Below, one piece after another: positions 1 through 64,000 of a stretch of DNA of 64,000 bases. Positions within the stretch are counted from its first letter, which is position 1. Each line of letters begins with the position of its first letter. The stretch is from Deltaproteobacteria bacterium (GTDB lineage Bacteria; Myxococcota_A; Polyangia; DRWM01; JAAZOP01). Below the pieces are notes generated by a model that saw nothing but the letters and a program-made list of their open reading frames with translations, searched no databases and was not told the origin of the DNA. Where the stretch lies: contig JACRCX010000099.1 in the NCBI GenBank assembly GCA_016218815.1, forward strand, positions 1-64,000, given 5' to 3'. A program made the translations under genes and the position numbers.

Positions 1-23
1 CCAAGGTGGAGCAGAACAAGTAA
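1..23 (+). CDS. 3' end of an unidentified gene
   Basis: The first bases read as lysine, valine, glutamate, glutamine, asparagine, lysine and a TAA stop at 21-23. This is consistent with the tail of a gene entering from the left, and a strong hairpin follows about 40 bases later. Too little is present to identify a product, and the frame could be accidental. Confidence 0.25.
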
Positions 24-65
24 CGGGTCGGTCGGACTCTCAACCCTCAGCGCTCGACCCTCGAC

Positions 66-104
66 CGCGGCCAGGGGCCGCTTTGGTTGCGGCCACTGGC
101 CGCG
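66..104. terminator. Strong hairpin, possible terminator
   Basis: An 8-bp stem (CGCGGCCA with TGGCCGCG) and a 6-bp inner stem (GGCCGC with GCGGCC) are separated by a 2-by-2 internal loop and capped by a 7-nt loop. No T tract follows. It sits after a putative stop codon and before the acyltransferase gene, so a terminator role is plausible but inferred. Confidence 0.4.
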
Positions 105-108
105 CTGT

Positions 109-136
109 GTTCATCGGTGTCCATCGGTGGTTTCTT
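109..136 (+). repeat. Dispersed repeat R1, copy a
   Basis: Two tandem units of CATCGGTGTC followed by CATCGGTGGTTTC. The same unit recurs near 14529, 16861, 20661 and 23141, in both orientations, with a diverged form near 25063. This copy lies about 50 bases before the acyltransferase start. Function unknown. Confidence 0.8.
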
Positions 137-189
137 TTTCCTCCCGGAAGCGCTATGCGAATCGCTCGAAATAGGGGGCATCCACACCC

Positions 190-1806
190 ATGCGCAAGGA
201 AGATCAGGAACGGGCGGTCGTCGAGGTGGTGAGCCGCGTGGTGGAGACCGTGCGGACCGACGCGGCGGCCACCGGGCCCAGCGTCGAGGACGTCGCGGCG
301 GACGTGCTGTACCGCGAACGGCTGCGCCTGGAGGCGGCGCCGCCGACGCGCGAGACCTCGCGGGAGCGCGCCTACTACCGCGACGCCAGCCGCAAGCTGC
401 TGCGCTCGTCGACGACCGAGCAGGTCGGGCTCGTGCGGGAGATGGCCGAGCGCTTCGCGCGGGAGGTCGTGGGCCACTTCGACCCCGCCATCTACGCGCT
501 GACGACGAAGGTCCTCCCGGTCGGCGCCGGCATCGTGCTCAACGCGGTTTCGCCGCTGTCGCTGCTCTCGCGACTGCCGCGGCTGCCGAACCTGGGGGAC
601 CAGGTCGAAATCCGCGGCGCCGTCGACACCCTGCGCGCCCTGGCCGGGAAGGGGACCGTGATCCTCGCCCCGACCCACCAGTCGCACATGGACTCGATCG
701 TGCTGGGCTGGGCCCTCTACAAGATGGGCCTGCCGCCGTTCATGTACGGCGCCGGCCTGAACCTGTTCACCAACCCGCTGCTCTCGTTCTTCATGCACCA
801 CCTGGGCGCGTACCGCGTCGACCGCAAGAAGAAGGCCGCGCTCTACAAGTCGGTGCTCAAGGAGTACGCGACCGTCGCGCTGGAGTACGGCTACCACAAC
901 CTCTTCTTCCCCGGCGGCACGCGGAGCCGCTCGGGCGCCGTCGAGCGCAAGCTCAAGCTCGGCCTCCTGGGCGCGGGGCTGCGGGCCTTTTCCAACAACC
1001 TGCGGAGCGGCGCGCCCAAGCCGAACGTCTACGTCGTGCCCTGCACGCTCTCGTACGACCTGGTGCTCGAGGCGCAGACGCTGGTCGAGGACCACCTGCA
1101 GGAGGCGGGGCAGTCGCGGTACATCATCGAGGACGACGAGTTCTCGCAGCCGCGGCGCATCTTCAACTTCGCCCGCGACCTCATCTCGCTCGATTCCAAG
1201 ATCGTCCTGCGCATCGGCGAGCCGCTCGATCCCTTCGGCCACCGCGTCCTGCCCGATGGGACCAGCGTGGACGAGGGCGGCAGGACGGTCGACCTGGGTC
1301 GGCTCCTGCGCGAGGACGGCGGTTTGGCGCTGGACGCCGCACGTGCGGCCGAGGTCACGAGGCGGCTGGGCGAGTCGGTGATCCGGGCGCTGTGCCGGGA
1401 GGCGACGTTCCTCTCGACGCAGCTCCTGGCTTTCGCCGTCTTCGGCCTCTTGCGTGCCCGGGCGCTCGACCGCGACCTGTTCCGGTTCCTGCGCACGGCG
1501 CAGGAGCTGGGCGGCGTGCCGCTCGCGGAGGTCTACCCCGCGCTGGAGCGGCTCAAGGACGGCCTGGGCGAGCTGTCGCGGAGCGGGGCGCTGGGCGCGG
1601 AGCCGACGCCGCTGGGGTTCGACCCCGAGGAGACGGTGCCGGACGGCCTGCGCTACTTCGGCACCTACCATACCGACCCGGTGCTGGCGCGCCGCGGCGA
1701 CCGGCTGTTCCCCGGCGACTTGACGCTGCTGTACTACTACCGCAACCGCCTGGGCGGCTTCGGCCTGGAGCCGCGGATCGATCCGAGGCTCGCGGGCGTC
1801 GCGTGA
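190..1806 (+). CDS. Glycerophosphate-type acyltransferase (PlsB/PlsC superfamily)
   Basis: A 538-residue protein with the acyltransferase HX4D signature (THQSHMD, about residue 160) and a substrate-binding block, FFPGGTRSRSG, about 80 residues later. The family transfers fatty acyl groups to glycerol-3-phosphate or lysophosphatidate in membrane lipid synthesis. The length suits a PlsB-like GPAT rather than a short PlsC. An oddity is that the block III position normally held by Glu (FPEGTRS or VEGGRS) is Gly here. The N-terminal 90 residues are charged and probably helical; the C-terminal 150 residues are Leu/Arg rich. The ATG start follows a purine-rich stretch. The stop overlaps the GTG of the next gene (GTGA), implying translational coupling to a phosphatase-like protein that may act in the same lipid pathway. 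Acceptor specificity cannot be read from the sequence. Confidence 0.8.
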   Translation: MRKEDQERAVVEVVSRVVETVRTDAAATGPSVEDVAADVLYRERLRLEAAPPTRETSRERAYYRDASRKLLRSSTTEQVGLVREMAERFAREVVGHFDPAIYALTTKVLPVGAGIVLNAVSPLSLLSRLPRLPNLGDQVEIRGAVDTLRALAGKGTVILAPTHQSHMDSIVLGWALYKMGLPPFMYGAGLNLFTNPLLSFFMHHLGAYRVDRKKKAALYKSVLKEYATVALEYGYHNLFFPGGTRSRSGAVERKLKLGLLGAGLRAFSNNLRSGAPKPNVYVVPCTLSYDLVLEAQTLVEDHLQEAGQSRYIIEDDEFSQPRRIFNFARDLISLDSKIVLRIGEPLDPFGHRVLPDGTSVDEGGRTVDLGRLLREDGGLALDAARAAEVTRRLGESVIRALCREATFLSTQLLAFAVFGLLRARALDRDLFRFLRTAQELGGVPLAEVYPALERLKDGLGELSRSGALGAEPTPLGFDPEETVPDGLRYFGTYHTDPVLARRGDRLFPGDLTLLYYYRNRLGGFGLEPRIDPRLAGVA

Positions 1807-2693
1807 GCTACCCGCTGCGGCTGGTCGACGAGCGTCCGCTGCCGGCGGACTACGACGGTCCCGTGCACGTGTGGGACGTCGACCAGACGTACCTCGACAC
1901 CGACCTCTCGAGCCTGGCCGGCATGCTGCGCATCCCGCTGGAGATGGCGATCGACAAGCGGACGATCCCCGGCGTGGTGGCGGTCTTGCGCGAGTGCCGC
2001 CGTGGGCCGGGCCCGAGTCCGGCGAGCGTCCCGCTGTACTTCGTCTCGGCCAGCCCGCCGCAGCTCGAGGGGGTCATCCGGCGGCGCATGCTGCTGGACG
2101 GGGTCGAGCCCGACGGCTTCGTGATGAAGGACCAGCTCGCGCTGGCGCTGCGGGGCGCGTTCCGGAGGTTGCGCACGCAGGTCGAGTACAAGCTGACCGC
2201 GTTGTGGACCTTGATCGCCGTCCTGCCGCCGCGTGCCCGGCTGGTGCTGGTCGGGGACGACTGGGAATCCGACGCGTCGGTCTTCGCCCGCCTGGCCGCG
2301 GTGCAGGCCGGCGAGCTGGCGCCGGACCTGCTCCCCGAGGCGCTCGAAGGCGCCGGAGTGATGGACCCGCCACGGCTGGTCGAGCTGGCGAGGCGGGCGC
2401 AGGGGCGGGCGCGGGTGGAGCGGGCGTGCGTGCTCTTGACGCGGGGCCGCGATCCGTCCGCGTTCGAGGCGCACCGTCCGGTCGTGTTCGCGGCGCGCGA
2501 GGCCTTCCAGCTTGCGGCCGTGCTCCTGGACGGAGGGCTCGTGGCTCGGGCCGGCGCGGCTCGCGTCGCGTGCCGGTTGCGGGACGCCCGCGGGTGGACG
2601 CGCGCGGCATTCGTCGAGTCGCTGGCGGATCTTTCGGCCCGCCGGCTGGTTTCCGGCCAAACCATCGGGGTCCTTCGCGATTCGCTCCCCTGA
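1803..2693 (+). CDS. HAD-like phosphatase related to App1/DUF2183
   Basis: About 296 residues. The N-terminus carries the HAD nucleophile motif DxDxT within VHVWDVDQTYLDTD. Next come a Ser-containing motif II-like stretch (LYFVSASPPQL), a lysine (QVEYK) and an acidic motif (LVLVGDDWESDASVF). This order resembles the App1 phosphatidate phosphatase catalytic domain, which dephosphorylates phosphatidate. The last 120 residues are Arg/Ala rich without recognisable motifs. The GTG start overlaps the upstream acyltransferase stop by 4 nt, so both are made from one transcript. An acyltransferase paired with a lipid phosphatase would fit glycerolipid synthesis, but the substrate is inferred from neighbourhood and family only. 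Confidence 0.65.
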   Translation: MSYPLRLVDERPLPADYDGPVHVWDVDQTYLDTDLSSLAGMLRIPLEMAIDKRTIPGVVAVLRECRRGPGPSPASVPLYFVSASPPQLEGVIRRRMLLDGVEPDGFVMKDQLALALRGAFRRLRTQVEYKLTALWTLIAVLPPRARLVLVGDDWESDASVFARLAAVQAGELAPDLLPEALEGAGVMDPPRLVELARRAQGRARVERACVLLTRGRDPSAFEAHRPVVFAAREAFQLAAVLLDGGLVARAGAARVACRLRDARGWTRAAFVESLADLSARRLVSGQTIGVLRDSLP

Positions 2694-2718
2694 CCCGCGA
2701 TCGGGCTTCGAAACCCGA

Positions 2719-2754
2719 AGGAATCTCGCGCAGAGCCGCAGAGCCGCAGAGGGG
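2719..2754 (+). repeat. Dispersed repeat R2, copy a
   Basis: GGAATCTCGCGCAGAG followed by two CGCAGAG-type units. A near-identical copy is at 14463-14498. It lies 25 bases after the phosphatase stop in a roughly 240-base gap that otherwise shows no gene. Confidence 0.75.
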
Positions 2755-2936
2755 GGAATCGGCTCCTGCTCAGCGCTGCCAAGGCGGAAATCGTCATCGG
2801 CCGGCGAAAATCGACGACGACAGTTGGCGAGATCGAGGCTCTAATTGAATGAGGAGATCGTGTGCGGCGAGCGAAACGGATTTTGTGGGGCTGACGAGCC
2901 GGAACGGGGCTCCGTGACGCGGGAGGGCAGGTGGGG

Positions 2937-3299
2937 ATGGGGCGCAATACCTTGAAATTGCACGGGTGGGCCGCCGCGGTCGTGGAGTTCGGGTCCGCAT
3001 CCGACACGACGTCGCGCGACCCTCTACCGTCATGGGCGCAGCGACTGACGCGGCGGCAGTGGGAGATTGCGGGCCTTGTGGGGGAGGGGCTGGACGACCA
3101 AGCCATCGCGGCGGTCCTCGGGTGCGGCTTCAAGACGGTCCGGAACCAACTCTCCCTGGTGTACCAGGTACTCGGCATCGATCACCGCACCCGCCTTGCG
3201 CTGATGGTTCAGGAGTGGCGGCTCCGCGGTGAGGATCCGGGCAGCACGGACCCGGGACAAAAGTCCCATCGACAACCCGCCGGGAGCGGGACACGATGA
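2937..3299 (+). CDS. Small LuxR/GerE-type helix-turn-helix protein
   Basis: About 120 residues. A GerE-like DNA-binding helix-turn-helix occupies residues 35-90: LTRRQWEIAGLVGEGL, DDQAIAAVLGC, KTVRNQLSLVYQVLGI. This is the usual pattern of a LuxR-family output domain. No receiver or sensor domain is present, so it is probably a stand-alone transcription factor or a partner of another protein. The basic tail may be disordered. An in-frame GTG six bases upstream is an alternative start. The leader and first codons (2892-2966) are duplicated in front of the ECF-sigma-like gene at 3506-3581, where the predicted first residues are again Met-Gly-Arg-Asn. The two genes therefore share a common 5' origin although their bodies are unrelated. 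Confidence 0.65.
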   Translation: MGRNTLKLHGWAAAVVEFGSASDTTSRDPLPSWAQRLTRRQWEIAGLVGEGLDDQAIAAVLGCGFKTVRNQLSLVYQVLGIDHRTRLALMVQEWRLRGEDPGSTDPGQKSHRQPAGSGTR

Positions 3300-3505
3300 G
3301 AACCGGAGTCGAACGGATGCAAGGCAGCGACCCTCGGCCAGGGGGAGGAACACGACCCCCGCGTCGCCCGACCAGGGCTCGCGGACATACGGCGATCTCG
3401 GCTCGGTCTTCGACAAGTTGTACCCCGACTTGCGGAGCCCCTCCGGCGGGTCTGGGGTGACCCGCCGTGTCGTGCCGGTGGCCGGCGAGTCGGTCGCGCC
3501 GACGC

Positions 3506-3581
3506 CGATGGAGCCGAGCGACGGGGTGGCGACGCGAGAGGAGAGGTGGGAATGGGGCGCAACGTCTTGAAATCACACGGG
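3506..3581 (+). repeat. Duplicated leader and start region (partner at 2892-2966)
   Basis: The two segments align over about 75 bases, sharing GAGCCG, ACGGGG, GACGCG, AGGTGGG, ATGGGGCGCAA, CTTGAAAT and CACGGG in the same order. Each covers the probable ribosome-binding site and the first codons of the gene that follows. The right-hand copy runs directly into a G12 tract, whereas the left-hand copy has GGGTGGG there. Confidence 0.7.
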
Positions 3582-3590
3582 GGGGGGGGG
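3579..3590 (+). repeat. G12 homopolymer tract at gene start
   Basis: Twelve consecutive G residues lie nine codons after an ATG at 3552. With 12 Gs that ATG gives a peptide of about 57 residues ending at the TGA at 3723. With 13 or 10 Gs it joins the sigma-factor frame that begins at 3593. The tract could be a slippage switch or a sequencing/assembly error. Confidence 0.7.
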
Positions 3591-3598
3591 CGACTTCC

Positions 3599-4345
3599 GT
3601 GCTTGACACGGATCACGCGAACGCGTCGGGCGGCGACGGGGAGCGCCCTGCGAAGCCGCGGTCGTCGGACGACCCAGCGCTCCCAGGGACGCCGACCGAC
3701 TCGTCCGAGTCGTACCGATCGCTGACGCGCTTGGTGGCGAGCGTGTTCCGCAAGCTGCGTCCGGGCAGGAAGCTGCCTCCCGAGCTGCTTCATGATGTGG
3801 TGGTCAAGGCGATCCTGGGTCTGCACCGCTGGCGGCGCGATTGCGCCCTCTCGACGTGGGTTTTTCGCATCGCGGCGAACGAGCTTGCGCAGCGGGAGCG
3901 CGGCGACCGCGCCGCGGCAGGTGTCGCGGATCGGCTGGCGCGGGAGTCTTCGTCGCCGCCTCCGCTCACGCCGGAGCAGATCGCCACGGCGTCGGAACGG
4001 CGCTGTTCCATCGCCGGAACGCTGGCTCGGGTGTCCTTGCACCGCCGGACCTGCGTGCTGTGGATGGACGTCTGGCAGCGCAAGGCGGAGGACCTGGCCA
4101 GACACCTCGGGACGACGTCGGGTGCGGTGCGGGAGGCCGCGTCGGAAGCGCGGCAAGAGCTTGGCCCGCTGCTGAAGCGCCTGGACGACCCGCGGGCGCC
4201 GCCGGTCGGACCGCCGGTCCGCGGCCTTCGGTGCCCGGCCGAAACCTGTTCCGCGGCGACGGACGGGTGGCTTCGCTGTCCGTTGGTCCTGCCGGCCGAC
4301 GTGTCGGCGACGCTGCGAGGAGCCATGGGCGAAAAAAGATCCTGA
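3599..4345 (+). CDS. ECF-type sigma-70 factor-like protein
   Basis: The frame encodes a sigma-70 region 2 (ELLHDVVVKAILGLHRW, then STWVFRIAANELAQR) and a region 4-like C-terminal helix set (LARHLGTTSGAVREAASEARQEL). ECF sigma factors bind core RNA polymerase and redirect it to stress or envelope promoters. The GTG start given here is the first plausible one that needs no frameshift. The better start by homology with the neighbouring HTH gene is the ATG at 3552, which has a good purine-rich leader but is out of frame at the present length of the G12 tract. The frame also stays open upstream to 3467. No anti-sigma factor is obvious next door. The following secreted, membrane and lipoprotein genes run in the same direction and could be targets. 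Confidence 0.65.
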   Translation: MLDTDHANASGGDGERPAKPRSSDDPALPGTPTDSSESYRSLTRLVASVFRKLRPGRKLPPELLHDVVVKAILGLHRWRRDCALSTWVFRIAANELAQRERGDRAAAGVADRLARESSSPPPLTPEQIATASERRCSIAGTLARVSLHRRTCVLWMDVWQRKAEDLARHLGTTSGAVREAASEARQELGPLLKRLDDPRAPPVGPPVRGLRCPAETCSAATDGWLRCPLVLPADVSATLRGAMGEKRS

Positions 4346-4553
4346 CGAACGACGCGGTTGGTGCATCTAACAGGGTGGAGCACGTCGAGCGGGCACGATG
4401 CGGAACGGGGGGTGATCGGACGGCCATCTTGCCGACCGTGGGAGATCCCCCGACGTGCGACGATGGGTACGGTAGCGCGAGCTCGCGCCGCCCGCGATCG
4501 TGCGGATGTTCGCGAAGTCGTCCGAGGGCGACACGAAAGGAAGGGAATCAGGC

Positions 4554-5117
4554 ATGAAGACGAGAAGGATGATTGGGCTCCTGGCCGCCGCAACCGTGGC
4601 TTGCCTGGTCGTCGGGGTGGCGGGGACCGGCGGGAACGCTCGCGCGACGACCGACGCCAAGAGGTATCCGGCGTCAGCGTGCGTGGCCGTCTGGAACCAG
4701 CACGTGGACGAAGACATCGACTCGCAGTATGGTTACTCCGAGGAGGGCTTCCTGGAGAACTACAGCGCCGAGAACGCCGACGGCTCTGGCGGTGTCGATC
4801 TGAAGATCCAGTGTGCGGCCACACGCGAATGCACGAACACGGCGTCTGACGGCAACTGGTTCGGGATGCGCGACGACAACGACGCCAAGAACGGAAAGTG
4901 CCGCATGGAAGTCTGGACGCCGACCGGGAGCTACTACTGGGGGTCTTTCTACTCAACCAGCGGCGCCAGCACAACCCCGCAACGCGTCGACCTTGTCGCC
5001 CCGACCAATTCGCCGAGCTACAACTTCCAGTCCCTGTACTGCGAGCTGCCGCCGCAGGACTACAATCATTGGCGCAACGTTCTGACCGGGTACCAGATCA
5101 CGGACGACGGTTGCTAG
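4554..5117 (+). CDS. Small secreted protein, function unknown
   Basis: A 187-residue precursor with a clear signal peptide: a basic start (MKTRR), a hydrophobic core (IGLLAAATVACLVVGVAG) and a probable cleavage near ARA. The mature part is Tyr/Asn/Ser rich and has at least five cysteines, including YPASACVAVW near its start and a final Cys, suggesting disulfides. I do not recognise the family; the pattern recalls small exported proteins of myxobacterial genomes. ATG is preceded by GGAAGGGA at good spacing, which decides the start over an in-frame ATG 54 bases upstream. It is first of three same-strand genes encoding exported or membrane proteins after the sigma-like gene. Confidence 0.7.
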   Translation: MKTRRMIGLLAAATVACLVVGVAGTGGNARATTDAKRYPASACVAVWNQHVDEDIDSQYGYSEEGFLENYSAENADGSGGVDLKIQCAATRECTNTASDGNWFGMRDDNDAKNGKCRMEVWTPTGSYYWGSFYSTSGASTTPQRVDLVAPTNSPSYNFQSLYCELPPQDYNHWRNVLTGYQITDDGC

Positions 5118-5145
5118 CTCTGGCCGTGGCGCCGGTGGAGACAAG

Positions 5146-5928
5146 TTGAACAGCGGCCGACCCCAACGGGCGCTACTGGCCTTCGTCCTGGTGGGCAGTG
5201 GGGCGGTCCTTGCCCTACTCCTCGGCCGGGGCGCGGCCTCCTCGGATCGCACCGGACAGATGGCGGAAGCTGCCCCGGACGCCGGTTCGACAATGGACCA
5301 GGAACTCGCGCGACGCTTGAACACCCTGAGCACCCGCTTGGCCGTCCTCAGTGCCGCGCAATCGGACCTGGCCGCCCGCCACCAGGCGATCGAAGCCAAC
5401 GGCGCGCTCGCGACGGTCGCAACTACCCGCCCCACGCCGCCGAAGCAGCCCCCGGAGGACGAAGAGTATGCCGCCGCGGACGGTGGCTCTGCGGCTGACG
5501 GGTTCCCCACGGCCAAACTCTCGCCCGCGGAAGAACTCGCAGAAATTCACGCCTGCGAGTCCCGGCTCGTCGCGCGGCGCGAGGAACAGCTCGCCGAGGA
5601 GCCGTCCGACCCGCGATGGAGTTGGGGAATGGAGCGGGATATCGGTCAGTCGCTCGCTGCTCCGGCCATGGGGGCCCCGCGATTGAGCCACTTGCGGTGC
5701 GGTACCACGATGTGTGGCGTCAGCATGTCGTTCTCCGACGCAAACGCCGTTCAGCGGTTCAGCGAGGGGGCGCGGACCTCGGAACCCTGGACCTCCGTCG
5801 GCGAGTTGATGTTGCACCGGGACAGCTACGAAGACGTGGATGTCGAAGTGTACATCGCGAGGCAGGGCCACGCCTTCCGCCCAGCGTTTGATGTCCCGGG
5901 GGACCAACCCGCCGGACACGAACGGTGA
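5146..5928 (+). CDS. Membrane-anchored protein with conserved C-terminal domain, function unknown
   Basis: 260 residues. One N-terminal transmembrane segment (LLAFVLVGSGAVLALLLG) would leave the rest outside the cytoplasm. A helical heptad-like stretch follows (residues 45-85), then an acidic Pro-rich linker. The C-terminal 120 residues contain EPSDPRWSWGMERD and LRCGTTMCGVSMSF. This D-x-x-W plus C-x5-C pattern is common in uncharacterised deltaproteobacterial envelope proteins. The TTG start is chosen because GGAG lies just upstream and no ATG gives the membrane segment. The stop overlaps an ATG of the next frame, and the next gene's better start lies 24 bases further on, so the two are probably co-transcribed. 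Confidence 0.65.
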   Translation: MNSGRPQRALLAFVLVGSGAVLALLLGRGAASSDRTGQMAEAAPDAGSTMDQELARRLNTLSTRLAVLSAAQSDLAARHQAIEANGALATVATTRPTPPKQPPEDEEYAAADGGSAADGFPTAKLSPAEELAEIHACESRLVARREEQLAEEPSDPRWSWGMERDIGQSLAAPAMGAPRLSHLRCGTTMCGVSMSFSDANAVQRFSEGARTSEPWTSVGELMLHRDSYEDVDVEVYIARQGHAFRPAFDVPGDQPAGHER

Positions 5929-5951
5929 TGTGCGCCCGGAGGAGCTGCGCG

Positions 5952-7139
5952 ATGGATGAGAGACGACCACGGACCCGAAGATGGCTCGACGCCGCTGCCG
6001 CGCTGACGATCCTGGGAGGCGCCTGCGGAGGCGGCACGTCGCTCATTGGGGATGGCGGTGACGGGGAACCGTGGCGCCCGCCCATCGAGGACATCGGGGA
6101 GTCCGGATGGAGGGACAGCACGGAGCCGTGGGTGCCCCCTGCCCTGCCGGACTGCCGGTTCACACGCTTCTTCCCCCTCGATGTGTGGTGCGAGCCGGGT
6201 GGCGTGGTCGCCAGCTATGGCTGGGACGAATTCGAGGTCACACCCGAGGGCGGCGCGCGCGGCCTGGGCACCTACTTCTCGGTGGCGCACAACGACGGAA
6301 CGGGATGGGTGGAGTGGTTCCGCCCGACGTGCGGATCGGGAGGAAGCGGTGCGACGTGCGTCTACATGCTGGACGGGCGTCTCGCCGAGGGCATTCTTGG
6401 ACATGGCGTGGACGCCGTCGGGTTGATTACACCGGAAGGCGTCGCCAGCCGGTGGTCGGAGCTGGTGCCGATCGAGCAGTTCTGGGTCGTCAACGAGCAC
6501 CTCGCCTACGCGCTGTGGTCCGAACGGGTTGTTCGATTCGACGGAACAGGCTGGTCGCCACTGCCCGCCGAACCGCCATCGGGGTCGTACAAGCTCCTCT
6601 GGGGCGACGAGACCGAACTCTGGATTGCAGGCAACGACGGAGCGGTCGCCGAGTGGACCGGGGATTCCTGGAGGATTCACAGTGCGGGGACGATTGCGGA
6701 CTTCACTGCCATTTGGGGGATGGGGGACCGCCGCGTGTGGCTGGCATCAGGCGGAGCACTCCGCTTCCACGACCTCGACGACACCTGGAGCGAGGTCCCT
6801 TGGCCGGACGCCTCGGCCGACGCTCCCTGTCGGGGCGATGCCGGAATCCGTGGCTTCTGGGGCGCCGGCGAAGTGCTGTTCTTCCATACCGGCGACCAGG
6901 TGATCCGCTGGGACGGCGTGAACTTCGAGGTGCTCGGCTACTGGCCGGCCCGTCGCGAAGGGGGGAACTGCGTCGGAGGATTGGTCATCGCTGCCATGTG
7001 GGGCAATACGACCGACGAAGTGTTCTTCGCCGTAATGGACCGGAACACGTCGGTGACCCCGGAATGCCCTGGCGGATACGGGAGCCCCGGCAGACCTTTC
7101 GTCTTGTATTGGGACGGAACGACGTTCCACTGGATGTAG
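5952..7139 (+). CDS. Lipoprotein with beta-propeller-like WDG repeats
   Basis: 395 residues. A lipobox-like LGGAC after a hydrophobic segment suggests a lipoprotein. The body repeats short units such as VRFDGTGW, AVAEWTGDSW, IWGMGDRRVW, VIRWDGVNF and ends LYWDGTTFHWM, which suggests a propeller of about five to seven blades. It is a paralogue of the lipoprotein near 57.3-58.5 kb: both have the motif GWRDSTEPWVPP after the linker and the same C-terminal ending. A broken third relative lies near 56.7-56.95 kb on the other strand. ATG follows GGAGGAG, which decides the start over upstream GTG and ATG. Ligand unknown. Confidence 0.7.
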   Translation: MDERRPRTRRWLDAAAALTILGGACGGGTSLIGDGGDGEPWRPPIEDIGESGWRDSTEPWVPPALPDCRFTRFFPLDVWCEPGGVVASYGWDEFEVTPEGGARGLGTYFSVAHNDGTGWVEWFRPTCGSGGSGATCVYMLDGRLAEGILGHGVDAVGLITPEGVASRWSELVPIEQFWVVNEHLAYALWSERVVRFDGTGWSPLPAEPPSGSYKLLWGDETELWIAGNDGAVAEWTGDSWRIHSAGTIADFTAIWGMGDRRVWLASGGALRFHDLDDTWSEVPWPDASADAPCRGDAGIRGFWGAGEVLFFHTGDQVIRWDGVNFEVLGYWPARREGGNCVGGLVIAAMWGNTTDEVFFAVMDRNTSVTPECPGGYGSPGRPFVLYWDGTTFHWM

Positions 7140-7213
7140 CGACAGAAGAGCCTGGTGGGTGCCTGCGCGTCTGGCGCCCTGCCCCAGCCGGTTGTGGCCC
7201 CGGGACACCTGCG

Positions 7214-8604
7214 TCATCGTCCGGCAGATCGCCTCCGCCCCGCCCGCCGCCGCTTCGCCGCCAGCGCCCCGCGCAGGATGGCCACGTACTCCTCGGGAGT
7301 CGAGGGCTTGGGGATGAAGGCGGCGACGCCGCGGAGGTTGGGGTCGACGGAGGGAGCGGCGTAGCCTGACGTCAGGAGCACGGGGACGCGAGGGTCGATC
7401 GCACGCAGCGCCGCCAAGGTCTCCCCGGGCGTCTTTCCCGGCATCGAGAGATCGAGCACCACGGCGACGACTTCCTTGACGTGCTGGCGGAAGATCTCCA
7501 CCCCCTCGGCCCCGCCCCCCGCCTGGAGAGCCCGGAAACCGCCGTGCGCCAGGATCCCCACCGAGACCTGCCGCACCAGCGGCTCGTCGTCAATCACCAG
7601 CACCGTCCCGATCGCCGCCGCCGCCGTCGCCGGAACCTCGGCCCGACGCTTCTCGACCGGCGCCGGACGCGCGCCCGCCGCCCCGGCCGGCAACGCCACC
7701 CGGAACCTCGTCCCCTTCCCCGGCGCACTGTCCACCGCGATCGCACCCTTGTGCGCCCGCACGATGCCCAGCACCGCCGCCAGCCCCAGCCCGCGCCCGG
7801 CAGCCTTCGTGCTGAAGAACGGCTCGAAGATCCGCGCCCGCGTCGTCGCGTCCATCCCCTGGCCCCGGTCCGTGACCTCGAGCACCACGTACCGCCCCGG
7901 AGCCAGCGGCTCGCCCGCCGGCGACACGTACTCCCGCTCCCGCGGCCCGATCGCGACTTCGTGCGTCACGATCCCCACCGTGCCGCCCCGTTCCCCCGTC
8001 GCCTCCGCCGCGTTGCCCACCAGGTTGACCACGACCTGCCGGAGCTGCCCGACGTCCGCGTCGATCGCCGGCAGTGCGCCCGCCAGCCGGCGGCGCAGGC
8101 GGACGCGCTTGGACAGCGCCGCCCGCAACAGCGGCAGGTTCTCGACGATCACCGCGTTCAGATCGACGGGCCGGACGGCGAACGTGCCGCGGCCCGAGTA
8201 GGCCAGCATCTGGCGCGTCAGGTCGGCCGCGCGGTCGACGGCCTCGAGCGCGGTGTCCAGATGCCTGCGGGCCGAATGGCGCCCCGGCAGCTCGACCACC
8301 GCTCCCCGGTACGCCGCGCGGAACGCGGCCCCCAACTCGGTCGCCGCCAGCTCCGGGTCGGTGCGCACGTTGAGGGGATGGCGCGCCGGTTCCCGCGGCA
8401 GCGGCGGCAGGCGGTGCTGCGCCGCGTTCATCCGGTCGAACGTGCCGTCGTCGCGGAACCGCCAGGCGATGTCCTTGAGCGGTCGGCCCAGGTCTCCGGG
8501 AAGGATGCCCAGGACCCGCTGCGTCGCACAATTCGAGACGAACGCGCCCTTGCCGCCCCGTGCGCCGGCGCGCCGTCCGAGGGCTCCTCCGCCGCGACGT
8601 CGGC

Positions 8605-8608
<4 letters not shown>
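7214..8608 (-). CDS. Hybrid signalling protein: kinase ATPase domain plus receiver, no clear H-box
   Basis: About 464 residues. After a PAS-like start (VLGILPGDLGRPLKDI) and a helical bundle (EAVDRAADLTRQMLAYSG) comes a HATPase_c domain with N box (VVNLVGNAAEAT), G1 (DRGQGMD), F box (FEPFFSTK) and G2 (GRGLGLAAVLG). A C-terminal receiver follows, with the acidic cluster VIDDE, phospho-acceptor Asp in VVLDLSMPG, then TSGY and IPKP. The phosphorylatable His normally found just before the AADLTRQ helix, as HDFNNLL, is not visible, so the protein may have lost autokinase activity or use an atypical His. The GTG start overlaps the stop of the upstream terC-like gene (GTGA), making it third in a coupled cluster. 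Confidence 0.7.
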
Positions 8609-9383
<775 letters not shown>

Positions 9384-9387
<4 letters not shown>

Positions 9388-11396
9388 CGCTCCTCCTCCC
9401 CCAGCCACGACAGCCCCCCGGTCGGGACGTACGTCGCCTGCTCCTCCATATCCGAAAAACGCTCCACGCCGCCACGCAGCGTCTCTGCGAAGTGCGCCGC
9501 CGGCTCCACCTGGTAGTGCCAGGCGTGACGCGAGCGGTCGGGCAGCCAGCGGCTGACCGTGCGCAGGATCACCGAACGCTCGTCGAACGGCATCGCCCAA
9601 ATGGCCGAGCGGAAGGCGTCGCCGTACGCGAAATACTGCTCGGCGTTGGACAGGTAAACCACGCGCATCGGCACCCCGAGCGCCGCTTGCGCCGCCGCGA
9701 TGCGCCCCGGCAGCTCGCGCGTCAGGTCGCCGCCGACGATCCGCACCCGGCCCTCCTGGAACAGCCGCCGCACGACGCGGTACAGCGCGGGGTCGGCCAG
9801 CCACGAGCCCGGCGCTCCGGCCTCGGTCCGGGCCGCCACCTTGTGGAAGTAGTTGCCCGCCGCCTCGAAGTTCTCGTCGAGCTGCGCCAGCAGCTCCGGC
9901 AGATCCTCCGCGCCGGCTTCCGCCTCCGCCACCACCGCCTCCGTGACCTTGCGCTCGAAGGAGTCCCAGCGCAGGAGGAACTCCTGCGGGGAGGCCGAGG
10001 CCAGGATCAGCGCGCGGTAGATGCGGTTGGCCTGGAGCACGACCGTGTCGTAGTCCATGAGCCAGACGAAGGACGAGCGTGCGGCGGCGAAGAGGGAGAA
10101 GTTCTGGTCCGAGCCGACACCGAGGTACCCGCCGCCGACGCCGGCGACGGTCGGGAACCACAGGGCGTGGTCCGACTCGTTCGAATTCGTCCAGTGCCGG
10201 GCGTCGACGGGACGGGCGCGGAGTGCCTCCGCCTCCACGCCTTCGAACGCCTCGCGTTCGGCCGGCGTGAGCGGGGCGATGCCGTCGTCCGGCGGTTGCG
10301 GCGCGCCGACCGGGCCGGGCGGGGGGGCATCCACGGCGCAGCGGAAGCCGAGACGGTGGCCGCGGGAATCGGGGCGCATCCCTCGGCGGCTCGACGTCCG
10401 GACCTGATCCGATTCCCAGAACCAGGACCCGCCGCGCAGCAGGCGGCGATCGCGGCCCGGGCACCGCTCCGCCCCGCCGCACGGGCCCTTCGGGTCCGTG
10501 CCGAAGCAGTCGTCGCCGCATTCGTCCGGGCAGCCGCGGTAGCACGGCGAGTACCAGTCCTGGACGAACTCGTAGGCGTTGCCCGCCATGTCGGAAATAC
10601 CCCACGGGCCGGGGGTGAACGAGCCGACGGGTTTCGACGCGCGCGGATCGCAGTCGGCGTAGTGGGCGCGCTCGCAGGTGGGCGGGTCCTCACCCCACGG
10701 GTAGGTCCGGCCGTCCGTCCCGCGCGCGGCTTTCTCCCACTCTGCCTCCGTGGGGAGCCGCTTGCTGACCCACGCGCAGTAGGCGGCGGCGTTGATCCAG
10801 TCGATGGCGACCACGGGCTGGTCGTCGTTGTTGAACCCGGCGTAGTGGTGCGCCAGCTCGCACACCCCGGCCGCCATGCACCGCCGGAAGTCGGCGTTGG
10901 TGACCTCGTGCCGATCGATGTGGAACGTCGAGACCGTGACCTCCCCGCGCGGCCGTTCGTCCGCATTCCCGTCGTCGCTGCCGCGCACGAACGGGCCGCC
11001 GGGGATGCAGATCATGTCCGCGGGCGGTTCCGTGCAGACGACGAAGGCCTCGGGGGTGCGCGCGGGGGACAAGTTCTCAGTTCTCAGTTCTCGGTTCTCG
11101 GATCCGGAGTCGTCTTCCCCTTCCGAAGAGCGGGTCTCAGCTCGCGGGCGGGGTTCGCGGTCGGTGCCGGCGTTCTCCGAGTCGTACGCGGTTCCGCCGT
11201 CCGCTTCGCTCCGGTCGGCCGGTCCTGCGGTCGCGGTGCCTTGCGTGCCGGTGGTCCGGGCCGCCGCGGATACGGCCGGGCCGCCGGTTCCTCGCCCGCG
11301 CTCGGCCGAACTCCGTCCGCAACCGAGCGCCAGGGCGACGAGCGCGAAGCATGCGAGGCGGAGGCCGGATGGCATGACGAGCGGCATCATGCCCAT
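9384..11396 (-). CDS. Lipoprotein: FGE-like domain fused to a second C-terminal domain
   Basis: About 670 residues. The signal peptide ends in lipobox LALGC (Cys 26). A low-complexity linker follows, containing the repeat-encoded stretch ENRELRTENL (about residues 100-109). Residues 125-354 form a formylglycine-generating-enzyme-like fold (IPGGPFVRGS, RLPTEAEWEKAARG, YPWGE, AGNAYEFVQDW, RGGSWF, LGFRCA). The Cys pair of true sulfatase-activating FGEs is not seen before LGFRCA, so a binding or non-canonical role is likely. Residues 385-665 form a separate domain (GVGGGYLGVGSDQNF, DYDTVV, VRIVGGDLT, VVYLSNAEQYF), possibly the methyltransferase-like type annotated in Leptospira as LIC_10091-like; that name is from memory. 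The stop overlaps the start of the TerC gene. Three candidate ATGs crowd the start. Confidence 0.7.
11072..11099 (-). repeat. Heptamer tandem repeat R5 inside a coding linker
   Basis: Four 7-bp units (AGTTCTC three times, then GGTTCTC on the plus strand). They encode glutamate/asparagine/arginine-rich residues in the linker between the lipobox and the FGE-like domain. The frame is kept because 28 bases plus flanks are absorbed in an unstructured region. Confidence 0.75.
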
Positions 11397-11468
11397 TCCC
11401 GGCGCGGGAGCAAGTCGACGGGGCGGCGGCGGACGGCGGGGCTTCCTCGCCGCCCCGCCGCAGCACGG

Positions 11469-12173
11469 CTACCAACCAACCCAATGAGCGCGAAGTGCCC
11501 GCCCGGCGGCGGGCGCCATCGGGCCGGAGTCGGATGGCAGAGCGAACCATGGGGCGATTCCGTCCACGGCAAGTCCGCCGTCGGGGTCAACACGTTCGGC
11601 GCTCCCCGGCCACAGCACCCACAGCGGGATGCTGCTCAACAGGAGCGCCCCGCCAACCGCCGTGATTGCGGCTCCTGCTGTCACGAAGGGCTCGGCTTCG
11701 AATGCGGCGCCGAGTCCGATGAGCATCGGGCCGCCGCCGAACATGCCGCCGCCGAGGATGTCGAAGAACACCGCCAACGTCTTCATCCACAGGCGATCGT
11801 CCAAGACGACCCACTGCTGGGGACCCAGCCCGATGTTCGCACGGAACTCGTGCGACTCCCCTGCACGCAGCCGCCATTCACCCGACGGCACCTCGATTTC
11901 GCAGGGCGTGGCGCACAGGAAGCTCGGCGTTGCAGGGGAAACCGGCGATCGAGGCCATGCGCGCGGCCCCTCGAGCACCCAGATCCGCAAGCCCTGCTCG
12001 TCGCTGTTGACGGTCAGCAGCGCCGTGCCGTCGCCCTCGTCGGCTGTGCCGGGCCGGGGGGCCAGCGCGCACATCGCGAGGAGCGGCAGTCCCGCGAGAC
12101 TGGGACCCACCCGCCGCCGAAACCATCGGCATGGCCGCCACGCGTCACGACGCTTCCGGAACACGCGGCTCAT
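11469..12173 (-). CDS. PEGA-like membrane protein, function unknown
   Basis: About 234 residues. A basic N-terminus and hydrophobic signal (LAGLPLLAMCALA) precede an extracytoplasmic region with a small beta domain (FLCATPCEIEVPSGEWRLRAG), the C-x-T-P-C-x-L-x-(V/L)-P-x-G pattern of PEGA-like surface domains. Two or three transmembrane segments follow (LAVFFDILGGGMFGG, GLGAAF, ITAVGGALLLSSIPLWVLW). It is a diverged relative of the protein at 34692-35468, which has the same order of PC motif then membrane segments. The frame is open upstream to 12362, but the ATG at 12173 gives a clean signal peptide. The ribosome-binding site is weak. No partner is evident. Confidence 0.55.
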   Translation of the reverse strand: MSRVFRKRRDAWRPCRWFRRRVGPSLAGLPLLAMCALAPRPGTADEGDGTALLTVNSDEQGLRIWVLEGPRAWPRSPVSPATPSFLCATPCEIEVPSGEWRLRAGESHEFRANIGLGPQQWVVLDDRLWMKTLAVFFDILGGGMFGGGPMLIGLGAAFEAEPFVTAGAAITAVGGALLLSSIPLWVLWPGSAERVDPDGGLAVDGIAPWFALPSDSGPMAPAAGRALRAHWVGW

Positions 12174-12277
12174 GGTAGCGCCCGTGTGGACCCCGGTCGA
12201 GCGCGGAACGACCCCGCCGTCGCGCTCCGTGCCGCTTCGTGCCCTCCGGAACGCCCCCGGACCAGGGGCCCGAAACC

Positions 12278-12324
12278 AATAACTCGACCCCAACGACCCA
12301 CCTACAACCAACAACTCCCACTCC
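12278..12324 (+). repeat. Dispersed repeat R4, copy a
   Basis: Contains CGACCCACC, ACAACCAACAACTCC and related units. It aligns with 49958-50004 over 47 bases at roughly three-quarters identity. Both copies lie in a gap between a minus-strand gene start and a plus-strand gene. Confidence 0.6.
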
Positions 12325-12385
12325 CCCCCTCCCTCCTTCCAACCCCGGAACGGACGTTGCATGATCGGCCCGCCGGAGGTGCACG

Positions 12386-14434
12386 ATGCGTCCCACGATC
12401 GTTTCCAAGCTGCCGTTCACGACCCTGCTCATCCTCCTCGGCGCCTGCTCGGGGGGCGTGGATCTCGCCGGCGACGCCGCGCCGGACGGCGCGGACGACA
12501 CGGCGGCTGAGGCCGTCGATGGCGCGGACGCTGCCGACGGGCTCGACGCGGCCGACGAGATCGGCGGGGAGGCGACGGACGTCCCGCCGGATGATGCCGG
12601 CCCGGATGCGGACGGCGACGGCGCGGACGACGGCGGGCCCGAGTGTGCGCCGATGGACGCGCACGCCGAGGGCTCGTGCGAGATGATCCTGCCGGGCGTG
12701 GTGTGGGACGGCGCGCACTGCCTGCCGCTGGGCTCGGGGTGCAATTGCGCCGGAGCCGACTGCGACGCGGTGTACGACGACATCGCCTCGTGCGTCGAGG
12801 CGCGGCGGTCCTGCTACGGCGAGGTCTGCGGGCCGCAGGAGGCGGCGGGGCGGGTCTGCGACGGCGGAGGCTGCGCCATCGTCTTCGGTCCGTTCTGGGA
12901 CGGACGCGAGTGCTTCACCACGGCGGGGTGCGAGTGCGCGGGGGCGGATTGCGGCGCTGCGTGGGCTTCCCTGGACGAGTGCGTCGCCGTGCACGCCGGC
13001 TGCGACGGGGCGCTCTGCCTCGCCGACGGCGGACAGTGGTTCCCCGCCTCCGCCGGCTTCTGCGGCTTCTCCTGCGGAGTGCCGAATCCGATCGCCTGCT
13101 TCACGCCGATCGATTCCTGCGACTGCGGCTTCGGCAGCACCTTCGTCCCCGGCTCCGGCTGCGCCCGGCTTGCCGAAACCTGCGACCCGGCGTTCCTGTG
13201 CGGTGCGACCGGCGGCACATGGCACCCGATGTCCGAGTGCATTTGCGGGTTCACCTGCGGCTCCCCCGGGGCCTGCGGCGCGTGCCTCGACTCCTGCGAC
13301 TGCGGTCCGCACGCCAACTTCGAGGAAGGCCGCGGCTGCGTCCCCGACCCGGCCTGCCCCGCGACCGACCGCGAGGCGGTCTGCACGGCCACCGGCGGCA
13401 CCTGGCACGACTGCTCCGCCGGCGACCCCTTCTGCTCGTGCGGCGACTACTCCTGCGGCGTCCCGAACCTCGTCGAACCGTGCATCATGCCCGGCTGCGA
13501 CTGCGGCGGACTCCGCAACTTCGACACGACCCTCGGGTGCGTCTACGACGACTCGTGCGTCCTGCGCCAGCCCGGCCAGGACTGCACGGGCGGCGCGGAG
13601 TATTCCACCTGCCGCGACGGGCTGGTCTGCTGCTCGACCTGCGGCGCCTACCCCTGCCAGACCTGCCGGCCGCCGTGCTGCCCGGACGATCCCGGGTGCA
13701 TGACCGACGGCTGCCCGCCCCCGCCGCCGGAGGGGGGAAGGGCGAGCCGTCGCGGGAAGGCGAGCGGACGAGCGGTCGGGGGAAGGCGAACGGTCGAGCG
13801 AGCGGTTGGGAGAGGGGATCGGTTTTTCGCGGGGCGCGTGCGCTGTGCTACAAACTCCGGTCGCGGGCCGCGAGGGGCCGCGAGGGAGGCGGGCATGGCG
13901 AAGAAGAGGACGGAAGCAAGGACCGAGACCCCGACGGCGGCCACGGCGGCGGGGCCGGATCCCCTGTTGGCGCTCCTGCAGCAGGACGGGCTGACGCACC
14001 CCGAACAGCTCGCCAAGGCGCTCGACACCTCGGCGGCCGACGTGCGCGACCGCATGCGGCGGCTCGAGCAAGACGGCGCGATCCTGGGATACCGCGCCAT
14101 CGTGGACGACCAGAAGCTCGGCGACGAGCGGGTCAAGGCGGTGATCGAGGTGAAGATGACGCCGGAGCGCGAGGGCGGCTTCGACCGCGTCGCGCGGCGC
14201 ATCGCCGAGTTCGACGAGGTGCACGCCGTATACCTCATGAGCGGGCGCTACGACCTGCTGCTCTTCGTCGACGGGCGGACGCTGCGCGAGGTCGCGTTCT
14301 TCGTCGCCGAGCGTCTGGCGCCGCTGGAGGGCGTGACGTCGACGTCGACGCACTTCATCCTGCGCCCCTACAAGCAGCACGGCCTGCTCGTCCACCAGCG
14401 CGGGGCAACCGAGCGGCTCCCCGTGACTCCGTGA
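12386..14434 (+). CDS. Cys-rich lipoprotein; frame stays open into the Lrp gene
   Basis: The lipoprotein part spans about residues 1-450. Signal peptide with lipobox (LLGAC), a long Asp/Ala linker, then more than 40 cysteines in repeated modules such as DSCDCGFGSTF, DSCDCGPHANF, PGCDCGGLRNF and ATGGTWH, ending in a Pro-rich tail. No stop follows. The frame continues through repeat R3 (13736-13815) and about 25 further codons into the Lrp/AsnC gene and shares its stop, giving a 682-codon frame. Either a large fusion protein is made, or the lipoprotein lost its stop codon to the repeat. A true stop could also be missing through a small sequence error. The ATG is preceded by GGAGGTGCACG. The function of the Cys-rich part is unknown; such proteins are usually surface exposed. 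Confidence 0.6.
   Translation: MRPTIVSKLPFTTLLILLGACSGGVDLAGDAAPDGADDTAAEAVDGADAADGLDAADEIGGEATDVPPDDAGPDADGDGADDGGPECAPMDAHAEGSCEMILPGVVWDGAHCLPLGSGCNCAGADCDAVYDDIASCVEARRSCYGEVCGPQEAAGRVCDGGGCAIVFGPFWDGRECFTTAGCECAGADCGAAWASLDECVAVHAGCDGALCLADGGQWFPASAGFCGFSCGVPNPIACFTPIDSCDCGFGSTFVPGSGCARLAETCDPAFLCGATGGTWHPMSECICGFTCGSPGACGACLDSCDCGPHANFEEGRGCVPDPACPATDREAVCTATGGTWHDCSAGDPFCSCGDYSCGVPNLVEPCIMPGCDCGGLRNFDTTLGCVYDDSCVLRQPGQDCTGGAEYSTCRDGLVCCSTCGAYPCQTCRPPCCPDDPGCMTDGCPPPPPEGGRASRRGKASGRAVGGRRTVERAVGRGDRFFAGRVRCATNSGRGPRGAAREAGMAKKRTEARTETPTAATAAGPDPLLALLQQDGLTHPEQLAKALDTSAADVRDRMRRLEQDGAILGYRAIVDDQKLGDERVKAVIEVKMTPEREGGFDRVARRIAEFDEVHAVYLMSGRYDLLLFVDGRTLREVAFFVAERLAPLEGVTSTSTHFILRPYKQHGLLVHQRGATERLPVTP
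13736..13815 (-). repeat. Dispersed repeat R3, copy a (coding-frame insertion)
   Basis: Purine-rich units of the GAGCGGACGAGCGGTCGGG type. They are the reverse complement of the CGCTCGCTTTCTC units at 16300-16462. This copy contains no stop codon in the lipoprotein frame and bridges it to the Lrp gene. Confidence 0.7.
13895..14434 (+). CDS. Lrp/AsnC-family transcriptional regulator
   Basis: 179 residues from the ATG preceded by GGGAGGCGGGC. An Ala/Thr-rich start is followed by a winged helix (PEQLAKALDTSAADVRDRMRRLEQDGAILGYRAIVD) and a ligand-binding RAM-type domain (VKAVIEVKMT, VHAVYLMSGRYDLLLFVDG, LEGVTSTSTHFILRPYK). The family senses amino acids and commonly regulates adjacent metabolic genes. 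The next gene is a class I aminotransferase, an arrangement known from Bacillus AlaR-AlaT, so it probably controls that gene. It is in the same frame as the preceding lipoprotein with no intervening stop. Confidence 0.85.
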   Translation: MAKKRTEARTETPTAATAAGPDPLLALLQQDGLTHPEQLAKALDTSAADVRDRMRRLEQDGAILGYRAIVDDQKLGDERVKAVIEVKMTPEREGGFDRVARRIAEFDEVHAVYLMSGRYDLLLFVDGRTLREVAFFVAERLAPLEGVTSTSTHFILRPYKQHGLLVHQRGATERLPVTP

Positions 14435-14462
14435 CCGTGCGCGGGGCAGCGAGCACGGGGAA

Positions 14463-14498
14463 GGGAATCTCGCGCAGAGACGCAGAGACGCAGAGGCG
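14463..14498 (+). repeat. Dispersed repeat R2, copy b
   Basis: GGAATCTCGCGCAGAG then CGCAGAGACGCAGAGG; matches copy a at 2719 almost base for base. It sits in the short gap between the Lrp and aminotransferase genes, next to an R1 copy. Confidence 0.75.
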
Positions 14499-14528
14499 TC
14501 TGTCCGCCGCCGGACCCGACCCGGCCCC

Positions 14529-14563
14529 CATCGGTGTTCATCGGTGTCCATCGGTGGTTTCTT
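14529..14563 (+). repeat. Dispersed repeat R1, copy b
   Basis: Three units of the CATCGGTGT type ending in GGTGGTTTCTT. It occupies the place where the aminotransferase start codon and leader would be expected. Confidence 0.8.
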
Positions 14564-14586
14564 CTTCGGGCCCCCGCCCGGGACGA

Positions 14587-15849
14587 GTGGCCGCCCACGT
14601 TGCCGCGCTGCCCGCGTCGGGCATCCGCGAGTTCTTCGACCTCGTCCGCCTGGCCGGCAGCGGGCCCGACGCGCGCGGGCGGCGGCTCATCTCGCTGGCC
14701 ATCGGCGAGCCGGATTTCGACACGCCGTGGCACGTCCGCGAGGCCGCGATCTGGGCGCTGGAGAAGGGTCGCACCGGTTACACCCCAAGCCTGGGCCTGC
14801 TCCCCCTGCGCGCGGCGATCGCCGACCACGTCGAGACCGAGACGGGGGTGCGCTACGACCCCGAGCGCGAGGTGATCGTGACCGTCGGGGTGTCGGAAGG
14901 CCTGGATCTCGCGCTGCGCGCTGTGGTCGAGCCGGGCGACGAGGTGCTGCACCAGGACCCGTGCTACGTCTCCTACGGGCCGTCGATCCTGCTCCTGCAC
15001 GGCGTTCCCGTGGCCGTGCCGACCACGGCCGACGACGGCTTCGCGTTCGATCCGGGCGGCGTCAAACGGGCGATCACGCCGCACACGCGTGCGCTGCTGC
15101 TCAACTTCCCGGCCAACCCGACGGGGAGCACGCTCGGGGAAGACGTCGGCCGGGAGCTGGCGCGGTCGGCGGAGCGACACGACCTGACGGTCATCGCCGA
15201 CGAGATCTACGCCGAGCTGACCTACGACGAGCCGGCGCGCTCGTTCGTGTCGTTCCCGGGGATGCGCGAGCGGACGATCCTGCTGCGCGGGTTCTCCAAG
15301 CCGTTCGCCATGACCGGGTTCCGCATCGGCTACGCGTGCGGTCCCGCGCCGCTGATCGACGCCATGAACAAGATCCACCAGTACGCCATGCTCTGCGCAC
15401 CGGCGCTCGCGCAGGAGGCGGCGCTGGAGGCGCTGCGCCACGGACGGCAGGCGCGGCTCTCGATGCGCGAGCAGTTCCGCCTGCGGCGCAATTACCTGGT
15501 GCGCAGCCTGTGCGACCTGGGCCTGGGCTGCCACCGCCCGGACGGCGCGTTCTACGCGTTCCCCGACATCCGCTCGACCGGGCTCCCGTCGCGCACCTTC
15601 GCCCTGCGGCTGCTCGAGGAGCAGCGCGTGGCGGTGGTGCCCGGCGGCGCCTTCGGCGCGGCGGGCGAGGGCTTCGTGCGCTGCGCGTACGCGGCCGGGC
15701 TGCCGCAGCTCGAGGAGGCGATCTCGCGGATGTGCGAGTTCCTCGCGGGCCTGCACGCCGGTCCGGCGAGTCGTGCCGCGGCGGGCGCCGGCGCCGCGCC
15801 TCCCGGCGAAGGGACGAAGACGCGGAAGCCTACTCGCCGATCACCTTGA
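14587..15849 (+). CDS. Class I/II PLP-dependent aminotransferase
   Basis: About 420 residues. Fold type I aminotransferase motifs in order: [47 protein letters not shown], the PLP-lysine motif [17 protein letters not shown], and the C-terminal arginine region. It transfers amino groups between an amino acid and a 2-oxo acid; the closest arrangement known to me is the AlaT-like enzyme beside an Lrp regulator. The frame is open far upstream, but GTG at 14587 gives the expected N-terminus (about ten residues before SGIREFFD). No ATG is present because R1 and R2 repeats fill the leader. The last 25 residues are low complexity, and the end overlaps the convergent yjbQ gene by 20 bases. Confidence 0.85.
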
Positions 15850-16249
15850 CCAGGACGCGCTTGGATCGCCGGCCGTCGAACTCGCCGTAGAAGATCCGCT
15901 CCCACGGGCCGAAGTCGAGCCGCCCGTTGGTGATCGCGACGACGACCTCGCGGCCCATGATCTGGCGCTTGAGGTGCGCGTCGCCGTTGTCCTCGCCCGT
16001 GCGGTTGTGGCGGTACTTCGACGCCGGAGCGTGTGGCGCGAGCTGTTCCAGCCAGTCCTTGTAGTCCTGGTGCAACCCGCCCTCGTCATCGTTGATGAAC
16101 ACGCTGGCGGTGATGTGCATCGCGTTGACCAGACAGAGGCCCTCGCGCACGCCGCTCGCGGCGACCACGCGCTCGACCTGGTCCGTGATGTTCACGATGT
16201 CCATCCGCGCCGGCACCTTCATCGTCAGGTACTCGGTGGTCGACTTCAT
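15830..16249 (-). CDS. yjbQ: YjbQ/UPF0047 family protein
   Basis: 139 residues covering the whole family: [40 protein letters not shown], and the ending [16 protein letters not shown]. YjbQ proteins have low thiamine-phosphate synthase activity in complementation tests, and their true role is uncertain. ATG follows GGGAGGACCGGC, which decides the start although the frame is open upstream through repeat R3. The usual G-x-W-Q near the end is W-E here. It is convergent with the aminotransferase, and the two coding regions overlap by 20 bases. Confidence 0.85.
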
Positions 16250-16299
16250 GCCGGTCCTCCCTTCGCGCCGTGGACGGTACCACGGCCCGCAGCCCGCGT

Positions 16300-16462
16300 T
16301 CACCCGCGTCCGCTCGCTTTCTCCCGACCGCTCGACCGCTCGCTTTCTCGCGTCCGCTCGCTTCCTCCCGGCCGCTCGCCCGCTCGCTTTCTCGCGTCCG
16401 CTCGCTCCCTCCCGACCGCTCGCCCGCTCGCCTTCCTTCGCCCGCTCGCTTTCCCCCGCCCG
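16300..16462 (+). repeat. Dispersed repeat R3, copy b (long array)
   Basis: About 160 bases of imperfect units such as CGCTCGCTTTCTCGCGTC and CCGACCGCTCGCC. It fills the gap between the yjbQ start and a lipoprotein gene and would carry the yjbQ promoter region. It has no stop codon in one frame of the minus strand. Confidence 0.75.
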
Positions 16463-16502
16463 CCCTTTCCGAACGGCCGGGGACGGGTTATGGTACCGGA
16501 CG

Positions 16503-16850
16503 ATGCGTCGCGTGGTCGCCCTTTCGCTGCTTCTCGCCGTCCTGCCGGGCCTCGGCTGCCCGGAGTACCCGGTCTGCGATCCGAGCCCCTCGGACAACAC
16601 CTGCAGCGGCGACGGGGACTGTACGCTGGCCTACTGTGCGACGCAGTGCTGCTTCTGCCCGCGTGCGTACTCGCGAGCGCAGGTCGACTCGACCTGGTGC
16701 CTGACCACCTACGGCTCGGTCACGCCGATCGCGGAGTGCCTGACCGGGCGGGACACGCGGTGCGCCGGCGGCCCGCCGTGTGTCTGCGCGTACGACGTCG
16801 AGGCGTGGTGCAACGCCGGCAAATGCGACCTGCGGGCGACGACGCCGTAG
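16503..16850 (+). CDS. Small Cys-rich lipoprotein, function unknown
   Basis: 115 residues. The signal peptide ends in a lipobox (PGLGC, Cys 19). The mature part holds about 14 cysteines in a compact domain ([36 protein letters not shown]), suggesting a disulfide knot on the outer surface. The spacing resembles short cysteine-rich modules found in other lipoproteins of this window, but I do not recognise the family. It lies between the long R3 array and an R1 repeat 11 bases after its stop. Confidence 0.65.
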
Positions 16851-16860
16851 CGGGCGGGGC

Positions 16861-16892
16861 GGAACCACCGATGGACACCGATGGACACCGAT
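16861..16892 (-). repeat. Dispersed repeat R1, copy c
   Basis: Reverse-complement orientation: ACCACCGATGG and two ACACCGATGG-type units. Its ATG at 16881 is in frame with the OmpA-like gene, so the repeat offers an upstream alternative start. Confidence 0.8.
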
Positions 16893-16910
16893 AGGAACAG
16901 GGAGAGCATC

Positions 16911-17489
16911 TTGCGAATCGTCGTCCTCGTGGCGCTCGGTACGGCAATCGGATGCAGCTGCTCGCGGCCACCCGGGCCGGTGGAGCCGCGACCCAGCGCG
17001 GACGCCGGCGTCGCCGCGGAGGACGCCGGAACGCCGCTGCCGCCCGTCGACGCGGGCGCGGCGCCCGAGGTCGTGGCCGTGGAGGACGCGGGGGCGCCGC
17101 CGCCCGAGGATGCGGAGCAGACGGAGCTGGTGCAGGGCACCGACGAGAACCCGGTCCGCATCTTCTTCGACGAGGACAAGAGCGACGTGCCGCCGATCGC
17201 CCAGTCGCTGCTCGACGCGGTGGCCGAACGGCTGCGGCTGCGGCCGTCGGAGGTCGTGCGCCTGGTCGCCCACAGCGACGGGCTGGAGCGGCTGGGGCGG
17301 GCCATGGAGATCTCGGGCGAGCGGGCGCAGGCGATCGTGAACTACATGGCGCAGCGCGGGGTGCAGCGCGAGCGCTTCATCATCGACGCCCGCGGCGCGT
17401 TCGAGCCCGAGGGCGACCTGGCGACGGACCAGGGTCGTGCCGAGAACCGCCGCGTCGATTTCGTCTTCGAGCGCGGTTTCGGGCCGTAA
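16911..17489 (+). CDS. OmpA/Pal-like peptidoglycan-binding lipoprotein
   Basis: About 192 residues. Lipobox IGC after a short hydrophobic core, then a Pro/Ala/Asp linker of about 55 residues, then a C-terminal OmpA-like domain (VRIFFDEDKSDVPP, RLVAHSD, LGRAMEISGERAQAIVNYM, GVQRERFIIDARG, GRAENRRVDFVFE). Such domains bind peptidoglycan and tether the outer membrane to the wall. The Asp of the usual NRRVD signature is present. TTG is preferred because GGGAGA lies at good spacing. The ATG ten codons upstream is inside repeat R1. It is convergent with the next gene. Confidence 0.75.
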   Translation: MRIVVLVALGTAIGCSCSRPPGPVEPRPSADAGVAAEDAGTPLPPVDAGAAPEVVAVEDAGAPPPEDAEQTELVQGTDENPVRIFFDEDKSDVPPIAQSLLDAVAERLRLRPSEVVRLVAHSDGLERLGRAMEISGERAQAIVNYMAQRGVQRERFIIDARGAFEPEGDLATDQGRAENRRVDFVFERGFGP

Positions 17490-17512
17490 CGGGCGACATC
17501 TTCTCCCGGACC

Positions 17513-18337
17513 TTAGAGCATCCCGTCTCGGCGCAGCTCGGCAATCAGGTCCAGCACTGCCTGCCGCAGGTTCTCTTCGGCCACGGCGCGCGACGACGAC
17601 GGGTCGCCGTACGAGTACGTCCAGTAGGTGAACAGCTCCGCATCGAGCACTTCCATCGCCGCCTTGCCGCTCGAGCGGAGATCGGCGAGCGCGGCGAGTT
17701 CCGCGGCCGTGAACCCCTCGGCCCGGCCCGACACATCCTCGTTGTCGTCTTCCTCGAAGGTCAGGAATTCGAAGCCCACGGCCTGCCGAAGCCTCTGGGG
17801 GCACGCCTCGCCCTCCCGGATCAGGTCCTGCGGCGCCAGGAAGTCCATCTCGGCCGTTCCGACGACCACCCCGTCCGACCCCGCGACCTCGATCGTCTGG
17901 TCCTCGTTCAGCCGTTCCGCGAGCGTCGGCGCCGCGCACGGATCAGTGTCGTCGCGAGTCGCTTCTTCCACCGCCCGGCGGATGACGGCGCGCCCCTCGC
18001 TCTCGGTCAGCCGCAGCAGATGCGAGACGTCTGCGGCGACCCCATCGCTGAACCACGTGTCATCCCACCCTCCGCCCGCGTCGTCGTGCCCACCGTCCAT
18101 CTCCGCGCGCGAATCCTCGACACGGGTCGAAGTATCCTCGCCGCCGTCGGGCTCGGGATCGGCCGCCGCCGCGACGCACCCGCCGGCGCCGAGGGCGAGC
18201 GCGGCCGCGGGCACCGCCGCGGCGCGCAGCGCCGTCCTTCCGACCGACTGCCTGGTCTTGGCGGCTGGACTTCGCGACGGATAGCGGGCCCTGCGGTACC
18301 GGCGGACCGTCCGAATGCGCAACCGACTCGTTTCCAT
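17513..18337 (-). CDS. Putative exported lipoprotein, function unknown
   Basis: 274 residues. An Arg-rich leader (RIRTVRRYRRARY) is followed by a hydrophobic segment ending in GAGGC, a likely lipobox. A 45-residue Asp/Glu linker leads to a helical domain (HLLRLTESEGRAVIRRAVEEATR) and a beta-rich part (TIEVAGSDGVVVGTAEMDFLAPQDLI). The helical stretch around the serine-glutamate-glycine-arginine motif may be the family signature, but I cannot name the family. ATG follows GGAGGGAAGCG. The long basic leader before the hydrophobic core resembles Tat-type signals, but a twin-arginine box of the usual form is not clear. Confidence 0.6.
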   Translation of the reverse strand: METSRLRIRTVRRYRRARYPSRSPAAKTRQSVGRTALRAAAVPAAALALGAGGCVAAAADPEPDGGEDTSTRVEDSRAEMDGGHDDAGGGWDDTWFSDGVAADVSHLLRLTESEGRAVIRRAVEEATRDDTDPCAAPTLAERLNEDQTIEVAGSDGVVVGTAEMDFLAPQDLIREGEACPQRLRQAVGFEFLTFEEDDNEDVSGRAEGFTAAELAALADLRSSGKAAMEVLDAELFTYWTYSYGDPSSSRAVAEENLRQAVLDLIAELRRDGML

Positions 18338-18581
18338 CGCTTCCCTCCCGGCCCGCCGCGGGCGCTGCATGTCACCCGGCCAACCCAGCAGCAATCGCCG
18401 TGCCGGGAGGGGCGACGCGGGAAACGTCGCGGTGAACCATGTAATTACGGCGTGTTGCCGGCGCGCGTGGCGGCGCAGCGCGTCGGTTGGCCGGGCACGA
18501 TCCGGCACGAGGCTGCACCGCGTGCCGGATCCGATCGCGGAAGACGGAGGGAGCGGGGCGGCGTCGCTCCCGCGAGAGCGG

Positions 18582-18947
18582 TCACGTCGGATCGCCGGTC
18601 GGGACGACCGTCGCGGCTTCGATCATGAGCGCGACCGTCCGCACGAGAGCGCGGGTGCGGTGCAGGACACCCTTGGGCACCAGCACCGCCTGCCGCGGCG
18701 CCAGCTCGAACGTGCGCCCTTCGATATCGACGAGCAGCTTTCCGTCGATGACGAAAAAGAGCTCGTCCTCCTTGTCGTGCTTGTGCCAATGGAACTCGCC
18801 CTGGAACACGCCGAGCCGCACGGTGCTGTCGTTCACGCGGCACAGCGTCCGGTTCCACCATGGCGCCGTGCACCCGTCCGCCAGCCGCCCGGCATCGATG
18901 ACTTCCAGTGCGCCGAAGATCACGTCGTTCCGAATGTCGTAGTCCAT
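18582..18947 (-). CDS. Small cupin-domain protein
   Basis: 121 residues forming one cupin barrel. Metal-binding motif 1 is in HWHKHDKEDELFFVIDG and motif 2 in PKGVLHRT. Cupins of this size include sugar isomerase-like and dioxygenase-like proteins as well as sensory domains, so the substrate cannot be predicted. It starts 20 bases downstream of the Ig/propeller protein's stop on the same strand and could share its transcript. The ribosome-binding site is weak (GAAAGAACGG). Confidence 0.8.
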   Translation of the reverse strand: MDYDIRNDVIFGALEVIDAGRLADGCTAPWWNRTLCRVNDSTVRLGVFQGEFHWHKHDKEDELFFVIDGKLLVDIEGRTFELAPRQAVLVPKGVLHRTRALVRTVALMIEAATVVPTGDPT

Positions 18948-18967
18948 CGTACCGTTCTTTCGGCGCC

Positions 18968-20575
18968 CTACCCTCCGGGCAGCAGCAGGCGGCGCTTGAC
19001 GAAGATGTGCGGCCAGCCGTCCGTGAACTCCTCGAAGGCGACGTAGACGACGTCGTCCGACTCGGACCAGGCGAGACTCGGGTCGTGCGCGGTGCGTGCG
19101 GGATCGACATTCAGCCGCTCGCCCTCGAGCACCCATTCGCCCGCGACCGCGTCCCAGCGCGCCACGAAGATGTACGTGCCGGAGTCCTGGTCCGTTTCCT
19201 CCCACGCCACCCAAGGCTCGCCGTCGACGAGTGCCAGGTCGGGGTTCGCCGCGTCGAAATGCTCCGTCGGCGTCATCGCCGTGACCGGCCCGCCGCCGAC
19301 GGTCTCCCACGCCGAGCCGGTCCAGCGCGCGACGAAGATCTCCTTGGTGTAGTCGTCCGGGTTTGCGCGCGAGTACGCGATCCAGACTTCCGTGCCGACG
19401 ATCTCGAGCGACGGCACGCACAGGTTGTTGTAGTCATAGTCGTCGGTCACGGCGCCGCCCAGCGGCGTGAAATCCGTCCCGTCCCAGCGGGTGACGTAGA
19501 GGTCGGTGCGGTCCTGGTCGGCGTCGTCGCTCTCCCACTGCGCCACGTAGGCGTTCCCGGCGTCGTCGACCGTCAGTCCGACGGTGCGAACGGCCGTCGT
19601 GTAGCCGCCCGCGTCGTCGTTCCGGCTCAGGGCCTCCGAGCGAACCGCCGAGGCCGTTCCGACCTCCGAAACCCACGCGGCATCCTCGCGATCGGGATCG
19701 GGCGCGACGTCGCCCTCGACCCACGCCACGAACGGGTCGCCCGCGTCCGGGCAGGCGATGGCCGGCTCCCACGCGTTCGCGCCGCCCAACGTCGGGTCCC
19801 ACACGACGCTCAGCTCGTCCCCGCCGTTGCGTGCCTCCCAGCCCGTCGTCCCGGTCCAGGAATACGCGAAAACGCGGTCGTAGAAGGTGTCGTCGCTCGC
19901 CGTCGCGTCTCCCGCGTGCGAGTAGGCAAGCTGGACCGTCGTGCCCTGCGCGCAGAAGGACGGCGTGCCGTAGATCGAGCCGTTCGTCTCGCCGCCCGAG
20001 GGGTCGGGCTGGGGCGCGCCCCAGGCCGTGCCATCCCAGAGCACGAGGTGCGTGGCGAAGCTGCCGTGCCGGTACCCGACAGCCGGAGTCCCCGCCGGAA
20101 GGAGCATCGTCGGATCCTCGGACTCCGCGCCGGGAGGGCTCACCTGATCCCCGACGTGCTCCCAGACGATCGCCGTCGTGAAGCTCCACGGGTAGTCCGC
20201 GGCGAGGTGGTTGCCCGCCGTGTCCGCGACCCCTGCCGTCACCGTCGCCGTGTACTCGACGCCGCCGTAGAGCAGATCGGCCGGTGCGAACACGGCCGTA
20301 TTCGTCGCCGCGTCCAGCGTCACCGCGCCGGCGACATCGATCGTCCCGGCGCGCAGCCGGAAGGTGCCCGAGTTGATCGTCGCCGCGTCCATCGCCTCGC
20401 TGAACGTCGCCGAGATCGTCGTCGTCAGCGAGACCGCGGCCGCGTCCGCAGGTACGGTCGAAACGATCGCCGGGGGCGTCGTGTCGCCCTCGTCGCACGT
20501 GCCCCCGCCGAGCACCAGCGCTCCCGCAAGCCCGATCCCGATGCCCATCGACCGACCACGCCACGCGTGACGCAT
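18968..20575 (-). CDS. Secreted protein: SbsA-type Ig domain plus propeller-like repeats
   Basis: 535 residues. A signal-like N-terminus (IGIGLAGALVLGGGTC) may be lipidated, although the lipobox is not canonical. Residues 25-130 form an SbsA/Big_5-type Ig-like domain (PPAIVSTVPADAAAV, ATFSEAMDAATINSGTF, YTATVTAGVADTAGN, PWSFTT). The remaining 400 residues repeat units such as HLVLWDGTAWG, LYVTRWDGTDFTPLGG, IFVARWTGSAW and IFVARWDAVAGEW, which suggests a six- to seven-bladed propeller. It probably acts at the cell surface; the ligand is unknown. ATG is preceded by AGGACGG. R1 copy d lies about 85 bases upstream. Confidence 0.7.
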   Translation of the reverse strand: MRHAWRGRSMGIGIGLAGALVLGGGTCDEGDTTPPAIVSTVPADAAAVSLTTTISATFSEAMDAATINSGTFRLRAGTIDVAGAVTLDAATNTAVFAPADLLYGGVEYTATVTAGVADTAGNHLAADYPWSFTTAIVWEHVGDQVSPPGAESEDPTMLLPAGTPAVGYRHGSFATHLVLWDGTAWGAPQPDPSGGETNGSIYGTPSFCAQGTTVQLAYSHAGDATASDDTFYDRVFAYSWTGTTGWEARNGGDELSVVWDPTLGGANAWEPAIACPDAGDPFVAWVEGDVAPDPDREDAAWVSEVGTASAVRSEALSRNDDAGGYTTAVRTVGLTVDDAGNAYVAQWESDDADQDRTDLYVTRWDGTDFTPLGGAVTDDYDYNNLCVPSLEIVGTEVWIAYSRANPDDYTKEIFVARWTGSAWETVGGGPVTAMTPTEHFDAANPDLALVDGEPWVAWEETDQDSGTYIFVARWDAVAGEWVLEGERLNVDPARTAHDPSLAWSESDDVVYVAFEEFTDGWPHIFVKRRLLLPGG

Positions 20576-20660
20576 GCCCGCACCGTCCTTCCTGTCCGAC
20601 GCCGCGCATCCTGGGACACGCCCGCCGCTCGGGTCAAGAACCCGGTCCGGTCCCTTCCCC

Positions 20661-20695
20661 TGTCGGTGTCCATCGGTGTCCATCGGTGGTTTCCC
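20661..20695 (+). repeat. Dispersed repeat R1, copy d
   Basis: Two CATCGGTGTC-type units and one CATCGGTGGTTTCC, between two minus-strand genes and nine bases from the 3' end of the peptidase-like gene. The rest of the 128-base gap shows no gene. Confidence 0.8.
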
Positions 20696-20703
20696 TTGCT
20701 CTG

Positions 20704-22242
20704 CTATCGCGGGACGGGGAGCGTCGCGGGGAAGTCGGCGGGGAGGACGACGGGCTCGGCGCGGCCGAGCCATTCCTGCTGCAGACGGGCCGCGGAAGCC
20801 CGGAGATCGCCCGGGGGCGGAGACTCGCAGCCGGCGGGAACAAGGCGCGCGAACGCGGCATCCAGCGCACGCGCGGCGGCGCCCCCGAACGTGTCGTCGC
20901 GGTACGAGCACGCTTGGAAGACGGCCGAGAACCCGGTGGCGGGATCGGCGAACGCCGCGAGGTACGCCGACAGCTCCTGGCACGAGTCGCCCGACAGACC
21001 CGTGTCGCCCCCGCACTCCAGCGGCCGACCGGCCTCGCCGGCCAGTTGATCGGCCCCGTGCCGGGCCTCGTGGATCACGATATGACGCGCGGCCCACGCG
21101 ACCAGCCGCTCCAGGGCCGGGCGCAAGCCGGCCACCGCCGCCAGCTCGGCCGAGCAGCCCGTCATGTCGGCCGCTTCCTCCCGCGTCAGCTCGGGGCATG
21201 CGTCGTCTCCCGTGCGCTCCGCGCGTCGCGCCGCGCCCGCCAGCGTGTCGGCGAAAAAGCCGTTCCACGGGATGAAGTTGAAGCCGTAGCGGTTGCCGCA
21301 CTCCGCCCGCTCCTCGACCTGGCGTACGACCCGCGCCAGGCAGGCGCGCGCGCCCGCCGTGCCCCGCAGAAGGGCCACGGCGTCCGCCGGGAGCGCGGCA
21401 TCGATCTCCGCGGCGATGCGCGGCGCGAAGCTCCGCTCGATCGGCGTCAGCGGGTCCTCCCCATCCGCCGGCACCGGCGCCAGGAGCGGCCACAGCTCGC
21501 GCAACGCGAAGTCCGAGACGCGATCGACGACGACCCGCACGCCCTTCCCCTTCTCGCTGGCCGAGCCCAGGTACAGCTCGCGGATGTTCAGCTCGTCGAC
21601 CCGCCGGACGATCCGCACCTCCACCGCGCGCTCCCCGACCCGCACGAGCAGCGGCGCGACCACGGCGTAGAACCGCGCGCCGACCCACGGCGGCGCGCTG
21701 CCCCCCTCGTGCACCACCGCCCGCACCTCGTAGCCAACGCCGTTGCGCGCCAGGTAGTCGCTCCACGCCTCGTAGAGCACGAGGATGCGCGAGGCGTGCG
21801 ACCACGCGTTCTCGTCGACCAGGGTCTGCAGCTCGTCGAGGATCGCCGCGAGGTTGGCGTCCGGCGCGACCGCCTCGCGCAGGCCGGCGAAGGACTGCTT
21901 GGCCTCCTGCCATGCCTCGTAGCTTCGCGCGTGCGCACAGGCCACGATCCACCCCGGAAACAGCTCGCCGTGCACCCTGCCGTGGTCGATCTTCACCAGC
22001 GCCGCCGGGTCGTCCGGGTGCGCGAAGACATACGGACCGGGGGAATCGGCCCCACCCGCGTCCTGGCCCTCCGTCCGCCCGCCGCTCGCGGTGTGCAGGA
22101 CGACGACGGCGGCGACGGTGAGGGCGACGGTCACGGCCAGGATGACGGCGATGCCGATCCGCCGCCGGCGGCGCTGCACGGCGAGCCGCCCCAGGTAGTC
22201 GTCGGCGAGACTGGGGCGCGCCGGCTCCGTTCCGTCCGTCAA
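20704..22242 (-). CDS. Membrane-anchored putative metallopeptidase (HEARH)
   Basis: About 512 residues. One N-terminal transmembrane segment (IGIAVILAVTVALTVAAVVVL) after a basic stretch places the rest outside. The zinc-binding motif HExxH appears as VIHEARHGADQ (residues 391-395), with acidic residues in GGDTGLSGDSCQELSAYL about 30 residues later that could supply the third ligand. The middle is helical (EAWQEAKQSF, ILDELQTLVDE). No known peptidase family is recognised. The TTG start follows GGAGGACGCC and overlaps the stop of the upstream SDR gene by 4 nt. A second HExxH lipoprotein, unrelated in sequence, lies divergently just beyond the SDR gene. Confidence 0.6.
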   Translation of the reverse strand: MTDGTEPARPSLADDYLGRLAVQRRRRRIGIAVILAVTVALTVAAVVVLHTASGGRTEGQDAGGADSPGPYVFAHPDDPAALVKIDHGRVHGELFPGWIVACAHARSYEAWQEAKQSFAGLREAVAPDANLAAILDELQTLVDENAWSHASRILVLYEAWSDYLARNGVGYEVRAVVHEGGSAPPWVGARFYAVVAPLLVRVGERAVEVRIVRRVDELNIRELYLGSASEKGKGVRVVVDRVSDFALRELWPLLAPVPADGEDPLTPIERSFAPRIAAEIDAALPADAVALLRGTAGARACLARVVRQVEERAECGNRYGFNFIPWNGFFADTLAGAARRAERTGDDACPELTREEAADMTGCSAELAAVAGLRPALERLVAWAARHIVIHEARHGADQLAGEAGRPLECGGDTGLSGDSCQELSAYLAAFADPATGFSAVFQACSYRDDTFGGAAARALDAAFARLVPAGCESPPPGDLRASAARLQQEWLGRAEPVVLPADFPATLPVPR

Positions 22243-23087
22243 GGCGTCCGTCCTCCGTCGAGCATCGCGCGCAGGGCGCGCGACATCACGGTGTCGTAGA
22301 CCGAACGATTGAGGCGGCGCAGGACATCGACGAAAAACGCTTCCGCGCCGACGGTGACCACGCGCGCGCCGGACTCCACGGCGCCGACGATGGCCTCCGC
22401 GACTCGCTCGGGCCGCGCGCCGTGCCGGCGCATGATCGATTCGATGGCGCGCCGCGTCTCCTCGGTGGTCCGCCCGGGCGTGCCGGAGACCATCTTGAGC
22501 GAGCGGCCGATGCCGGTCGCGACCATTCCGGGGCAGATGGTCGAGACACCGACGCCGTGCCGCGCCGCCTCGATGCGCAACGCCTCGGACAGGCCGAGCA
22601 CCGCGCTCTTGGTGGCGCAGTAGGCGGTCGAAGCGGGCAAGGGCCCCAGCGCCGCCATCGAGGCGACGTTGACGACGTGGCCGCCGCCGGCCTGCCGCGT
22701 CATGCGTGGGTAGAAATAGTGGCAGCCGTGAATGACGCCCCAGACGTTGACGTCCAGGATCCGGCGCCAGTCGGCCAGCTCCATGTCCTCGAGAAACCCG
22801 TTGAGTGCGATGCCGGCGTTGTTCACCAGGATGTCGACGCGGCCGAAGAGGCCCCACACCTCGTTGGCGAAACGCTCCACCTCCTCGGTACGAGAGACGT
22901 CGACCACGCGCGCGAGCACCCGCCCGCCCGTGGCGCGCAGCTCCTCTTCCGCGGCCGCCAACCCTTCGCGTTCGATGTCGGCCAGCGCCAGCGCCGCGCC
23001 GCGCCCCGCAAACGCGCCGGCCGTCGCGCGACCGATGCCGCTCGCCGCGCCCGTGACCACCACGACCTTGCCCTGGAAGTCCTTCAC
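22239..23087 (-). CDS. Short-chain dehydrogenase/reductase
   Basis: 282 residues of the classical SDR type. Nucleotide-binding TGAASGIG near the N-terminus, D in VVDVSRT, NNAG at about residue 90, catalytic Ser in NVASMAA and YCATK. The aspartate in LADIE favours NAD(H). The C-terminal extension with PERVAEAIVGAVESGARVV resembles membrane-associated or lipid-modifying SDRs. The GTG start follows AGGA and gives a standard N-terminus. The coupling to the downstream peptidase-like gene is a 4-nt overlap. Substrate unknown. Confidence 0.85.
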   Translation of the reverse strand: MKDFQGKVVVVTGAASGIGRATAGAFAGRGAALALADIEREGLAAAEEELRATGGRVLARVVDVSRTEEVERFANEVWGLFGRVDILVNNAGIALNGFLEDMELADWRRILDVNVWGVIHGCHYFYPRMTRQAGGGHVVNVASMAALGPLPASTAYCATKSAVLGLSEALRIEAARHGVGVSTICPGMVATGIGRSLKMVSGTPGRTTEETRRAIESIMRRHGARPERVAEAIVGAVESGARVVTVGAEAFFVDVLRRLNRSVYDTVMSRALRAMLDGGRTP

Positions 23088-23140
23088 GAGCGAATCCTCG
23101 CCCACGCGGACGGTGCGCGCAACCACCGTCGGCGGCAGAA

Positions 23141-23174
23141 GGAACCACCGATGGACACCGATGGACACCGATGA
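23141..23174 (-). repeat. Dispersed repeat R1, copy e
   Basis: GGAACCACCGATGG and ACACCGATGG units, in the divergent gap between the SDR gene and the HELVH lipoprotein gene, where both promoters must lie. Confidence 0.8.
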
Positions 23175-23244
23175 GGGAGACAGGAAGGCGGGCAAGATGC
23201 GATGCTGCTCGCAAGCGGCGGGCTCGGCCGGTGGAGGTACGACA

Positions 23245-25053
23245 ATGAGCAGCGGTCGCACGACATCCCGATGGCTGTTCGCAACGTGTCTCGCGTGGGC
23301 GCTGCTTGCGGCGCCGGCCTGTTCGCGGTCGCGTGCGGGAGAGGAGGGCGGTGCGAGCGCCGGTGCCCCGCTTCCGGCTCCGCCGATGATCCCGGCCGGC
23401 GATGCGGGGCGGCCCGTGCCGCCGGACCCGAAGGTCGCGCCGTACGAGGCGGTCGTAGACAAGCTCATCGCCGAGCTGGCGGCGTTCGGCCTCGCGATCG
23501 ATCGGACGCGGTTGACGCTGGAGGTGCGCGGGCCGGAGGAGACCCGGGAGGACATCGATCGGCAGCAGGACATGCTCTTCCGGCCGGGGCACTTCGAGGG
23601 GCTGCACGCGCTCCTCCGGCTGTTCACGGACGACGTCGGCGCCGACGCCGCGGAGCTGCGCCGCGCGACGGTCGAGTCGTTGGCCGGCGCGGTCGCGGCG
23701 TACTACCAGGCCGACCGCGACGCCCTGGTCTTCCTCGACACGACGCTCGGCCGCATCGCCGACCTCGAGGCGCTCGTCGCGCACGAGCTGGTCCACGCCT
23801 GGCGGGACCAGCAGGGCGGGCTGATCGCGTTCCTCGACGGCAACAAGTCCAGCCTCGACCGCGTCACCGTCGGCCGCTGCCTGATGGAAGGCGAGGCCGA
23901 GGCGGGAGCGATCGCGCTGCTCCTGGCGCGGGGCGGACACACGCTGCGCGAGCTGGACCCTGCCGCCCTGGACTACGGCGTGGGCCGCATCCTCGGCGGC
24001 GAGGGTGGGGCGGCGACGTACCAGGAAGGCCTGCGGTTCATGCACGCCCGTTTCGAGGACGGCGGCTGGGCGGCGGTCCGCGGGGCGCTCGACGCTCCCC
24101 CCCCATCCACCGAGCAGCTCATGCACGCGGGGAAGCTGGGGCGCGACGAAGCGACCGCCGTGGTCCTCCCCGATTGGCCGCAGGACCTGGCTCCGGCCGA
24201 GCTGCGGTTCGAGGACACCGTCGGCGAGACGATGATCCGGTCGTTCCTGTCGGTGCGCGGCCACGCGCGCCGGGACCTCGGGCGGCAGGCCATGGGCTGG
24301 GACGGCGATCGCTGGCGCGTCTGGCGCACCGGCGACGGCGGCGAGGCGTTGGTGTGGCGCACGGTGTGGGACCGCGAGGCCGATGCGCTGGACTTCGCCG
24401 GTGCGTTCCTCGGCGGCGCGGGGGACCACCGCCGCGAGGGGCGGGTCGTGGACTTCGCGCTGGCCGAGGATCCCGCCGTCCAGCGGCGGCTGCTGGATGC
24501 GCTGGCGACCGCACCGGCCGTCGCCCAGCCGCAGCCGGACGACGCGGAAACGACGGCCGCGGCGGAGGCCGCATGGGAGCGCGAGCAGGACCGCGCGTCG
24601 AGCGTCGAAGGCGACCGCTGGCGGATCCCCCGCTGCGGCGTGTCGCTGCCGATTCCCCCGGGCTGGTCGGTGCGAGAGATCCGCGGCACTCCCGTGCTGC
24701 TGCGGGCCGACGCGGAGGTCTTTGCCGACAACGCCGTCGTGGTCGCGGCGCCCAACCTGGAGGAACGGGACGTCGGGGTCCTGGTCGAGCGGGCGCTGGC
24801 GGATCTGGACCGGGTGGACGCCGAGATCGTCCGCGGCCCCGAGCGGCTTGACCTCGCGGGCGTTCCGGCCGTCCGGGTCGACTACCAGGGGACGATGGGC
24901 GGAAGCCGCCTGCTGCGGTTCGCCTCGCTGAATTTCGCGCGCCCGATGATGTCCGTCAGCGTCACCGTGACCGTCGCGGCCGAGCGCTGGCCGGAGTTGG
25001 AGGCCGTGGTGGGGGGGGTCCTCGCCGGCGTGCAGCTCGACGGCCAGCCGTAG
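23245..25053 (+). CDS. Putative zinc metallopeptidase lipoprotein (HELVH)
   Basis: 602 residues. The signal peptide ends in lipobox LLAAPAC, followed by an Ala/Pro/Gly linker. Residues 180-184 are HELVH in VAHELVHAWRDQQ. A downstream glutamate in CLMEGEAEAGAIAL (about residue 217) fits a gluzincin third ligand. Residues 440 onward contain a separate beta-rich domain (RCGVSLPIPPGWSVREI, VLVERALADLD, VRVDYQGTMGGSRLL) like those that follow surface proteases. Substrate unknown. ATG follows GGTGGAGG. The frame is open upstream through repeat R1 copy e, but the signal peptide fixes the start. Confidence 0.7.
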   Translation: MSSGRTTSRWLFATCLAWALLAAPACSRSRAGEEGGASAGAPLPAPPMIPAGDAGRPVPPDPKVAPYEAVVDKLIAELAAFGLAIDRTRLTLEVRGPEETREDIDRQQDMLFRPGHFEGLHALLRLFTDDVGADAAELRRATVESLAGAVAAYYQADRDALVFLDTTLGRIADLEALVAHELVHAWRDQQGGLIAFLDGNKSSLDRVTVGRCLMEGEAEAGAIALLLARGGHTLRELDPAALDYGVGRILGGEGGAATYQEGLRFMHARFEDGGWAAVRGALDAPPPSTEQLMHAGKLGRDEATAVVLPDWPQDLAPAELRFEDTVGETMIRSFLSVRGHARRDLGRQAMGWDGDRWRVWRTGDGGEALVWRTVWDREADALDFAGAFLGGAGDHRREGRVVDFALAEDPAVQRRLLDALATAPAVAQPQPDDAETTAAAEAAWEREQDRASSVEGDRWRIPRCGVSLPIPPGWSVREIRGTPVLLRADAEVFADNAVVVAAPNLEERDVGVLVERALADLDRVDAEIVRGPERLDLAGVPAVRVDYQGTMGGSRLLRFASLNFARPMMSVSVTVTVAAERWPELEAVVGGVLAGVQLDGQP

Positions 25054-25062
25054 GGGGGTATT

Positions 25063-25090
25063 GGTCATCCGCGGTCATCTGTGGTTTCAT
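25063..25090 (+). repeat. Diverged R1-like repeat
   Basis: GGTCATCCGCGGTCATCTG followed by TGGTTTCATTCC. It shares the tandem layout and GTGGTTTC end of R1 but differs inside the units. It lies just upstream of the deacetylase-like gene. Confidence 0.55.
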
Positions 25091-25135
25091 TCCCGCGGTC
25101 CGCGGGGTGGACGCGACCAGGCGGAGGAAGCGAGC

Positions 25136-26296
25136 TTGGCCGACAGCACCCAGCCCGAGTTCGTCCACAAGGCGGCGCTGGTGTACGCCGACGAGCTGGC
25201 GCGGTTCGACTACGGCGACCAGCACCCGTTCAAGCCCATGCGTGCCCGCAACATGCTGGAGCTGTGCGGCCGCTACGGGCTGCTGGGGGGCGAAGGCGTC
25301 GTCCAGCTCGAGCCGCCGCCGGCGGGTCCGGAGCTGCTGGCGCTGTTCCACGAGGCGGAGTACCTGGACGCGCTGCGGCGCGTGAGCGAGGGGCAGTTCG
25401 ATCTGGGGATGCTGGCCCGCGGCATCGGCACCGATGACTGCCCGCCGCTGCCCGGCATCTGGGAGTTCTGCCTCCTGGCGGCCGGCGCGACGCTGCGTTG
25501 CGCCGAGGTGGTGCTCGACGGCACGGCCCGCCGTGCGTTCAATCCCGTGGGCGGGTTCCATCACGCGTTCCGGGACCACGCGGAGGGGTTCTGCTACGCC
25601 AGCGACGTGGGCGTGGCGATCGAGGAGCTGCTGCGGCGGGGGAAGCGCGTCGCGTACGTCGACATCGATGCCCACCACGGCAACGGCGTGCAGGACGCGT
25701 TCTACCGGGACGATCGCGTGCTGAAGATCTCGCTGCACGAGTCGGGGGCGACGCTGTACCCGTTCGGCGGAGCGGAAACCGAGGTCGGCGAAGGGAAGGG
25801 GGAGGGGTTCAACGTCAACGTGCCGCTCCTGGAGAAGACGGACGACGAGGTCTACGTCGAGGCGTTCCGCGGGCTCGTGCCGCCGCTGCTGGAGGCGTTC
25901 GCTCCGGACGTCGTGGTGGCGGAGCTGGGGGCGGACACGCACCTGTCGGATCCCTTGACGCACCTGCGGCTGACGACGAACGGGTACGAGGCGGTGGTGG
26001 GGGACCTGTGCCGGCTGGCGCCCCGGCTGGTGGCGGTGGGCGGCGGGGGCTACGACGTGTTCCGCACGGCTCGCTGCTGGACCCTGGCCTGGGCGGCGAT
26101 GGCGGAGCGGACGCCGCAGGACGAGTATGCGGGGCTGGTGGGCGGGATGATGTTCGGTGCCGAGATGGACGGTCTGGAGGATCGTCCGATGCCGACGAGG
26201 GGCGAGGCGAAGGAGAAGGCGCTGGAGGAGGCGCGGCGGGTGGTGGCGTGGCATCACGCGCACACGTTCCCGCGGCTGGGGGCGCAACGGCCTTGA
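25136..26296 (+). CDS. Histone-deacetylase-superfamily protein (AcuC-like)
   Basis: 386 residues. The catalytic core of zinc-dependent deacetylases is intact: PVGGFHHAFRDHAEGFCY (His pair), YVDIDAHHGNGVQDAFY (Asp and His ligands), SLHESG, ELGADTHLSDPLTHL (second Asp ligand) and GGGGYD. Bacterial members include AcuC, which removes acetyl groups from acetyl-CoA synthetase, and polyamine or acetoin-related enzymes. TTG is used as start because GGAGGAAGCGAGC precedes it. The stop overlaps the TTG of the sensor kinase (TTGA), an unusual link between a deacetylase and a two-component system. Confidence 0.8.
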   Translation: MADSTQPEFVHKAALVYADELARFDYGDQHPFKPMRARNMLELCGRYGLLGGEGVVQLEPPPAGPELLALFHEAEYLDALRRVSEGQFDLGMLARGIGTDDCPPLPGIWEFCLLAAGATLRCAEVVLDGTARRAFNPVGGFHHAFRDHAEGFCYASDVGVAIEELLRRGKRVAYVDIDAHHGNGVQDAFYRDDRVLKISLHESGATLYPFGGAETEVGEGKGEGFNVNVPLLEKTDDEVYVEAFRGLVPPLLEAFAPDVVVAELGADTHLSDPLTHLRLTTNGYEAVVGDLCRLAPRLVAVGGGGYDVFRTARCWTLAWAAMAERTPQDEYAGLVGGMMFGAEMDGLEDRPMPTRGEAKEKALEEARRVVAWHHAHTFPRLGAQRP

Positions 26297-28272
26297 TCCG
26301 TTTCCGCGATCTGCGGGTCCGCACGAAGCTCGCCGTCACCTTCATGGCGGTGCTGCTGCCGCTGCTCGTGGCGCAGTTCGTCGCCGCCTGGTCGTTCCGC
26401 CGGGACCTCCGGGAATCGGCCGAGGTGGAGCTGACCAACCTGGCCGACCACCTCTGGCGCCTGTGCGACATGCAGCGCCAGCGGTCCGTGGCGGCCGGCC
26501 ACGACGAAGGGACGCCGACGCCCGAAGACCTGGCGTACCTGCGCGAGGTGCTCGGCAGCTTCCAGGTGGGTCGCACCGGCTACGCCTACGCCATGGACCC
26601 GCGCGGCGTGCTCCTGGTCCACCCCACACAGGAGGGCCGCGACATCCTCGACAGCCGCGACTCGGACGGGCGGGCCTTCATCCGCGAGATCGTGGAGCGC
26701 GCGCCGCACCTGCCGCCGGGTCGGGCCGGCACGATCCGCTACCCGTGGCAGAACGTGGAGCGGGGTGACGTCGAGCCGCGGATGAAGATCCTGAAATACC
26801 GCTGGTTCGCGCCGTGGGGATGGATCCTCGCGGTCGGCAGCTACGAGGAGGAGATCTACCGCGCGGTGGGGGATTTCGAGCTGCGCGTGCTGCCGATCGC
26901 GGGCGCCTCGGTCGTGCTCGTCGTCGTGCTCACGGTCCTGCTCGGGCGCCTGATCACGCGTCCCCTGCGCCAGCTCGCGGCCGCCGCCGCCGGCATGGCC
27001 GACGGCGACCTGGCGCACCGCGTCCTGCCGCAATCGGGCGACGAGTTCGGGGCGCTGGCCCGCGCGTTCAACCTGATGGCCGACGAGATCGCCTTCAACA
27101 CCCGGAACCTGGGGAAGCTGGTCGACGAGCGTACCGCCGAGCTGCGCGAGTCGCGCGAGACGTACCGCAGCCTGGTGGAGAGCACGGTGAGCGGAATCGT
27201 CACCACCGACGACGAGGGGAAGATCACCTTCGTCAACCAGGCCCTGGAGCGACTGTTGGGCTTCCACCGCGAGGAGTTGCTGGGCCGCGAGATCTGGCAC
27301 TACTACCTGGACGGCAAGGACCAGGCGCGCAAGATCATGCGCATGCTCCGCGCGGCCGGGAACGTCGCCAACCTGGAGATGAGCCTGGTCGGCCGCGAGC
27401 GCGAGATCCCGATCCGCACCTCGGCCTCCATCCTGCGCGACGGCGAGGGCCGCGAACGCGGGACGCTGGGCATCTTCTCCGACATCACGGCCGAGAAGCG
27501 GCTGCAGGCGGACCTGCAACGCACGCAGGCCCACCTGGTGCAGACCATGAAACTGCGTGCCCTGGGCGACCTGGTGGCGGGGGTCGCGCACGAGGTCAAC
27601 AACCCGCTGATGGCGTCGACGGCCCTGCTGCACGTCATGAACCGGGACGTCCGGGCCGACGACCTCGCCTCGCAACGGCGGCTCCAGGTGCTCCAGAAGT
27701 GCAACGACCGCATCGGTCGCATCGTCAACCACCTGCGCGAATTCTCGCGGCAGAGCGGGCTGGAGCCGCGCCCCATCTCCGTGCTCCAGCCGCTGGACAA
27801 CGCCCTGCTCATCACCGGGCAGCAGCTCCTGAACCACCAGATCGAGATCCGGCGCGAGGTCGGGGACGACCTGCCCGGCATCCTGGGCGATCCGAGCTAC
27901 CTGGAGCAGGTCTTCCTGGACATCATCGCCAACGCGCGCGACGCCATGGAGAGCCAGGACCGCGAGAAGGTGCTGACCATCCGCGCCTTCCGCACCGTGC
28001 TCGGCGACCGCCCCGCGGCCGCGGTCTCCATCGGCGACACCGGTCCCGGGATTCCCGAGGCGATCCGCGAGCAGATCTTCGAGCCGTTCTTCACCACCAA
28101 GGGCGTCGGCAAGGGCACGGGCCTCGGCCTGGCCATCGCCTACGGCATCGTCGAGCAGCACAAGGGCCGGATCGAGTGCGACAGCACGCCGGGGCAGGGC
28201 GCGACCTTCCGCATCGTGATCCCGGCTCGCGAGCCGGAGGCCGCGCCCGGCGGCCAGGAGGACGGGACATGA
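26293..28272 (+). CDS. Membrane sensor histidine kinase (Cache-HAMP-PAS)
   Basis: 659 residues. Transmembrane segments at about 14-34 and 203-226 flank an extracytoplasmic single Cache domain ([32 protein letters not shown]). HAMP ([19 protein letters not shown]) and a PAS domain ([19 protein letters not shown]) follow. The dimerisation helix has phospho-acceptor His 433 in [12 protein letters not shown]. The ATPase domain has [25 protein letters not shown] and [12 protein letters not shown]. The Cache family senses small molecules such as carboxylates. The TTG start overlaps the deacetylase stop, and the stop overlaps the response regulator ATG, so the three form one coupled unit. The signal is unknown; the deacetylase suggests acetyl or acetate metabolism, which is inference. 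Confidence 0.85.
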
Positions 28273-28643
28273 CCCACCGCATACTCGCCATCGATGACGA
28301 CGAGCTGGTGCTCCTGTCGATCGAGGAGCTGCTGGCGACGGAAGGCTTCGCCGTGACCACCGCGCCCGGCGGGAAGGCGGGCCTGGAGGTCGCGGGCCGG
28401 GCGACCTTCGACCTGGTGCTCCTGGACCTGGTCATGCCCGGCCTTTCCGGGTTCGAGGTCTGCAAGGCGCTGCGTGCCATGCCGGCATTCCGCGACGTCC
28501 CGATCGTGATGCTCACGGCCAAGGCGGCCCCCGCCGACCGCGAGCAGGGCCTGGCGGCCGGCGCCACGGTCTTCCTCCCCAAGCCGATCCACCCCGAAAA
28601 ACTGCTGGAGACGATCCGCTCCGCCCTTCGACCCCAGGCATGA
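28269..28643 (+). CDS. Single-domain response regulator
   Basis: 124 residues, a lone receiver domain. Acidic pocket AIDDDE, phospho-acceptor Asp 53 in VLLDLVMPG, Thr in MLTAKA and Lys in FLPKPI. It has no output domain, so it acts by protein contact, as in a phosphorelay or CheY-like role. ATG overlaps the upstream kinase stop (ATGA), so that kinase is the probable phosphodonor. Confidence 0.85.
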   Translation: MTHRILAIDDDELVLLSIEELLATEGFAVTTAPGGKAGLEVAGRATFDLVLLDLVMPGLSGFEVCKALRAMPAFRDVPIVMLTAKAAPADREQGLAAGATVFLPKPIHPEKLLETIRSALRPQA

Positions 28644-28763
28644 GCGCCGCCGCCCTCCGGGTTCTGCCGGCCCCCAGCCCCCGAAAGTACGCGACAGATC
28701 CCCCCCTTTCGGGTCAAAATGTCGTGACGCGCGGGCGACGAGTGCGCGACGGAGGGAGTGAAG

Positions 28764-30527
28764 ATGCGGAGCCAACGACGGTGGTGGGGTTTCCTGGCCG
28801 CGGTCGCGGCCGCAGCGGCGCTGGCCGGGTGCCCGGCCACGGATGACGACACCGACTTCGACGTCCGGGACGTGCCCGACGACGGCGGCGGCGACGTGCC
28901 TGCGGAGGATGCGGCCGACGACGGCGCGGCGGAGGTGCCGGAGTGTCCCGCGGGCCAGACGTGGTGCGGCACCGGCTGCCGGGACCTCCTCGCGGACCCC
29001 GAGCACTGCGGGACGTGCGACACGGCCTGCGGAGCGCTCGACGTTTGCGACCGCGGGACGTGTGCCCCCGGTTGCTCCGGCGGACGGCTCAATTGCGGCC
29101 GCTCGTGCGTCGACGCGCAGACCGACCCCGAGCACTGCGGGACGTGCGACACCGTCTGCCCCGCAGCCGCCAACGCCGACCCCGCGTGCGAAACCGGCGC
29201 GTGCGGCCTCGAGTGTCTCGACGGGTATGTGGACCTCGACGCGCTCCCCGGCTGCGAGTATGCGTGCGAGGTCGCCGGGGCGGAAGCGTGCAACGCCGTC
29301 GACGACGACTGCGACGCGGAGACCGACGAGGACTTCGCGTGCCTCGCCGGGGAGCCCGTCGCCTGCACCACCGCCTGCGGCTCGGCCGGCAGCGGCACGT
29401 GCTCGGCCGAGTGCGCGGTGCCGGCGCCGGACGCCTGTCCGCTGCCCGCCGAGGCGTGCAACGGGGAGGACGACGACTGCGACACGCGGTGCGACAACGG
29501 CTTCACCTGCTGTGCCGGCGACACGGCCCCGTGCCTGACGACGTGCAGCAGCATCGGCGCCCGCACCTGCGATGCCGATTGCGCCTGGGGCGAGTGCCTG
29601 CCGGCGGCCGAGGAGTGCAACGGACTCGACGACGACTGCGACACGGTCACCGATAGCGGGTTCGAGTGCACGCGCCGGGCGACCGAGACCTGCACGACGG
29701 CCTGCGGCAGCGCGGGCAACCGCGCCTGCGGGGACGACTGCGCCTGGGGCGTCTGCACTCCGCCGCGCGAGCTCTGCAACGGCACCGACGACGATTGCGA
29801 TACCGTCATCGACAACGGCTTCGCGTGCACGCGCGGCGCGACCGAAGCGTGCGACTCGGGCTGCGCCACCGGCGGCAGCCGCACGTGCAGTGCGACCTGC
29901 ACGTGGGGTTCCTGCCAGCCTCCGCTCGAGGCGTGCAACGCGGCGGACGACGACTGCGACACGGCGACGGACGAGACCTTCGCCTGCGCCCTGGGCTCGA
30001 CCCGCTCCTGCACGAACTCCTGCGGCGTTTCGGTCAGCCAGACCTGCGGCGCGGCCTGCACCTTCCCGGCCGCGTGCTGCGCGGCCGCCGAGGTGTGCGG
30101 CAATTCCTGCGACGACGACTGCGACGGGTCGACGAACGAGGACTGCACCCGTGGCGACACGTGCGCCGACGCCATCGTCATCGCCCCCGGCACGACCACC
30201 ATCTCCGGCGACACCTCCACCATGGCCGCCGACTACGGCGGCGTCTGCGTCACCGCGCCGGGCCCGGAAATGGTTTACCGCTTCACTCCCACCACCACCG
30301 TGACGGTGACGTTCTCCACGTGCGGCGGAGCCGCGTACGACACGGTGCTCTACGCCTGGGCCGGCACCTGCGGGTCGGGCTCGACCGTCGCCTGCGCCGA
30401 CGATTCCTGCGGCGTCCAGTCCACCATCACCTTCACCGCCCTCGCCGGGACCACGTACTACGTCGTCATGGACGGCTACGGCACCGCCTCGCTGGGCCCG
30501 TTCACGCTGACCGTCACCGGACTCTGA
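28764..30527 (+). CDS. MopE-like Cys/Asp-repeat lipoprotein
   Basis: 587 residues. Lipobox ALAGC, an Asp-rich linker, then Cys-rich modules (EHCGTCDTACG, EHCGTCDTVC). Five copies follow of the putative metal-binding unit CN-x-x-DDDCD-x4-D, with a sixth, degenerate one near residue 450 (CGNSCDDDCDG). These units resemble those of MopE and many myxobacterial surface proteins and may bind Ca or Cu. The C-terminal 130 residues look like a beta-rich PPC-type or lectin-like domain (YRFTPTTTVTVTFSTCG, YAWAGTCGSGSTVACADDSCG, YYVVMDGYG). ATG follows GGAGGGAGTGAAG. It probably sits on the outer surface; function unknown. Confidence 0.75.
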   Translation: MRSQRRWWGFLAAVAAAAALAGCPATDDDTDFDVRDVPDDGGGDVPAEDAADDGAAEVPECPAGQTWCGTGCRDLLADPEHCGTCDTACGALDVCDRGTCAPGCSGGRLNCGRSCVDAQTDPEHCGTCDTVCPAAANADPACETGACGLECLDGYVDLDALPGCEYACEVAGAEACNAVDDDCDAETDEDFACLAGEPVACTTACGSAGSGTCSAECAVPAPDACPLPAEACNGEDDDCDTRCDNGFTCCAGDTAPCLTTCSSIGARTCDADCAWGECLPAAEECNGLDDDCDTVTDSGFECTRRATETCTTACGSAGNRACGDDCAWGVCTPPRELCNGTDDDCDTVIDNGFACTRGATEACDSGCATGGSRTCSATCTWGSCQPPLEACNAADDDCDTATDETFACALGSTRSCTNSCGVSVSQTCGAACTFPAACCAAAEVCGNSCDDDCDGSTNEDCTRGDTCADAIVIAPGTTTISGDTSTMAADYGGVCVTAPGPEMVYRFTPTTTVTVTFSTCGGAAYDTVLYAWAGTCGSGSTVACADDSCGVQSTITFTALAGTTYYVVMDGYGTASLGPFTLTVTGL

Positions 30528-30675
30528 TCCGCTCGCCTCGGCCCCGGCGACCCGGGAGCCCGGCTGGAAACCCGCCCCCCCTTCGCTTTCCGACCGATCC
30601 GTTGTATGCACGCGGGCGCTGGGGGCGAGAATCCCGCCCGCGACCGCGAGTCCCCCGGTGCGCAAGGAGGGGCCC

Positions 30676-32619
30676 ATGAAGAGCGCAAGCCTGAAGGAAC
30701 GCCTCCGCTACATGTTCGACAACTCGATGTCCCGCGGCACGATCGCCCTGATCGGCTGGCTGGCCGTCGGCTCGCTGCTGCTCGTCGTCGTCGCGGGCGC
30801 CGTGATCGCGATCTTCGGCCTGGCGCCCGAGGGCATCTCGCCGTCGGGTGACGGCAACGCCAAGGCCGGATTCTTCGACATCGTCTGGTTCTCCCTCATG
30901 CGCACGCTCGACGCCGGCACGATGGGCGGCGACTCCGGCGGCTGGGCTTTCCTCTTCTCCATCCTCGCCGTCACCCTCGGCGGAGTCTTCATCGTCAGCA
31001 CCCTCATCGGCGTCTTGACCAGCGGCATCGAGGCCAAGGTCGACGAGCTGCGCAAGGGGCGGAGCAAGGTGATCGAGCGGGATCACACGCTGATCCTCGG
31101 CTGGTCGCCCAAGATCTTCTCGATCATCTCCGAGCTGGTCGAGGCCAACGCGAACCGGACGAAGCCGCGTATCGTCATCCTGGCCGACAAGGACAAGGTC
31201 GAGATGGAGGACGAGGTACGCAGCCGGGTGCCGGACACGAAGAACACGAAGGTCGTCTGCCGCACCGGCAACCCGATCGACCTGGCCGACCTCGAGATCG
31301 TCAACCCCCATGCCGCCCGCTCGATCGTCGTCCTGGCGCCGGAAGAAGCCAACCCCGACTCGCAGGTGATCAAGGCCATCCTGGCCATCACCAACAACCC
31401 CAACCGGCGCAAGGAGCCGTACCACATCGTCGCCGAGATCCAGGACGAGAAGAACCTGGAGGTGGCGAAGATGGTGGGCAAGGACGAGGTCGAGCTGGTC
31501 GTGACCGGCGACCTCATCGCGCGCATCGTCGTACAGACCTGCCGCCAGTCCGGCCTCTCGGTCGTCCACACCGAGCTGCTCGACTTCGGCGGCGACGAGA
31601 TCTACTTCCAGGAGGAGCCGTTGCTGGTCGGCTGGCCCTTCATGGCGGCCCTGTTCGCCTACGAGGACTCGACGATCATCGGCCTGAGGACCGCGGACGG
31701 CCGCGTCCTGCTCAACCCGCCGATGGACACCAGGATCGGCCCCGGCGACAAGGTGATCGCCGTCTCTGAAGACGACGACACGGTGCGCATCTCCGGGAGG
31801 ATCACCGACTGGAACCAGTACGTCCAGCAGCTCGGCATCGACCTCGCGGCGATCCGCGAGGTGCCCAAGCAGCCGGCGAAGCCCGAGCGGACGTTGATCC
31901 TGGGCTGGAACCGGCGCGGCCCGACGATCGTCAACGAGCTGGATCGCTACGTCGCCGCTGGCTCCGCGGTCACCATCGTCGCCGCCGGCACCGAGGTCCG
32001 CGAGGACCTGCAGGCCCGGTGCAGCGGGATCAAGAACATGAAGGGCCAGGTGGTCGAGCAGGACACGACCGTGCGCAAGGTGCTCGACTCGCTCAACGTC
32101 GCCGGCTTCGACCAGATCATCATCCTCTCCTACGAGGGGATCGACGTGCAGGAGGCCGACGCGCGCACGCTGGTCACGCTGCTGCACCTGCGCGACATCT
32201 CCGAGAAACTCGGGAAGCACCTGCGCATCGTCAGCGAGATGCTGGACATCCGCAATCGCGAGCTGGCCGAGGTGACCAAGGCCGACGACTTCATCGTCAG
32301 CAACCGGCTGGTGAGCCTGATGCTGTCCCAGATCTCGGAGAACAAGGAGCTGACCGCGGTGTTCATGGACCTCTTCGATCCGGAGGGTTCCGAGGTCTAC
32401 ATCAAGCCGGCGGAGAACTACGTCGAGCTGGGCCGGCCGGTGAACTTCTACACGGTCACCGAGTCGGCGCGCCGGCGCAACGAGATCGCCCTGGGCTACC
32501 GCCTCATCGCCCATTCCTCCGACGCCTCGAAGGCCTACGGCGTCGTGACCAACCCCGAGAAGTCGCCGGCGGTGGTCTTCTCGCCGGGCGACAAGATCAT
32601 CGTGGTGGCGGAGGACTGA
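30676..32619 (+). CDS. CASTOR/POLLUX-type ion channel with RCK domains
   Basis: 647 residues. Two hydrophobic segments in the first 125 residues (TIALIGWLAVGSLLLVVVAG and WAFLFSILAVTLGGVFIVSTL) flank a loop with TLDAGTMGG, the selectivity-like region of this family. Two RCK-type nucleotide-binding halves follow (HTLILGWSPKIFSIISEL at about 140 and RTLILGWNRRGPTIVNEL at about 410), each with a C-terminal subdomain. Plant CASTOR and POLLUX are nuclear-envelope cation channels; bacterial members are uncharacterised. ATG follows AGGAGGGGCCC. The next gene (udk) starts directly after the stop, implying co-transcription. Confidence 0.8.
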   Translation: MKSASLKERLRYMFDNSMSRGTIALIGWLAVGSLLLVVVAGAVIAIFGLAPEGISPSGDGNAKAGFFDIVWFSLMRTLDAGTMGGDSGGWAFLFSILAVTLGGVFIVSTLIGVLTSGIEAKVDELRKGRSKVIERDHTLILGWSPKIFSIISELVEANANRTKPRIVILADKDKVEMEDEVRSRVPDTKNTKVVCRTGNPIDLADLEIVNPHAARSIVVLAPEEANPDSQVIKAILAITNNPNRRKEPYHIVAEIQDEKNLEVAKMVGKDEVELVVTGDLIARIVVQTCRQSGLSVVHTELLDFGGDEIYFQEEPLLVGWPFMAALFAYEDSTIIGLRTADGRVLLNPPMDTRIGPGDKVIAVSEDDDTVRISGRITDWNQYVQQLGIDLAAIREVPKQPAKPERTLILGWNRRGPTIVNELDRYVAAGSAVTIVAAGTEVREDLQARCSGIKNMKGQVVEQDTTVRKVLDSLNVAGFDQIIILSYEGIDVQEADARTLVTLLHLRDISEKLGKHLRIVSEMLDIRNRELAEVTKADDFIVSNRLVSLMLSQISENKELTAVFMDLFDPEGSEVYIKPAENYVELGRPVNFYTVTESARRRNEIALGYRLIAHSSDASKAYGVVTNPEKSPAVVFSPGDKIIVVAED

Positions 32620-33264
32620 GTGACCAAGGCGCTCGTCATCGGCATCGCGGGGGGAACCGGGTCGGGCAAGACCACCGTGGCCGAGATGATCGCCAAGGAG
32701 CTGGGCCGCCGTCGCGTCGCGATGCTGGTCCAGGACAATTACTACAAGAACCTGGCGCACCTCACGTTCGCGGAACGGGCCGCGCAGAACTTCGACCATC
32801 CCGACGCGGTGGACGTCGAGCTGATGGCGGCGCACATCGCCGAGCTGCGGGACGGGCGGCCGATCCGCGTGCCGACCTACGACTTCGCGACGCACTCCCG
32901 GCGCCGCAAAACGCTCCCGATGCGTGCCAAGCGCGTGATCATCGTCGAGGGCATCCTCGTGCTGGCCGTCGAGGAGCTGCGCCGGCTCATGGACGTGAAG
33001 CTGTACGTCGACACCGACGACGACATCCGCTTCATCCGGCGGCTGCGGCGGGACATGGTCGAGCGCAAGCGGACGATGGAGTCGGTCGTGGAGCAGTACC
33101 TGCAGACGGTGCGGCCGATGCACCACGAGTTCGTGGAGCGGAGCAAGCGCTGGGCCGACCTGGTCCTGCCCTGGCGCGACCTCAACCCCGCCGCGGTCGG
33201 GATGATGATCGAGATGGTGCGGGGGTTCCTGCGCCGGCGCGTGCCGCGGGCGGTGAGCGGGTAG
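32620..33264 (+). CDS. udk: Uridine kinase
   Basis: 214 residues. P-loop GGTGSGKTT at residues 10-18, nucleoside-binding DNYYKN, NFDHPDAVD, PTYDF, then VIIVEGILVL and the DTDDDIRFIRRLRRD lid region. Phosphorylates uridine or cytidine in pyrimidine salvage. The GTG start adjoins the upstream stop with CGGAGGAC as binding site. It is unusual to find it after a CASTOR/POLLUX-type channel gene. It is convergent with the ATPase gene, with a GC-rich hairpin between. Confidence 0.9.
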   Translation: MTKALVIGIAGGTGSGKTTVAEMIAKELGRRRVAMLVQDNYYKNLAHLTFAERAAQNFDHPDAVDVELMAAHIAELRDGRPIRVPTYDFATHSRRRKTLPMRAKRVIIVEGILVLAVEELRRLMDVKLYVDTDDDIRFIRRLRRDMVERKRTMESVVEQYLQTVRPMHHEFVERSKRWADLVLPWRDLNPAAVGMMIEMVRGFLRRRVPRAVSG

Positions 33265-33276
33265 GCGACGGCGCGC

Positions 33277-33298
33277 GGCGCCGGCTGCGCCGGCCGCC
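33277..33298. terminator. GC hairpin between convergent genes
   Basis: GGCGCCGGC pairs with GCCGGCCGCC, with one bulge and a 3-nt loop. It lies between the ends of udk and the AAA/DUF4143 gene. No T tract, so it may only protect or pause transcripts. Confidence 0.35.
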
Positions 33299-33340
33299 GC
33301 CCCCGGCCATGGACCGCACGGGACGGTCCGCAGTCCGCGG

Positions 33341-34558
33341 TCACGGGAGCAGGCGCAGGAACGAGTCGGCGCTGACGACGTGTCCCCGCCGTCCCTTCCC
33401 CACCGCGAACCACTCGTGGATCCCGCCGGCGGCGACCACCTGCAGGACCAGCTCGACCCCCAGCACGTCCGCGAAGCGGAGCAGATGCGGCGACGGCACG
33501 GTGTCCGACGTCTTGCACTCCACGAGCATCCAGGGCCGCCGATCGCGCAGCAGCAGGAAGTCGACCTCGCGCTTCTCCTTGTCCCGCACGAAGCGCAGGT
33601 CGAACGTGCCCAGACCGGAGTCGGTCCAGGTGTGGACCGCCTTCAGCAGGTGGCCGGCCACGAGGTTCTCGAAGCGCGCCGCGGGCTCCGGGACCTCGGA
33701 CCAGTCCCACAGATACACCTTCGGCTGTTTCTTCAGCGAGCGGGCCACGTTGCGCTCGAAGGGCAGGACCGGGTGGACCAGGTAGACGCGGGACAGCCAC
33801 TCCATCCAGCGCTTGATCGTGGACGGGCTGACCTCGAGATCCTCGGCGAGCGACTTCATCGAGAACAGCGAGCCCACGCGTTCCGGAAGAAGCGACACCG
33901 CCGCCTCGACCAGCGAAATCTCGGAGACGCGGCTGAGATCGCGCAGGTCCTCGCGGACGAGTCTCTCCGTGCGTGTCCGGCGCCAGAGCGCCGTGAAGGT
34001 GGCGTCGCGCTTGAGGAACGGCTCGGGAAACCCCCCATGCTCCAGCAGCACCGCCAGCTCGCCGGGACTCCCCGGGACGGCCCGGGCGACCGCGGCCGGG
34101 AGATCCGCGGGCGTCACGGTCGCCCCGTCAAGCTCGCCCAACGAGAAGGGATGGGCGCGGAACAGGAAGTAGCGGCCGACGAGGCTGTCCCCTCCCCGCC
34201 GGAAGACGTCGAGCCGCGCGCTGCCGGTGACCACGATCCTGGCGCCCTCGCCCCGAAGATCCCACAGGCCCTTCAGCCGGTTCTTCCACCGCGGCGCCTT
34301 GTGCAGCTCGTCCAGCACGAGGATGGGCTTGCCTCCGACACGCCGGGGCACGAGGGAAGCCGGGTCCTTCATCCAGGTCCTGCGGAACGCCGGGTCCTCC
34401 CAGGTGAGGTACAGGCCGTCGTCCGGCGAGCCGGCGAGGATCTGCCTGGCGATGGTGGTCTTGCCGACCTGCCGTGGCCCGGCCAGGAAGGCCATCTTGC
34501 CGTGCCCGAAGGCCAGACGCTCGATAAGACCCACGTACAGCGGCCGCTTGCGGATCAC
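33341..34558 (-). CDS. AAA-family ATPase with DUF4143 C-terminus
   Basis: 405 residues. Walker A GPRQVGKTT near residue 30, Walker B ILVLDELHK, sensor VVTGSARLDV. The C-terminal DUF4143 part has a winged-helix-like stretch (SMKSLAEDLEVSPSTIKRW) and a nuclease-like ending (KEKREVDFLLLRDRRPWMLVECK). The family is widespread and mobile, often carried like toxin-antitoxin or defence-associated genes; its action is not established. The GTG start has no ribosome-binding site. It coincides with the transcription start expected from the promoter just upstream, so the mRNA is probably leaderless. Confidence 0.8.
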   Translation of the reverse strand: MIRKRPLYVGLIERLAFGHGKMAFLAGPRQVGKTTIARQILAGSPDDGLYLTWEDPAFRRTWMKDPASLVPRRVGGKPILVLDELHKAPRWKNRLKGLWDLRGEGARIVVTGSARLDVFRRGGDSLVGRYFLFRAHPFSLGELDGATVTPADLPAAVARAVPGSPGELAVLLEHGGFPEPFLKRDATFTALWRRTRTERLVREDLRDLSRVSEISLVEAAVSLLPERVGSLFSMKSLAEDLEVSPSTIKRWMEWLSRVYLVHPVLPFERNVARSLKKQPKVYLWDWSEVPEPAARFENLVAGHLLKAVHTWTDSGLGTFDLRFVRDKEKREVDFLLLRDRRPWMLVECKTSDTVPSPHLLRFADVLGVELVLQVVAAGGIHEWFAVGKGRRGHVVSADSFLRLLP

Positions 34559-34564
34559 GCGACC

Positions 34565-34592
34565 ATTGTAGCGCCCGCGGCATTTCGGTCAA
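34565..34592 (-). promoter_or_regulatory. Sigma-70-like promoter of the AAA/DUF4143 gene
   Basis: On the minus strand TTGACC and TACAAT are separated by 16 bases. The first transcribed base is expected about seven bases further on, which is the GTG start itself, pointing to a leaderless mRNA. Confidence 0.65.
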
Positions 34593-34622
34593 GACCAAAT
34601 TGCCGGCCGCGGCATTTCGGTC
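34575..34622. promoter_or_regulatory. Two 16-bp direct repeats, operator-like
   Basis: CCGCGGCATTTCGGTC occurs perfectly at 34575-34590 and 34607-34622, exactly 32 bp apart (about three helical turns). The first copy overlaps the promoter spacer and -35. This is a plausible binding site for a regulator, maybe the ATPase itself. Confidence 0.55.
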
Positions 34623-34691
34623 GGGCGCGACGCGAGGGAGACAAACACGCCGCGTTCGTCGTCCAGGGCGTGGTCGCGCGCGGCGCAGCGG

Positions 34692-35468
34692 CTACTTCTG
34701 ACTGGTCGTGGGCGGGAAGAAGGGCGTGCCCACCTGGTGGTAGAACACCTCCCCGTACCATTCCGGCCAGTGGTCGTCGGGCAGCTCGTCCACGGAGCCC
34801 AGGGCGCCGATCATCAGGCCCGCGCCCGTGAGGGCTACGCCCAGTCCGACCATCGAGATACCGAAGAACACCGCGCCGACGCCTCCGCTCCCGCCCACCA
34901 GCCGGTCGCCGAGGGAGGGATCATCTTCGGCGCCGGGGTCGCTCATCTCCCAGGCCATCGAGTCGAACAGCGCCAGCATGAGGTCGGCGAGCAACGCCGC
35001 CCCGAACTGGATGCTGCCGGCGATCAGCATCCAGACCCCGGCCCCCCACAGCGTCTGGTTCGTCGGCGTAACGTGCAACAGCAGCGGGTCGTCCTGCGCG
35101 ACGACGTCGAAGTCGTAGTCATGGTCGATGTCCAGCAGGTACGTTCCCTGGGGCAGCACCAACGTGCAGGGGGTCGAGCAGAGCGAGCGGACGTTGTCAC
35201 TCCAGACGAGTTCCGGGTACGGTCCCGGTGGCGCGACCGCCCAGAGCCGGAGCGGCAGCCCCTCCTGCGGCGATTCGATACGGATCGTCGTCGGGATCGC
35301 GAGCATCGCCTCGTCGACCGACGGCTCGGAGGCGACGGCCTCCGGGTATGGCGGACTCCCAGGTTCCTGCGCCCTCGCCTGAGCGGGCAGCGCAACGACG
35401 AGGACCGCAATCGCCGCGCAGCTCGCGATCCCGTTCGCCCTCGCTCCGCCGCGTCGCTTGCCGGCCAT
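34692..35468 (-). CDS. PEGA-like membrane protein, paralogue of the one at 11.5 kb
   Basis: 258 residues. Signal peptide (AAIAVLVVALPAQARAQ), then a short region with the PEGA-like unit CSTPCTLVLPQGTYLLDI, then two strong membrane segments (LIAGSIQFGAALLADLMLALF and VFFGISMVGLGVALTGAGLMIGAL). The order of PC motif then membrane segments matches the protein at 11469-12173. The C-terminus is Trp/Tyr/Pro rich. It lies 29 bases after the upstream lipoprotein gene on the same strand, so the pair is probably an operon. Function unknown; such proteins are usually envelope-associated. Confidence 0.6.
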   Translation of the reverse strand: MAGKRRGGARANGIASCAAIAVLVVALPAQARAQEPGSPPYPEAVASEPSVDEAMLAIPTTIRIESPQEGLPLRLWAVAPPGPYPELVWSDNVRSLCSTPCTLVLPQGTYLLDIDHDYDFDVVAQDDPLLLHVTPTNQTLWGAGVWMLIAGSIQFGAALLADLMLALFDSMAWEMSDPGAEDDPSLGDRLVGGSGGVGAVFFGISMVGLGVALTGAGLMIGALGSVDELPDDHWPEWYGEVFYHQVGTPFFPPTTSQK

Positions 35469-35497
35469 CGTGTCTCGTTGCTTCCGGCGTTCCGTCC

Positions 35498-36850
35498 CTA
35501 TTCCGGGACGACGTGCAGGTCCTCGCTCATGAACCCGCCTTCGACGAGGTCGCAGGTGATGAGCGAGTCGCCCCAGATGCCGTAGTTGTTGAGTGCGATC
35601 CAGCGCTCCCAGATGCCGACCCCGTAGTAGGTGTCCAGCGGCATGACAACCCGGACCGCGCCCGTGTCGCGGTCCACGATCCGCAGGTCGGAGCGCTGGC
35701 GGGTCCAGTAGCTCTCACCAGCGGCTTCGGAGTCCTGGTACACGACGACGTGGCCATCGACGTCCGGCAGCACCTCGCTCCATGCGTCGTCAAGCACGTC
35801 GGTCATGGTCCCCGTCGCCATGTCCCACGCCTCCAGACCGTAATCGTCGCTCCGCGACGCACGGTACGTGGTGATGATCAGCACGCCGGTATCGCGATCG
35901 AAGGCCAGCCCCTCCGTGAGGATGTCGTCCGGCCCGACTTGCCTCGGCCCCGCGCCCGGATCGAGCAGGTCGAACTTGTAGACACCGTGGTTCTCGGTCC
36001 CGGTGTAGGCGACCCACCTATGGCCGTCGAACGCGATCTCCGAGACGACGGGTTCCGGCGCAATCACGTGCTCGGAGCCGTCCGTGAAATCGTAGTAGCG
36101 ATACTCGTAGACCGTACCACCCTCGGGATCGGGATGACTCGATCGGTACACGACGAATGTCTCGCCCGCTGCCGGGAACGAGTCGCTGTCCGTGTTCGTG
36201 GTCACTTGGACCTCGGACCCCCCTACAACGCTGACCCGGAAGATCTCGGCGGGACCGGGCGTAGCGCCGGGGGTCTGGGAGAAGAAGTAAGCCGAATCCC
36301 GGTGGATCGAGGGCAGTTCCACCTGGGCGGGGTACGTCCTGCGAAGGACCTCCCGGTCGGACTTGGCGGCGAGATCTCTCGCGACCAACACACCGTCGCT
36401 GGGCAGATGATCGGAATCGACCCAGCGCCAAATGAACCACCCGTTGTCGATGGAATTCCGCCCGGCCCAGCCAAATGCGACGTCCGTCGTCGGTGCGGCG
36501 ATCCAGCATCCAGCCGGTAGAGCCATCCCGCCATCGCCATCTCCGTCGTCGCCGTCGGAGTCCGAACCGTCTCTGGCCTCTGCATCCGTGTCGAAGCCGT
36601 CCGCATCCCGGCCGTCGACCTCCACATCGGTCGCGAATTCGTCATCGCCCTCGGGGCCGCGATCCTCGTCTGTCTCCAAATCGGTCGCATCTTCACAAGA
36701 CGTCGCATCCTCCGTCGCGACATCATCTCCCCGACCTTCATCCCGCGGGGCCACATCCTCGGAGGAAGCGTCGCCCGAACCTCCGTTGCACGAGCAGGAC
36801 CATCCCGCCCCGACGAGGAGGAGACCGAGGCAATACACCATCTGAACCAT
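35498..36850 (-). CDS. Propeller-type lipoprotein (TolB-like)
   Basis: About 450 residues. N-terminus with a short hydrophobic core and lipobox-like GWSC, then a roughly 90-residue Asp/Glu linker. A beta-propeller-like body follows (DVAFGWAGRN, DREVLRRTYPAQVELP, VQVTTNTDSDSFPAAG, YEYRYYDFTDGSEHVI, GHRWVAYTGTENHG), ending in a DLHVVPE tail. Such bodies resemble TolB/WD40-like surface receptors. The ATG at 36850 is preceded by GGAG and is chosen over an upstream ATG because the signal peptide starts there. Co-directional with the PEGA-like protein 29 bases on. Function not known. Confidence 0.65.
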   Translation of the reverse strand: MVQMVYCLGLLLVGAGWSCSCNGGSGDASSEDVAPRDEGRGDDVATEDATSCEDATDLETDEDRGPEGDDEFATDVEVDGRDADGFDTDAEARDGSDSDGDDGDGDGGMALPAGCWIAAPTTDVAFGWAGRNSIDNGWFIWRWVDSDHLPSDGVLVARDLAAKSDREVLRRTYPAQVELPSIHRDSAYFFSQTPGATPGPAEIFRVSVVGGSEVQVTTNTDSDSFPAAGETFVVYRSSHPDPEGGTVYEYRYYDFTDGSEHVIAPEPVVSEIAFDGHRWVAYTGTENHGVYKFDLLDPGAGPRQVGPDDILTEGLAFDRDTGVLIITTYRASRSDDYGLEAWDMATGTMTDVLDDAWSEVLPDVDGHVVVYQDSEAAGESYWTRQRSDLRIVDRDTGAVRVVMPLDTYYGVGIWERWIALNNYGIWGDSLITCDLVEGGFMSEDLHVVPE

Positions 36851-36984
36851 CGCTCCGCGGGGAAAGCCGCCAATTCGTGGCTTCACCAAGCCCTCCGCAC
36901 GGAAGCTAGCATGCGGTCCCTGGGGCGGCAACGCGACACGGACGACGATCGACGGATCCGGAGAACCAGTTCGGGCCATGCTCA

Positions 36985-37422
36985 TCAACGTCCCGGGTCC
37001 TCCAGGCGATCGATCGCCTGACGGATCATGTCGCGTTTCCGCCGAAGCCTCGCCCCCTCAGCCTCGTCCTCCGCCTCCGCTAGTTCCGCCTCCACCCTCG
37101 CCAACGCCTCCACCGCCGCCGCGCGTCCCGATACCGGATCGAGATTCTGCCTCGCTCCCTCCCGCAGGCGCTCCGGGCCCGACGGAGCTGCGGCCGACGC
37201 GCCGGAGTTCTCCGCGTTCGAGGCCACGCCGTCGCGTCCGGCGTCCGACTCGCCGGCGAGAAGCCCCACGACGATCCACACTCCCGCCGCGACGAGGATC
37301 GCGGCCGCCAGGGCGGCGACGAGCCGCGCCTTCGTGCGCCTTTCAACTCCACCCATCCTCGCGTCCTCCGCAAGCGTCCCGCCTGGCATCTGGCCGGCCC
37401 GGATCCGTCCGCCGGCCGTCAT
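36985..37422 (-). CDS. Small membrane protein with coiled coil
   Basis: 145 residues from the ATG overlapping the stop of the giant gene (ATGA), or 123 from the ATG at 37356, which has a better GGAGGACGCGAGG site. One transmembrane segment (LVAALAAAILVAAGVWIVVGLLAG) divides a short basic start from a C-terminal coiled coil (AAVEALARVEAELAEAEDEAEGARLRRKR). Coupling to the giant secreted protein suggests an accessory or anchoring role, but this is inference. Confidence 0.6.
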   Translation of the reverse strand: MTAGGRIRAGQMPGGTLAEDARMGGVERRTKARLVAALAAAILVAAGVWIVVGLLAGESDAGRDGVASNAENSGASAAAPSGPERLREGARQNLDPVSGRAAAVEALARVEAELAEAEDEAEGARLRRKRDMIRQAIDRLEDPGR

Positions 37423-40400
37423 CTGCCGCTTCTCCCGCCGCCGCCCCCGTGCGGCTCGTGGCCGGGAGGAGAACCGCCACCGGCTCCTTCCCCTCCTCCG
37501 GCGCCATGCCCGTGGTCGCCCTCGTCTCCCCCGCGGCCGTCACCGTGGCCGTTGCCGGCGTCGCCGTCATCTCCCTGCCCGTCACCGGGTTCCTCCCCTC
37601 CGTGGCCGCCGGACTCGCCTCCTCCGCAGTGGCCGTCGTCGCCATGGCCGCCAGGGCAACCCTCGTCGTGCTCGCAACAGGAGTGACCCTCGCACTCGCC
37701 ATGGTGGTCGCCCTCACCGTCGTCGTCGTCCTCGCCGTCGTCCTCGCCGTCGCCGTGGCGCAGGATCTCCTCCACTCCCACCACCGTGATCCCGCCGCCG
37801 ACCGTGCGCTGGACCATCATATCCGCGCCGTACCGGCCCGAAACCTCCCACTCCGGCCCGTGCGTCACCGTGATCGCGGTCGGGACGGCGGGCCGGGTAA
37901 TGTCCACGACCTCGAGGGCGGAGTGGCCGTCGGTGATGTACAGGGTGCTGCCGTGAACCGCGGTGTCCTCGATCGCCAGCCCGGCCGTGTGCGACCCCAT
38001 CCGCCTGGCCACTCCGTCGTCGCCTACGGCGTAGATCCAGACCGTCCGATCGGTGTCGGCGATCAACAGGGCGTTGCCCGCCACGGACACGTCCGTCACC
38101 GCCGACACGTCCGGCCCGCTGCTCCTCGACGGCGCGCTGGCCTGCGGCGCGTTCGGCACCTCGTCGCCGGGGACGAGCTGGTCGACCCATGCGACGTTGG
38201 TCGGGTCAGCCGCGTCGACCACGGAAACCCCGAAGATCCCCGTCCCCAGGAACACGACCTTGTCGCGCACGGCCACGGAATCGGGACTGCCCAACACCCA
38301 CTCGGTGTCCAGGATCTGCGGGGCGTTTGGAGTCGTCACGTCGATCGTAACGAGTCCTTGTTCGAAATCGGCCACGTACGCGATGTTGCCGACCACCTCG
38401 ACGTCCACGGCAGCCTGCATGGACAACTCTGCAGCCTTCGTCAGGATGCCGTTGGACCACTGGTAGATGTCCAGGCTGTTCCAGTTCGCGACGTAGATCT
38501 TGTCTCCCGCGGCGTCGAACCGCGTCATGTCCCCGACGCGGAGGTTGTTGTGCTCGCCACGTGGCGTGGCGGAAACCGCGCGGAGCGTGTACGGAACCCC
38601 GCCGGCAGGAGCGACGCCGGGACGTCCCCGGACGACAAGCTGGTACTGCTCGCCGGCCACCAGCCCCAGCGTCACCCGCGACGTCTGCGGCGCCGTCGCG
38701 CCGGAGCTGTTGGGCCGCGAGGTCGATGACGTCGCGGCCAGTTCCAGCAGGTTCGGATCGGCATCCAACACGACCTGGGCCGCCTTGGCCAGCTCCACCT
38801 GCAGATCGCGGCCGAGCAGCGCGAGGAACGGGGGATCGGCGGGCCGCCAGACCCCGTGGAACGGCGCCCCGTCGACTTGCAGCGTGCGAGGCTGGACGCT
38901 GTTCGTCGTCTGCCAGGTCTGCCCGCCGTTCGGCAGGAGGCTTGTGCGAATCGCGCGATCCATGGGGATCGGGCCGTCCTCGTCCTTGCCTCCCAGTACG
39001 TTCGCAAAGCCTGCCTCGTCGGCCACCATCGCTGCTCCGGTGCGTGCGATCCCGCGACCGGCATGCGCGCGAATCAGCGTCCATACCGCAGCGGCCGGGT
39101 CGAAAGCCCACAAGTCGCCCATGATGCCGTACGGGGTTCCGCCGACGACCGTTGATTCGGAACTGCTGGCCGTGGCGATGACGGACTCCGGCCCCTTCTG
39201 GACCCCCGCGGCGCCACCGAACAGGACGATCCTCCCGATCCTGGCGCTGTACGCCACCGCTGCTCCGAACCGCGGTGCCGGCGCGGTGCCGGTGCCGACG
39301 AGCTCGCGGACCGCGGGTACCGTCTGGTCGTAGTCCACCTCGAAGACCCGCACTCCGCCGCCCGCCGTTGCGACCAGGAAGGCGCGGGAGTTCGCAGGAT
39401 CGACCGCCAACTGGCCCAGCGACGCCTCGCGCGGCAGGCTGCCGCTACCCTTCCCGATGGCGCCGCCGGCCGTCGACCACGTCTTCCCCGCCAAGTCGAA
39501 TGCGAGAATCCGGCCCAGGTACCCTCCACCGGCTGTCTGGCCGCCCAAGATCAGCAGGCGGTGTCGCGGCAGATCCACCACGAGGTGCGGTTTCGCGATC
39601 GCCGGTCCTGACGCCGGCGGCGGCTTGGTCGGATCGAGCCCCAGGCTCCCGGGCAGCTCATCCTCCGTAATGGCCGGCGGCTTCCCGACCACAGGATCGA
39701 ACCGCAGCGTCGGATCCCACGACCGCGAGATCCACACGCCGCCCAGCGGCTGTCCGGCCTCGTCGACGCCGCCGACCACGATCTTGACGGTGACGGTCGC
39801 GGCGCCGCCCGAATACCCGAAGTACGTCGCGGCAAGGGCGCCGTCCAGCTCGATCGTGCCGATGGCGAAGTCACGTTGCGGGAAGTTCGCTGCGCCCAAC
39901 TTGTAGGTTGCGGTTTCCTGGATGGCCTCGCCCGACCCGGTCGCGACGCGTGCCGCCTCCATCCGCACATTCGGCGAGTCGCCGCTGTTCGTGACGGCCA
40001 CGCCGGCGCTGATCTTCTTCTTTCCCCCACATCCCCCGGGCCAAGGCTCATCCGGCCCGGCGGTCGGGACGTCCTCCGTCCCGATCGCACGGCAGAGCGG
40101 CTCGTACACGACCAAACCGGCCAGGGTGCCGTCGCTCTCGAACCAGTCCTCGCTCGCCGGGCGGTCGCGATCCCCGCTCGTTCCGTCGAACGGGTCCCCG
40201 TCATGATCCGCGCGCGGATACACCGGCGTGTGGAACTGATGGTCCCAGTAGATCCTCGCGGCGGGACCGGAACCCTCCTCCCGCTTCTCGACGCCGACCC
40301 GCATCGCGGTCGTGAAGCCCTGCATCCAGAACTGATCCCCGAGCGGCGAAGCGAAGGTCGGGTTGGGCTCGACCTGACCCCGGTAACTCCAGTCCAGGCG

Positions 40401-43400
40401 GCGCACCTCCCCGTCGTTGAACGTCATCTTGAGCTCGTCGCAGCCGTCGCCGATCGACATCGGGTTGAGGTCCCACCCCACGACGACGATACGCGGCACC
40501 GGTCCGTCCGGCGTGCTCACCCACCCGTCGCGGTACTCGTGCCGCGGCTGACACGGCTCGGTGATGGTCTGCCTGACCCAGGTGTCGCCGCCGCGGTTGG
40601 CGAAGCGACGGAAGCCGGCGTAGCGCGAGCGGCTCGTGCCCGCCAGAGACTCGCTGCGGCGTGACGTTTCCACGTAGCTGCTTCGGTCGGTGTACCAGTC
40701 CTGGTCGACCGGTCGCCAGCAACGAACAGTTCCATCGGCGTAGCACGAATCCTGGTCCGGCTCGGCGCACGCACATGGCCCGATCGTCGTCGGGATCCCG
40801 CCCAGGCTCATGCCGGCGACCTGCATCTCCAGGACCTGCTGGGGAGAGATGATGAGCTTCTTCACCCCGGCGCATTCGTCCGCGGAACCGCAACCGTGCT
40901 CGCTGTGCTCGCAGAGTTCCGCAAGGTCCGACACGGCCGCCGGCGCCGCGCTCCAGTCGTGCGCCCATCGGATCGGGAGGTCGGTCGCGTGGTCGTACGG
41001 ACGGCCGCGCCGCCAGTCGACGACGTTGACGCCGGTGGATTCGGTGATGTAGGCCACCCACTGATCGTTCGAGTCCCAGATCCCGTCCCATCGCCGTTGC
41101 ACGTCGTGGTCCTGTTCGAGCGTCATGCTGATCGCCGCGGAGCACATGTCCCCGATCCCGTCATGGTCCGCGTCACCCTGCCGCTCGTTCTTGTACCATT
41201 GCAGGTACCCGTCGGCGTACGGCGACCCCACCGCGTCCTCCACGCACTGCCCTGGCAGCGGGTCGACACCCGCTTCGAGGCCGTCGCAGATGTCGCAGTA
41301 GAGCTGCGTGCTCAGCGAGTTCAGCTCGTCGTCCAGGGGGAAATCGGTGTGCTTGTTCTCCGTCCAGCACAGACCGGTTGTTCTACTGCCCAGCTCGTAC
41401 GGCGGGAGTTGGTCGCCGCCCATCACGAAGTAGCTCAGCGGATCAATGTCCTCGCGCTGCTGTTCCGCAGCGGTGGCCTCCGGACCGTGCAGGCGCGTGA
41501 AGCGGATGCAGTTGTCCACGTGGCAGACGTCCGGGTTCATGCTGGTCCGGAAGGCGTCCTTCCGGTAGGCGAGCGCCTCGTAGATCATCGCCCACCCGTC
41601 CGGCATCGCGTCCAGCAGCTCGTGCGTCACCTCCTCGCCGTCTTCCCAGTCGTGCGCATACAGCCAGTCGCGCACGTAGGCGGGCATCCAGTAGGCCTCG
41701 TCGTCGAGCCAGTCCACGGCGGTGTCCGCCGAGTACACGAAGTCGCTCCGCAACGCGTGGCCCGAGGTTCCCGGCGCGACATCCGCGGGCATGAGATCCC
41801 CCGACTCGTCCGCGTAGTAGTATCGCCACGCATCCGCGAGATTCCTCACGCAGCCCTCGTAGCCGAAGCCGATCTCGTCCGACGGCGAATGACCCGGACG
41901 TCGGTCCGGCTGCGTCCACGTGTACCCGCCCTCCCCCGGGTGGCGCCACGCGGTCAGGTCGTACCACCGGATCTCCTCGACCAACTCGCACCCCGGCGTG
42001 GTCGGATCGCACGACTGGTAGTGGCGCTGGTAGGCGCTCGAGAGGTAGTGGGCGTTGACGGTGTCCGTGCGGCAGAACGCGTCGACCGGCTTGAGGTACC
42101 CCATGCCCGGCGCTGCCGGCCCCAGGTAGGCCGGATCCGGCAGCCAGCCGGAGTAGTCGTTGGGCACCGGGACGAAGTTGTACAGGTCGCACTTCCCATC
42201 GTCGTCCTTGTTCTCGGACATGGTCCACAGGAACTCCGCGCACTCGCCGATGGGCGTACGCGTCGGATCCCTCGGTACCGACTCCCGATCCTGCTCGTCG
42301 AGCGCCCAGTAGTCCGCCGGGTGACCGTACTCCAGTACGCCGGTCGTCGTCCCGTCGCCGTCGATGTCGATGTCGCACGAGTCGCCGACCCCGTCCCCGT
42401 CGAGGTCGAACTGGTCGTCGACCCCGTCGCCGTTCAGGTCGGCAACCGCCGGGTTGTACGCCGATGGCTTGTCCGTCCGGACGCAGTTGTCGTCGCAGCG
42501 CCTCCCGAGGGGCAGGAAGTCGGCGCTGTAAGCGCCGCCGCTGTCCGGCGTCGCCACGCAAGGCGCCCAGAAGCCGTCGCCCAGGCCCCAGCTGCCGTCG
42601 CCGTCCTCGAGGACGTGGTCGCCGTCGAAGTCTCGATCGCACTTGTCTCCGAACCCGTCCGCGTCGAAGTCCTTCTGCTGGAAAGAAGAGTCGTAGTCCA
42701 CGGTCGGATCGTTGTTCGGCGTCAGCACGCAGTTGTCGGCATCGTCCGTGAGCCCATCGCCGTCGATGTCGATCCAATCCCAAGTGACTTCCCATGGGTT
42801 CGTGACTTCTTGCAGGAGCCGGCCTTCGCCTGAGCCGTTCGGCCCGCCGTACAGGCAAAGCTTCCCGTCCAAGCAGAGGTGGAGGTACGGAGAGACGTAC
42901 ACGGAAGGCATCCGCGCCAGGTATGGCGCAGCAGCCCGATCCAACCCGTCCGCGACGCCCTTCCTTCCCCACACGCAGTGGAAGGCGCCCATGTACGAGA
43001 AGTGCTCGAACAGGATGGCGACGAGAGTCGTGTCCGCGGTCGAGTCTTCCGGCCGCTGTGAGGCGCACTCCCCGCGCGCGGCGTCCAGGCGCGTGTAGGA
43101 ACCCGGGTCCCCGCTCATGCCCCGGTCGCCGCTGAACTCCAGGCCGAACCACTCCCGGGCCAGGGACGTCTTCGGCAGCCACTTCTCCTGCGGCCGGCTG
43201 CCTGCCTCTTCCTGCGCCTGGGTTCCGACGAAGTACTCGTCCGCGATCCACTGCCAGGGATCCCAGTGCTTCGAGCAGAACTTCCGCTCGCTGACGGCCC
43301 CGGATGCCGTCCACCCCACTCCGTCCGTGCACCGGAAGCCGTGCCGCCAGTCGCAGTCGGAGGGCCCGGCGCATTCGCGCCGGCAGATACCCATCGTGAG

Positions 43401-45431
43401 GTCGCACACGCCGCTCTCCAGTCCGTGGGCGTCGGAGTAGAAGGCGTCGGCGCAGGTCACCGACGCCTCCCCGCAGTTGCCCTTCTTCAAGTACGCGCGC
43501 TCGCGATCGAGCAGCTCTTGCGGGACGTCGTACGAGAGGTAGCGACCGATGAACTGCCGCAGCGCGGCGTACCGTTGCTCGAAGGTGCGCGCCGGCGTCC
43601 CCGGCCTGTCGTAGAAAACCTTGATCCAGTCGCGCACCGCCTCTACCGAAAACCGGGCGTTCGTGGCGCCCAGACGATTCTCCTCCGTATCGAAGTACAG
43701 GGCATCGTCCCACGACGGCGGGCCCCAGTCGGCCGCAAGGGCGTCCCAGCTTCGGTATCCGTAGGGCTTCCACACGTCCAAAGGCACGAAGAAGAAGGCA
43801 TCGGCGTCGTACGGCCGGCTGTGGCCCAGGAACCACATGTTCCCTTCTCCCCGGGTGACGGCGACCGGAACCGTGTCGGCTCCGCCGACAGTCGTCACGT
43901 TGTTGTACGCGCGCACGGAGTGGGCAAACGAGTCGCCGACGGCGTGCGCCCCTTGCCCGATCAAGAACAGCCGTGGATCGACCCTCGTGCTCACGCCACT
44001 GCCGGCGCCCGCTTGATCGACCAGCTCGGCGGCATAGACCCAGGTCATGAAGTTCGGCCCGAAGCACGGGAAGAAGGCAAGAGCGACGGCCGTTCGCGCT
44101 CCCTCGATGGCGGGGTGCCCCGGCAGATCCTCCGCCTGAGCGGCACCCTGGAGGGCCTCGTTGCAGGTGAGATCGCCTGGGCTATTGAGGACCGCAACCC
44201 ACGACGCGACAACCAATCCCGCTTTCCAGTTCTCACGCAGCGCCTCATCCGCCGTCCGGAAGTTACGGACGAGGAGCTGGTAAGGCCTGGTCGAGTACGG
44301 CCCGCCCGGCGCGACGACGGCGTCCTGCGCCTGCAGGAAACGATCGACGAGGAAACTGCCCGTCATCGCAAGGACGGCCTGGATCCGTTCGGGCAGGCCC
44401 TCGACGGGGTAGACTTCGACCGGGCTGCCGTCGGCGTCGACCGTCCTGGCCCACGGGACCTCATAGAGTCGATCGTTGGCTTCGTAGATTGCGGTTCTAC
44501 CGAGCCCGTGCTGCGCTGGAAACTGATAGCCGAAGTCGAGCGCGTTCTCCCAGGCGGGATGGCCGGCACGCCAACTCGCCAGCCCGTCACCCAGGTTCGC
44601 GGCCTCGAGTCCGGTGAGCTCCCGCATGTCATTGAATCGGACTCCCACCAGAAGATCCCAGAACTGCCATTGGACGTCGCTCTCGCCGATGCGCTCGCAG
44701 AGGCCGTCCGGCCAGACTGCGCAGGTGTACCGGCTACCGCAACCGCCTTCTCCGCCGATCGGGACGGGTCCCCCGAAACACTCGGCGATTCCTTCAGGGG
44801 GCGCCGCATCCAAGCAAATCCAGAACGACGGCCGCGCAGCTGGATCGTTGCAGCCCGAAGAGCATCCGGACAGGAATGTGGCTTCGTCGACCCCGTCCGG
44901 GAGCATCATCCCTGCCGCCCACCAGCGCATGCAGGCGCGCGGGCAGATCTCCGAACGGTCCCATTCGGTTTCCTCGTCGATGCCTGCCGGTCCGCCTCCT
45001 TCCGTGCCGGACGACGGCCTGCAGGCGGTCCACGGCTCGAAGTCGAGGCCGCACGAACCGGAACCGACCTCCTCGGGTTCGGAGCAGATCAAATTCGCAG
45101 CGCGGTAGATGGTGCTCTCGTGCACCGCCGGAAGATGCGGCGGCGCCAGGTTGTCGGCGAGAACGCTCCACACGGCCGAAGTGAAGGTGACCGGGAGCAT
45201 GACGAGCTCCCAGGGTGCCCGCTCGAAGTCGTAGAAGACGAAATACGCACGCGCCGGCGTGGGTTGCAGGGCGAGCGCCAAGCCCAAGGCGACAGCGACG
45301 AACCTCGCCGCCAAGCCCTTGGCCGACGGTCGGCAAGACCCACGCCCCGGCCGGGCAGCACCACTGCGCCGCTCGCTGCCGCGCCCTCCCGCGGCATCGG
45401 CCCCGTTCGACCGCGACTCGGTTGCCACCAT
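37419..45431 (-). CDS. Giant secreted multidomain protein (2670 residues)
   Basis: ATG follows GGAAGGAGGCACGGTC. A long basic start leads to a signal peptide (core about residues 43-58, probable cleavage ARA-Y near 62). Then: a phospholipase C/nuclease-like helical region with IGQGAHAVGDSFAHS (HAVGDSFAH at 496-504, an H-x3-D-x3-H metal-like motif); TSP3-type calcium repeats at about 880-1025 (DGDGLTDDADNC, DLNGDGVDDQFDLDGDG); a long Cys/Trp-rich central part; Kelch-like blades (about 1945-2165, LLILGGQTAGG, RIVLFGGAAG); LVIVD-type propeller repeats (about 2300-2545, ALEVVDITRP); and a tail of about 110 residues rich in Gly, His, Asp and Glu that could bind metal. It is probably cell-surface or released. 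The family is not known to me as a whole. Confidence 0.7.
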   Translation of the reverse strand: MVATESRSNGADAAGGRGSERRSGAARPGRGSCRPSAKGLAARFVAVALGLALALQPTPARAYFVFYDFERAPWELVMLPVTFTSAVWSVLADNLAPPHLPAVHESTIYRAANLICSEPEEVGSGSCGLDFEPWTACRPSSGTEGGGPAGIDEETEWDRSEICPRACMRWWAAGMMLPDGVDEATFLSGCSSGCNDPAARPSFWICLDAAPPEGIAECFGGPVPIGGEGGCGSRYTCAVWPDGLCERIGESDVQWQFWDLLVGVRFNDMRELTGLEAANLGDGLASWRAGHPAWENALDFGYQFPAQHGLGRTAIYEANDRLYEVPWARTVDADGSPVEVYPVEGLPERIQAVLAMTGSFLVDRFLQAQDAVVAPGGPYSTRPYQLLVRNFRTADEALRENWKAGLVVASWVAVLNSPGDLTCNEALQGAAQAEDLPGHPAIEGARTAVALAFFPCFGPNFMTWVYAAELVDQAGAGSGVSTRVDPRLFLIGQGAHAVGDSFAHSVRAYNNVTTVGGADTVPVAVTRGEGNMWFLGHSRPYDADAFFFVPLDVWKPYGYRSWDALAADWGPPSWDDALYFDTEENRLGATNARFSVEAVRDWIKVFYDRPGTPARTFEQRYAALRQFIGRYLSYDVPQELLDRERAYLKKGNCGEASVTCADAFYSDAHGLESGVCDLTMGICRRECAGPSDCDWRHGFRCTDGVGWTASGAVSERKFCSKHWDPWQWIADEYFVGTQAQEEAGSRPQEKWLPKTSLAREWFGLEFSGDRGMSGDPGSYTRLDAARGECASQRPEDSTADTTLVAILFEHFSYMGAFHCVWGRKGVADGLDRAAAPYLARMPSVYVSPYLHLCLDGKLCLYGGPNGSGEGRLLQEVTNPWEVTWDWIDIDGDGLTDDADNCVLTPNNDPTVDYDSSFQQKDFDADGFGDKCDRDFDGDHVLEDGDGSWGLGDGFWAPCVATPDSGGAYSADFLPLGRRCDDNCVRTDKPSAYNPAVADLNGDGVDDQFDLDGDGVGDSCDIDIDGDGTTTGVLEYGHPADYWALDEQDRESVPRDPTRTPIGECAEFLWTMSENKDDDGKCDLYNFVPVPNDYSGWLPDPAYLGPAAPGMGYLKPVDAFCRTDTVNAHYLSSAYQRHYQSCDPTTPGCELVEEIRWYDLTAWRHPGEGGYTWTQPDRRPGHSPSDEIGFGYEGCVRNLADAWRYYYADESGDLMPADVAPGTSGHALRSDFVYSADTAVDWLDDEAYWMPAYVRDWLYAHDWEDGEEVTHELLDAMPDGWAMIYEALAYRKDAFRTSMNPDVCHVDNCIRFTRLHGPEATAAEQQREDIDPLSYFVMGGDQLPPYELGSRTTGLCWTENKHTDFPLDDELNSLSTQLYCDICDGLEAGVDPLPGQCVEDAVGSPYADGYLQWYKNERQGDADHDGIGDMCSAAISMTLEQDHDVQRRWDGIWDSNDQWVAYITESTGVNVVDWRRGRPYDHATDLPIRWAHDWSAAPAAVSDLAELCEHSEHGCGSADECAGVKKLIISPQQVLEMQVAGMSLGGIPTTIGPCACAEPDQDSCYADGTVRCWRPVDQDWYTDRSSYVETSRRSESLAGTSRSRYAGFRRFANRGGDTWVRQTITEPCQPRHEYRDGWVSTPDGPVPRIVVVGWDLNPMSIGDGCDELKMTFNDGEVRRLDWSYRGQVEPNPTFASPLGDQFWMQGFTTAMRVGVEKREEGSGPAARIYWDHQFHTPVYPRADHDGDPFDGTSGDRDRPASEDWFESDGTLAGLVVYEPLCRAIGTEDVPTAGPDEPWPGGCGGKKKISAGVAVTNSGDSPNVRMEAARVATGSGEAIQETATYKLGAANFPQRDFAIGTIELDGALAATYFGYSGGAATVTVKIVVGGVDEAGQPLGGVWISRSWDPTLRFDPVVGKPPAITEDELPGSLGLDPTKPPPASGPAIAKPHLVVDLPRHRLLILGGQTAGGGYLGRILAFDLAGKTWSTAGGAIGKGSGSLPREASLGQLAVDPANSRAFLVATAGGGVRVFEVDYDQTVPAVRELVGTGTAPAPRFGAAVAYSARIGRIVLFGGAAGVQKGPESVIATASSSESTVVGGTPYGIMGDLWAFDPAAAVWTLIRAHAGRGIARTGAAMVADEAGFANVLGGKDEDGPIPMDRAIRTSLLPNGGQTWQTTNSVQPRTLQVDGAPFHGVWRPADPPFLALLGRDLQVELAKAAQVVLDADPNLLELAATSSTSRPNSSGATAPQTSRVTLGLVAGEQYQLVVRGRPGVAPAGGVPYTLRAVSATPRGEHNNLRVGDMTRFDAAGDKIYVANWNSLDIYQWSNGILTKAAELSMQAAVDVEVVGNIAYVADFEQGLVTIDVTTPNAPQILDTEWVLGSPDSVAVRDKVVFLGTGIFGVSVVDAADPTNVAWVDQLVPGDEVPNAPQASAPSRSSGPDVSAVTDVSVAGNALLIADTDRTVWIYAVGDDGVARRMGSHTAGLAIEDTAVHGSTLYITDGHSALEVVDITRPAVPTAITVTHGPEWEVSGRYGADMMVQRTVGGGITVVGVEEILRHGDGEDDGEDDDDGEGDHHGECEGHSCCEHDEGCPGGHGDDGHCGGGESGGHGGEEPGDGQGDDGDAGNGHGDGRGGDEGDHGHGAGGGEGAGGGSPPGHEPHGGGGGRSGR

Positions 45432-45627
45432 GACCGTGCCTCCTTCCGTGGACGTGCGACTGACTCGGACCCGGGTAGCGAGAATCGCGCCGGCCACAAC
45501 CGTGCGGAATCACGATGTGCGTCCGGGTCCTACTGCGGCGCGGCGCCGCACCAGTTGCACGCGTGATCGGTGGCCGGGGTTGCCCGGCCATCAACCAGTT
45601 CGCCCGCTCGTGGCTGGTCCGCCCAAC

Positions 45628-45670
45628 GTGCGGCAGGACGCCGCATGCGGCGTCGGCGGTCCTGCCGCAC
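45628..45670. other. Nested inverted repeat upstream of the giant gene
   Basis: A perfect 12-bp stem (GTGCGGCAGGAC with GTCCTGCCGCAC) encloses a 14-bp palindrome (CGCCGCATGCGGCG). It lies in the roughly 270-base gap between the sigma-54 activator end and the giant gene start, so it may be a regulator site or a terminator for the former. Confidence 0.5.
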
Positions 45671-45700
45671 CCCGGGGCAATCGTCCTGTTCCCGGAAGTC

Positions 45701-46693
45701 CTACTCCCGGTCCGGCTTGCGCGGGAGATCCGCGAGGCCCAGGCGCTTGAGGCGACGCTGCACCGTTCGCCGGTCGATGCCTTCCTTGCGGGCCGTTGCC
45801 GAGCGGTTGCCGCCGGCCGCCAGCACAGCGGCCACGAAGTCGTGGTTCCTCCGTTCGACCTCAAGCGACGCGCCCTCCGAGGTCGCACGTCCCGGCGCCC
45901 CGCGCGCCTCGCCGCCGAACCGCAGATCCGCCGCCTCAATCCGCTCGCTCCGCGCGAGGGCAACCGCCGCGTGGATGCAGTTGCGCAACTCGCGCACGTT
46001 GCCCGGCCAGTCGTGGCCGAGCAACGCGGGATAGGCCCCCGGCGACAGCCGGAGGTTCGCCCGTCCCGCCGCCGCCGCGAACTCAGAGGTGAAGTGCTGC
46101 GCGAGCAGCAGGACGTCGTCGCCCCGCCGCCGCAACGGCGGCATCTTCACGTGCACGACTGCGAGTCGGTAGTACAGATCCTCGCGGAATCGGCCGGTGC
46201 GCAGCCCGGCGGCGACATCGGCATTCGTCGCCGCAACCACGCGGACGTCGACGGCGATCTCCCTCGTGTTGCCCAGTCGCTGGACTCGACGCTCGCCGAT
46301 CGCGCCCAGCAACTTGGTCTGCAACTCCACCGGCAGCTCGCCGATCTCGTTGAGCAGGATCGTTCCTCCGCCCGCCGCCTCGAAGCAGCCGATCCGTCGC
46401 GCAACGGCGCCCGTGAATGCCCCGGACTCGTGCCCGAACAGGTCGTCCTCCAGCAACGTCCCCGCCCGAGCCGAACAGTCCACCACCACCAGAGGCCCGT
46501 CCCGCCGCCGGCTACGAGCGTGCAGCGTCCGTACGAACAGGTCCTTCCCGGTCCCCGTTTCGCCCGACACCAGCACGTCCACGTCCGCTGCCGCCAACCG
46601 CTCGAGCAGGTCCCAGATCGCCTTCATCTCGGTGCTTGTCCCCAGCATCGCCCCGACACCCACCCGCAGATCCGCATCAACAACCGGAGCCAT
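45701..46693 (-). CDS. Sigma-54-dependent activator lacking a sensor domain
   Basis: 330 residues: AAA+ central domain from about residue 14 and a Fis-type HTH at the end (ARKEGIDRRTVQRRLKRLGL). Walker A GETGTGKD, sigma-54 contact loop HESGAFTGA, arginine finger region FREDLYYRL and DWPGNVREL are present. The Walker B region reads ILLNEIGE, with Asn where Asp is usual. There is no receiver, GAF or PAS domain, so control must come from partners or abundance. ATG follows GGGAGGTGCGTG. It lies between the YGVP lipoprotein and the giant gene, which is a possible target; no clear -24/-12 site was found there. Confidence 0.8.
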   Translation of the reverse strand: MAPVVDADLRVGVGAMLGTSTEMKAIWDLLERLAAADVDVLVSGETGTGKDLFVRTLHARSRRRDGPLVVVDCSARAGTLLEDDLFGHESGAFTGAVARRIGCFEAAGGGTILLNEIGELPVELQTKLLGAIGERRVQRLGNTREIAVDVRVVAATNADVAAGLRTGRFREDLYYRLAVVHVKMPPLRRRGDDVLLLAQHFTSEFAAAAGRANLRLSPGAYPALLGHDWPGNVRELRNCIHAAVALARSERIEAADLRFGGEARGAPGRATSEGASLEVERRNHDFVAAVLAAGGNRSATARKEGIDRRTVQRRLKRLGLADLPRKPDRE

Positions 46694-46778
46694 CACGCAC
46701 CTCCCGGCGAAGGTCCTCCCTTCGGCCACCGGTTTCCGGACGAAAGGGCGTACGCGGATCCGCTACGGCACGAAGCGT

Positions 46779-46815
<37 letters not shown>

Positions 46816-46883
46816 TCATCGCACCCCTCCGCTGCGAAGCCTCCCGATCGAATTCGCGGCGGCGCGGGACTCGCCCGGGTCGC

Positions 46884-47402
46884 TCAGGGAGTGCCGTACT
46901 CGGGGACGCCGTAGTCGGTCGCGGGAACCTCGGCGGTGGCGTCGCCGGCGTCGGGGACGCCGTAGTCGGGCACGCCGTAGGGGGGCGTCGCTTCCGTGCC
47001 GCTGTCGGGCACGCCGTAGTCCACCGTACCCTCGGTCCCCGCCTCGGCATCGGCGCCGTCGGGGACGCCGTAGGCGACGACCGCGTCGCCCGTGCCGTCG
47101 TCGGCGTCGGGCACACCGTAGTCGACGGTGCCCTCCGGTCCCTCCGCGGTGTCGGTGACGGCGTCCTCCGTGCCCGTGGCCTCGTCCCCCGTCTCCCCGG
47201 TCGCGTCCTCGGCCGCGACATCCTGCGGCACGTCCTGGTTGCCGCCGTCGTCCCCGCCGCAGGCCGCGGGGGCCGCGGCAGCCGCGGCAGCGGCGACGAT
47301 GGCGCGGATCACATGGGCGGAACGCCGCTTCGGCTTCGGTGCGTCCTTGGTCGCGGCCGTTTCGCCCTTCGTGTCCGACTCCTCGGGTCGTCGCTTCTCC
47401 AT
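46884..47402 (-). CDS. Small lipoprotein with YGVP repeats
   Basis: 172 residues. Basic start, Ala-only hydrophobic stretch and a likely lipobox (APAAC, Cys 48), then acidic low-complexity sequence. Six YGVP motifs occur at about residues 95, 111, 129, 142, 147 and 164, with YGTP at the very end. Spacing between motifs varies, and the intervening sequence is Asp/Thr/Gly/Ala. Repeated Tyr-Gly-Val-Pro is not a domain I can name; it may be a flexible binding tail. ATG follows AGGAGGAGACC. It is upstream of the sigma-54 activator on the same strand. Confidence 0.65.
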   Translation of the reverse strand: MEKRRPEESDTKGETAATKDAPKPKRRSAHVIRAIVAAAAAAAAPAACGGDDGGNQDVPQDVAAEDATGETGDEATGTEDAVTDTAEGPEGTVDYGVPDADDGTGDAVVAYGVPDGADAEAGTEGTVDYGVPDSGTEATPPYGVPDYGVPDAGDATAEVPATDYGVPEYGTP

Positions 47403-47677
47403 GGTCTCCTCCTGCGGCCCCTCGCGGGGCGGAATTCCGTCGCTGCCGAACGCCACCAAAGCTAGCACCACGTCGGTGATCGTGCAAACCGGCTCGACCC
47501 ACGCGAACCTCGCGGCGGGCCGAGTCGCTTGCGCGGCGCCTCGCCGCGCAAGCGCGCGTGCACCCACACCATCCCCACCTCCCCAGCCGACCTCTCCACC
47601 TCTCCACGTCCGGGTCCCGCCTCCGCCCGTCGGGCTTCGGCGCGCAGGCCGGAGAATCCCTCCGCGCCCTCCCCGTC

Positions 47678-49888
47678 CTACGTGCTGGAAGAGATGGCCC
47701 GCGCCAGAACCTGATCGATGTCGACCAACTCCCCCGCGATCGACGTGGCGGCCGGGTCGAGCGCCAGGCCGGCGAGCTGGCCGCGGGCGGCGTCAACACC
47801 GGCACGCAGCATGTCGAGCCGCGCGGCGAGGGCCTCAGCCGCGCCGCCGGGGGAGCTCGCGCCGCCCCGCAGCGCCGCCAGCTCGGCCTCGCGCGCCTGC
47901 AGCAGCGCCGCCAGCTCGGTCGCCTGCCGCCGCAGTTCGTCGACTAGACGCGCGACGTCGCCGGCTTGCCCGGCCAGCGGGCGCAGGCGCTCCAGCTCCC
48001 GCTTTCCCGCCTCCACCTCGCCCTCCCGCTCCGACAGCTCGCGCGTGGCCTCCTCGGCGGCGACTTGCGCAATTTCCAGGGCGCCGCGCAGCCGCTCGGC
48101 CTCGGCCTCGGCATCCTGGGTCTCGCCGAGCAGCTCGGTCACGGCGGTCTGCAGCTCCGCGTTGCGCCACCGCGCGCCCGTCAGCTCGCCCTCGAGCTGC
48201 GCGACGGCGGTGCGCAGTCCATCGACCTCGCCCACCGCGGTCGCCCACGCCTCCGCGATCGAATCGTCCTCCGGCGAGGGCTCCTCGGGGGGCGGCAACG
48301 CCTCGGGCACGCACGGCGACGCGGAGTCCTCCGGCCGGTGCCGCAGCTCGCGCAGCAGATCGTCGACCAGACCCCGCCGTTCCTCGGCCAGCTTCTCGAC
48401 CTCGGCCAGCTTGCGCCCTCGCTCGGCGAGCCGCTTCTCCGCGGCGTCCACGGCCTTGTGCGCCTCCACCTCCGCGGCGCGCGCCGCCGCGGCCGCGCGA
48501 TCGCGCTCGTGCTCCGCGGCGACCAGGGCGTCGCGAGCCGTCGTCGCGGCACGCTCCAGCTCGGCCCGCCGCTCCTCGCTGCCGCGGGCCTCCGTCGCCC
48601 GCCGCTCGGCGCCCTCCGCGCGCTTCCCGGACTCCGCCGCCTTCCGCTCCGCCTCGGCCGTGCGCCTCTCCAGCTCGGCGCCCCGCTTCTCGGTCTCGGT
48701 CGCGCGTCGCTCCAGCTCCGCCGCGCGCTTCTCGGCGGCGGCGAGCTTCGCCTTGGCGTCCTCCCCGGCATGGCGGAGCTGCTCGGCCTCGCGGCGCTTG
48801 TCCTCCAGGTCGTCGCGCAGACGGCGGACGACCAGGTCGCCTTCCTCGGCCAGGGGGCCTGCCGGGCGCACGGGGGGCGGCGCGGCCAGCTCCGCGGTCT
48901 GGGCGGCGCGCGCGAACGTGGCGTCGAACGCCTTGCGCTGCTCGGCCTTGCGCTCGTCCTCCATCGACTTGGCGAGCTTGGCCGAGCGCTCGCGCGCCTC
49001 GGCCGCCTCGGCCTCCGAGCGCTTCACCTCCTGCTCGAGCCGCGCGATTTTGACGTTGCGCTCGGCCAGCTCGGCCCGCAGGCGTTCCGTGTCGCGCTTC
49101 GCTTCGGCGAGATCCTCTTCCGCGGCGAGCGCGGCGAGGGCGGCGGACTCGCCGGGGACGGGCGTCGTCGCCTCGTCGGGCGCCTCGGCCACGGTGAATT
49201 CCTGCAGCGGGACCTGGAACAGCGCGGGGAGGGGGAGCTGGGTGGCGCGGGAGCGGGCGCACACGCCCAGGAAGAACTCGGGGTCCTCGCCGCGGCCTTC
49301 CAGGAGCGTCGTGTCCAGGCGCACGTCCGGGCTGACGCGCGGATCGTACTCGACGAAGGTGTAGCCCAGGAACGGGGCCTGGCCGACCATGCGCACCGCG
49401 GGGAAGAACGTGGCCAGGAGGGCGCGCAGCCGCGAGTAGGTCCAGACCTCGGCATGCCCCCCCTCGGGCGGGACGGAGATGGGGCCCAGGCACGAGGCGT
49501 TGCGGGTGGCGGCCAGGACGATGCCGTCGGGCCCGAGGATCCGCGTCACTTCCTGGAACAGGAACCCGGGATCGGGCAGGTCGGCGACCTCGGGCACGAA
49601 CACGACGTCGAAGGCGCCCTCGCGGAAGGCCAAACCGCGGCGTTCTCCGGGGCGCTGCTCCGCGCGCCCGCGGATGGCGGCCAGGTCGGACGGCAGCGCC
49701 GCGCGCTCGGGCGGCACCGCGTGGGCGGCGGACCGGGTGCCGAGGCGGGCGAGGAACTTCGTGGCGTCTTCCGGGTCGCCGCCGGCGACGACGAGCACGT
49801 CCTTGCCGGGCAGCATCGGCTCCAGATAGAGGTACCGGACGATCGCCTCCAACCCCCGTCGCACGGAGAAGAGCGGTGTCTCTTTCAT
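47678..49888 (-). CDS. Long coiled-coil protein with methyltransferase-like head
   Basis: 736 residues. The first 210 resemble a Rossmann/methyltransferase fold (DVLVVAGGDPEDATKFLARL, FDVVFVPEVADL, EVTRILGPDGIVLAATRN). From about residue 260 to 700 it is almost continuous coiled coil (EAKRDTERLRAELAERN, EKRAAELERRATETEKRG), interrupted by a Pro/Glu segment. Such coiled coils often scaffold polarity, motility or cell-cycle complexes in myxobacteria. The motif GxGxG of active SAM enzymes is replaced by VAGGDPED, so catalysis is uncertain. The start ATG has no strong binding site and the frame is open upstream, but homology-like sequence begins here. The tRNA-Leu gene lies about 200 bases away on the other strand. 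Confidence 0.7.
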   Translation of the reverse strand: MKETPLFSVRRGLEAIVRYLYLEPMLPGKDVLVVAGGDPEDATKFLARLGTRSAAHAVPPERAALPSDLAAIRGRAEQRPGERRGLAFREGAFDVVFVPEVADLPDPGFLFQEVTRILGPDGIVLAATRNASCLGPISVPPEGGHAEVWTYSRLRALLATFFPAVRMVGQAPFLGYTFVEYDPRVSPDVRLDTTLLEGRGEDPEFFLGVCARSRATQLPLPALFQVPLQEFTVAEAPDEATTPVPGESAALAALAAEEDLAEAKRDTERLRAELAERNVKIARLEQEVKRSEAEAAEARERSAKLAKSMEDERKAEQRKAFDATFARAAQTAELAAPPPVRPAGPLAEEGDLVVRRLRDDLEDKRREAEQLRHAGEDAKAKLAAAEKRAAELERRATETEKRGAELERRTAEAERKAAESGKRAEGAERRATEARGSEERRAELERAATTARDALVAAEHERDRAAAAARAAEVEAHKAVDAAEKRLAERGRKLAEVEKLAEERRGLVDDLLRELRHRPEDSASPCVPEALPPPEEPSPEDDSIAEAWATAVGEVDGLRTAVAQLEGELTGARWRNAELQTAVTELLGETQDAEAEAERLRGALEIAQVAAEEATRELSEREGEVEAGKRELERLRPLAGQAGDVARLVDELRRQATELAALLQAREAELAALRGGASSPGGAAEALAARLDMLRAGVDAARGQLAGLALDPAATSIAGELVDIDQVLARAISSST

Positions 49889-49957
49889 CGGCCAGCGGTG
49901 TACGCGAGGAATGCCGCACGGGTCAAGGGCCGCGCCGCCGAGGCCCACCTCCGGACC

Positions 49958-50004
49958 AACAACGCAACCCGATCGACCCACCAACAACCAACCACTCCTC
50001 ATCC
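49958..50004 (+). repeat. Dispersed repeat R4, copy b
   Basis: AACAACGCAACCC, CGACCCACC and ACAACCAACCACTCC units, aligned with copy a at 12278. It lies between the coiled-coil gene start and tRNA-Leu. Confidence 0.6.
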
Positions 50005-50082
50005 TTGACTCCCTCGGCGCGCGGATGCTACGGGTGCGAGTGCCGCGGGCGGGTCCGGGGACCGGAAACCGCCCGGCGGGAC

Positions 50083-50166
50083 GCGAGGATGGCGGAATTG
50101 GCAGACGCGCCAGGTTGAGGGCCTGGTGGGGGAAACTCCATGGGGGTTCAAGTCCCCCTCCTCGCA
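50083..50166 (+). tRNA. tRNA-Leu (anticodon GAG)
   Basis: An 84-nt cloverleaf. Acceptor stem GCGAGGA pairs with TCCTCGC. The anticodon stem-loop CCAGG-TTGAGGG-CCTGG puts GAG at 50117-50119. A long variable arm (GTGGGGGAAACTCCAT) marks class II. The T arm has GGTTCAAGTCC. The 3' CCA is not encoded. It decodes CUC and CUU leucine codons. Confidence 0.95.
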
Positions 50167-50284
50167 CGGATCGACGGGTGAAGGGGCGCCCTGCGCCCTT
50201 CGCTCGTGGTGCACGGGCTCCGGGGGACCGGGGGTGTCCGAGGGAGCGGCCGCGTGGCGCCCGCCGCGCCGTGGTCGTGAGGCA

Positions 50285-51673
<1,389 letters not shown>

Positions 51674-51681
51674 GCCGACGC

Positions 51682-52944
51682 ATGGCGCCCGACCGCATCC
51701 GCCAGCATTTCGGGACCGCGCCGCGCATCCTCGTCATGATCCTCGCCGGCGGCGAAGGGCGCCGTCTGGCGCCGCTGACCGAGGAACGGGCGAAGCCGGC
51801 GGTGCCGTTCGGCGGGCGCTACCGCATCATCGATATCGTGCTCTCCAACTTCGTCAACTCCGGCCTCAACCGCATCAACGTCATCACGCAGTACAAGTCC
51901 CACTCGCTGGAGGTCCATATCTCCCGCGCCTGGCGCATGTCGTCGATCATGGACCAGTTCGTCGAGACCATCCCGGCGCAGCAGCGCGTGGGCAAGGACT
52001 GGTTCAAGGGCTCGGCCGACGCCGTCTTCCAGTGCTTGAACGTCGTCACGGACGAGGAGCCGGACTTCGTCTGCGTCTTCGGCGGCGACCACGTCTACCA
52101 GCTCGACGTCCGCCAGATGCTCGACTACCACTTCCTGCGCGGCGCCGAGCTGACGGTGGCGCTGATCCCCGTGCCGCTCAAGGACGCCTCGGCCTTCGGC
52201 GTCGTCCAGGTCGATCAGGACTGGCGCATCGTCGGCTTCCAGGAGAAGCCGGAGAACCCCGAGCCGATGCCGGGCCGTCCCGACCACGCCCTGGTGTCGA
52301 TGGGCAACTACATCTTCAACACCGCGACGCTCGTCGAGGAGGTCACCGCGGACGCGGCGCTGACGGAGTCCAGCCACGACTTCGGCAAGAACGTCCTGCC
52401 GGCGATGGTGGGCCGGCGGCGCATGTACGGCTACGACTTCTCGACCAACGTCGTCCCCGGCTCGACCGCGCACGGGCGCGGCTACTGGCGCGATATCGGC
52501 ACGCTCGACGCCTACTGGGAAGCGCACATGGACCTGGTGAGCGCGGAACCGCTGTTCGACTTCTACAACCTGCACTGGCCGATCCGCACCGGGCGGCGGC
52601 ACCTGCCGCCCGCCAAGTTCGTGCACGGCGACGAGCAGGGCGAACGCGTGGGGACCGCCATCGACTCCCTCGTGGCCGAGGGCTGCATCGTTTCCGGCGG
52701 CCGCATCTCGCGCTCGGTGCTCTCCCCGCTGGTCCGCGTCAACTCCTGGGGCCGCGTGGAGGAGTCGATCCTGCTCGACGGCGTCGACGTCGGCCGCGGC
52801 GCGCAGCTCCGCCGGGTGATCGTCGACAAGAACGTCCGCATCCCGCCCGGCCTGCGCATCGGCTTCGACCTCGAGGCGGATCGCCAACGCTTCCTCGTCA
52901 GCGACGGCGGCGTCGTCGCCATCCGCCGGGACACGAAGCTGTAG
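51682..52944 (+). CDS. glgC: Glucose-1-phosphate adenylyltransferase
   Basis: 420 residues, typical family length. Nucleotide-binding LAGGEGRRLAPLTEERAKPA, RYRIIDIVLSN, ITQYKSHSL, the catalytic FGGDHVYQLD, sugar-binding FQEKPE and GNYIFN, and a left-handed beta-helix C-terminus (SVLSPLVRVNSWGRVEESIL). Converts glucose-1-phosphate and ATP to ADP-glucose for glycogen. Usually allosteric. It lies eight bases after the Ser/Thr kinase gene and 32 bases before a GH57 enzyme on the same strand, so it is part of a glycogen-related unit. Confidence 0.93.
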   Translation: MAPDRIRQHFGTAPRILVMILAGGEGRRLAPLTEERAKPAVPFGGRYRIIDIVLSNFVNSGLNRINVITQYKSHSLEVHISRAWRMSSIMDQFVETIPAQQRVGKDWFKGSADAVFQCLNVVTDEEPDFVCVFGGDHVYQLDVRQMLDYHFLRGAELTVALIPVPLKDASAFGVVQVDQDWRIVGFQEKPENPEPMPGRPDHALVSMGNYIFNTATLVEEVTADAALTESSHDFGKNVLPAMVGRRRMYGYDFSTNVVPGSTAHGRGYWRDIGTLDAYWEAHMDLVSAEPLFDFYNLHWPIRTGRRHLPPAKFVHGDEQGERVGTAIDSLVAEGCIVSGGRISRSVLSPLVRVNSWGRVEESILLDGVDVGRGAQLRRVIVDKNVRIPPGLRIGFDLEADRQRFLVSDGGVVAIRRDTKL

Positions 52945-52976
52945 CGGGCGGCGACCGGGGGTTGAGGGGTCCGATC

Positions 52977-55130
52977 ATGCAGCAGCCACGCGCCCGTTTC
53001 GTCTTCGTCCTGCACGACCACCAGCCGACGGGCAACTTCGACAAGGTGTTCCGGTCCGCCACCGACGTCTGCTACGAGCCGATCCTCGCCGCGTTGGAAC
53101 GGCATCCGCACGTCAGGATTGGCCTGCACACCTCCGGCCCGCTGCTGGAGTGGTTCGAGGGCCACCGTCCGGAGCTCATCGGACGCATTCGCGGGCTCGC
53201 CGAGCGCGGGCAGCTCGAGATCGTCGGCGGGGCGTGGTTCGAGCCGATGCTGTCCGTGCTGCCCGACCGGGACGCGATCGGCCAGATCCGCACCATGCGC
53301 CACGAATGCGTGCGGCTGTTCGGGCGGGCGCCGCGGGGCCTGTGGCTGGCGGAGCGCGTCTGGGAGCCGGATCTCCCCCGGATCCTCCACGCCGCGGGCG
53401 TCGGCTGGGTGCTGCTCGACGACACCCACTTCCGCTACGCCGGCGTCGAGGACGAATGGGTGACGGGGGTCTATCGCACGGAGAAGGCGGGCGCGGTGGT
53501 CGACGTGCTGCCCATCGCCAAGCAGCTCCGCTACGCCATTCCCTTCCGCCTGGCGCACGAGACGGTCGACATGATCGCCGCGCACCGCGGGGAGACGCTG
53601 TGCTACGGCGACGACGGCGAGAAGTTCGGCGTCTGGCCGGAGACCGAGGTCTGGGTCTGGAAGAAGGGCTGGCTGAACGATTTCTTCCGCCTGCTGGGCG
53701 AGCGGCAGGACGCGATCGAGATGGTCCTCCCGTCCCACGCCGTCGCCGACCCGGAGGCGGCCAAGGGCCGCATCTACCTGCCCACGGCGAGCTACTACGA
53801 GATGGGCGAGTGGTCGCTGCCGGTCGGCGCCGGCCGCAAGCTGGCGGCGCTCAAGAAGCGTTTCGAGGCCGAGGCGCGGTGGGACGAGGTCGGGCCGTAC
53901 CTGCGCGGCGGCATCTGGCAGAATTTCCTGGCGAAGTACCCCGAGGCCAACCGGCTGCACAAGCGGATGCTGCGCGTCTCGCGCAAGGTCGAGGATGCCG
54001 TGCGGCGCGACCCGCTCTACCCGCGCGCGATCGGCCACGACACGCAGCGGGCGCGGCTGGAGCTGTACCGCGGGCAGTGCAACTGCGCCTACTGGCACGG
54101 CCTCTTCGGCGGCCTGTACCTGCCGCACCTGCGCGGCGCCGTCCACACCCACCTCGTCCGCGCCGACCGCATGGCCGACCCGTGCCCCGCGCCACGGCTC
54201 ACGGTCGAGGACTGGGACATGTGCGGGCGGGACGAGGTCATCCTGGAATCCTCCAGCCTGGCGGCGATCGTCAAGCCGCACGTCTCCGGCGCCCTCGAGA
54301 TCCTCGACCTGCGCGAGCGCGAGGTCGACCTGATCGATGTGCTGGCGCGGCGTCCGGAGATCTACCATGACGACGTTCCGGCGGCGGTCGAGGCGGCGGC
54401 GAAGGCGCCCCCGCCGGCGGCCGACGGCATCGCCTCGATCCAAGACCTCGTCCGCCGTGCCGACGCGCGCCTGCTGCGGCTCCTGCGCTACGACCGCCTC
54501 CCGCGCCACGGATTCCTCGATCGGCTCCTCCCCGCCGACGTGTCGTTCGACGCCTGGCAGGAGGAGCGGCTGCCGGTCGGCGCGGGTCCGGAGGCGTTCT
54601 CGTACGCCGTGACGCAGGCCGACCCGGCACGACCGACGGAGCTCATGCTGCGCGCCGCCGTCGAGACGCCCTGGGGACCGCTCGACGTCGAGAAGTCGTA
54701 CCGCCTCGATCCCTTCGCCCGGGCGCTCGAGGTGCGCTGGGCCCTGCGTTCGCAGGGCGCCCCGATCCGGGCTCGCTTCGCCGCGGAGCTCTCGCTGGCG
54801 CTGCCCGAGCAGCCCGGGGCGCCGCGCGGCTTCGCCTTCGACGACCCGGTGGTCGGTCCCGACGAGCCGAGCTCGTTGGAGTCCCGCGGCGTCGTGGGCG
54901 GCGTGCGCCGCGTGCGGCTGGTCGCGGAGCACCACGGGTTCGAGATCGCCCTGGGGCCGACTCCCGCGGCCGACCTGTGGCGGATGCCCGTGGAGACGGT
55001 GAGCCAGTCGGAGGAAGGCTTCGAGGCCGTGTTCCAGGGGTCCAACCTGCTCTTCATCTGGCCGGCGGCGGAGCTGGTCGCCGAGCGGCCGGCGACCTTC
55101 GTACTGCGCCTGGCCGCGCAGCTTCGCTGA
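52977..55130 (+). CDS. GH57 family alpha-glucan enzyme (amylase/4-alpha-glucanotransferase type)
   Basis: 717 residues. All five GH57 motifs are visible: HDHQPTGN, VGGAWFEPMLSV, LWLAERVWEP (nucleophile Glu), YGDDGEKFGVWP (acid/base Asp) and TASYYEMGEWSLP. The length and the C-terminal beta region (LDVEKSYRLDPFARALEVRW, AELSLALPEQPG) resemble Thermococcus-type 4-alpha-glucanotransferases with DUF1925/1926 domains. It probably cleaves or rearranges alpha-1,4 glucan. It follows glgC, which supports a glycogen role. ATG at 52977 starts directly into the first beta strand. Transferase versus hydrolase activity cannot be decided by eye. Confidence 0.88.
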   Translation: MQQPRARFVFVLHDHQPTGNFDKVFRSATDVCYEPILAALERHPHVRIGLHTSGPLLEWFEGHRPELIGRIRGLAERGQLEIVGGAWFEPMLSVLPDRDAIGQIRTMRHECVRLFGRAPRGLWLAERVWEPDLPRILHAAGVGWVLLDDTHFRYAGVEDEWVTGVYRTEKAGAVVDVLPIAKQLRYAIPFRLAHETVDMIAAHRGETLCYGDDGEKFGVWPETEVWVWKKGWLNDFFRLLGERQDAIEMVLPSHAVADPEAAKGRIYLPTASYYEMGEWSLPVGAGRKLAALKKRFEAEARWDEVGPYLRGGIWQNFLAKYPEANRLHKRMLRVSRKVEDAVRRDPLYPRAIGHDTQRARLELYRGQCNCAYWHGLFGGLYLPHLRGAVHTHLVRADRMADPCPAPRLTVEDWDMCGRDEVILESSSLAAIVKPHVSGALEILDLREREVDLIDVLARRPEIYHDDVPAAVEAAAKAPPPAADGIASIQDLVRRADARLLRLLRYDRLPRHGFLDRLLPADVSFDAWQEERLPVGAGPEAFSYAVTQADPARPTELMLRAAVETPWGPLDVEKSYRLDPFARALEVRWALRSQGAPIRARFAAELSLALPEQPGAPRGFAFDDPVVGPDEPSSLESRGVVGGVRRVRLVAEHHGFEIALGPTPAADLWRMPVETVSQSEEGFEAVFQGSNLLFIWPAAELVAERPATFVLRLAAQLR

Positions 55131-55177
55131 ACGACAGGCCCCACGGTCGGTGACGGCGCGTCAACAGCAGGGAGCAC

Positions 55178-55208
55178 TTGACTCGGACAGACCAGGAACT
55201 AGACTAGT
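55178..55208 (+). promoter_or_regulatory. Promoter and palindromic operator of the toxin-antitoxin pair
   Basis: TTGACT and TAGACT are separated by 16 bases. The -10 lies inside an 11-bp palindrome, ACTAGACTAGT (55198-55208). The antitoxin ATG follows eight bases after the -10, so the leader is very short or absent. The palindrome is a likely site of autorepression by the Phd-type antitoxin. Confidence 0.6.
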
Positions 55209-55213
55209 CACCG

Positions 55214-55447
55214 ATGAAGCGCAATGAAGTTGGAGTGTTCGAGACGAAGACGCATCTCTCCGAGATCATCCGGAAGGTGATGGCGGGCCAGACGTTCTTC
55301 GTGACGATGCGCGGCCGGCGCGTGGCGGAGCTGCGACCGGTCGAGCAGGCGAAGCAGCCGTTGGTCCGCGGTGCCGCGAAGAACGTCGGGTACTTCATGG
55401 CCGGCGACTTCGACGCGCCGATTCCGGGAATGGAAGACTACGTTTGA
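55214..55447 (+). CDS. Phd/YefM-type antitoxin
   Basis: 77 residues. The N-terminal Phd/YefM DNA-binding fold is recognised by VGVFETKTHLSEIIRKVMAGQTFFVTMRGRRVAEL. The C-terminal tail (GDFDAPIPGMEDYV) is the part that usually wraps the toxin. It neutralises the PIN toxin encoded next and should repress the shared promoter at the palindrome overlapping the -10. The stop overlaps the toxin TTG start (TTGA). No clear ribosome-binding site, in line with a near-leaderless mRNA. Confidence 0.88.
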   Translation: MKRNEVGVFETKTHLSEIIRKVMAGQTFFVTMRGRRVAELRPVEQAKQPLVRGAAKNVGYFMAGDFDAPIPGMEDYV

Positions 55448-55833
55448 AAGCCGTCCTCCTCGACACGCACGCTTTTCTCTGGTTCGTCTTCGACGATCCT
55501 CGCCTGTCGAAGCGGGCGGCATCGGTGATCGCGGACGCCGACACGGAGAAGAGCATCAGCATCGCGAGCCTCTGGGAAATCGCCATCAAGCATCAGCTCG
55601 GCAGGCTGGGTCTGGGCACGAACGTCGGCGAGTTCCTGGAGCAGCACGTCGCCCGTCGGCTGCTCGAGGTCGTACCGATCGAGGTCGAGCATCTGGTCGC
55701 GTATGGCGACCTGCCGTTGCTGCACAAGGACCCGTTTGATCGGATCCTTGTCGCCCAGGCCAAGACGCTCGACCTTCCGGTCGTGACGTCCGATGCGGCG
55801 ATCGCGGCCTACGGCATCCGAGCGATCTGGTAG
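55444..55833 (+). CDS. PIN-domain toxin (VapC-like)
   Basis: 129 residues, a whole PIN domain. Acidic metal ligands in LLDTHAFLWFV (first Asp), SLWEIAIK (Glu), KDPFDRILVAQA (Asp) and VTSDAAI (Asp). VapC-type toxins are Mg-dependent RNases, often cutting tRNA. TTG start overlaps the antitoxin stop. Pairing of a PIN toxin with a Phd antitoxin is a common hybrid arrangement. Confidence 0.9.
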   Translation: MKAVLLDTHAFLWFVFDDPRLSKRAASVIADADTEKSISIASLWEIAIKHQLGRLGLGTNVGEFLEQHVARRLLEVVPIEVEHLVAYGDLPLLHKDPFDRILVAQAKTLDLPVVTSDAAIAAYGIRAIW

Positions 55834-55859
55834 CGAGCCGGCGGCCGGCGGGTGGCGAG

Positions 55860-56540
55860 ATGGGAGCCAAGGAGACAGACCGAACCGCGCGTGGGCCGGC
55901 CACGGCCGAAGATCCGCGATCCTGCCTGGCGGCGACGGAGTTCATCGAGAGCGACGCGCCGGAGATCCGCGAGCTGGCGGTGTCGTTGCGGGGGCCGACG
56001 CCGCAGGCGACTGCGGTCGCGCTGTTCGACTGGGTGCGCGACCGCATCCGCTACGACCCGAAGGCGGCCGTGGACGACCGCGATTCGTACCGCGCGACGC
56101 GGGTGCTGGCGCGCGGCAGCGGCTACTGCGTGCAGAAGGCCATCCTGCTCGCGGCGCTCGCTCGCGCCGCGGGCATTCCGGCGCGGCTGGGGTTCGCGGA
56201 CGTGCGCAACCACCAGTCGCCGGCGTGGCTGCGCGAGGCGATGGGCACCGACGTCTTCATCTTCCACGGCTACGTGGAATTCCTGCTGGGCGGCAGGTGG
56301 GTGAAGGCCACGCCGGCGTTCGACGAGGCGTCCTCGCGCAAGGCCGGCGTCCTCCCCGTGACGCTCGACGGCACCAACGACGCGATGCTGCACCCGGTGG
56401 ACCCGCGCGGGCACCCCTACATCGAGTACCTCCGCGACCGCGGCAGCTACGTGGACGCCCCGGTGGACGAGATCCGGGCGGCAATCGCCGCCGAATACGC
56501 GCCGGTGGTGCCCGCCCGAAACCCCAGCGGCGCGTCATGA
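55860..56540 (+). CDS. Transglutaminase-like protein
   Basis: 226 residues. A transglutaminase/protease-like core with Cys in RGSGYCVQKAILLAALAR, His in FIFHGYVEFLLGG and Asp in VKATPAFD, matching the Cys-His-Asp triad order. The domain starts with VALFDWVRDRIRYDP. Cytoplasmic, as no signal peptide is seen. Family members include peptidases and peptidoglycan- or polymer-modifying enzymes; substrate unknown. ATG follows GGTGGCGAG. It lies 26 bases after the toxin gene but probably has independent expression. Confidence 0.8.
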   Translation: MGAKETDRTARGPATAEDPRSCLAATEFIESDAPEIRELAVSLRGPTPQATAVALFDWVRDRIRYDPKAAVDDRDSYRATRVLARGSGYCVQKAILLAALARAAGIPARLGFADVRNHQSPAWLREAMGTDVFIFHGYVEFLLGGRWVKATPAFDEASSRKAGVLPVTLDGTNDAMLHPVDPRGHPYIEYLRDRGSYVDAPVDEIRAAIAAEYAPVVPARNPSGAS

Positions 56541-56670
56541 CCGACGTCATCCGCGGCAGAGATACTTCCGCCTCCGGCGGCTGCTGAGCGCTCCCGTCTC
56601 CAGGATCTCGCCGGGGCTGGACCGCCGGTCCTCTCGTGGGCTCGTGGGAGTTCAGGACGACGCCAAGCTG

Positions 56671-56952
56671 CATCCAGTGGAACTCCGCGCCGTCCCAACG
56701 AACGACCGCATTGCCCCTGTGAAAGAACGGCACGCCGTCGGAACGCCACATCCCCATCGGCGCGTGGGGGTGTTCCTCGCAGGGATTGGCGGGGTCTCGC
56801 GGACTCGGCCACGGTACCTCGGTCCAGCAAACGCCGTCGTAGTGCCAGAGCGCGCCGGTCGTGGTTCCGGCCCAGACGTCGTCACCGTCGAAGCCCCACA
56901 AGCTCAGGAAGTCGTCGCTCCTGTCGACGTCGTGGACCACCCATCCGAGCGG
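56671..56952 (-). pseudogene. Fragment of a WDG-repeat lipoprotein (third paralogue)
   Basis: A minus-strand stretch of about 94 codons reads SLWGFDGDDVW, WHYDGVCWTEVPWPSP, MGMWRSDGVPFFHRGN, VVRWDGAEFHWM. It matches blades and the terminal FHWM of the lipoproteins at 5952 and 57262. N-terminal signal, linker and several blades are missing, and WDG is joined directly to FHWM, suggesting internal deletion. The rest of the 720-base gap shows no gene. Confidence 0.65.
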
Positions 56953-57141
56953 CGAGCCGGAATCACCGATGGGTCGGGTCGAGGGGGTTGTGAGACAATC
57001 GATCGACACCAGGAGGCGGCCGACGTGAAGTTCGGCCATTCGCCGCCGCTCGCCGCCGACAGGCCGGGCGCGTGGCGCATCCTTCACAGGTCGCCGACTT
57101 CGGCGGCGTCGCCACCGTACGCTGCCGGCATCGACTTTTCG

Positions 57142-57188
57142 GGTTGACGAAGGTCGCCGGCAGGGGCAACTTCACGATCGTGGGTCGG
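57142..57188 (+). repeat. 47-bp direct repeat, left copy
   Basis: Contains AGGTCGCCGGCAGGGGCA and CGATCGTGG. It matches 58472-58518 in the same orientation with seven mismatches in 47. The two copies flank the lipoprotein gene at 57262, suggesting recombination between paralogous loci. Confidence 0.75.
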
Positions 57189-57261
57189 TGAAACACGAAG
57201 GTGGCACAAGTGGGCTGTGCCCGGCGGCGCAGTCCGGCAACCGCGTGGGAAGGAGAGAGCG

Positions 57262-58452
57262 ATGCGGGGGTTCGCGGTCCGGGAGGCACTTGCGATGCTG
57301 GCGCTGGCGTCGCTGGCCGGATGCGGCAGCGGAGAGAGGCTGCTCGGCGCCGCGGACGGCGGCGACGGCTCGTCGTCAGAAGCCGAGGCCAGCCCGCCGC
57401 CGCCCGAGGACGGCGGACTGGGCGAGACGGGATGGAGGGACTCGACCGAGCCGTGGGTCCCGCCCGAGCCCGCCCGCGAGAACGAGCGCGGCTGCGACGC
57501 CTTCGACGTCTGGAGCAATGACGCCGCGGTGTACGTGCTGCTGGACTGGTACGACACGGATGGCGGACCACCCTTCGACGTCGGCCAGCAGGTCCTCGCC
57601 AACGACGGCTCCGGCTGGCGCGACTTCTACGACGTGCGCTCCACTTCGGCCGGAAGCTGCGACGGGCTGGGCTGCATCGCCGGCATCGCCGGGATGATCG
57701 ACGGACGGCTCGTCTCCGGCCGCGGCGCGCTGGCGTACGTCGGTCCTGCCGGATACGCGGTCGAGGGCGGGGTGTCGGGAACGGTCGAAGGTGTGTTCGT
57801 CGTCAACGACTCGCTGGCCTACGCGATCTGGCACTCGGGCGGGGCCCGCGTGATCCGCTGGGACGGCTCAACGTGGGGCCCGGTGACGGCCGTGCTCCCC
57901 TACGAATCCGTCGGGTACATCTGGGCCGACGCGGACCACGTCTTCGTCGTCGGCCAGGATGGCAACGTCCTGTCGCTCGAGGGCGGCACCTGGCGCATCC
58001 ACGACGCCGGGACGCTCAACAGCGTCATCGCCGTGTGGGGCTTCAGCGGCGACGACGTCTGGATCGCGACCCACGCCAGCGAGTTGCGACACTTCGACGG
58101 CACATCCTGGACGCCGATCGAGTGGCCGTTCCCGCCCGACCCGTCCGACCGGTGCCGCGAGTACGGGATCCACGGCCTCTGGGGCGCGGACGGGGTCCTG
58201 TTCGTCTGGACGGATAACCGCGTGGCCGAGTGGGACGGGTCGGCGTTCCGGAGCCTGGGCCACTGGCCCGCGACCACCGAGGTCGTTGGCGACGTGACGT
58301 ATTGCCACGGCGGGCTGTGGATTTCGGACGCCTGGGGAAACTCCCCGACCGAGTTCTTTGTCGCGGCGCACGAGAACCTGGACGAGGCCGACCGGCGCTG
58401 CCCCGACTCGTACCTTCTCTACTGGGACGGAACCGTCTTCCACTGGTTCTGA
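57262..58452 (+). CDS. Lipoprotein with WDG-type propeller repeats, paralogue of the one at 5.9 kb
   Basis: 396 residues. Lipobox SLAGC (Cys 21), Ala/Glu/Pro linker, then GETGWRDSTEPWVPP, the same motif as in the protein at 5952. Repeats such as RVIRWDGSTWG, VLSLEGGTWRIHD, AVWGFSGDDVWIAT, RHFDGTSWTPIEWP and VAEWDGSAFRSLG suggest a propeller; it ends LLYWDGTVFHWF. ATG follows GGAGAGAGCG. It is bracketed by 47-bp direct repeats, and a truncated relative lies on the opposite strand just upstream, so this is a small duplicated gene family in flux. Ligand unknown; the propeller would face the cell exterior. Confidence 0.7.
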   Translation: MRGFAVREALAMLALASLAGCGSGERLLGAADGGDGSSSEAEASPPPPEDGGLGETGWRDSTEPWVPPEPARENERGCDAFDVWSNDAAVYVLLDWYDTDGGPPFDVGQQVLANDGSGWRDFYDVRSTSAGSCDGLGCIAGIAGMIDGRLVSGRGALAYVGPAGYAVEGGVSGTVEGVFVVNDSLAYAIWHSGGARVIRWDGSTWGPVTAVLPYESVGYIWADADHVFVVGQDGNVLSLEGGTWRIHDAGTLNSVIAVWGFSGDDVWIATHASELRHFDGTSWTPIEWPFPPDPSDRCREYGIHGLWGADGVLFVWTDNRVAEWDGSAFRSLGHWPATTEVVGDVTYCHGGLWISDAWGNSPTEFFVAAHENLDEADRRCPDSYLLYWDGTVFHWF

Positions 58453-58471
58453 CGAAGCCCCGCCCAAGACC

Positions 58472-58518
58472 GGTTGATGGAGGTCGCCGGCAGGGGCAGC
58501 CTCGCGATCGTGGACCGG
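58472..58518 (+). repeat. 47-bp direct repeat, right copy
   Basis: Partner of the copy at 57142. It begins 19 bases after the lipoprotein stop codon. The sequence shared is AGGTCGCCGGCAGGGGCA and CGATCGTGG with small changes. Confidence 0.75.
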
Positions 58519-58574
58519 GATGGGACGCCGTGTGCTCCAGGGGTTGACGCCGGCCCCGCGTGGACCGCACCGCA

Positions 58575-59360
58575 TCAACACCGCCCGCCGACCGTCACGA
58601 CGGCAGTCTCCTGCACGGCTCGCAGCCCCGTCGCCTCCATGAGCGCGATCGACGCGACGTTGCCGCTGCCGACGTAGGCGAACACCTCCCTCCCGCCCCG
58701 GAGCAGCTTCTCGACGAGGGCGGAGAGGACCCGCCGCCCGAGACCCCGCCGCCGGAACTCGGGATCGGTGTGCAGGATCCCAAACGACCCGTCGCCATGG
58801 GTCAGGACGAACGAGACCGGCCGACCCTCGTGCAGCACGGCGGCGCTCGGGCCGCGCTCGATGCAGGATCGGACGTACGACGTGCGCGCCGCGGGACTCT
58901 CGAAGTCGTGGACCGTCCACGCATCGGACACCAGGGTGGCATCGTCCGGCGCGAGTTCGCCCAACGGTTCACCGACCGGGAGCGCGGGTCGGAAGTCGGA
59001 CCGATCCGCCAGCACGTAGAGCAACGCCGGGATCTCCGCGATCACCTCGAAGTGCCGGCGAACGTGCTCCAGCAGGGAGCCGGCGACGCCGAAGAAGATG
59101 ACCCGCCCGGCGGGACGGAAGCGGTCGAGCATGTCGCGCGCCACCTGCGGGTCGGGCGAATACGCGTCCCAGAGCAGGCCGTCATGGGTGAGGAGCACGC
59201 CGCGCGGCTGGTCCGGATCGTCGACCAGGATTCGCACGTCGGGCAGTTGCAGCCCGTAGAGGATGCTCCGCGCGCGAACCGCTACGAGCGGCTCGCGATC
59301 GTAGAGCGCGCGGAGCCGTTCCCGGTCGTGCAGCTCGTGGAGGGTGGATCCTGACATCAT
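58575..59360 (-). CDS. GNAT-family N-acetyltransferase
   Basis: About 261 residues. The C-terminal GNAT domain carries the acetyl-CoA motif in ILHTDPEFRRRGLGRRVLSALVEKLL, followed by VFAYVGSGNVASIALMEATGL. The N-terminal 150 residues (LYGLQLPDVRILVDDP, RPAGRVIFFGVAGSLLEHV) form a separate domain, as in bipartite acetyltransferases of the GCN5-related type. Acceptor unknown. Two adjacent ATGs fit the start; the frame is open upstream to 59411 without a ribosome-binding site. Divergent from the next gene. Confidence 0.75.
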   Translation of the reverse strand: MMSGSTLHELHDRERLRALYDREPLVAVRARSILYGLQLPDVRILVDDPDQPRGVLLTHDGLLWDAYSPDPQVARDMLDRFRPAGRVIFFGVAGSLLEHVRRHFEVIAEIPALLYVLADRSDFRPALPVGEPLGELAPDDATLVSDAWTVHDFESPAARTSYVRSCIERGPSAAVLHEGRPVSFVLTHGDGSFGILHTDPEFRRRGLGRRVLSALVEKLLRGGREVFAYVGSGNVASIALMEATGLRAVQETAVVTVGGRC

Positions 59361-59539
59361 TGCTGGAGCCGATACTACCAGTCGATCGGGTAGATCGATA
59401 GCGCCCGGCATCGGTCCGTGGTCCTCGGCGCAGGGGCCGTGACGCCAACCGTGCCCGCCGCGCGCTACCGGCGCAAGCTCCCGGGAACCGGTGAATCGCG
59501 ACCGGCGGCGGCTCGTCGGAGCCAGGTCACGGCGGGGTT

Positions 59540-59567
59540 TGACGAACGACCGCCAGGGGATAGAGTG
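59540..59567 (+). promoter_or_regulatory. Sigma-70-like promoter
   Basis: TTGACG and TAGAGT are separated by 16 bases. The leader is about 10 bases and holds GGGAGG just before the ATG of the secreted Ser/Gly/Thr-rich protein. Confidence 0.55.
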
Positions 59568-59584
59568 GACCGCGGGAGGTCAGG

Positions 59585-60472
59585 ATGAAGGCGCATCTCT
59601 TCGGAATCATGGTGGCCGCGGCGATGTTCTCGGCGCCGGCACAGGCCCAGAAGCTGTACGTGAACGGTGTCGACGTCACCGGCGTCGTCAACCTCCGTCT
59701 CGACGGGGCGACGGTGGTGATCGACGCGCACGGCGACATCCGGATCGAAGCGCCCGGATACCACGTGCAGGTGCTCCCGCAGGGCGGCTCGGGCTCCACC
59801 GGGTCGAGCGGCGGCACGACGACCACGACGACCACCACGACCGGGGTGTCGGGCGGCTCCTCCGGCGGCGGCCAGACGATCGTGTACAGCGACTCCGGGC
59901 AGGCAATGACCACCGGTCCGGCCACGTACAACCCCCCGATCGTCGAGCAGACGACGACGACCGTCGTGACCACGACCGCCGGCAGCTCGGGCGGCTCGAG
60001 CGGCTCGGGCGGAGGCTCGACGAGCGGCGGATCGGCCTCCACCGGCGGCGGCACCGCTTCGACCGCCGGGTCGACCTCCGTGGGGACGGCGACACCGCGT
60101 CCCGCGGGGACGCCAGCGCCGACGAAGCAGTACTTCCTCATCACGCAGGGCACGGGCGGCGCTGCGGTCGGCGAGACGGTGCAGATCAACGTCAACGGGC
60201 AGCACGTGCGCACGGTCGACTCGTCGACGGCACAGGTGATCGACGACATCACCGAGTTCATGAACCTGGGCGACAATGCCGTCACGATGATGTCGACCAA
60301 GAAGCCGACGTTCGCGGCGGGGTCGGCGTCGAGCACGTTCCAGGTGATCCTCGGCGAGGGGCACGTGGAGCATGGCGGCCAGGTCGTGATCGACAATCCG
60401 CTGGTGACCTACACCCGCACCGCCGCCGACGCGACCGCCAACTCCCGCAGCTACACCTTGCACGCCCGCTGA
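59585..60472 (+). CDS. Secreted Ser/Gly/Thr-rich protein
   Basis: 295 residues. Signal peptide (HLFGIMVAAAMFSAPAQAQ). A small beta domain (YVNGVDVTGVVNLRLDGATV) is followed by a low-complexity region of about 100 residues, including a run of nine Thr and Gly/Ser blocks, and a C-terminal beta-like domain (QVIDDITEFMNLGDNAVTMM, HGGQVVIDNPLVTYTR). The first domain resembles the start of extracellular matrix or fibre proteins, but I cannot name it. ATG follows GGGAGGTCAGG and a good promoter. Likely exported to the periplasm or surface. Confidence 0.7.
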   Translation: MKAHLFGIMVAAAMFSAPAQAQKLYVNGVDVTGVVNLRLDGATVVIDAHGDIRIEAPGYHVQVLPQGGSGSTGSSGGTTTTTTTTTGVSGGSSGGGQTIVYSDSGQAMTTGPATYNPPIVEQTTTTVVTTTAGSSGGSSGSGGGSTSGGSASTGGGTASTAGSTSVGTATPRPAGTPAPTKQYFLITQGTGGAAVGETVQINVNGQHVRTVDSSTAQVIDDITEFMNLGDNAVTMMSTKKPTFAAGSASSTFQVILGEGHVEHGGQVVIDNPLVTYTRTAADATANSRSYTLHAR

Positions 60473-60520
60473 TCGGCGGAGGCCTCGACGGGACTTGCCC
60501 GTCCTGCTACCCTCGCTTGC

Positions 60521-61057
60521 ATGGTGCGCGCCCGGAGATGTCTCCTTGCCGGCCTCCTCGCCTTCGGCCTCCTGTCCGGGTGCCGCGAGCTGGAACGGTT
60601 CTCGACGCACCCGGGCGAGATCTATCGGGGAGCGATCGTGCCGGCGGACCCGATCCGCAACGGGCTGGACGTCGACGGCGATACGGTGGACGACGTCCTG
60701 GGTCCGGAGACGTCGATCGAGATGACGCTCCAGGTCGACGCGTTCCAGAGCAGCGACGTGGCCCGCGTGACCACCAGCGACCGCTTGCTGGTGGACGCGC
60801 CGCTGGAGTCGGTCGAAGAGCTCTGGCACGACACGCTGTCCGGGCTGACCTTCCCGGCCGGTCGGCTCCGCTCGGGGTTGTACTTCGCGCGCGCGTCGGC
60901 GGACGCTCCGGGCGGGCTGGCGGGCCAGGAAATTCCGGCGGTGCTGTCGCTGATGGTCGACGGCTCCGTGGAGCTGCGTTTGATCTCGGGTTCCGATCGG
61001 CTGTACGGGCTGTTCCGCCTCCGCAAGGCCCTCGCCGCGGAGACGGATGGCGGGTGA
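60521..61057 (+). CDS. Small lipoprotein, function unknown
   Basis: 178 residues. Lipobox LLSGC (Cys 21) after a clear signal. The mature part is a mixed alpha/beta domain (EIYRGAIVPADPIRNGLDVDGD, MTLQVDAFQSSDVARVTTSD, LYFARASADAPGG) and ends with VELRLISGSDRLYGLFRLRKA. The family is not recognised. It starts about 50 bases after the previous gene and ends next to a response regulator and tsaD, so they may share a transcript. Confidence 0.7.
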   Translation: MVRARRCLLAGLLAFGLLSGCRELERFSTHPGEIYRGAIVPADPIRNGLDVDGDTVDDVLGPETSIEMTLQVDAFQSSDVARVTTSDRLLVDAPLESVEELWHDTLSGLTFPAGRLRSGLYFARASADAPGGLAGQEIPAVLSLMVDGSVELRLISGSDRLYGLFRLRKALAAETDGG

Positions 61058-61061
61058 CGGA

Positions 61062-61424
61062 ATGCGGATTCTCTACGTCGAGGACAACGCGCCCAACTTC
61101 CAGCTCGTGCAGCGCATCCTGGGGCACGACGGCCACGAAGTGATCCACGCGCAGGACGGCGCGGCGGCGCTGGTGGCGGCGAGGAAGGAGCGGCCCGACC
61201 TGGTGCTGATGGACCTCGGACTGCCCGGGATGGACGGCTACGAGACGGCGCGGCGGCTGCGGGAGCTGCCCGAGCTGGCCGGGCTGCCGATCGCGGCGCT
61301 GACCGCGAGCGTGCGCGACGCCGACCGCGACAAGGCGAAGGCCGAGGGTTTCGCCGGCTTCATCGAGAAGCCGTTCCGCATGGACATGCTGCGCCGGGAA
61401 GTGCAGCGGCTGCTGCCCAAGTGA
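61062..61424 (+). CDS. Single-domain response regulator (DivK/CheY-like)
   Basis: 120 residues. Receiver domain with YVEDN, phospho-acceptor Asp 51 in LVLMDLGLPGMDG, Thr in ALTASV and Lys in IEKPF. No output domain and no kinase next to it, as in DivK-type cell-cycle regulators. ATG at 61062 gives a canonical start; another ATG lies 15 bases upstream inside the previous gene. The stop overlaps the tsaD GTG start (GTGA). Confidence 0.85.
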   Translation: MRILYVEDNAPNFQLVQRILGHDGHEVIHAQDGAAALVAARKERPDLVLMDLGLPGMDGYETARRLRELPELAGLPIAALTASVRDADRDKAKAEGFAGFIEKPFRMDMLRREVQRLLPK

Positions 61425-62728
61425 TCGTCCTCGCCCTCGAGACCTCGTGCGACGAGACGGCCGCCGCTCTCTTGGAGGTCGCGGAGGGGAGGGAGGGCGC
61501 GGAGACCGACCGACTTACCGCTGGGACGCTGAGGACGCTGAGAGGGACGCTGAGAGAAGGGGAAGGGGACCAGGAACCAAGGTCCCGAAGGGACGCGACG
61601 GCCCCGGCATCGAGCACGAGCAACCAGGAGCACGTCGAGGGTTTTCCCACCACCCGCGTCCTGTCCGACGTCGTGGCGTCGCAGATCGAAGAGCACGCGC
61701 CCTACGGGGGCGTCGTGCCGGAGCTGGCCTCCCGCCGGCACTTGACCGCGATCCTGCCGGTCATACGCCGGGCGCTGGCGGACGCCGGCCGGACGCTCGA
61801 CGACGTCCAAGCGCTGGCGGTCACCGCAGGGCCCGGGTTGATCGGGTCGCTGCTGATCGGGATCCAGGCGGCGAAGGCGATCGCGCACGCGAAGCGCTTG
61901 CCGCTGATCGGGGTGAACCACCTTGCCGCCCATCTTCTGTCCTCGCACCTGCGCCGCAGCTCCCCCGATGTCGCTGCCCCAGTTTCCCCTGGTCCCCCGT
62001 CTTCTCAGCGTCCCTCTCAGCGCCCTCAGCGTCTCAGTGGTAAGTCGGCCGGTCTCCGTGCCCTCCTCTCCCCTCCCCTCCCTCCCCTCCCCTCCGTGCC
62101 CTCCTTCCCCTACGTCGGCCTCGTGGTCTCGGGCGGGCACACGGCGCTGTACGCGGTGTGGGGATTGGAGCGGTTCGCGCAGCTCGCGGCGACGCGGGAC
62201 GACGCGGCCGGAGAGGCGTTCGACAAGGTGGGCAAGCTGCTCGGGCTGCCCTATCCCGGCGGGCCGGCCATCGACGCCGCCGCCGCCGGCATCGAACCCG
62301 GAGACCTCCGCTTCCCTCGCGGCCTCGATCGCAAGGACACGCTCGATTTCTCGTTCTCCGGACTCAAGACCGCCGTGGCGGACCGGCTGCGAGCGCGTCG
62401 CGAGCCGCCGGACCCGGACGAGGTGCGGCGCGTCGCGGCCGCGTTCCAGGAGTCGGTCGTCGCCTCGCTGGTCAAGAAGTCCCTCCAGGCGTGCGAGCGT
62501 CTGGGAATACCGCGCCTGACGTTGGGCGGCGGCGTGGCGGCCAACCGCGGGCTGCGACGCTCCATGGCGGAGGCCTGCCGCACGGCGGGCGTGGAGCTGT
62601 ACCTGCCCGCGCGGTCGGACTGCACCGACAACGCGGCGATGGTGGGTCTGGCGGCGGCGCCGCGACTCCTGCGGGGCGAGGACGACGGCGGGTCGTTGGC
62701 GGCGCGGTCGAGCTGGCCGATCGGGTGA
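61421..62728 (+). CDS. tsaD: tRNA threonylcarbamoyladenosine transferase TsaD with two loop insertions
   Basis: 435 residues against about 340 usual. TsaD (Kae1/Gcp/YgjD) transfers threonylcarbamoyl to A37 of ANN-decoding tRNAs and is essential in most bacteria. Core motifs intact: ALETSCDETAAALLE, YGGVVPELASR, metal ligands in NHLAAHLLSSH (His 167 and His 171), VVSGGHT, DDAAGEAFDKVGKLLGLPYPGG, DFSFSGLKT, GGGVAANRGLR and CTDNAAM (Asp 403). Two inserts break it, at about residues 20-77 and 179-228. They contain inverted copies of one repeat (see the two R6 entries), fall in surface loops and keep the frame. Sharing of the GTG with the upstream stop shows coupling. Confidence 0.9.
   Translation: MIVLALETSCDETAAALLEVAEGREGAETDRLTAGTLRTLRGTLREGEGDQEPRSRRDATAPASSTSNQEHVEGFPTTRVLSDVVASQIEEHAPYGGVVPELASRRHLTAILPVIRRALADAGRTLDDVQALAVTAGPGLIGSLLIGIQAAKAIAHAKRLPLIGVNHLAAHLLSSHLRRSSPDVAAPVSPGPPSSQRPSQRPQRLSGKSAGLRALLSPPLPPLPSVPSFPYVGLVVSGGHTALYAVWGLERFAQLAATRDDAAGEAFDKVGKLLGLPYPGGPAIDAAAAGIEPGDLRFPRGLDRKDTLDFSFSGLKTAVADRLRARREPPDPDEVRRVAAAFQESVVASLVKKSLQACERLGIPRLTLGGGVAANRGLRRSMAEACRTAGVELYLPARSDCTDNAAMVGLAAAPRLLRGEDDGGSLAARSSWPIG
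61483..61574 (+). repeat. Repeat R6, copy 1, inside tsaD
   Basis: Contains GACGCTGAGGACGCTGAGAG and flanking AGGGGAGGGAGGG. It is the reverse complement of copy 2 with about five mismatches and one indel over the 70-base core, plus more diverged ends. It adds residues between the first beta strand and the YGGVVPE region of TsaD. Confidence 0.85.
61988..62078 (-). repeat. Repeat R6, copy 2, inside tsaD, inverted
   Basis: Contains CTCTCAGCGCCCTCAGCGTC and CCTCCTCTCCCCTCC. About 410 bases separate it from copy 1. It adds residues between the metal-ligand HxxxH and the SGGHT motif of TsaD. Pairing of the two copies in the mRNA could form a long stem. Confidence 0.85.
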
Positions 62729-62768
62729 GCGTCGTCCCCAACCTCGTGCTTTCTTGGCCAGTCAGGTG

Positions 62769-62796
62769 TTGACAACTTCACGTACATGATTAATGT
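62769..62796 (+). promoter_or_regulatory. Putative sigma-70 promoter of groES-groEL
   Basis: TTGACA and TAATGT are separated by 16 bases, about 70 bases before the AGGAGG of groES. No CIRCE element (TTAGCACTC with GAGTGCTAA) is seen in this gap. The -10 match is only moderate. Confidence 0.45.
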
Positions 62797-62871
62797 CCGG
62801 CCGCTGCGAAGGCGATCACCGGCGCAAGAGGCCGGAAACGCTTGACAAGCCGAGGGCTTAGGAGGTTGGTC

Positions 62872-63162
62872 ATGAAGATCCGTCCGTTGCACGATCGCGT
62901 CATCATCCGTCGTCTCGAGGAGGAGGAGAAGACCAAGGGCGGGATCATCATTCCCGATTCGGCCAAGGAGAAGCCGCTGGAAGGCAAGGTCATTGCCGCC
63001 GGCAAGGGCAAGATCCTGGAGAACGGCGAGATCCGCCCCCTGGACGTCAAGGAAGGCGACCGGATCCTCTTCGGCAAGTACTCGGGCACCGAAGTGAAGA
63101 TCGACGGCGAAGAGCACCTGATCCTGCGCGAGGAGGACATCCTCGGCGTGATCGAGAAGTAG
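62872..63162 (+). CDS. groES: Co-chaperonin GroES
   Basis: 96 residues, full length. Start [18 protein letters not shown], mobile loop [15 protein letters not shown], and core [14 protein letters not shown], ending in [12 protein letters not shown]. GroES caps the GroEL ring and completes the folding chamber. ATG follows AGGAGG at ideal spacing. groEL starts 66 bases after its stop with its own GGAGGAG site. The chaperonin operon is probably heat inducible, but its regulator is not evident. Confidence 0.97.
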
Positions 63163-63228
63163 CAACCAGGCGTACCGGCTGGTCCGGTCGCCGCCGCGGC
63201 GCGATCCGCGCCGGACGGGAGGAGTCCC

Positions 63229-64000
<772 letters not shown>

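Follow-up and report, generated by a model that had tools for sequence, protein, structure and literature searches.

Phase variation by slippage is best known from host-adapted bacteria, where it mostly affects surface genes. Homopolymer tracts in promoters or 5′ untranslated regions also tune expression, as at porA and opc of Neisseria and fim of Bordetella. Contingency loci that switch by slippage in poly-G or poly-C tracts have been described in Campylobacter, Helicobacter, and Neisseria (PMC6321876, PMC2823697, PMC5084427). In addition, phase-variable regulators and phasevarions are known, including modH of Helicobacter pylori (PMC5700931) and the cmr signaling system of C. difficile (PMC6837544). 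We found no direct precedent for a phase-variable sigma factor in the open-access literature searched. Here, we analyze a long G tract at the 5′ end of a gene for an ECF-type sigma factor, together with its counterparts in related genomes.

The G tract, the duplicated leader, and the sigma frame

The window analyzed comprises the first 64 kb of contig C49, from a 7.3-Mb draft genome (161 contigs, approximately 83% complete), and it has a G+C content of 70%. It contains a single G or C run of at least 9 bases, the G12 tract, with six 7-mers and two 8-mers making up the remaining runs of at least 7 bases. Since run counts in the window drop approximately threefold or more with each extra base, only about 0.03 runs of at least 12 bases are expected; the G12 tract is a long homopolymer well above chance. 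The features around it are as follows.

2917 to 2971, forward strand: leader copy 1 (CACGGGTGGGCC), around the start of the LuxR gene, with no long G tract; 82% identical over 55 bp to 3531 to 3585
2937 to 3299, forward strand: small LuxR-type HTH gene from ATG 2937, 120 amino acids (aa), in frame with leader copy 1; Pfam GerE match, E = 8e-8
3531 to 3585, forward strand: leader copy 2, 5′ of the sigma gene; 82% identical over 55 bp to 2917 to 2971
3552 to 3725, forward strand: open reading frame that begins at ATG 3552 with the tract at G12, 57-aa product outside the sigma frame; Shine-Dalgarno (SD) energy −9.1
3579 to 3590, forward strand: G12 homopolymer tract; homologue with G15 on contig C71 of genome G001
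3599 to 4345, forward strand: ECF-type sigma gene from the in-frame GTG 3599, 248 aa; Sigma70_r2 match above the Pfam cut-off, SD energy −10.9
4555 to 5117, forward strand: predicted secreted protein, no Pfam match; by inspection, a similar protein at the same place behind the sigma gene on contig C15 of the same genome
5146 to 5928, forward strand: 260-aa protein whose N terminus has a hydrophobic segment; the C15 sigma cluster encodes a homologue (E = 3e-13)
5925 to 7139, forward strand: 404-aa protein without a Pfam match; the C15 sigma cluster again encodes a homologue

The initial annotation of this region had described a leader that recurs ahead of two regulators, with a G12 tract following nine codons in the second copy. 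Both the tract and the repeat are real: a whole-genome search aligned the two leader copies with an E value of 2e-8, at bounds slightly different from those first given, and ATG 3552 plus eight further codons lie ahead of the tract. ATG 3552 is homologous to ATG 2937, which has an SD energy of −10.8 and reads in frame into the LuxR gene from a leader copy without the tract. The GerE match bears out the LuxR-type HTH assignment of the first regulator. The ECF-sigma-like assignment of the second is upheld by a match to Sigma-70 region 2 (Pfam PF04542, 24.9 bits; cut-off, 24), with a weak region 4 match below the cut-off (PF08281, 13.9 bits; cut-off, 25.7) and a match to NCBIfam TIGR02937 that spans both regions and also falls below the cut-off (24.5 bits; cut-off, 42.9).

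The sigma frame is 250 aa long and at G12 lies in a different phase from ATG 3552. We computed that the frame of ATG 3552 meets the sigma frame with 10 or 13 Gs, as had been claimed, or in one tract phase in three, while at G12 it reaches a stop after 57 aa. We also found an in-frame sigma start, GTG 3599, that was absent from the initial annotation and lies 8 bases 3′ of the tract. Its SD energy is supplied by the tract and surpasses the threshold for the best 1% of random sites (−10.2), and that of ATG 3552 is inside the best 5% (−7.2). The tract sits between the start codon and the main frame if ATG 3552 is used but not if GTG 3599 is used. Thus, the proposal that the gene is in an off phase holds for the ATG 3552 frame; an OFF gene is not shown by sequence alone, because the tract provides the in-frame GTG 3599 with a strong Shine-Dalgarno sequence. 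We rejected a third candidate, in which the sigma frame would extend back across the tract to a start at GTG 3467, since the resulting peptide is Arg/Trp-rich and looks non-coding and the start is not common to homologues. Tract lengths that are multiples of three would suit this rejected start.

Related leaders and long G tracts in the genus

We searched five genomes of the order (the window's own genome, G001, G002, G003, and G004) with 141 bp of DNA around the tract and obtained three clear matches besides self: the LuxR leader in the window, contig C71 of G001, and contig C88 of the window's genome. The comparison with relatives that had been suggested as a check therefore recovered the tract in G001, while G002, G003, and G004 contained no recognizable leader copy in this search. 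G001 is a sibling species, a groundwater MAG labeled Deltaproteobacteria, in which ATGGAGTGCAACATGTTGAAATCACAC-G15 lies ahead of another ECF sigma gene that is not a close orthologue of the window sigma gene. Leader copy 2 and this leader are 90% identical over 39 bp, tract included, so the same leader retains the tract at another length (G15 versus G12). Among 290 genomes of the class, the exact 20-mer TTGAAATCACACGGGGGGGG was confined to the window and G001, and a 19-mer of it was found only in G001 in a set of 84,980 species, which may omit the window's own genome. ATG 3552 is conserved in G001 with its own SD sequence. In contrast, the post-tract GTG is replaced by ACG, and later starts have no ribosome-binding site, so the G001 sigma gene should start upstream of the tract.

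On contig C88, G12-CGAATTCTGTGCCTGATGCGGAT runs into a LuxR gene, and the 3′ flank is similar to that of the window tract, with an equivalent GTG 8 bases 3′ of the tract that also has an SD energy of −10.9. An upstream ATG on C88 was considered as a homologue of ATG 3552 and is probably not one, as its surroundings resemble the end of an EAL gene in G001. The 5′ tracts at these regulators are 12, 12, and 15 bases long, as read from one genome per species in draft assemblies, where tract lengths may err by one or two. All three lengths are multiples of three, an agreement with a 1-in-9 chance that differs from the prediction of free drift and so counts against a switch.

The window's genome contains 31 ECF matches and 26 internal tracts of at least 11 Gs, and five of its ECF genes lie within 200 bp of such a tract (one each on C15, C49, and C108 and two on C135). 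G001 and G003 each have one ECF gene within 200 bp of a run of at least 11 Gs, for a genus total of 7 compared to 0.16 expected (P = 2e-8 without the window). The ECF profile was partly built from tract-bearing genes, and all but the second C135 copy were also found with the window protein alone. The C135 pair consists of tandem duplicates, which are not independent, but counting them once leaves the conclusion unchanged; they are 90% identical, with G15 and G14 tracts, respectively, and identical bases directly 3′ of the tract. G runs at contig ends (L102, L105, L106, L107, and those on C62 and C106 of the window's genome) were excluded from the counts or handled cautiously. Such runs are up to 53 bases long and look like sequencing artefacts.

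The position of the tract differs among these sigma genes. It lies within the 3′ end of the gene in both C135 copies, on C15, and on contig C432 of G003, and it lies just past the stop codon on C108. A 3′ tract would change only the tail or the spacer and cannot switch the gene off, so the 3′ tracts of these sigma paralogues count against reading the tracts as switches.

Elsewhere in the genus, we found G tracts in other gene classes. On G003 contig C409 (L092), a G13 tract leaves the frame of an 823-aa secreted protein open, while on C421 of the same genome (L093), which is 82% identical, a G11 tract leads to a stop after 34 aa, and a frame of 847 aa follows. These two loci form the clearest on/off pair found. 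In the window's genome, a lipoprotein gene on C91 (L039) has a G13 tract just past the lipobox and a stop after 44 aa, followed by a 971-aa frame, and another on C80 (L042) has a G11 tract and is open. A G14 tract on G003 contig C542 (L094) is closed, and the 844-aa frame behind it starts with a signal-peptide-like stretch. In these last three loci, the tract falls right after the lipobox or ahead of the signal peptide. Judged by their sequences, these five loci are textbook contingency layouts, which makes a switch reading of the window locus reasonable.

Three genes follow the window sigma gene, and none of them has a Pfam anti-sigma domain. The homologues of the 260-aa and 404-aa proteins on C15 keep their order, and no homologue of the 260-aa protein was found in G001, G002, G003, or G004. 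Sigma genes precede predicted secreted proteins in the window (4555 to 7139), on C15 and C108, and on G001 C71, with RTX-repeat proteins behind the sigma gene on C108 and G001 C71. From position, the window sigma factor may control the genes behind it. Promoter-like stretches lie between the sigma gene and the next gene at L029, L030, L048, L089, and the window locus: TGTCAGGATTC...GGGACTAAYAGG on C15 and C108, GTGTCCCTAACGTMGATG on C135 and G001 C71, and GCATCTAACAGGG in the window near 4370. These stretches are candidate targets of these sigma factors. Contigs C88 (L038) and G001 C71 (L089) have genes in common up to an EAL-domain response regulator, after which C88 has a LuxR gene and a repeat-rich protein and G001 C71 has a sigma gene and an RTX-repeat protein. 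Because the LuxR gene and the sigma gene follow very similar EAL genes, regulator cassettes have apparently been swapped beside the tract.

A putative sigma switch and its alternatives

We lean toward reading the G12 tract as a slippage contingency locus that controls an ECF sigma factor and is one of a set in the genus. Under this reading, a genuine, length-labile tract would lie between ATG 3552, which has a good ribosome-binding site, and the body of the sigma gene. Slipped-strand changes would bring the ATG 3552 frame into the sigma frame (G10 and G13) or out of it (G11 and G12), and the sigma factor, and probably the secreted-protein genes behind it, would be switched stochastically. At G12, the sigma factor would be supplied by initiation at GTG 3599 only, which would act as a leak. 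For the window locus, we infer both the start codon in use and length variation among cells. Since the window LuxR gene has no tract and is in frame, only the sigma gene would switch; the two regulators do have one leader in common, as had been proposed, but a common control signal is doubtful. The poly-G loci of the genus would, as part of the same explanation, act on genes for large secreted proteins, lipoproteins, and small regulators. A broader proposal, which we put forward tentatively, is that a set of poly-G loci switches ECF sigma and small LuxR regulators in secreted-protein cassettes, such that entire secreted-protein programs vary stochastically, and that many of the tracts have a short flank motif in common, as though a dedicated element carried them.

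The conserved G15 tract in the sibling species, the clustering at ECF genes, and the frame-switch loci of the genus make simple assembly error unlikely and a contingency locus the best explanation. That part of the initial annotation is thus supported, while an OFF state at G12 is not established: the sigma factor may be made in any phase, since translation could begin at GTG 3599, an in-frame start for which the tract forms a strong Shine-Dalgarno.

The alternative that survives best, although we consider it rather unlikely, is that the tract lies in a 5′ untranslated region, with the sigma factor always made from GTG 3599, the G run acting as a Shine-Dalgarno or promoter-like element, and tract length tuning expression or doing nothing. 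The matching distance and SD energy of GTG 3599 and the C88 GTG fit this view, as do the N-termini predicted from these GTG starts, which are about as long as those of paralogues. We also found GAAAT within 15 nucleotides 5′ of 10 of 42 long tracts, approximately 7 of them independent because some are homologous, and of 0 of 225 control runs of 6 to 8 bases. Several GAAAT-flanked tracts are away from gene starts. This association hints at a shared regulatory element with a role as regulatory DNA, and it keeps an untranslated-region or promoter explanation alive. However, the sibling carries ACG in place of the GTG behind the same leader and tract, and ATG 3552 is conserved there together with its SD sequence, while its counterpart in the LuxR leader is in frame with the gene. 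We rejected a sigma-70 promoter that would use TTGAAA as the −35 element and the tract as the spacer, since nothing like a −10 element follows and the spacing is inconstant among tracts. We also set aside a strict motif, YAASTNNNKGAAATNA, for defining a regulon because it gave too few matches. Among other flanks, a GTAACTACGCGAAATGA-like motif lies directly 5′ of G11 to G16 tracts (L095, L097, L100, and L104 in G001; L034, L112, L040, and L113 in the window's genome), and at L034, L095, L097, and L100 it precedes paralogous lipoprotein genes on the opposite strand by approximately 130 bp. Several tracts adjoin a dispersed GTTGTTGGT-type sequence (L041, L043, L044, and L114 in the window's genome and L098 in G001).

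It is improbable that the tract arose through faulty sequencing or assembly, or that it is a neutral G run such as a genome with 70% G+C might contain. The assembly is fragmented into 161 contigs, very long contig-end G runs look like artefacts, and the exact G count may be wrong by one or two, but the flanks are conserved in a species that was assembled separately, tracts cluster strongly at ECF genes, and tracts share flank motifs that control runs do not. Least probable is that the tracts are recombination junctions at which regulator-plus-secreted-protein cassettes swap, for although C88 and G001 C71 carry different cassettes behind very similar EAL genes and some sigma genes have the tract on the 5′ side and others on the 3′ side, we identified no recombinase or site, and frame switching better explains tracts in the signal-peptide regions of large secreted proteins, where one paralogue is open and another closed.

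Relation to known systems

If the contingency reading is true, poly-G loci of this kind would occur in a new setting, a groundwater lineage in which the set is enriched at ECF sigma genes, and a sigma regulon could vary by chance, as in bet-hedging. Metagenomic reads already available from these sites would allow a direct test of switching.

Like porA, opc, and fim, the loci described here combine a homopolymer tract with an adjacent conserved motif 5′ of a gene, but no constant promoter spacing or −10 element is recognizable at these tracts. The 3′-end tracts resemble the C-terminal sequence switching reported for Helicobacter canadensis (PMC2823697). As in the Campylobacter, Helicobacter, and Neisseria loci, the G tract is near the 5′ end of the gene, one phase in three joins the main frame, tract length is labile among homologues, and the genome-wide set includes surface and secreted proteins. 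In contrast to those systems, this set belongs to an uncultured, high-G+C groundwater lineage, and it has a strong association with ECF sigma genes. As with modH and cmr, one switched regulator would switch a set of genes; however, modH-type phasevarions depend on DNA methyltransferases, and cmr encodes signaling proteins that are switched by a different route, whereas the regulator at the window locus would be a sigma factor.
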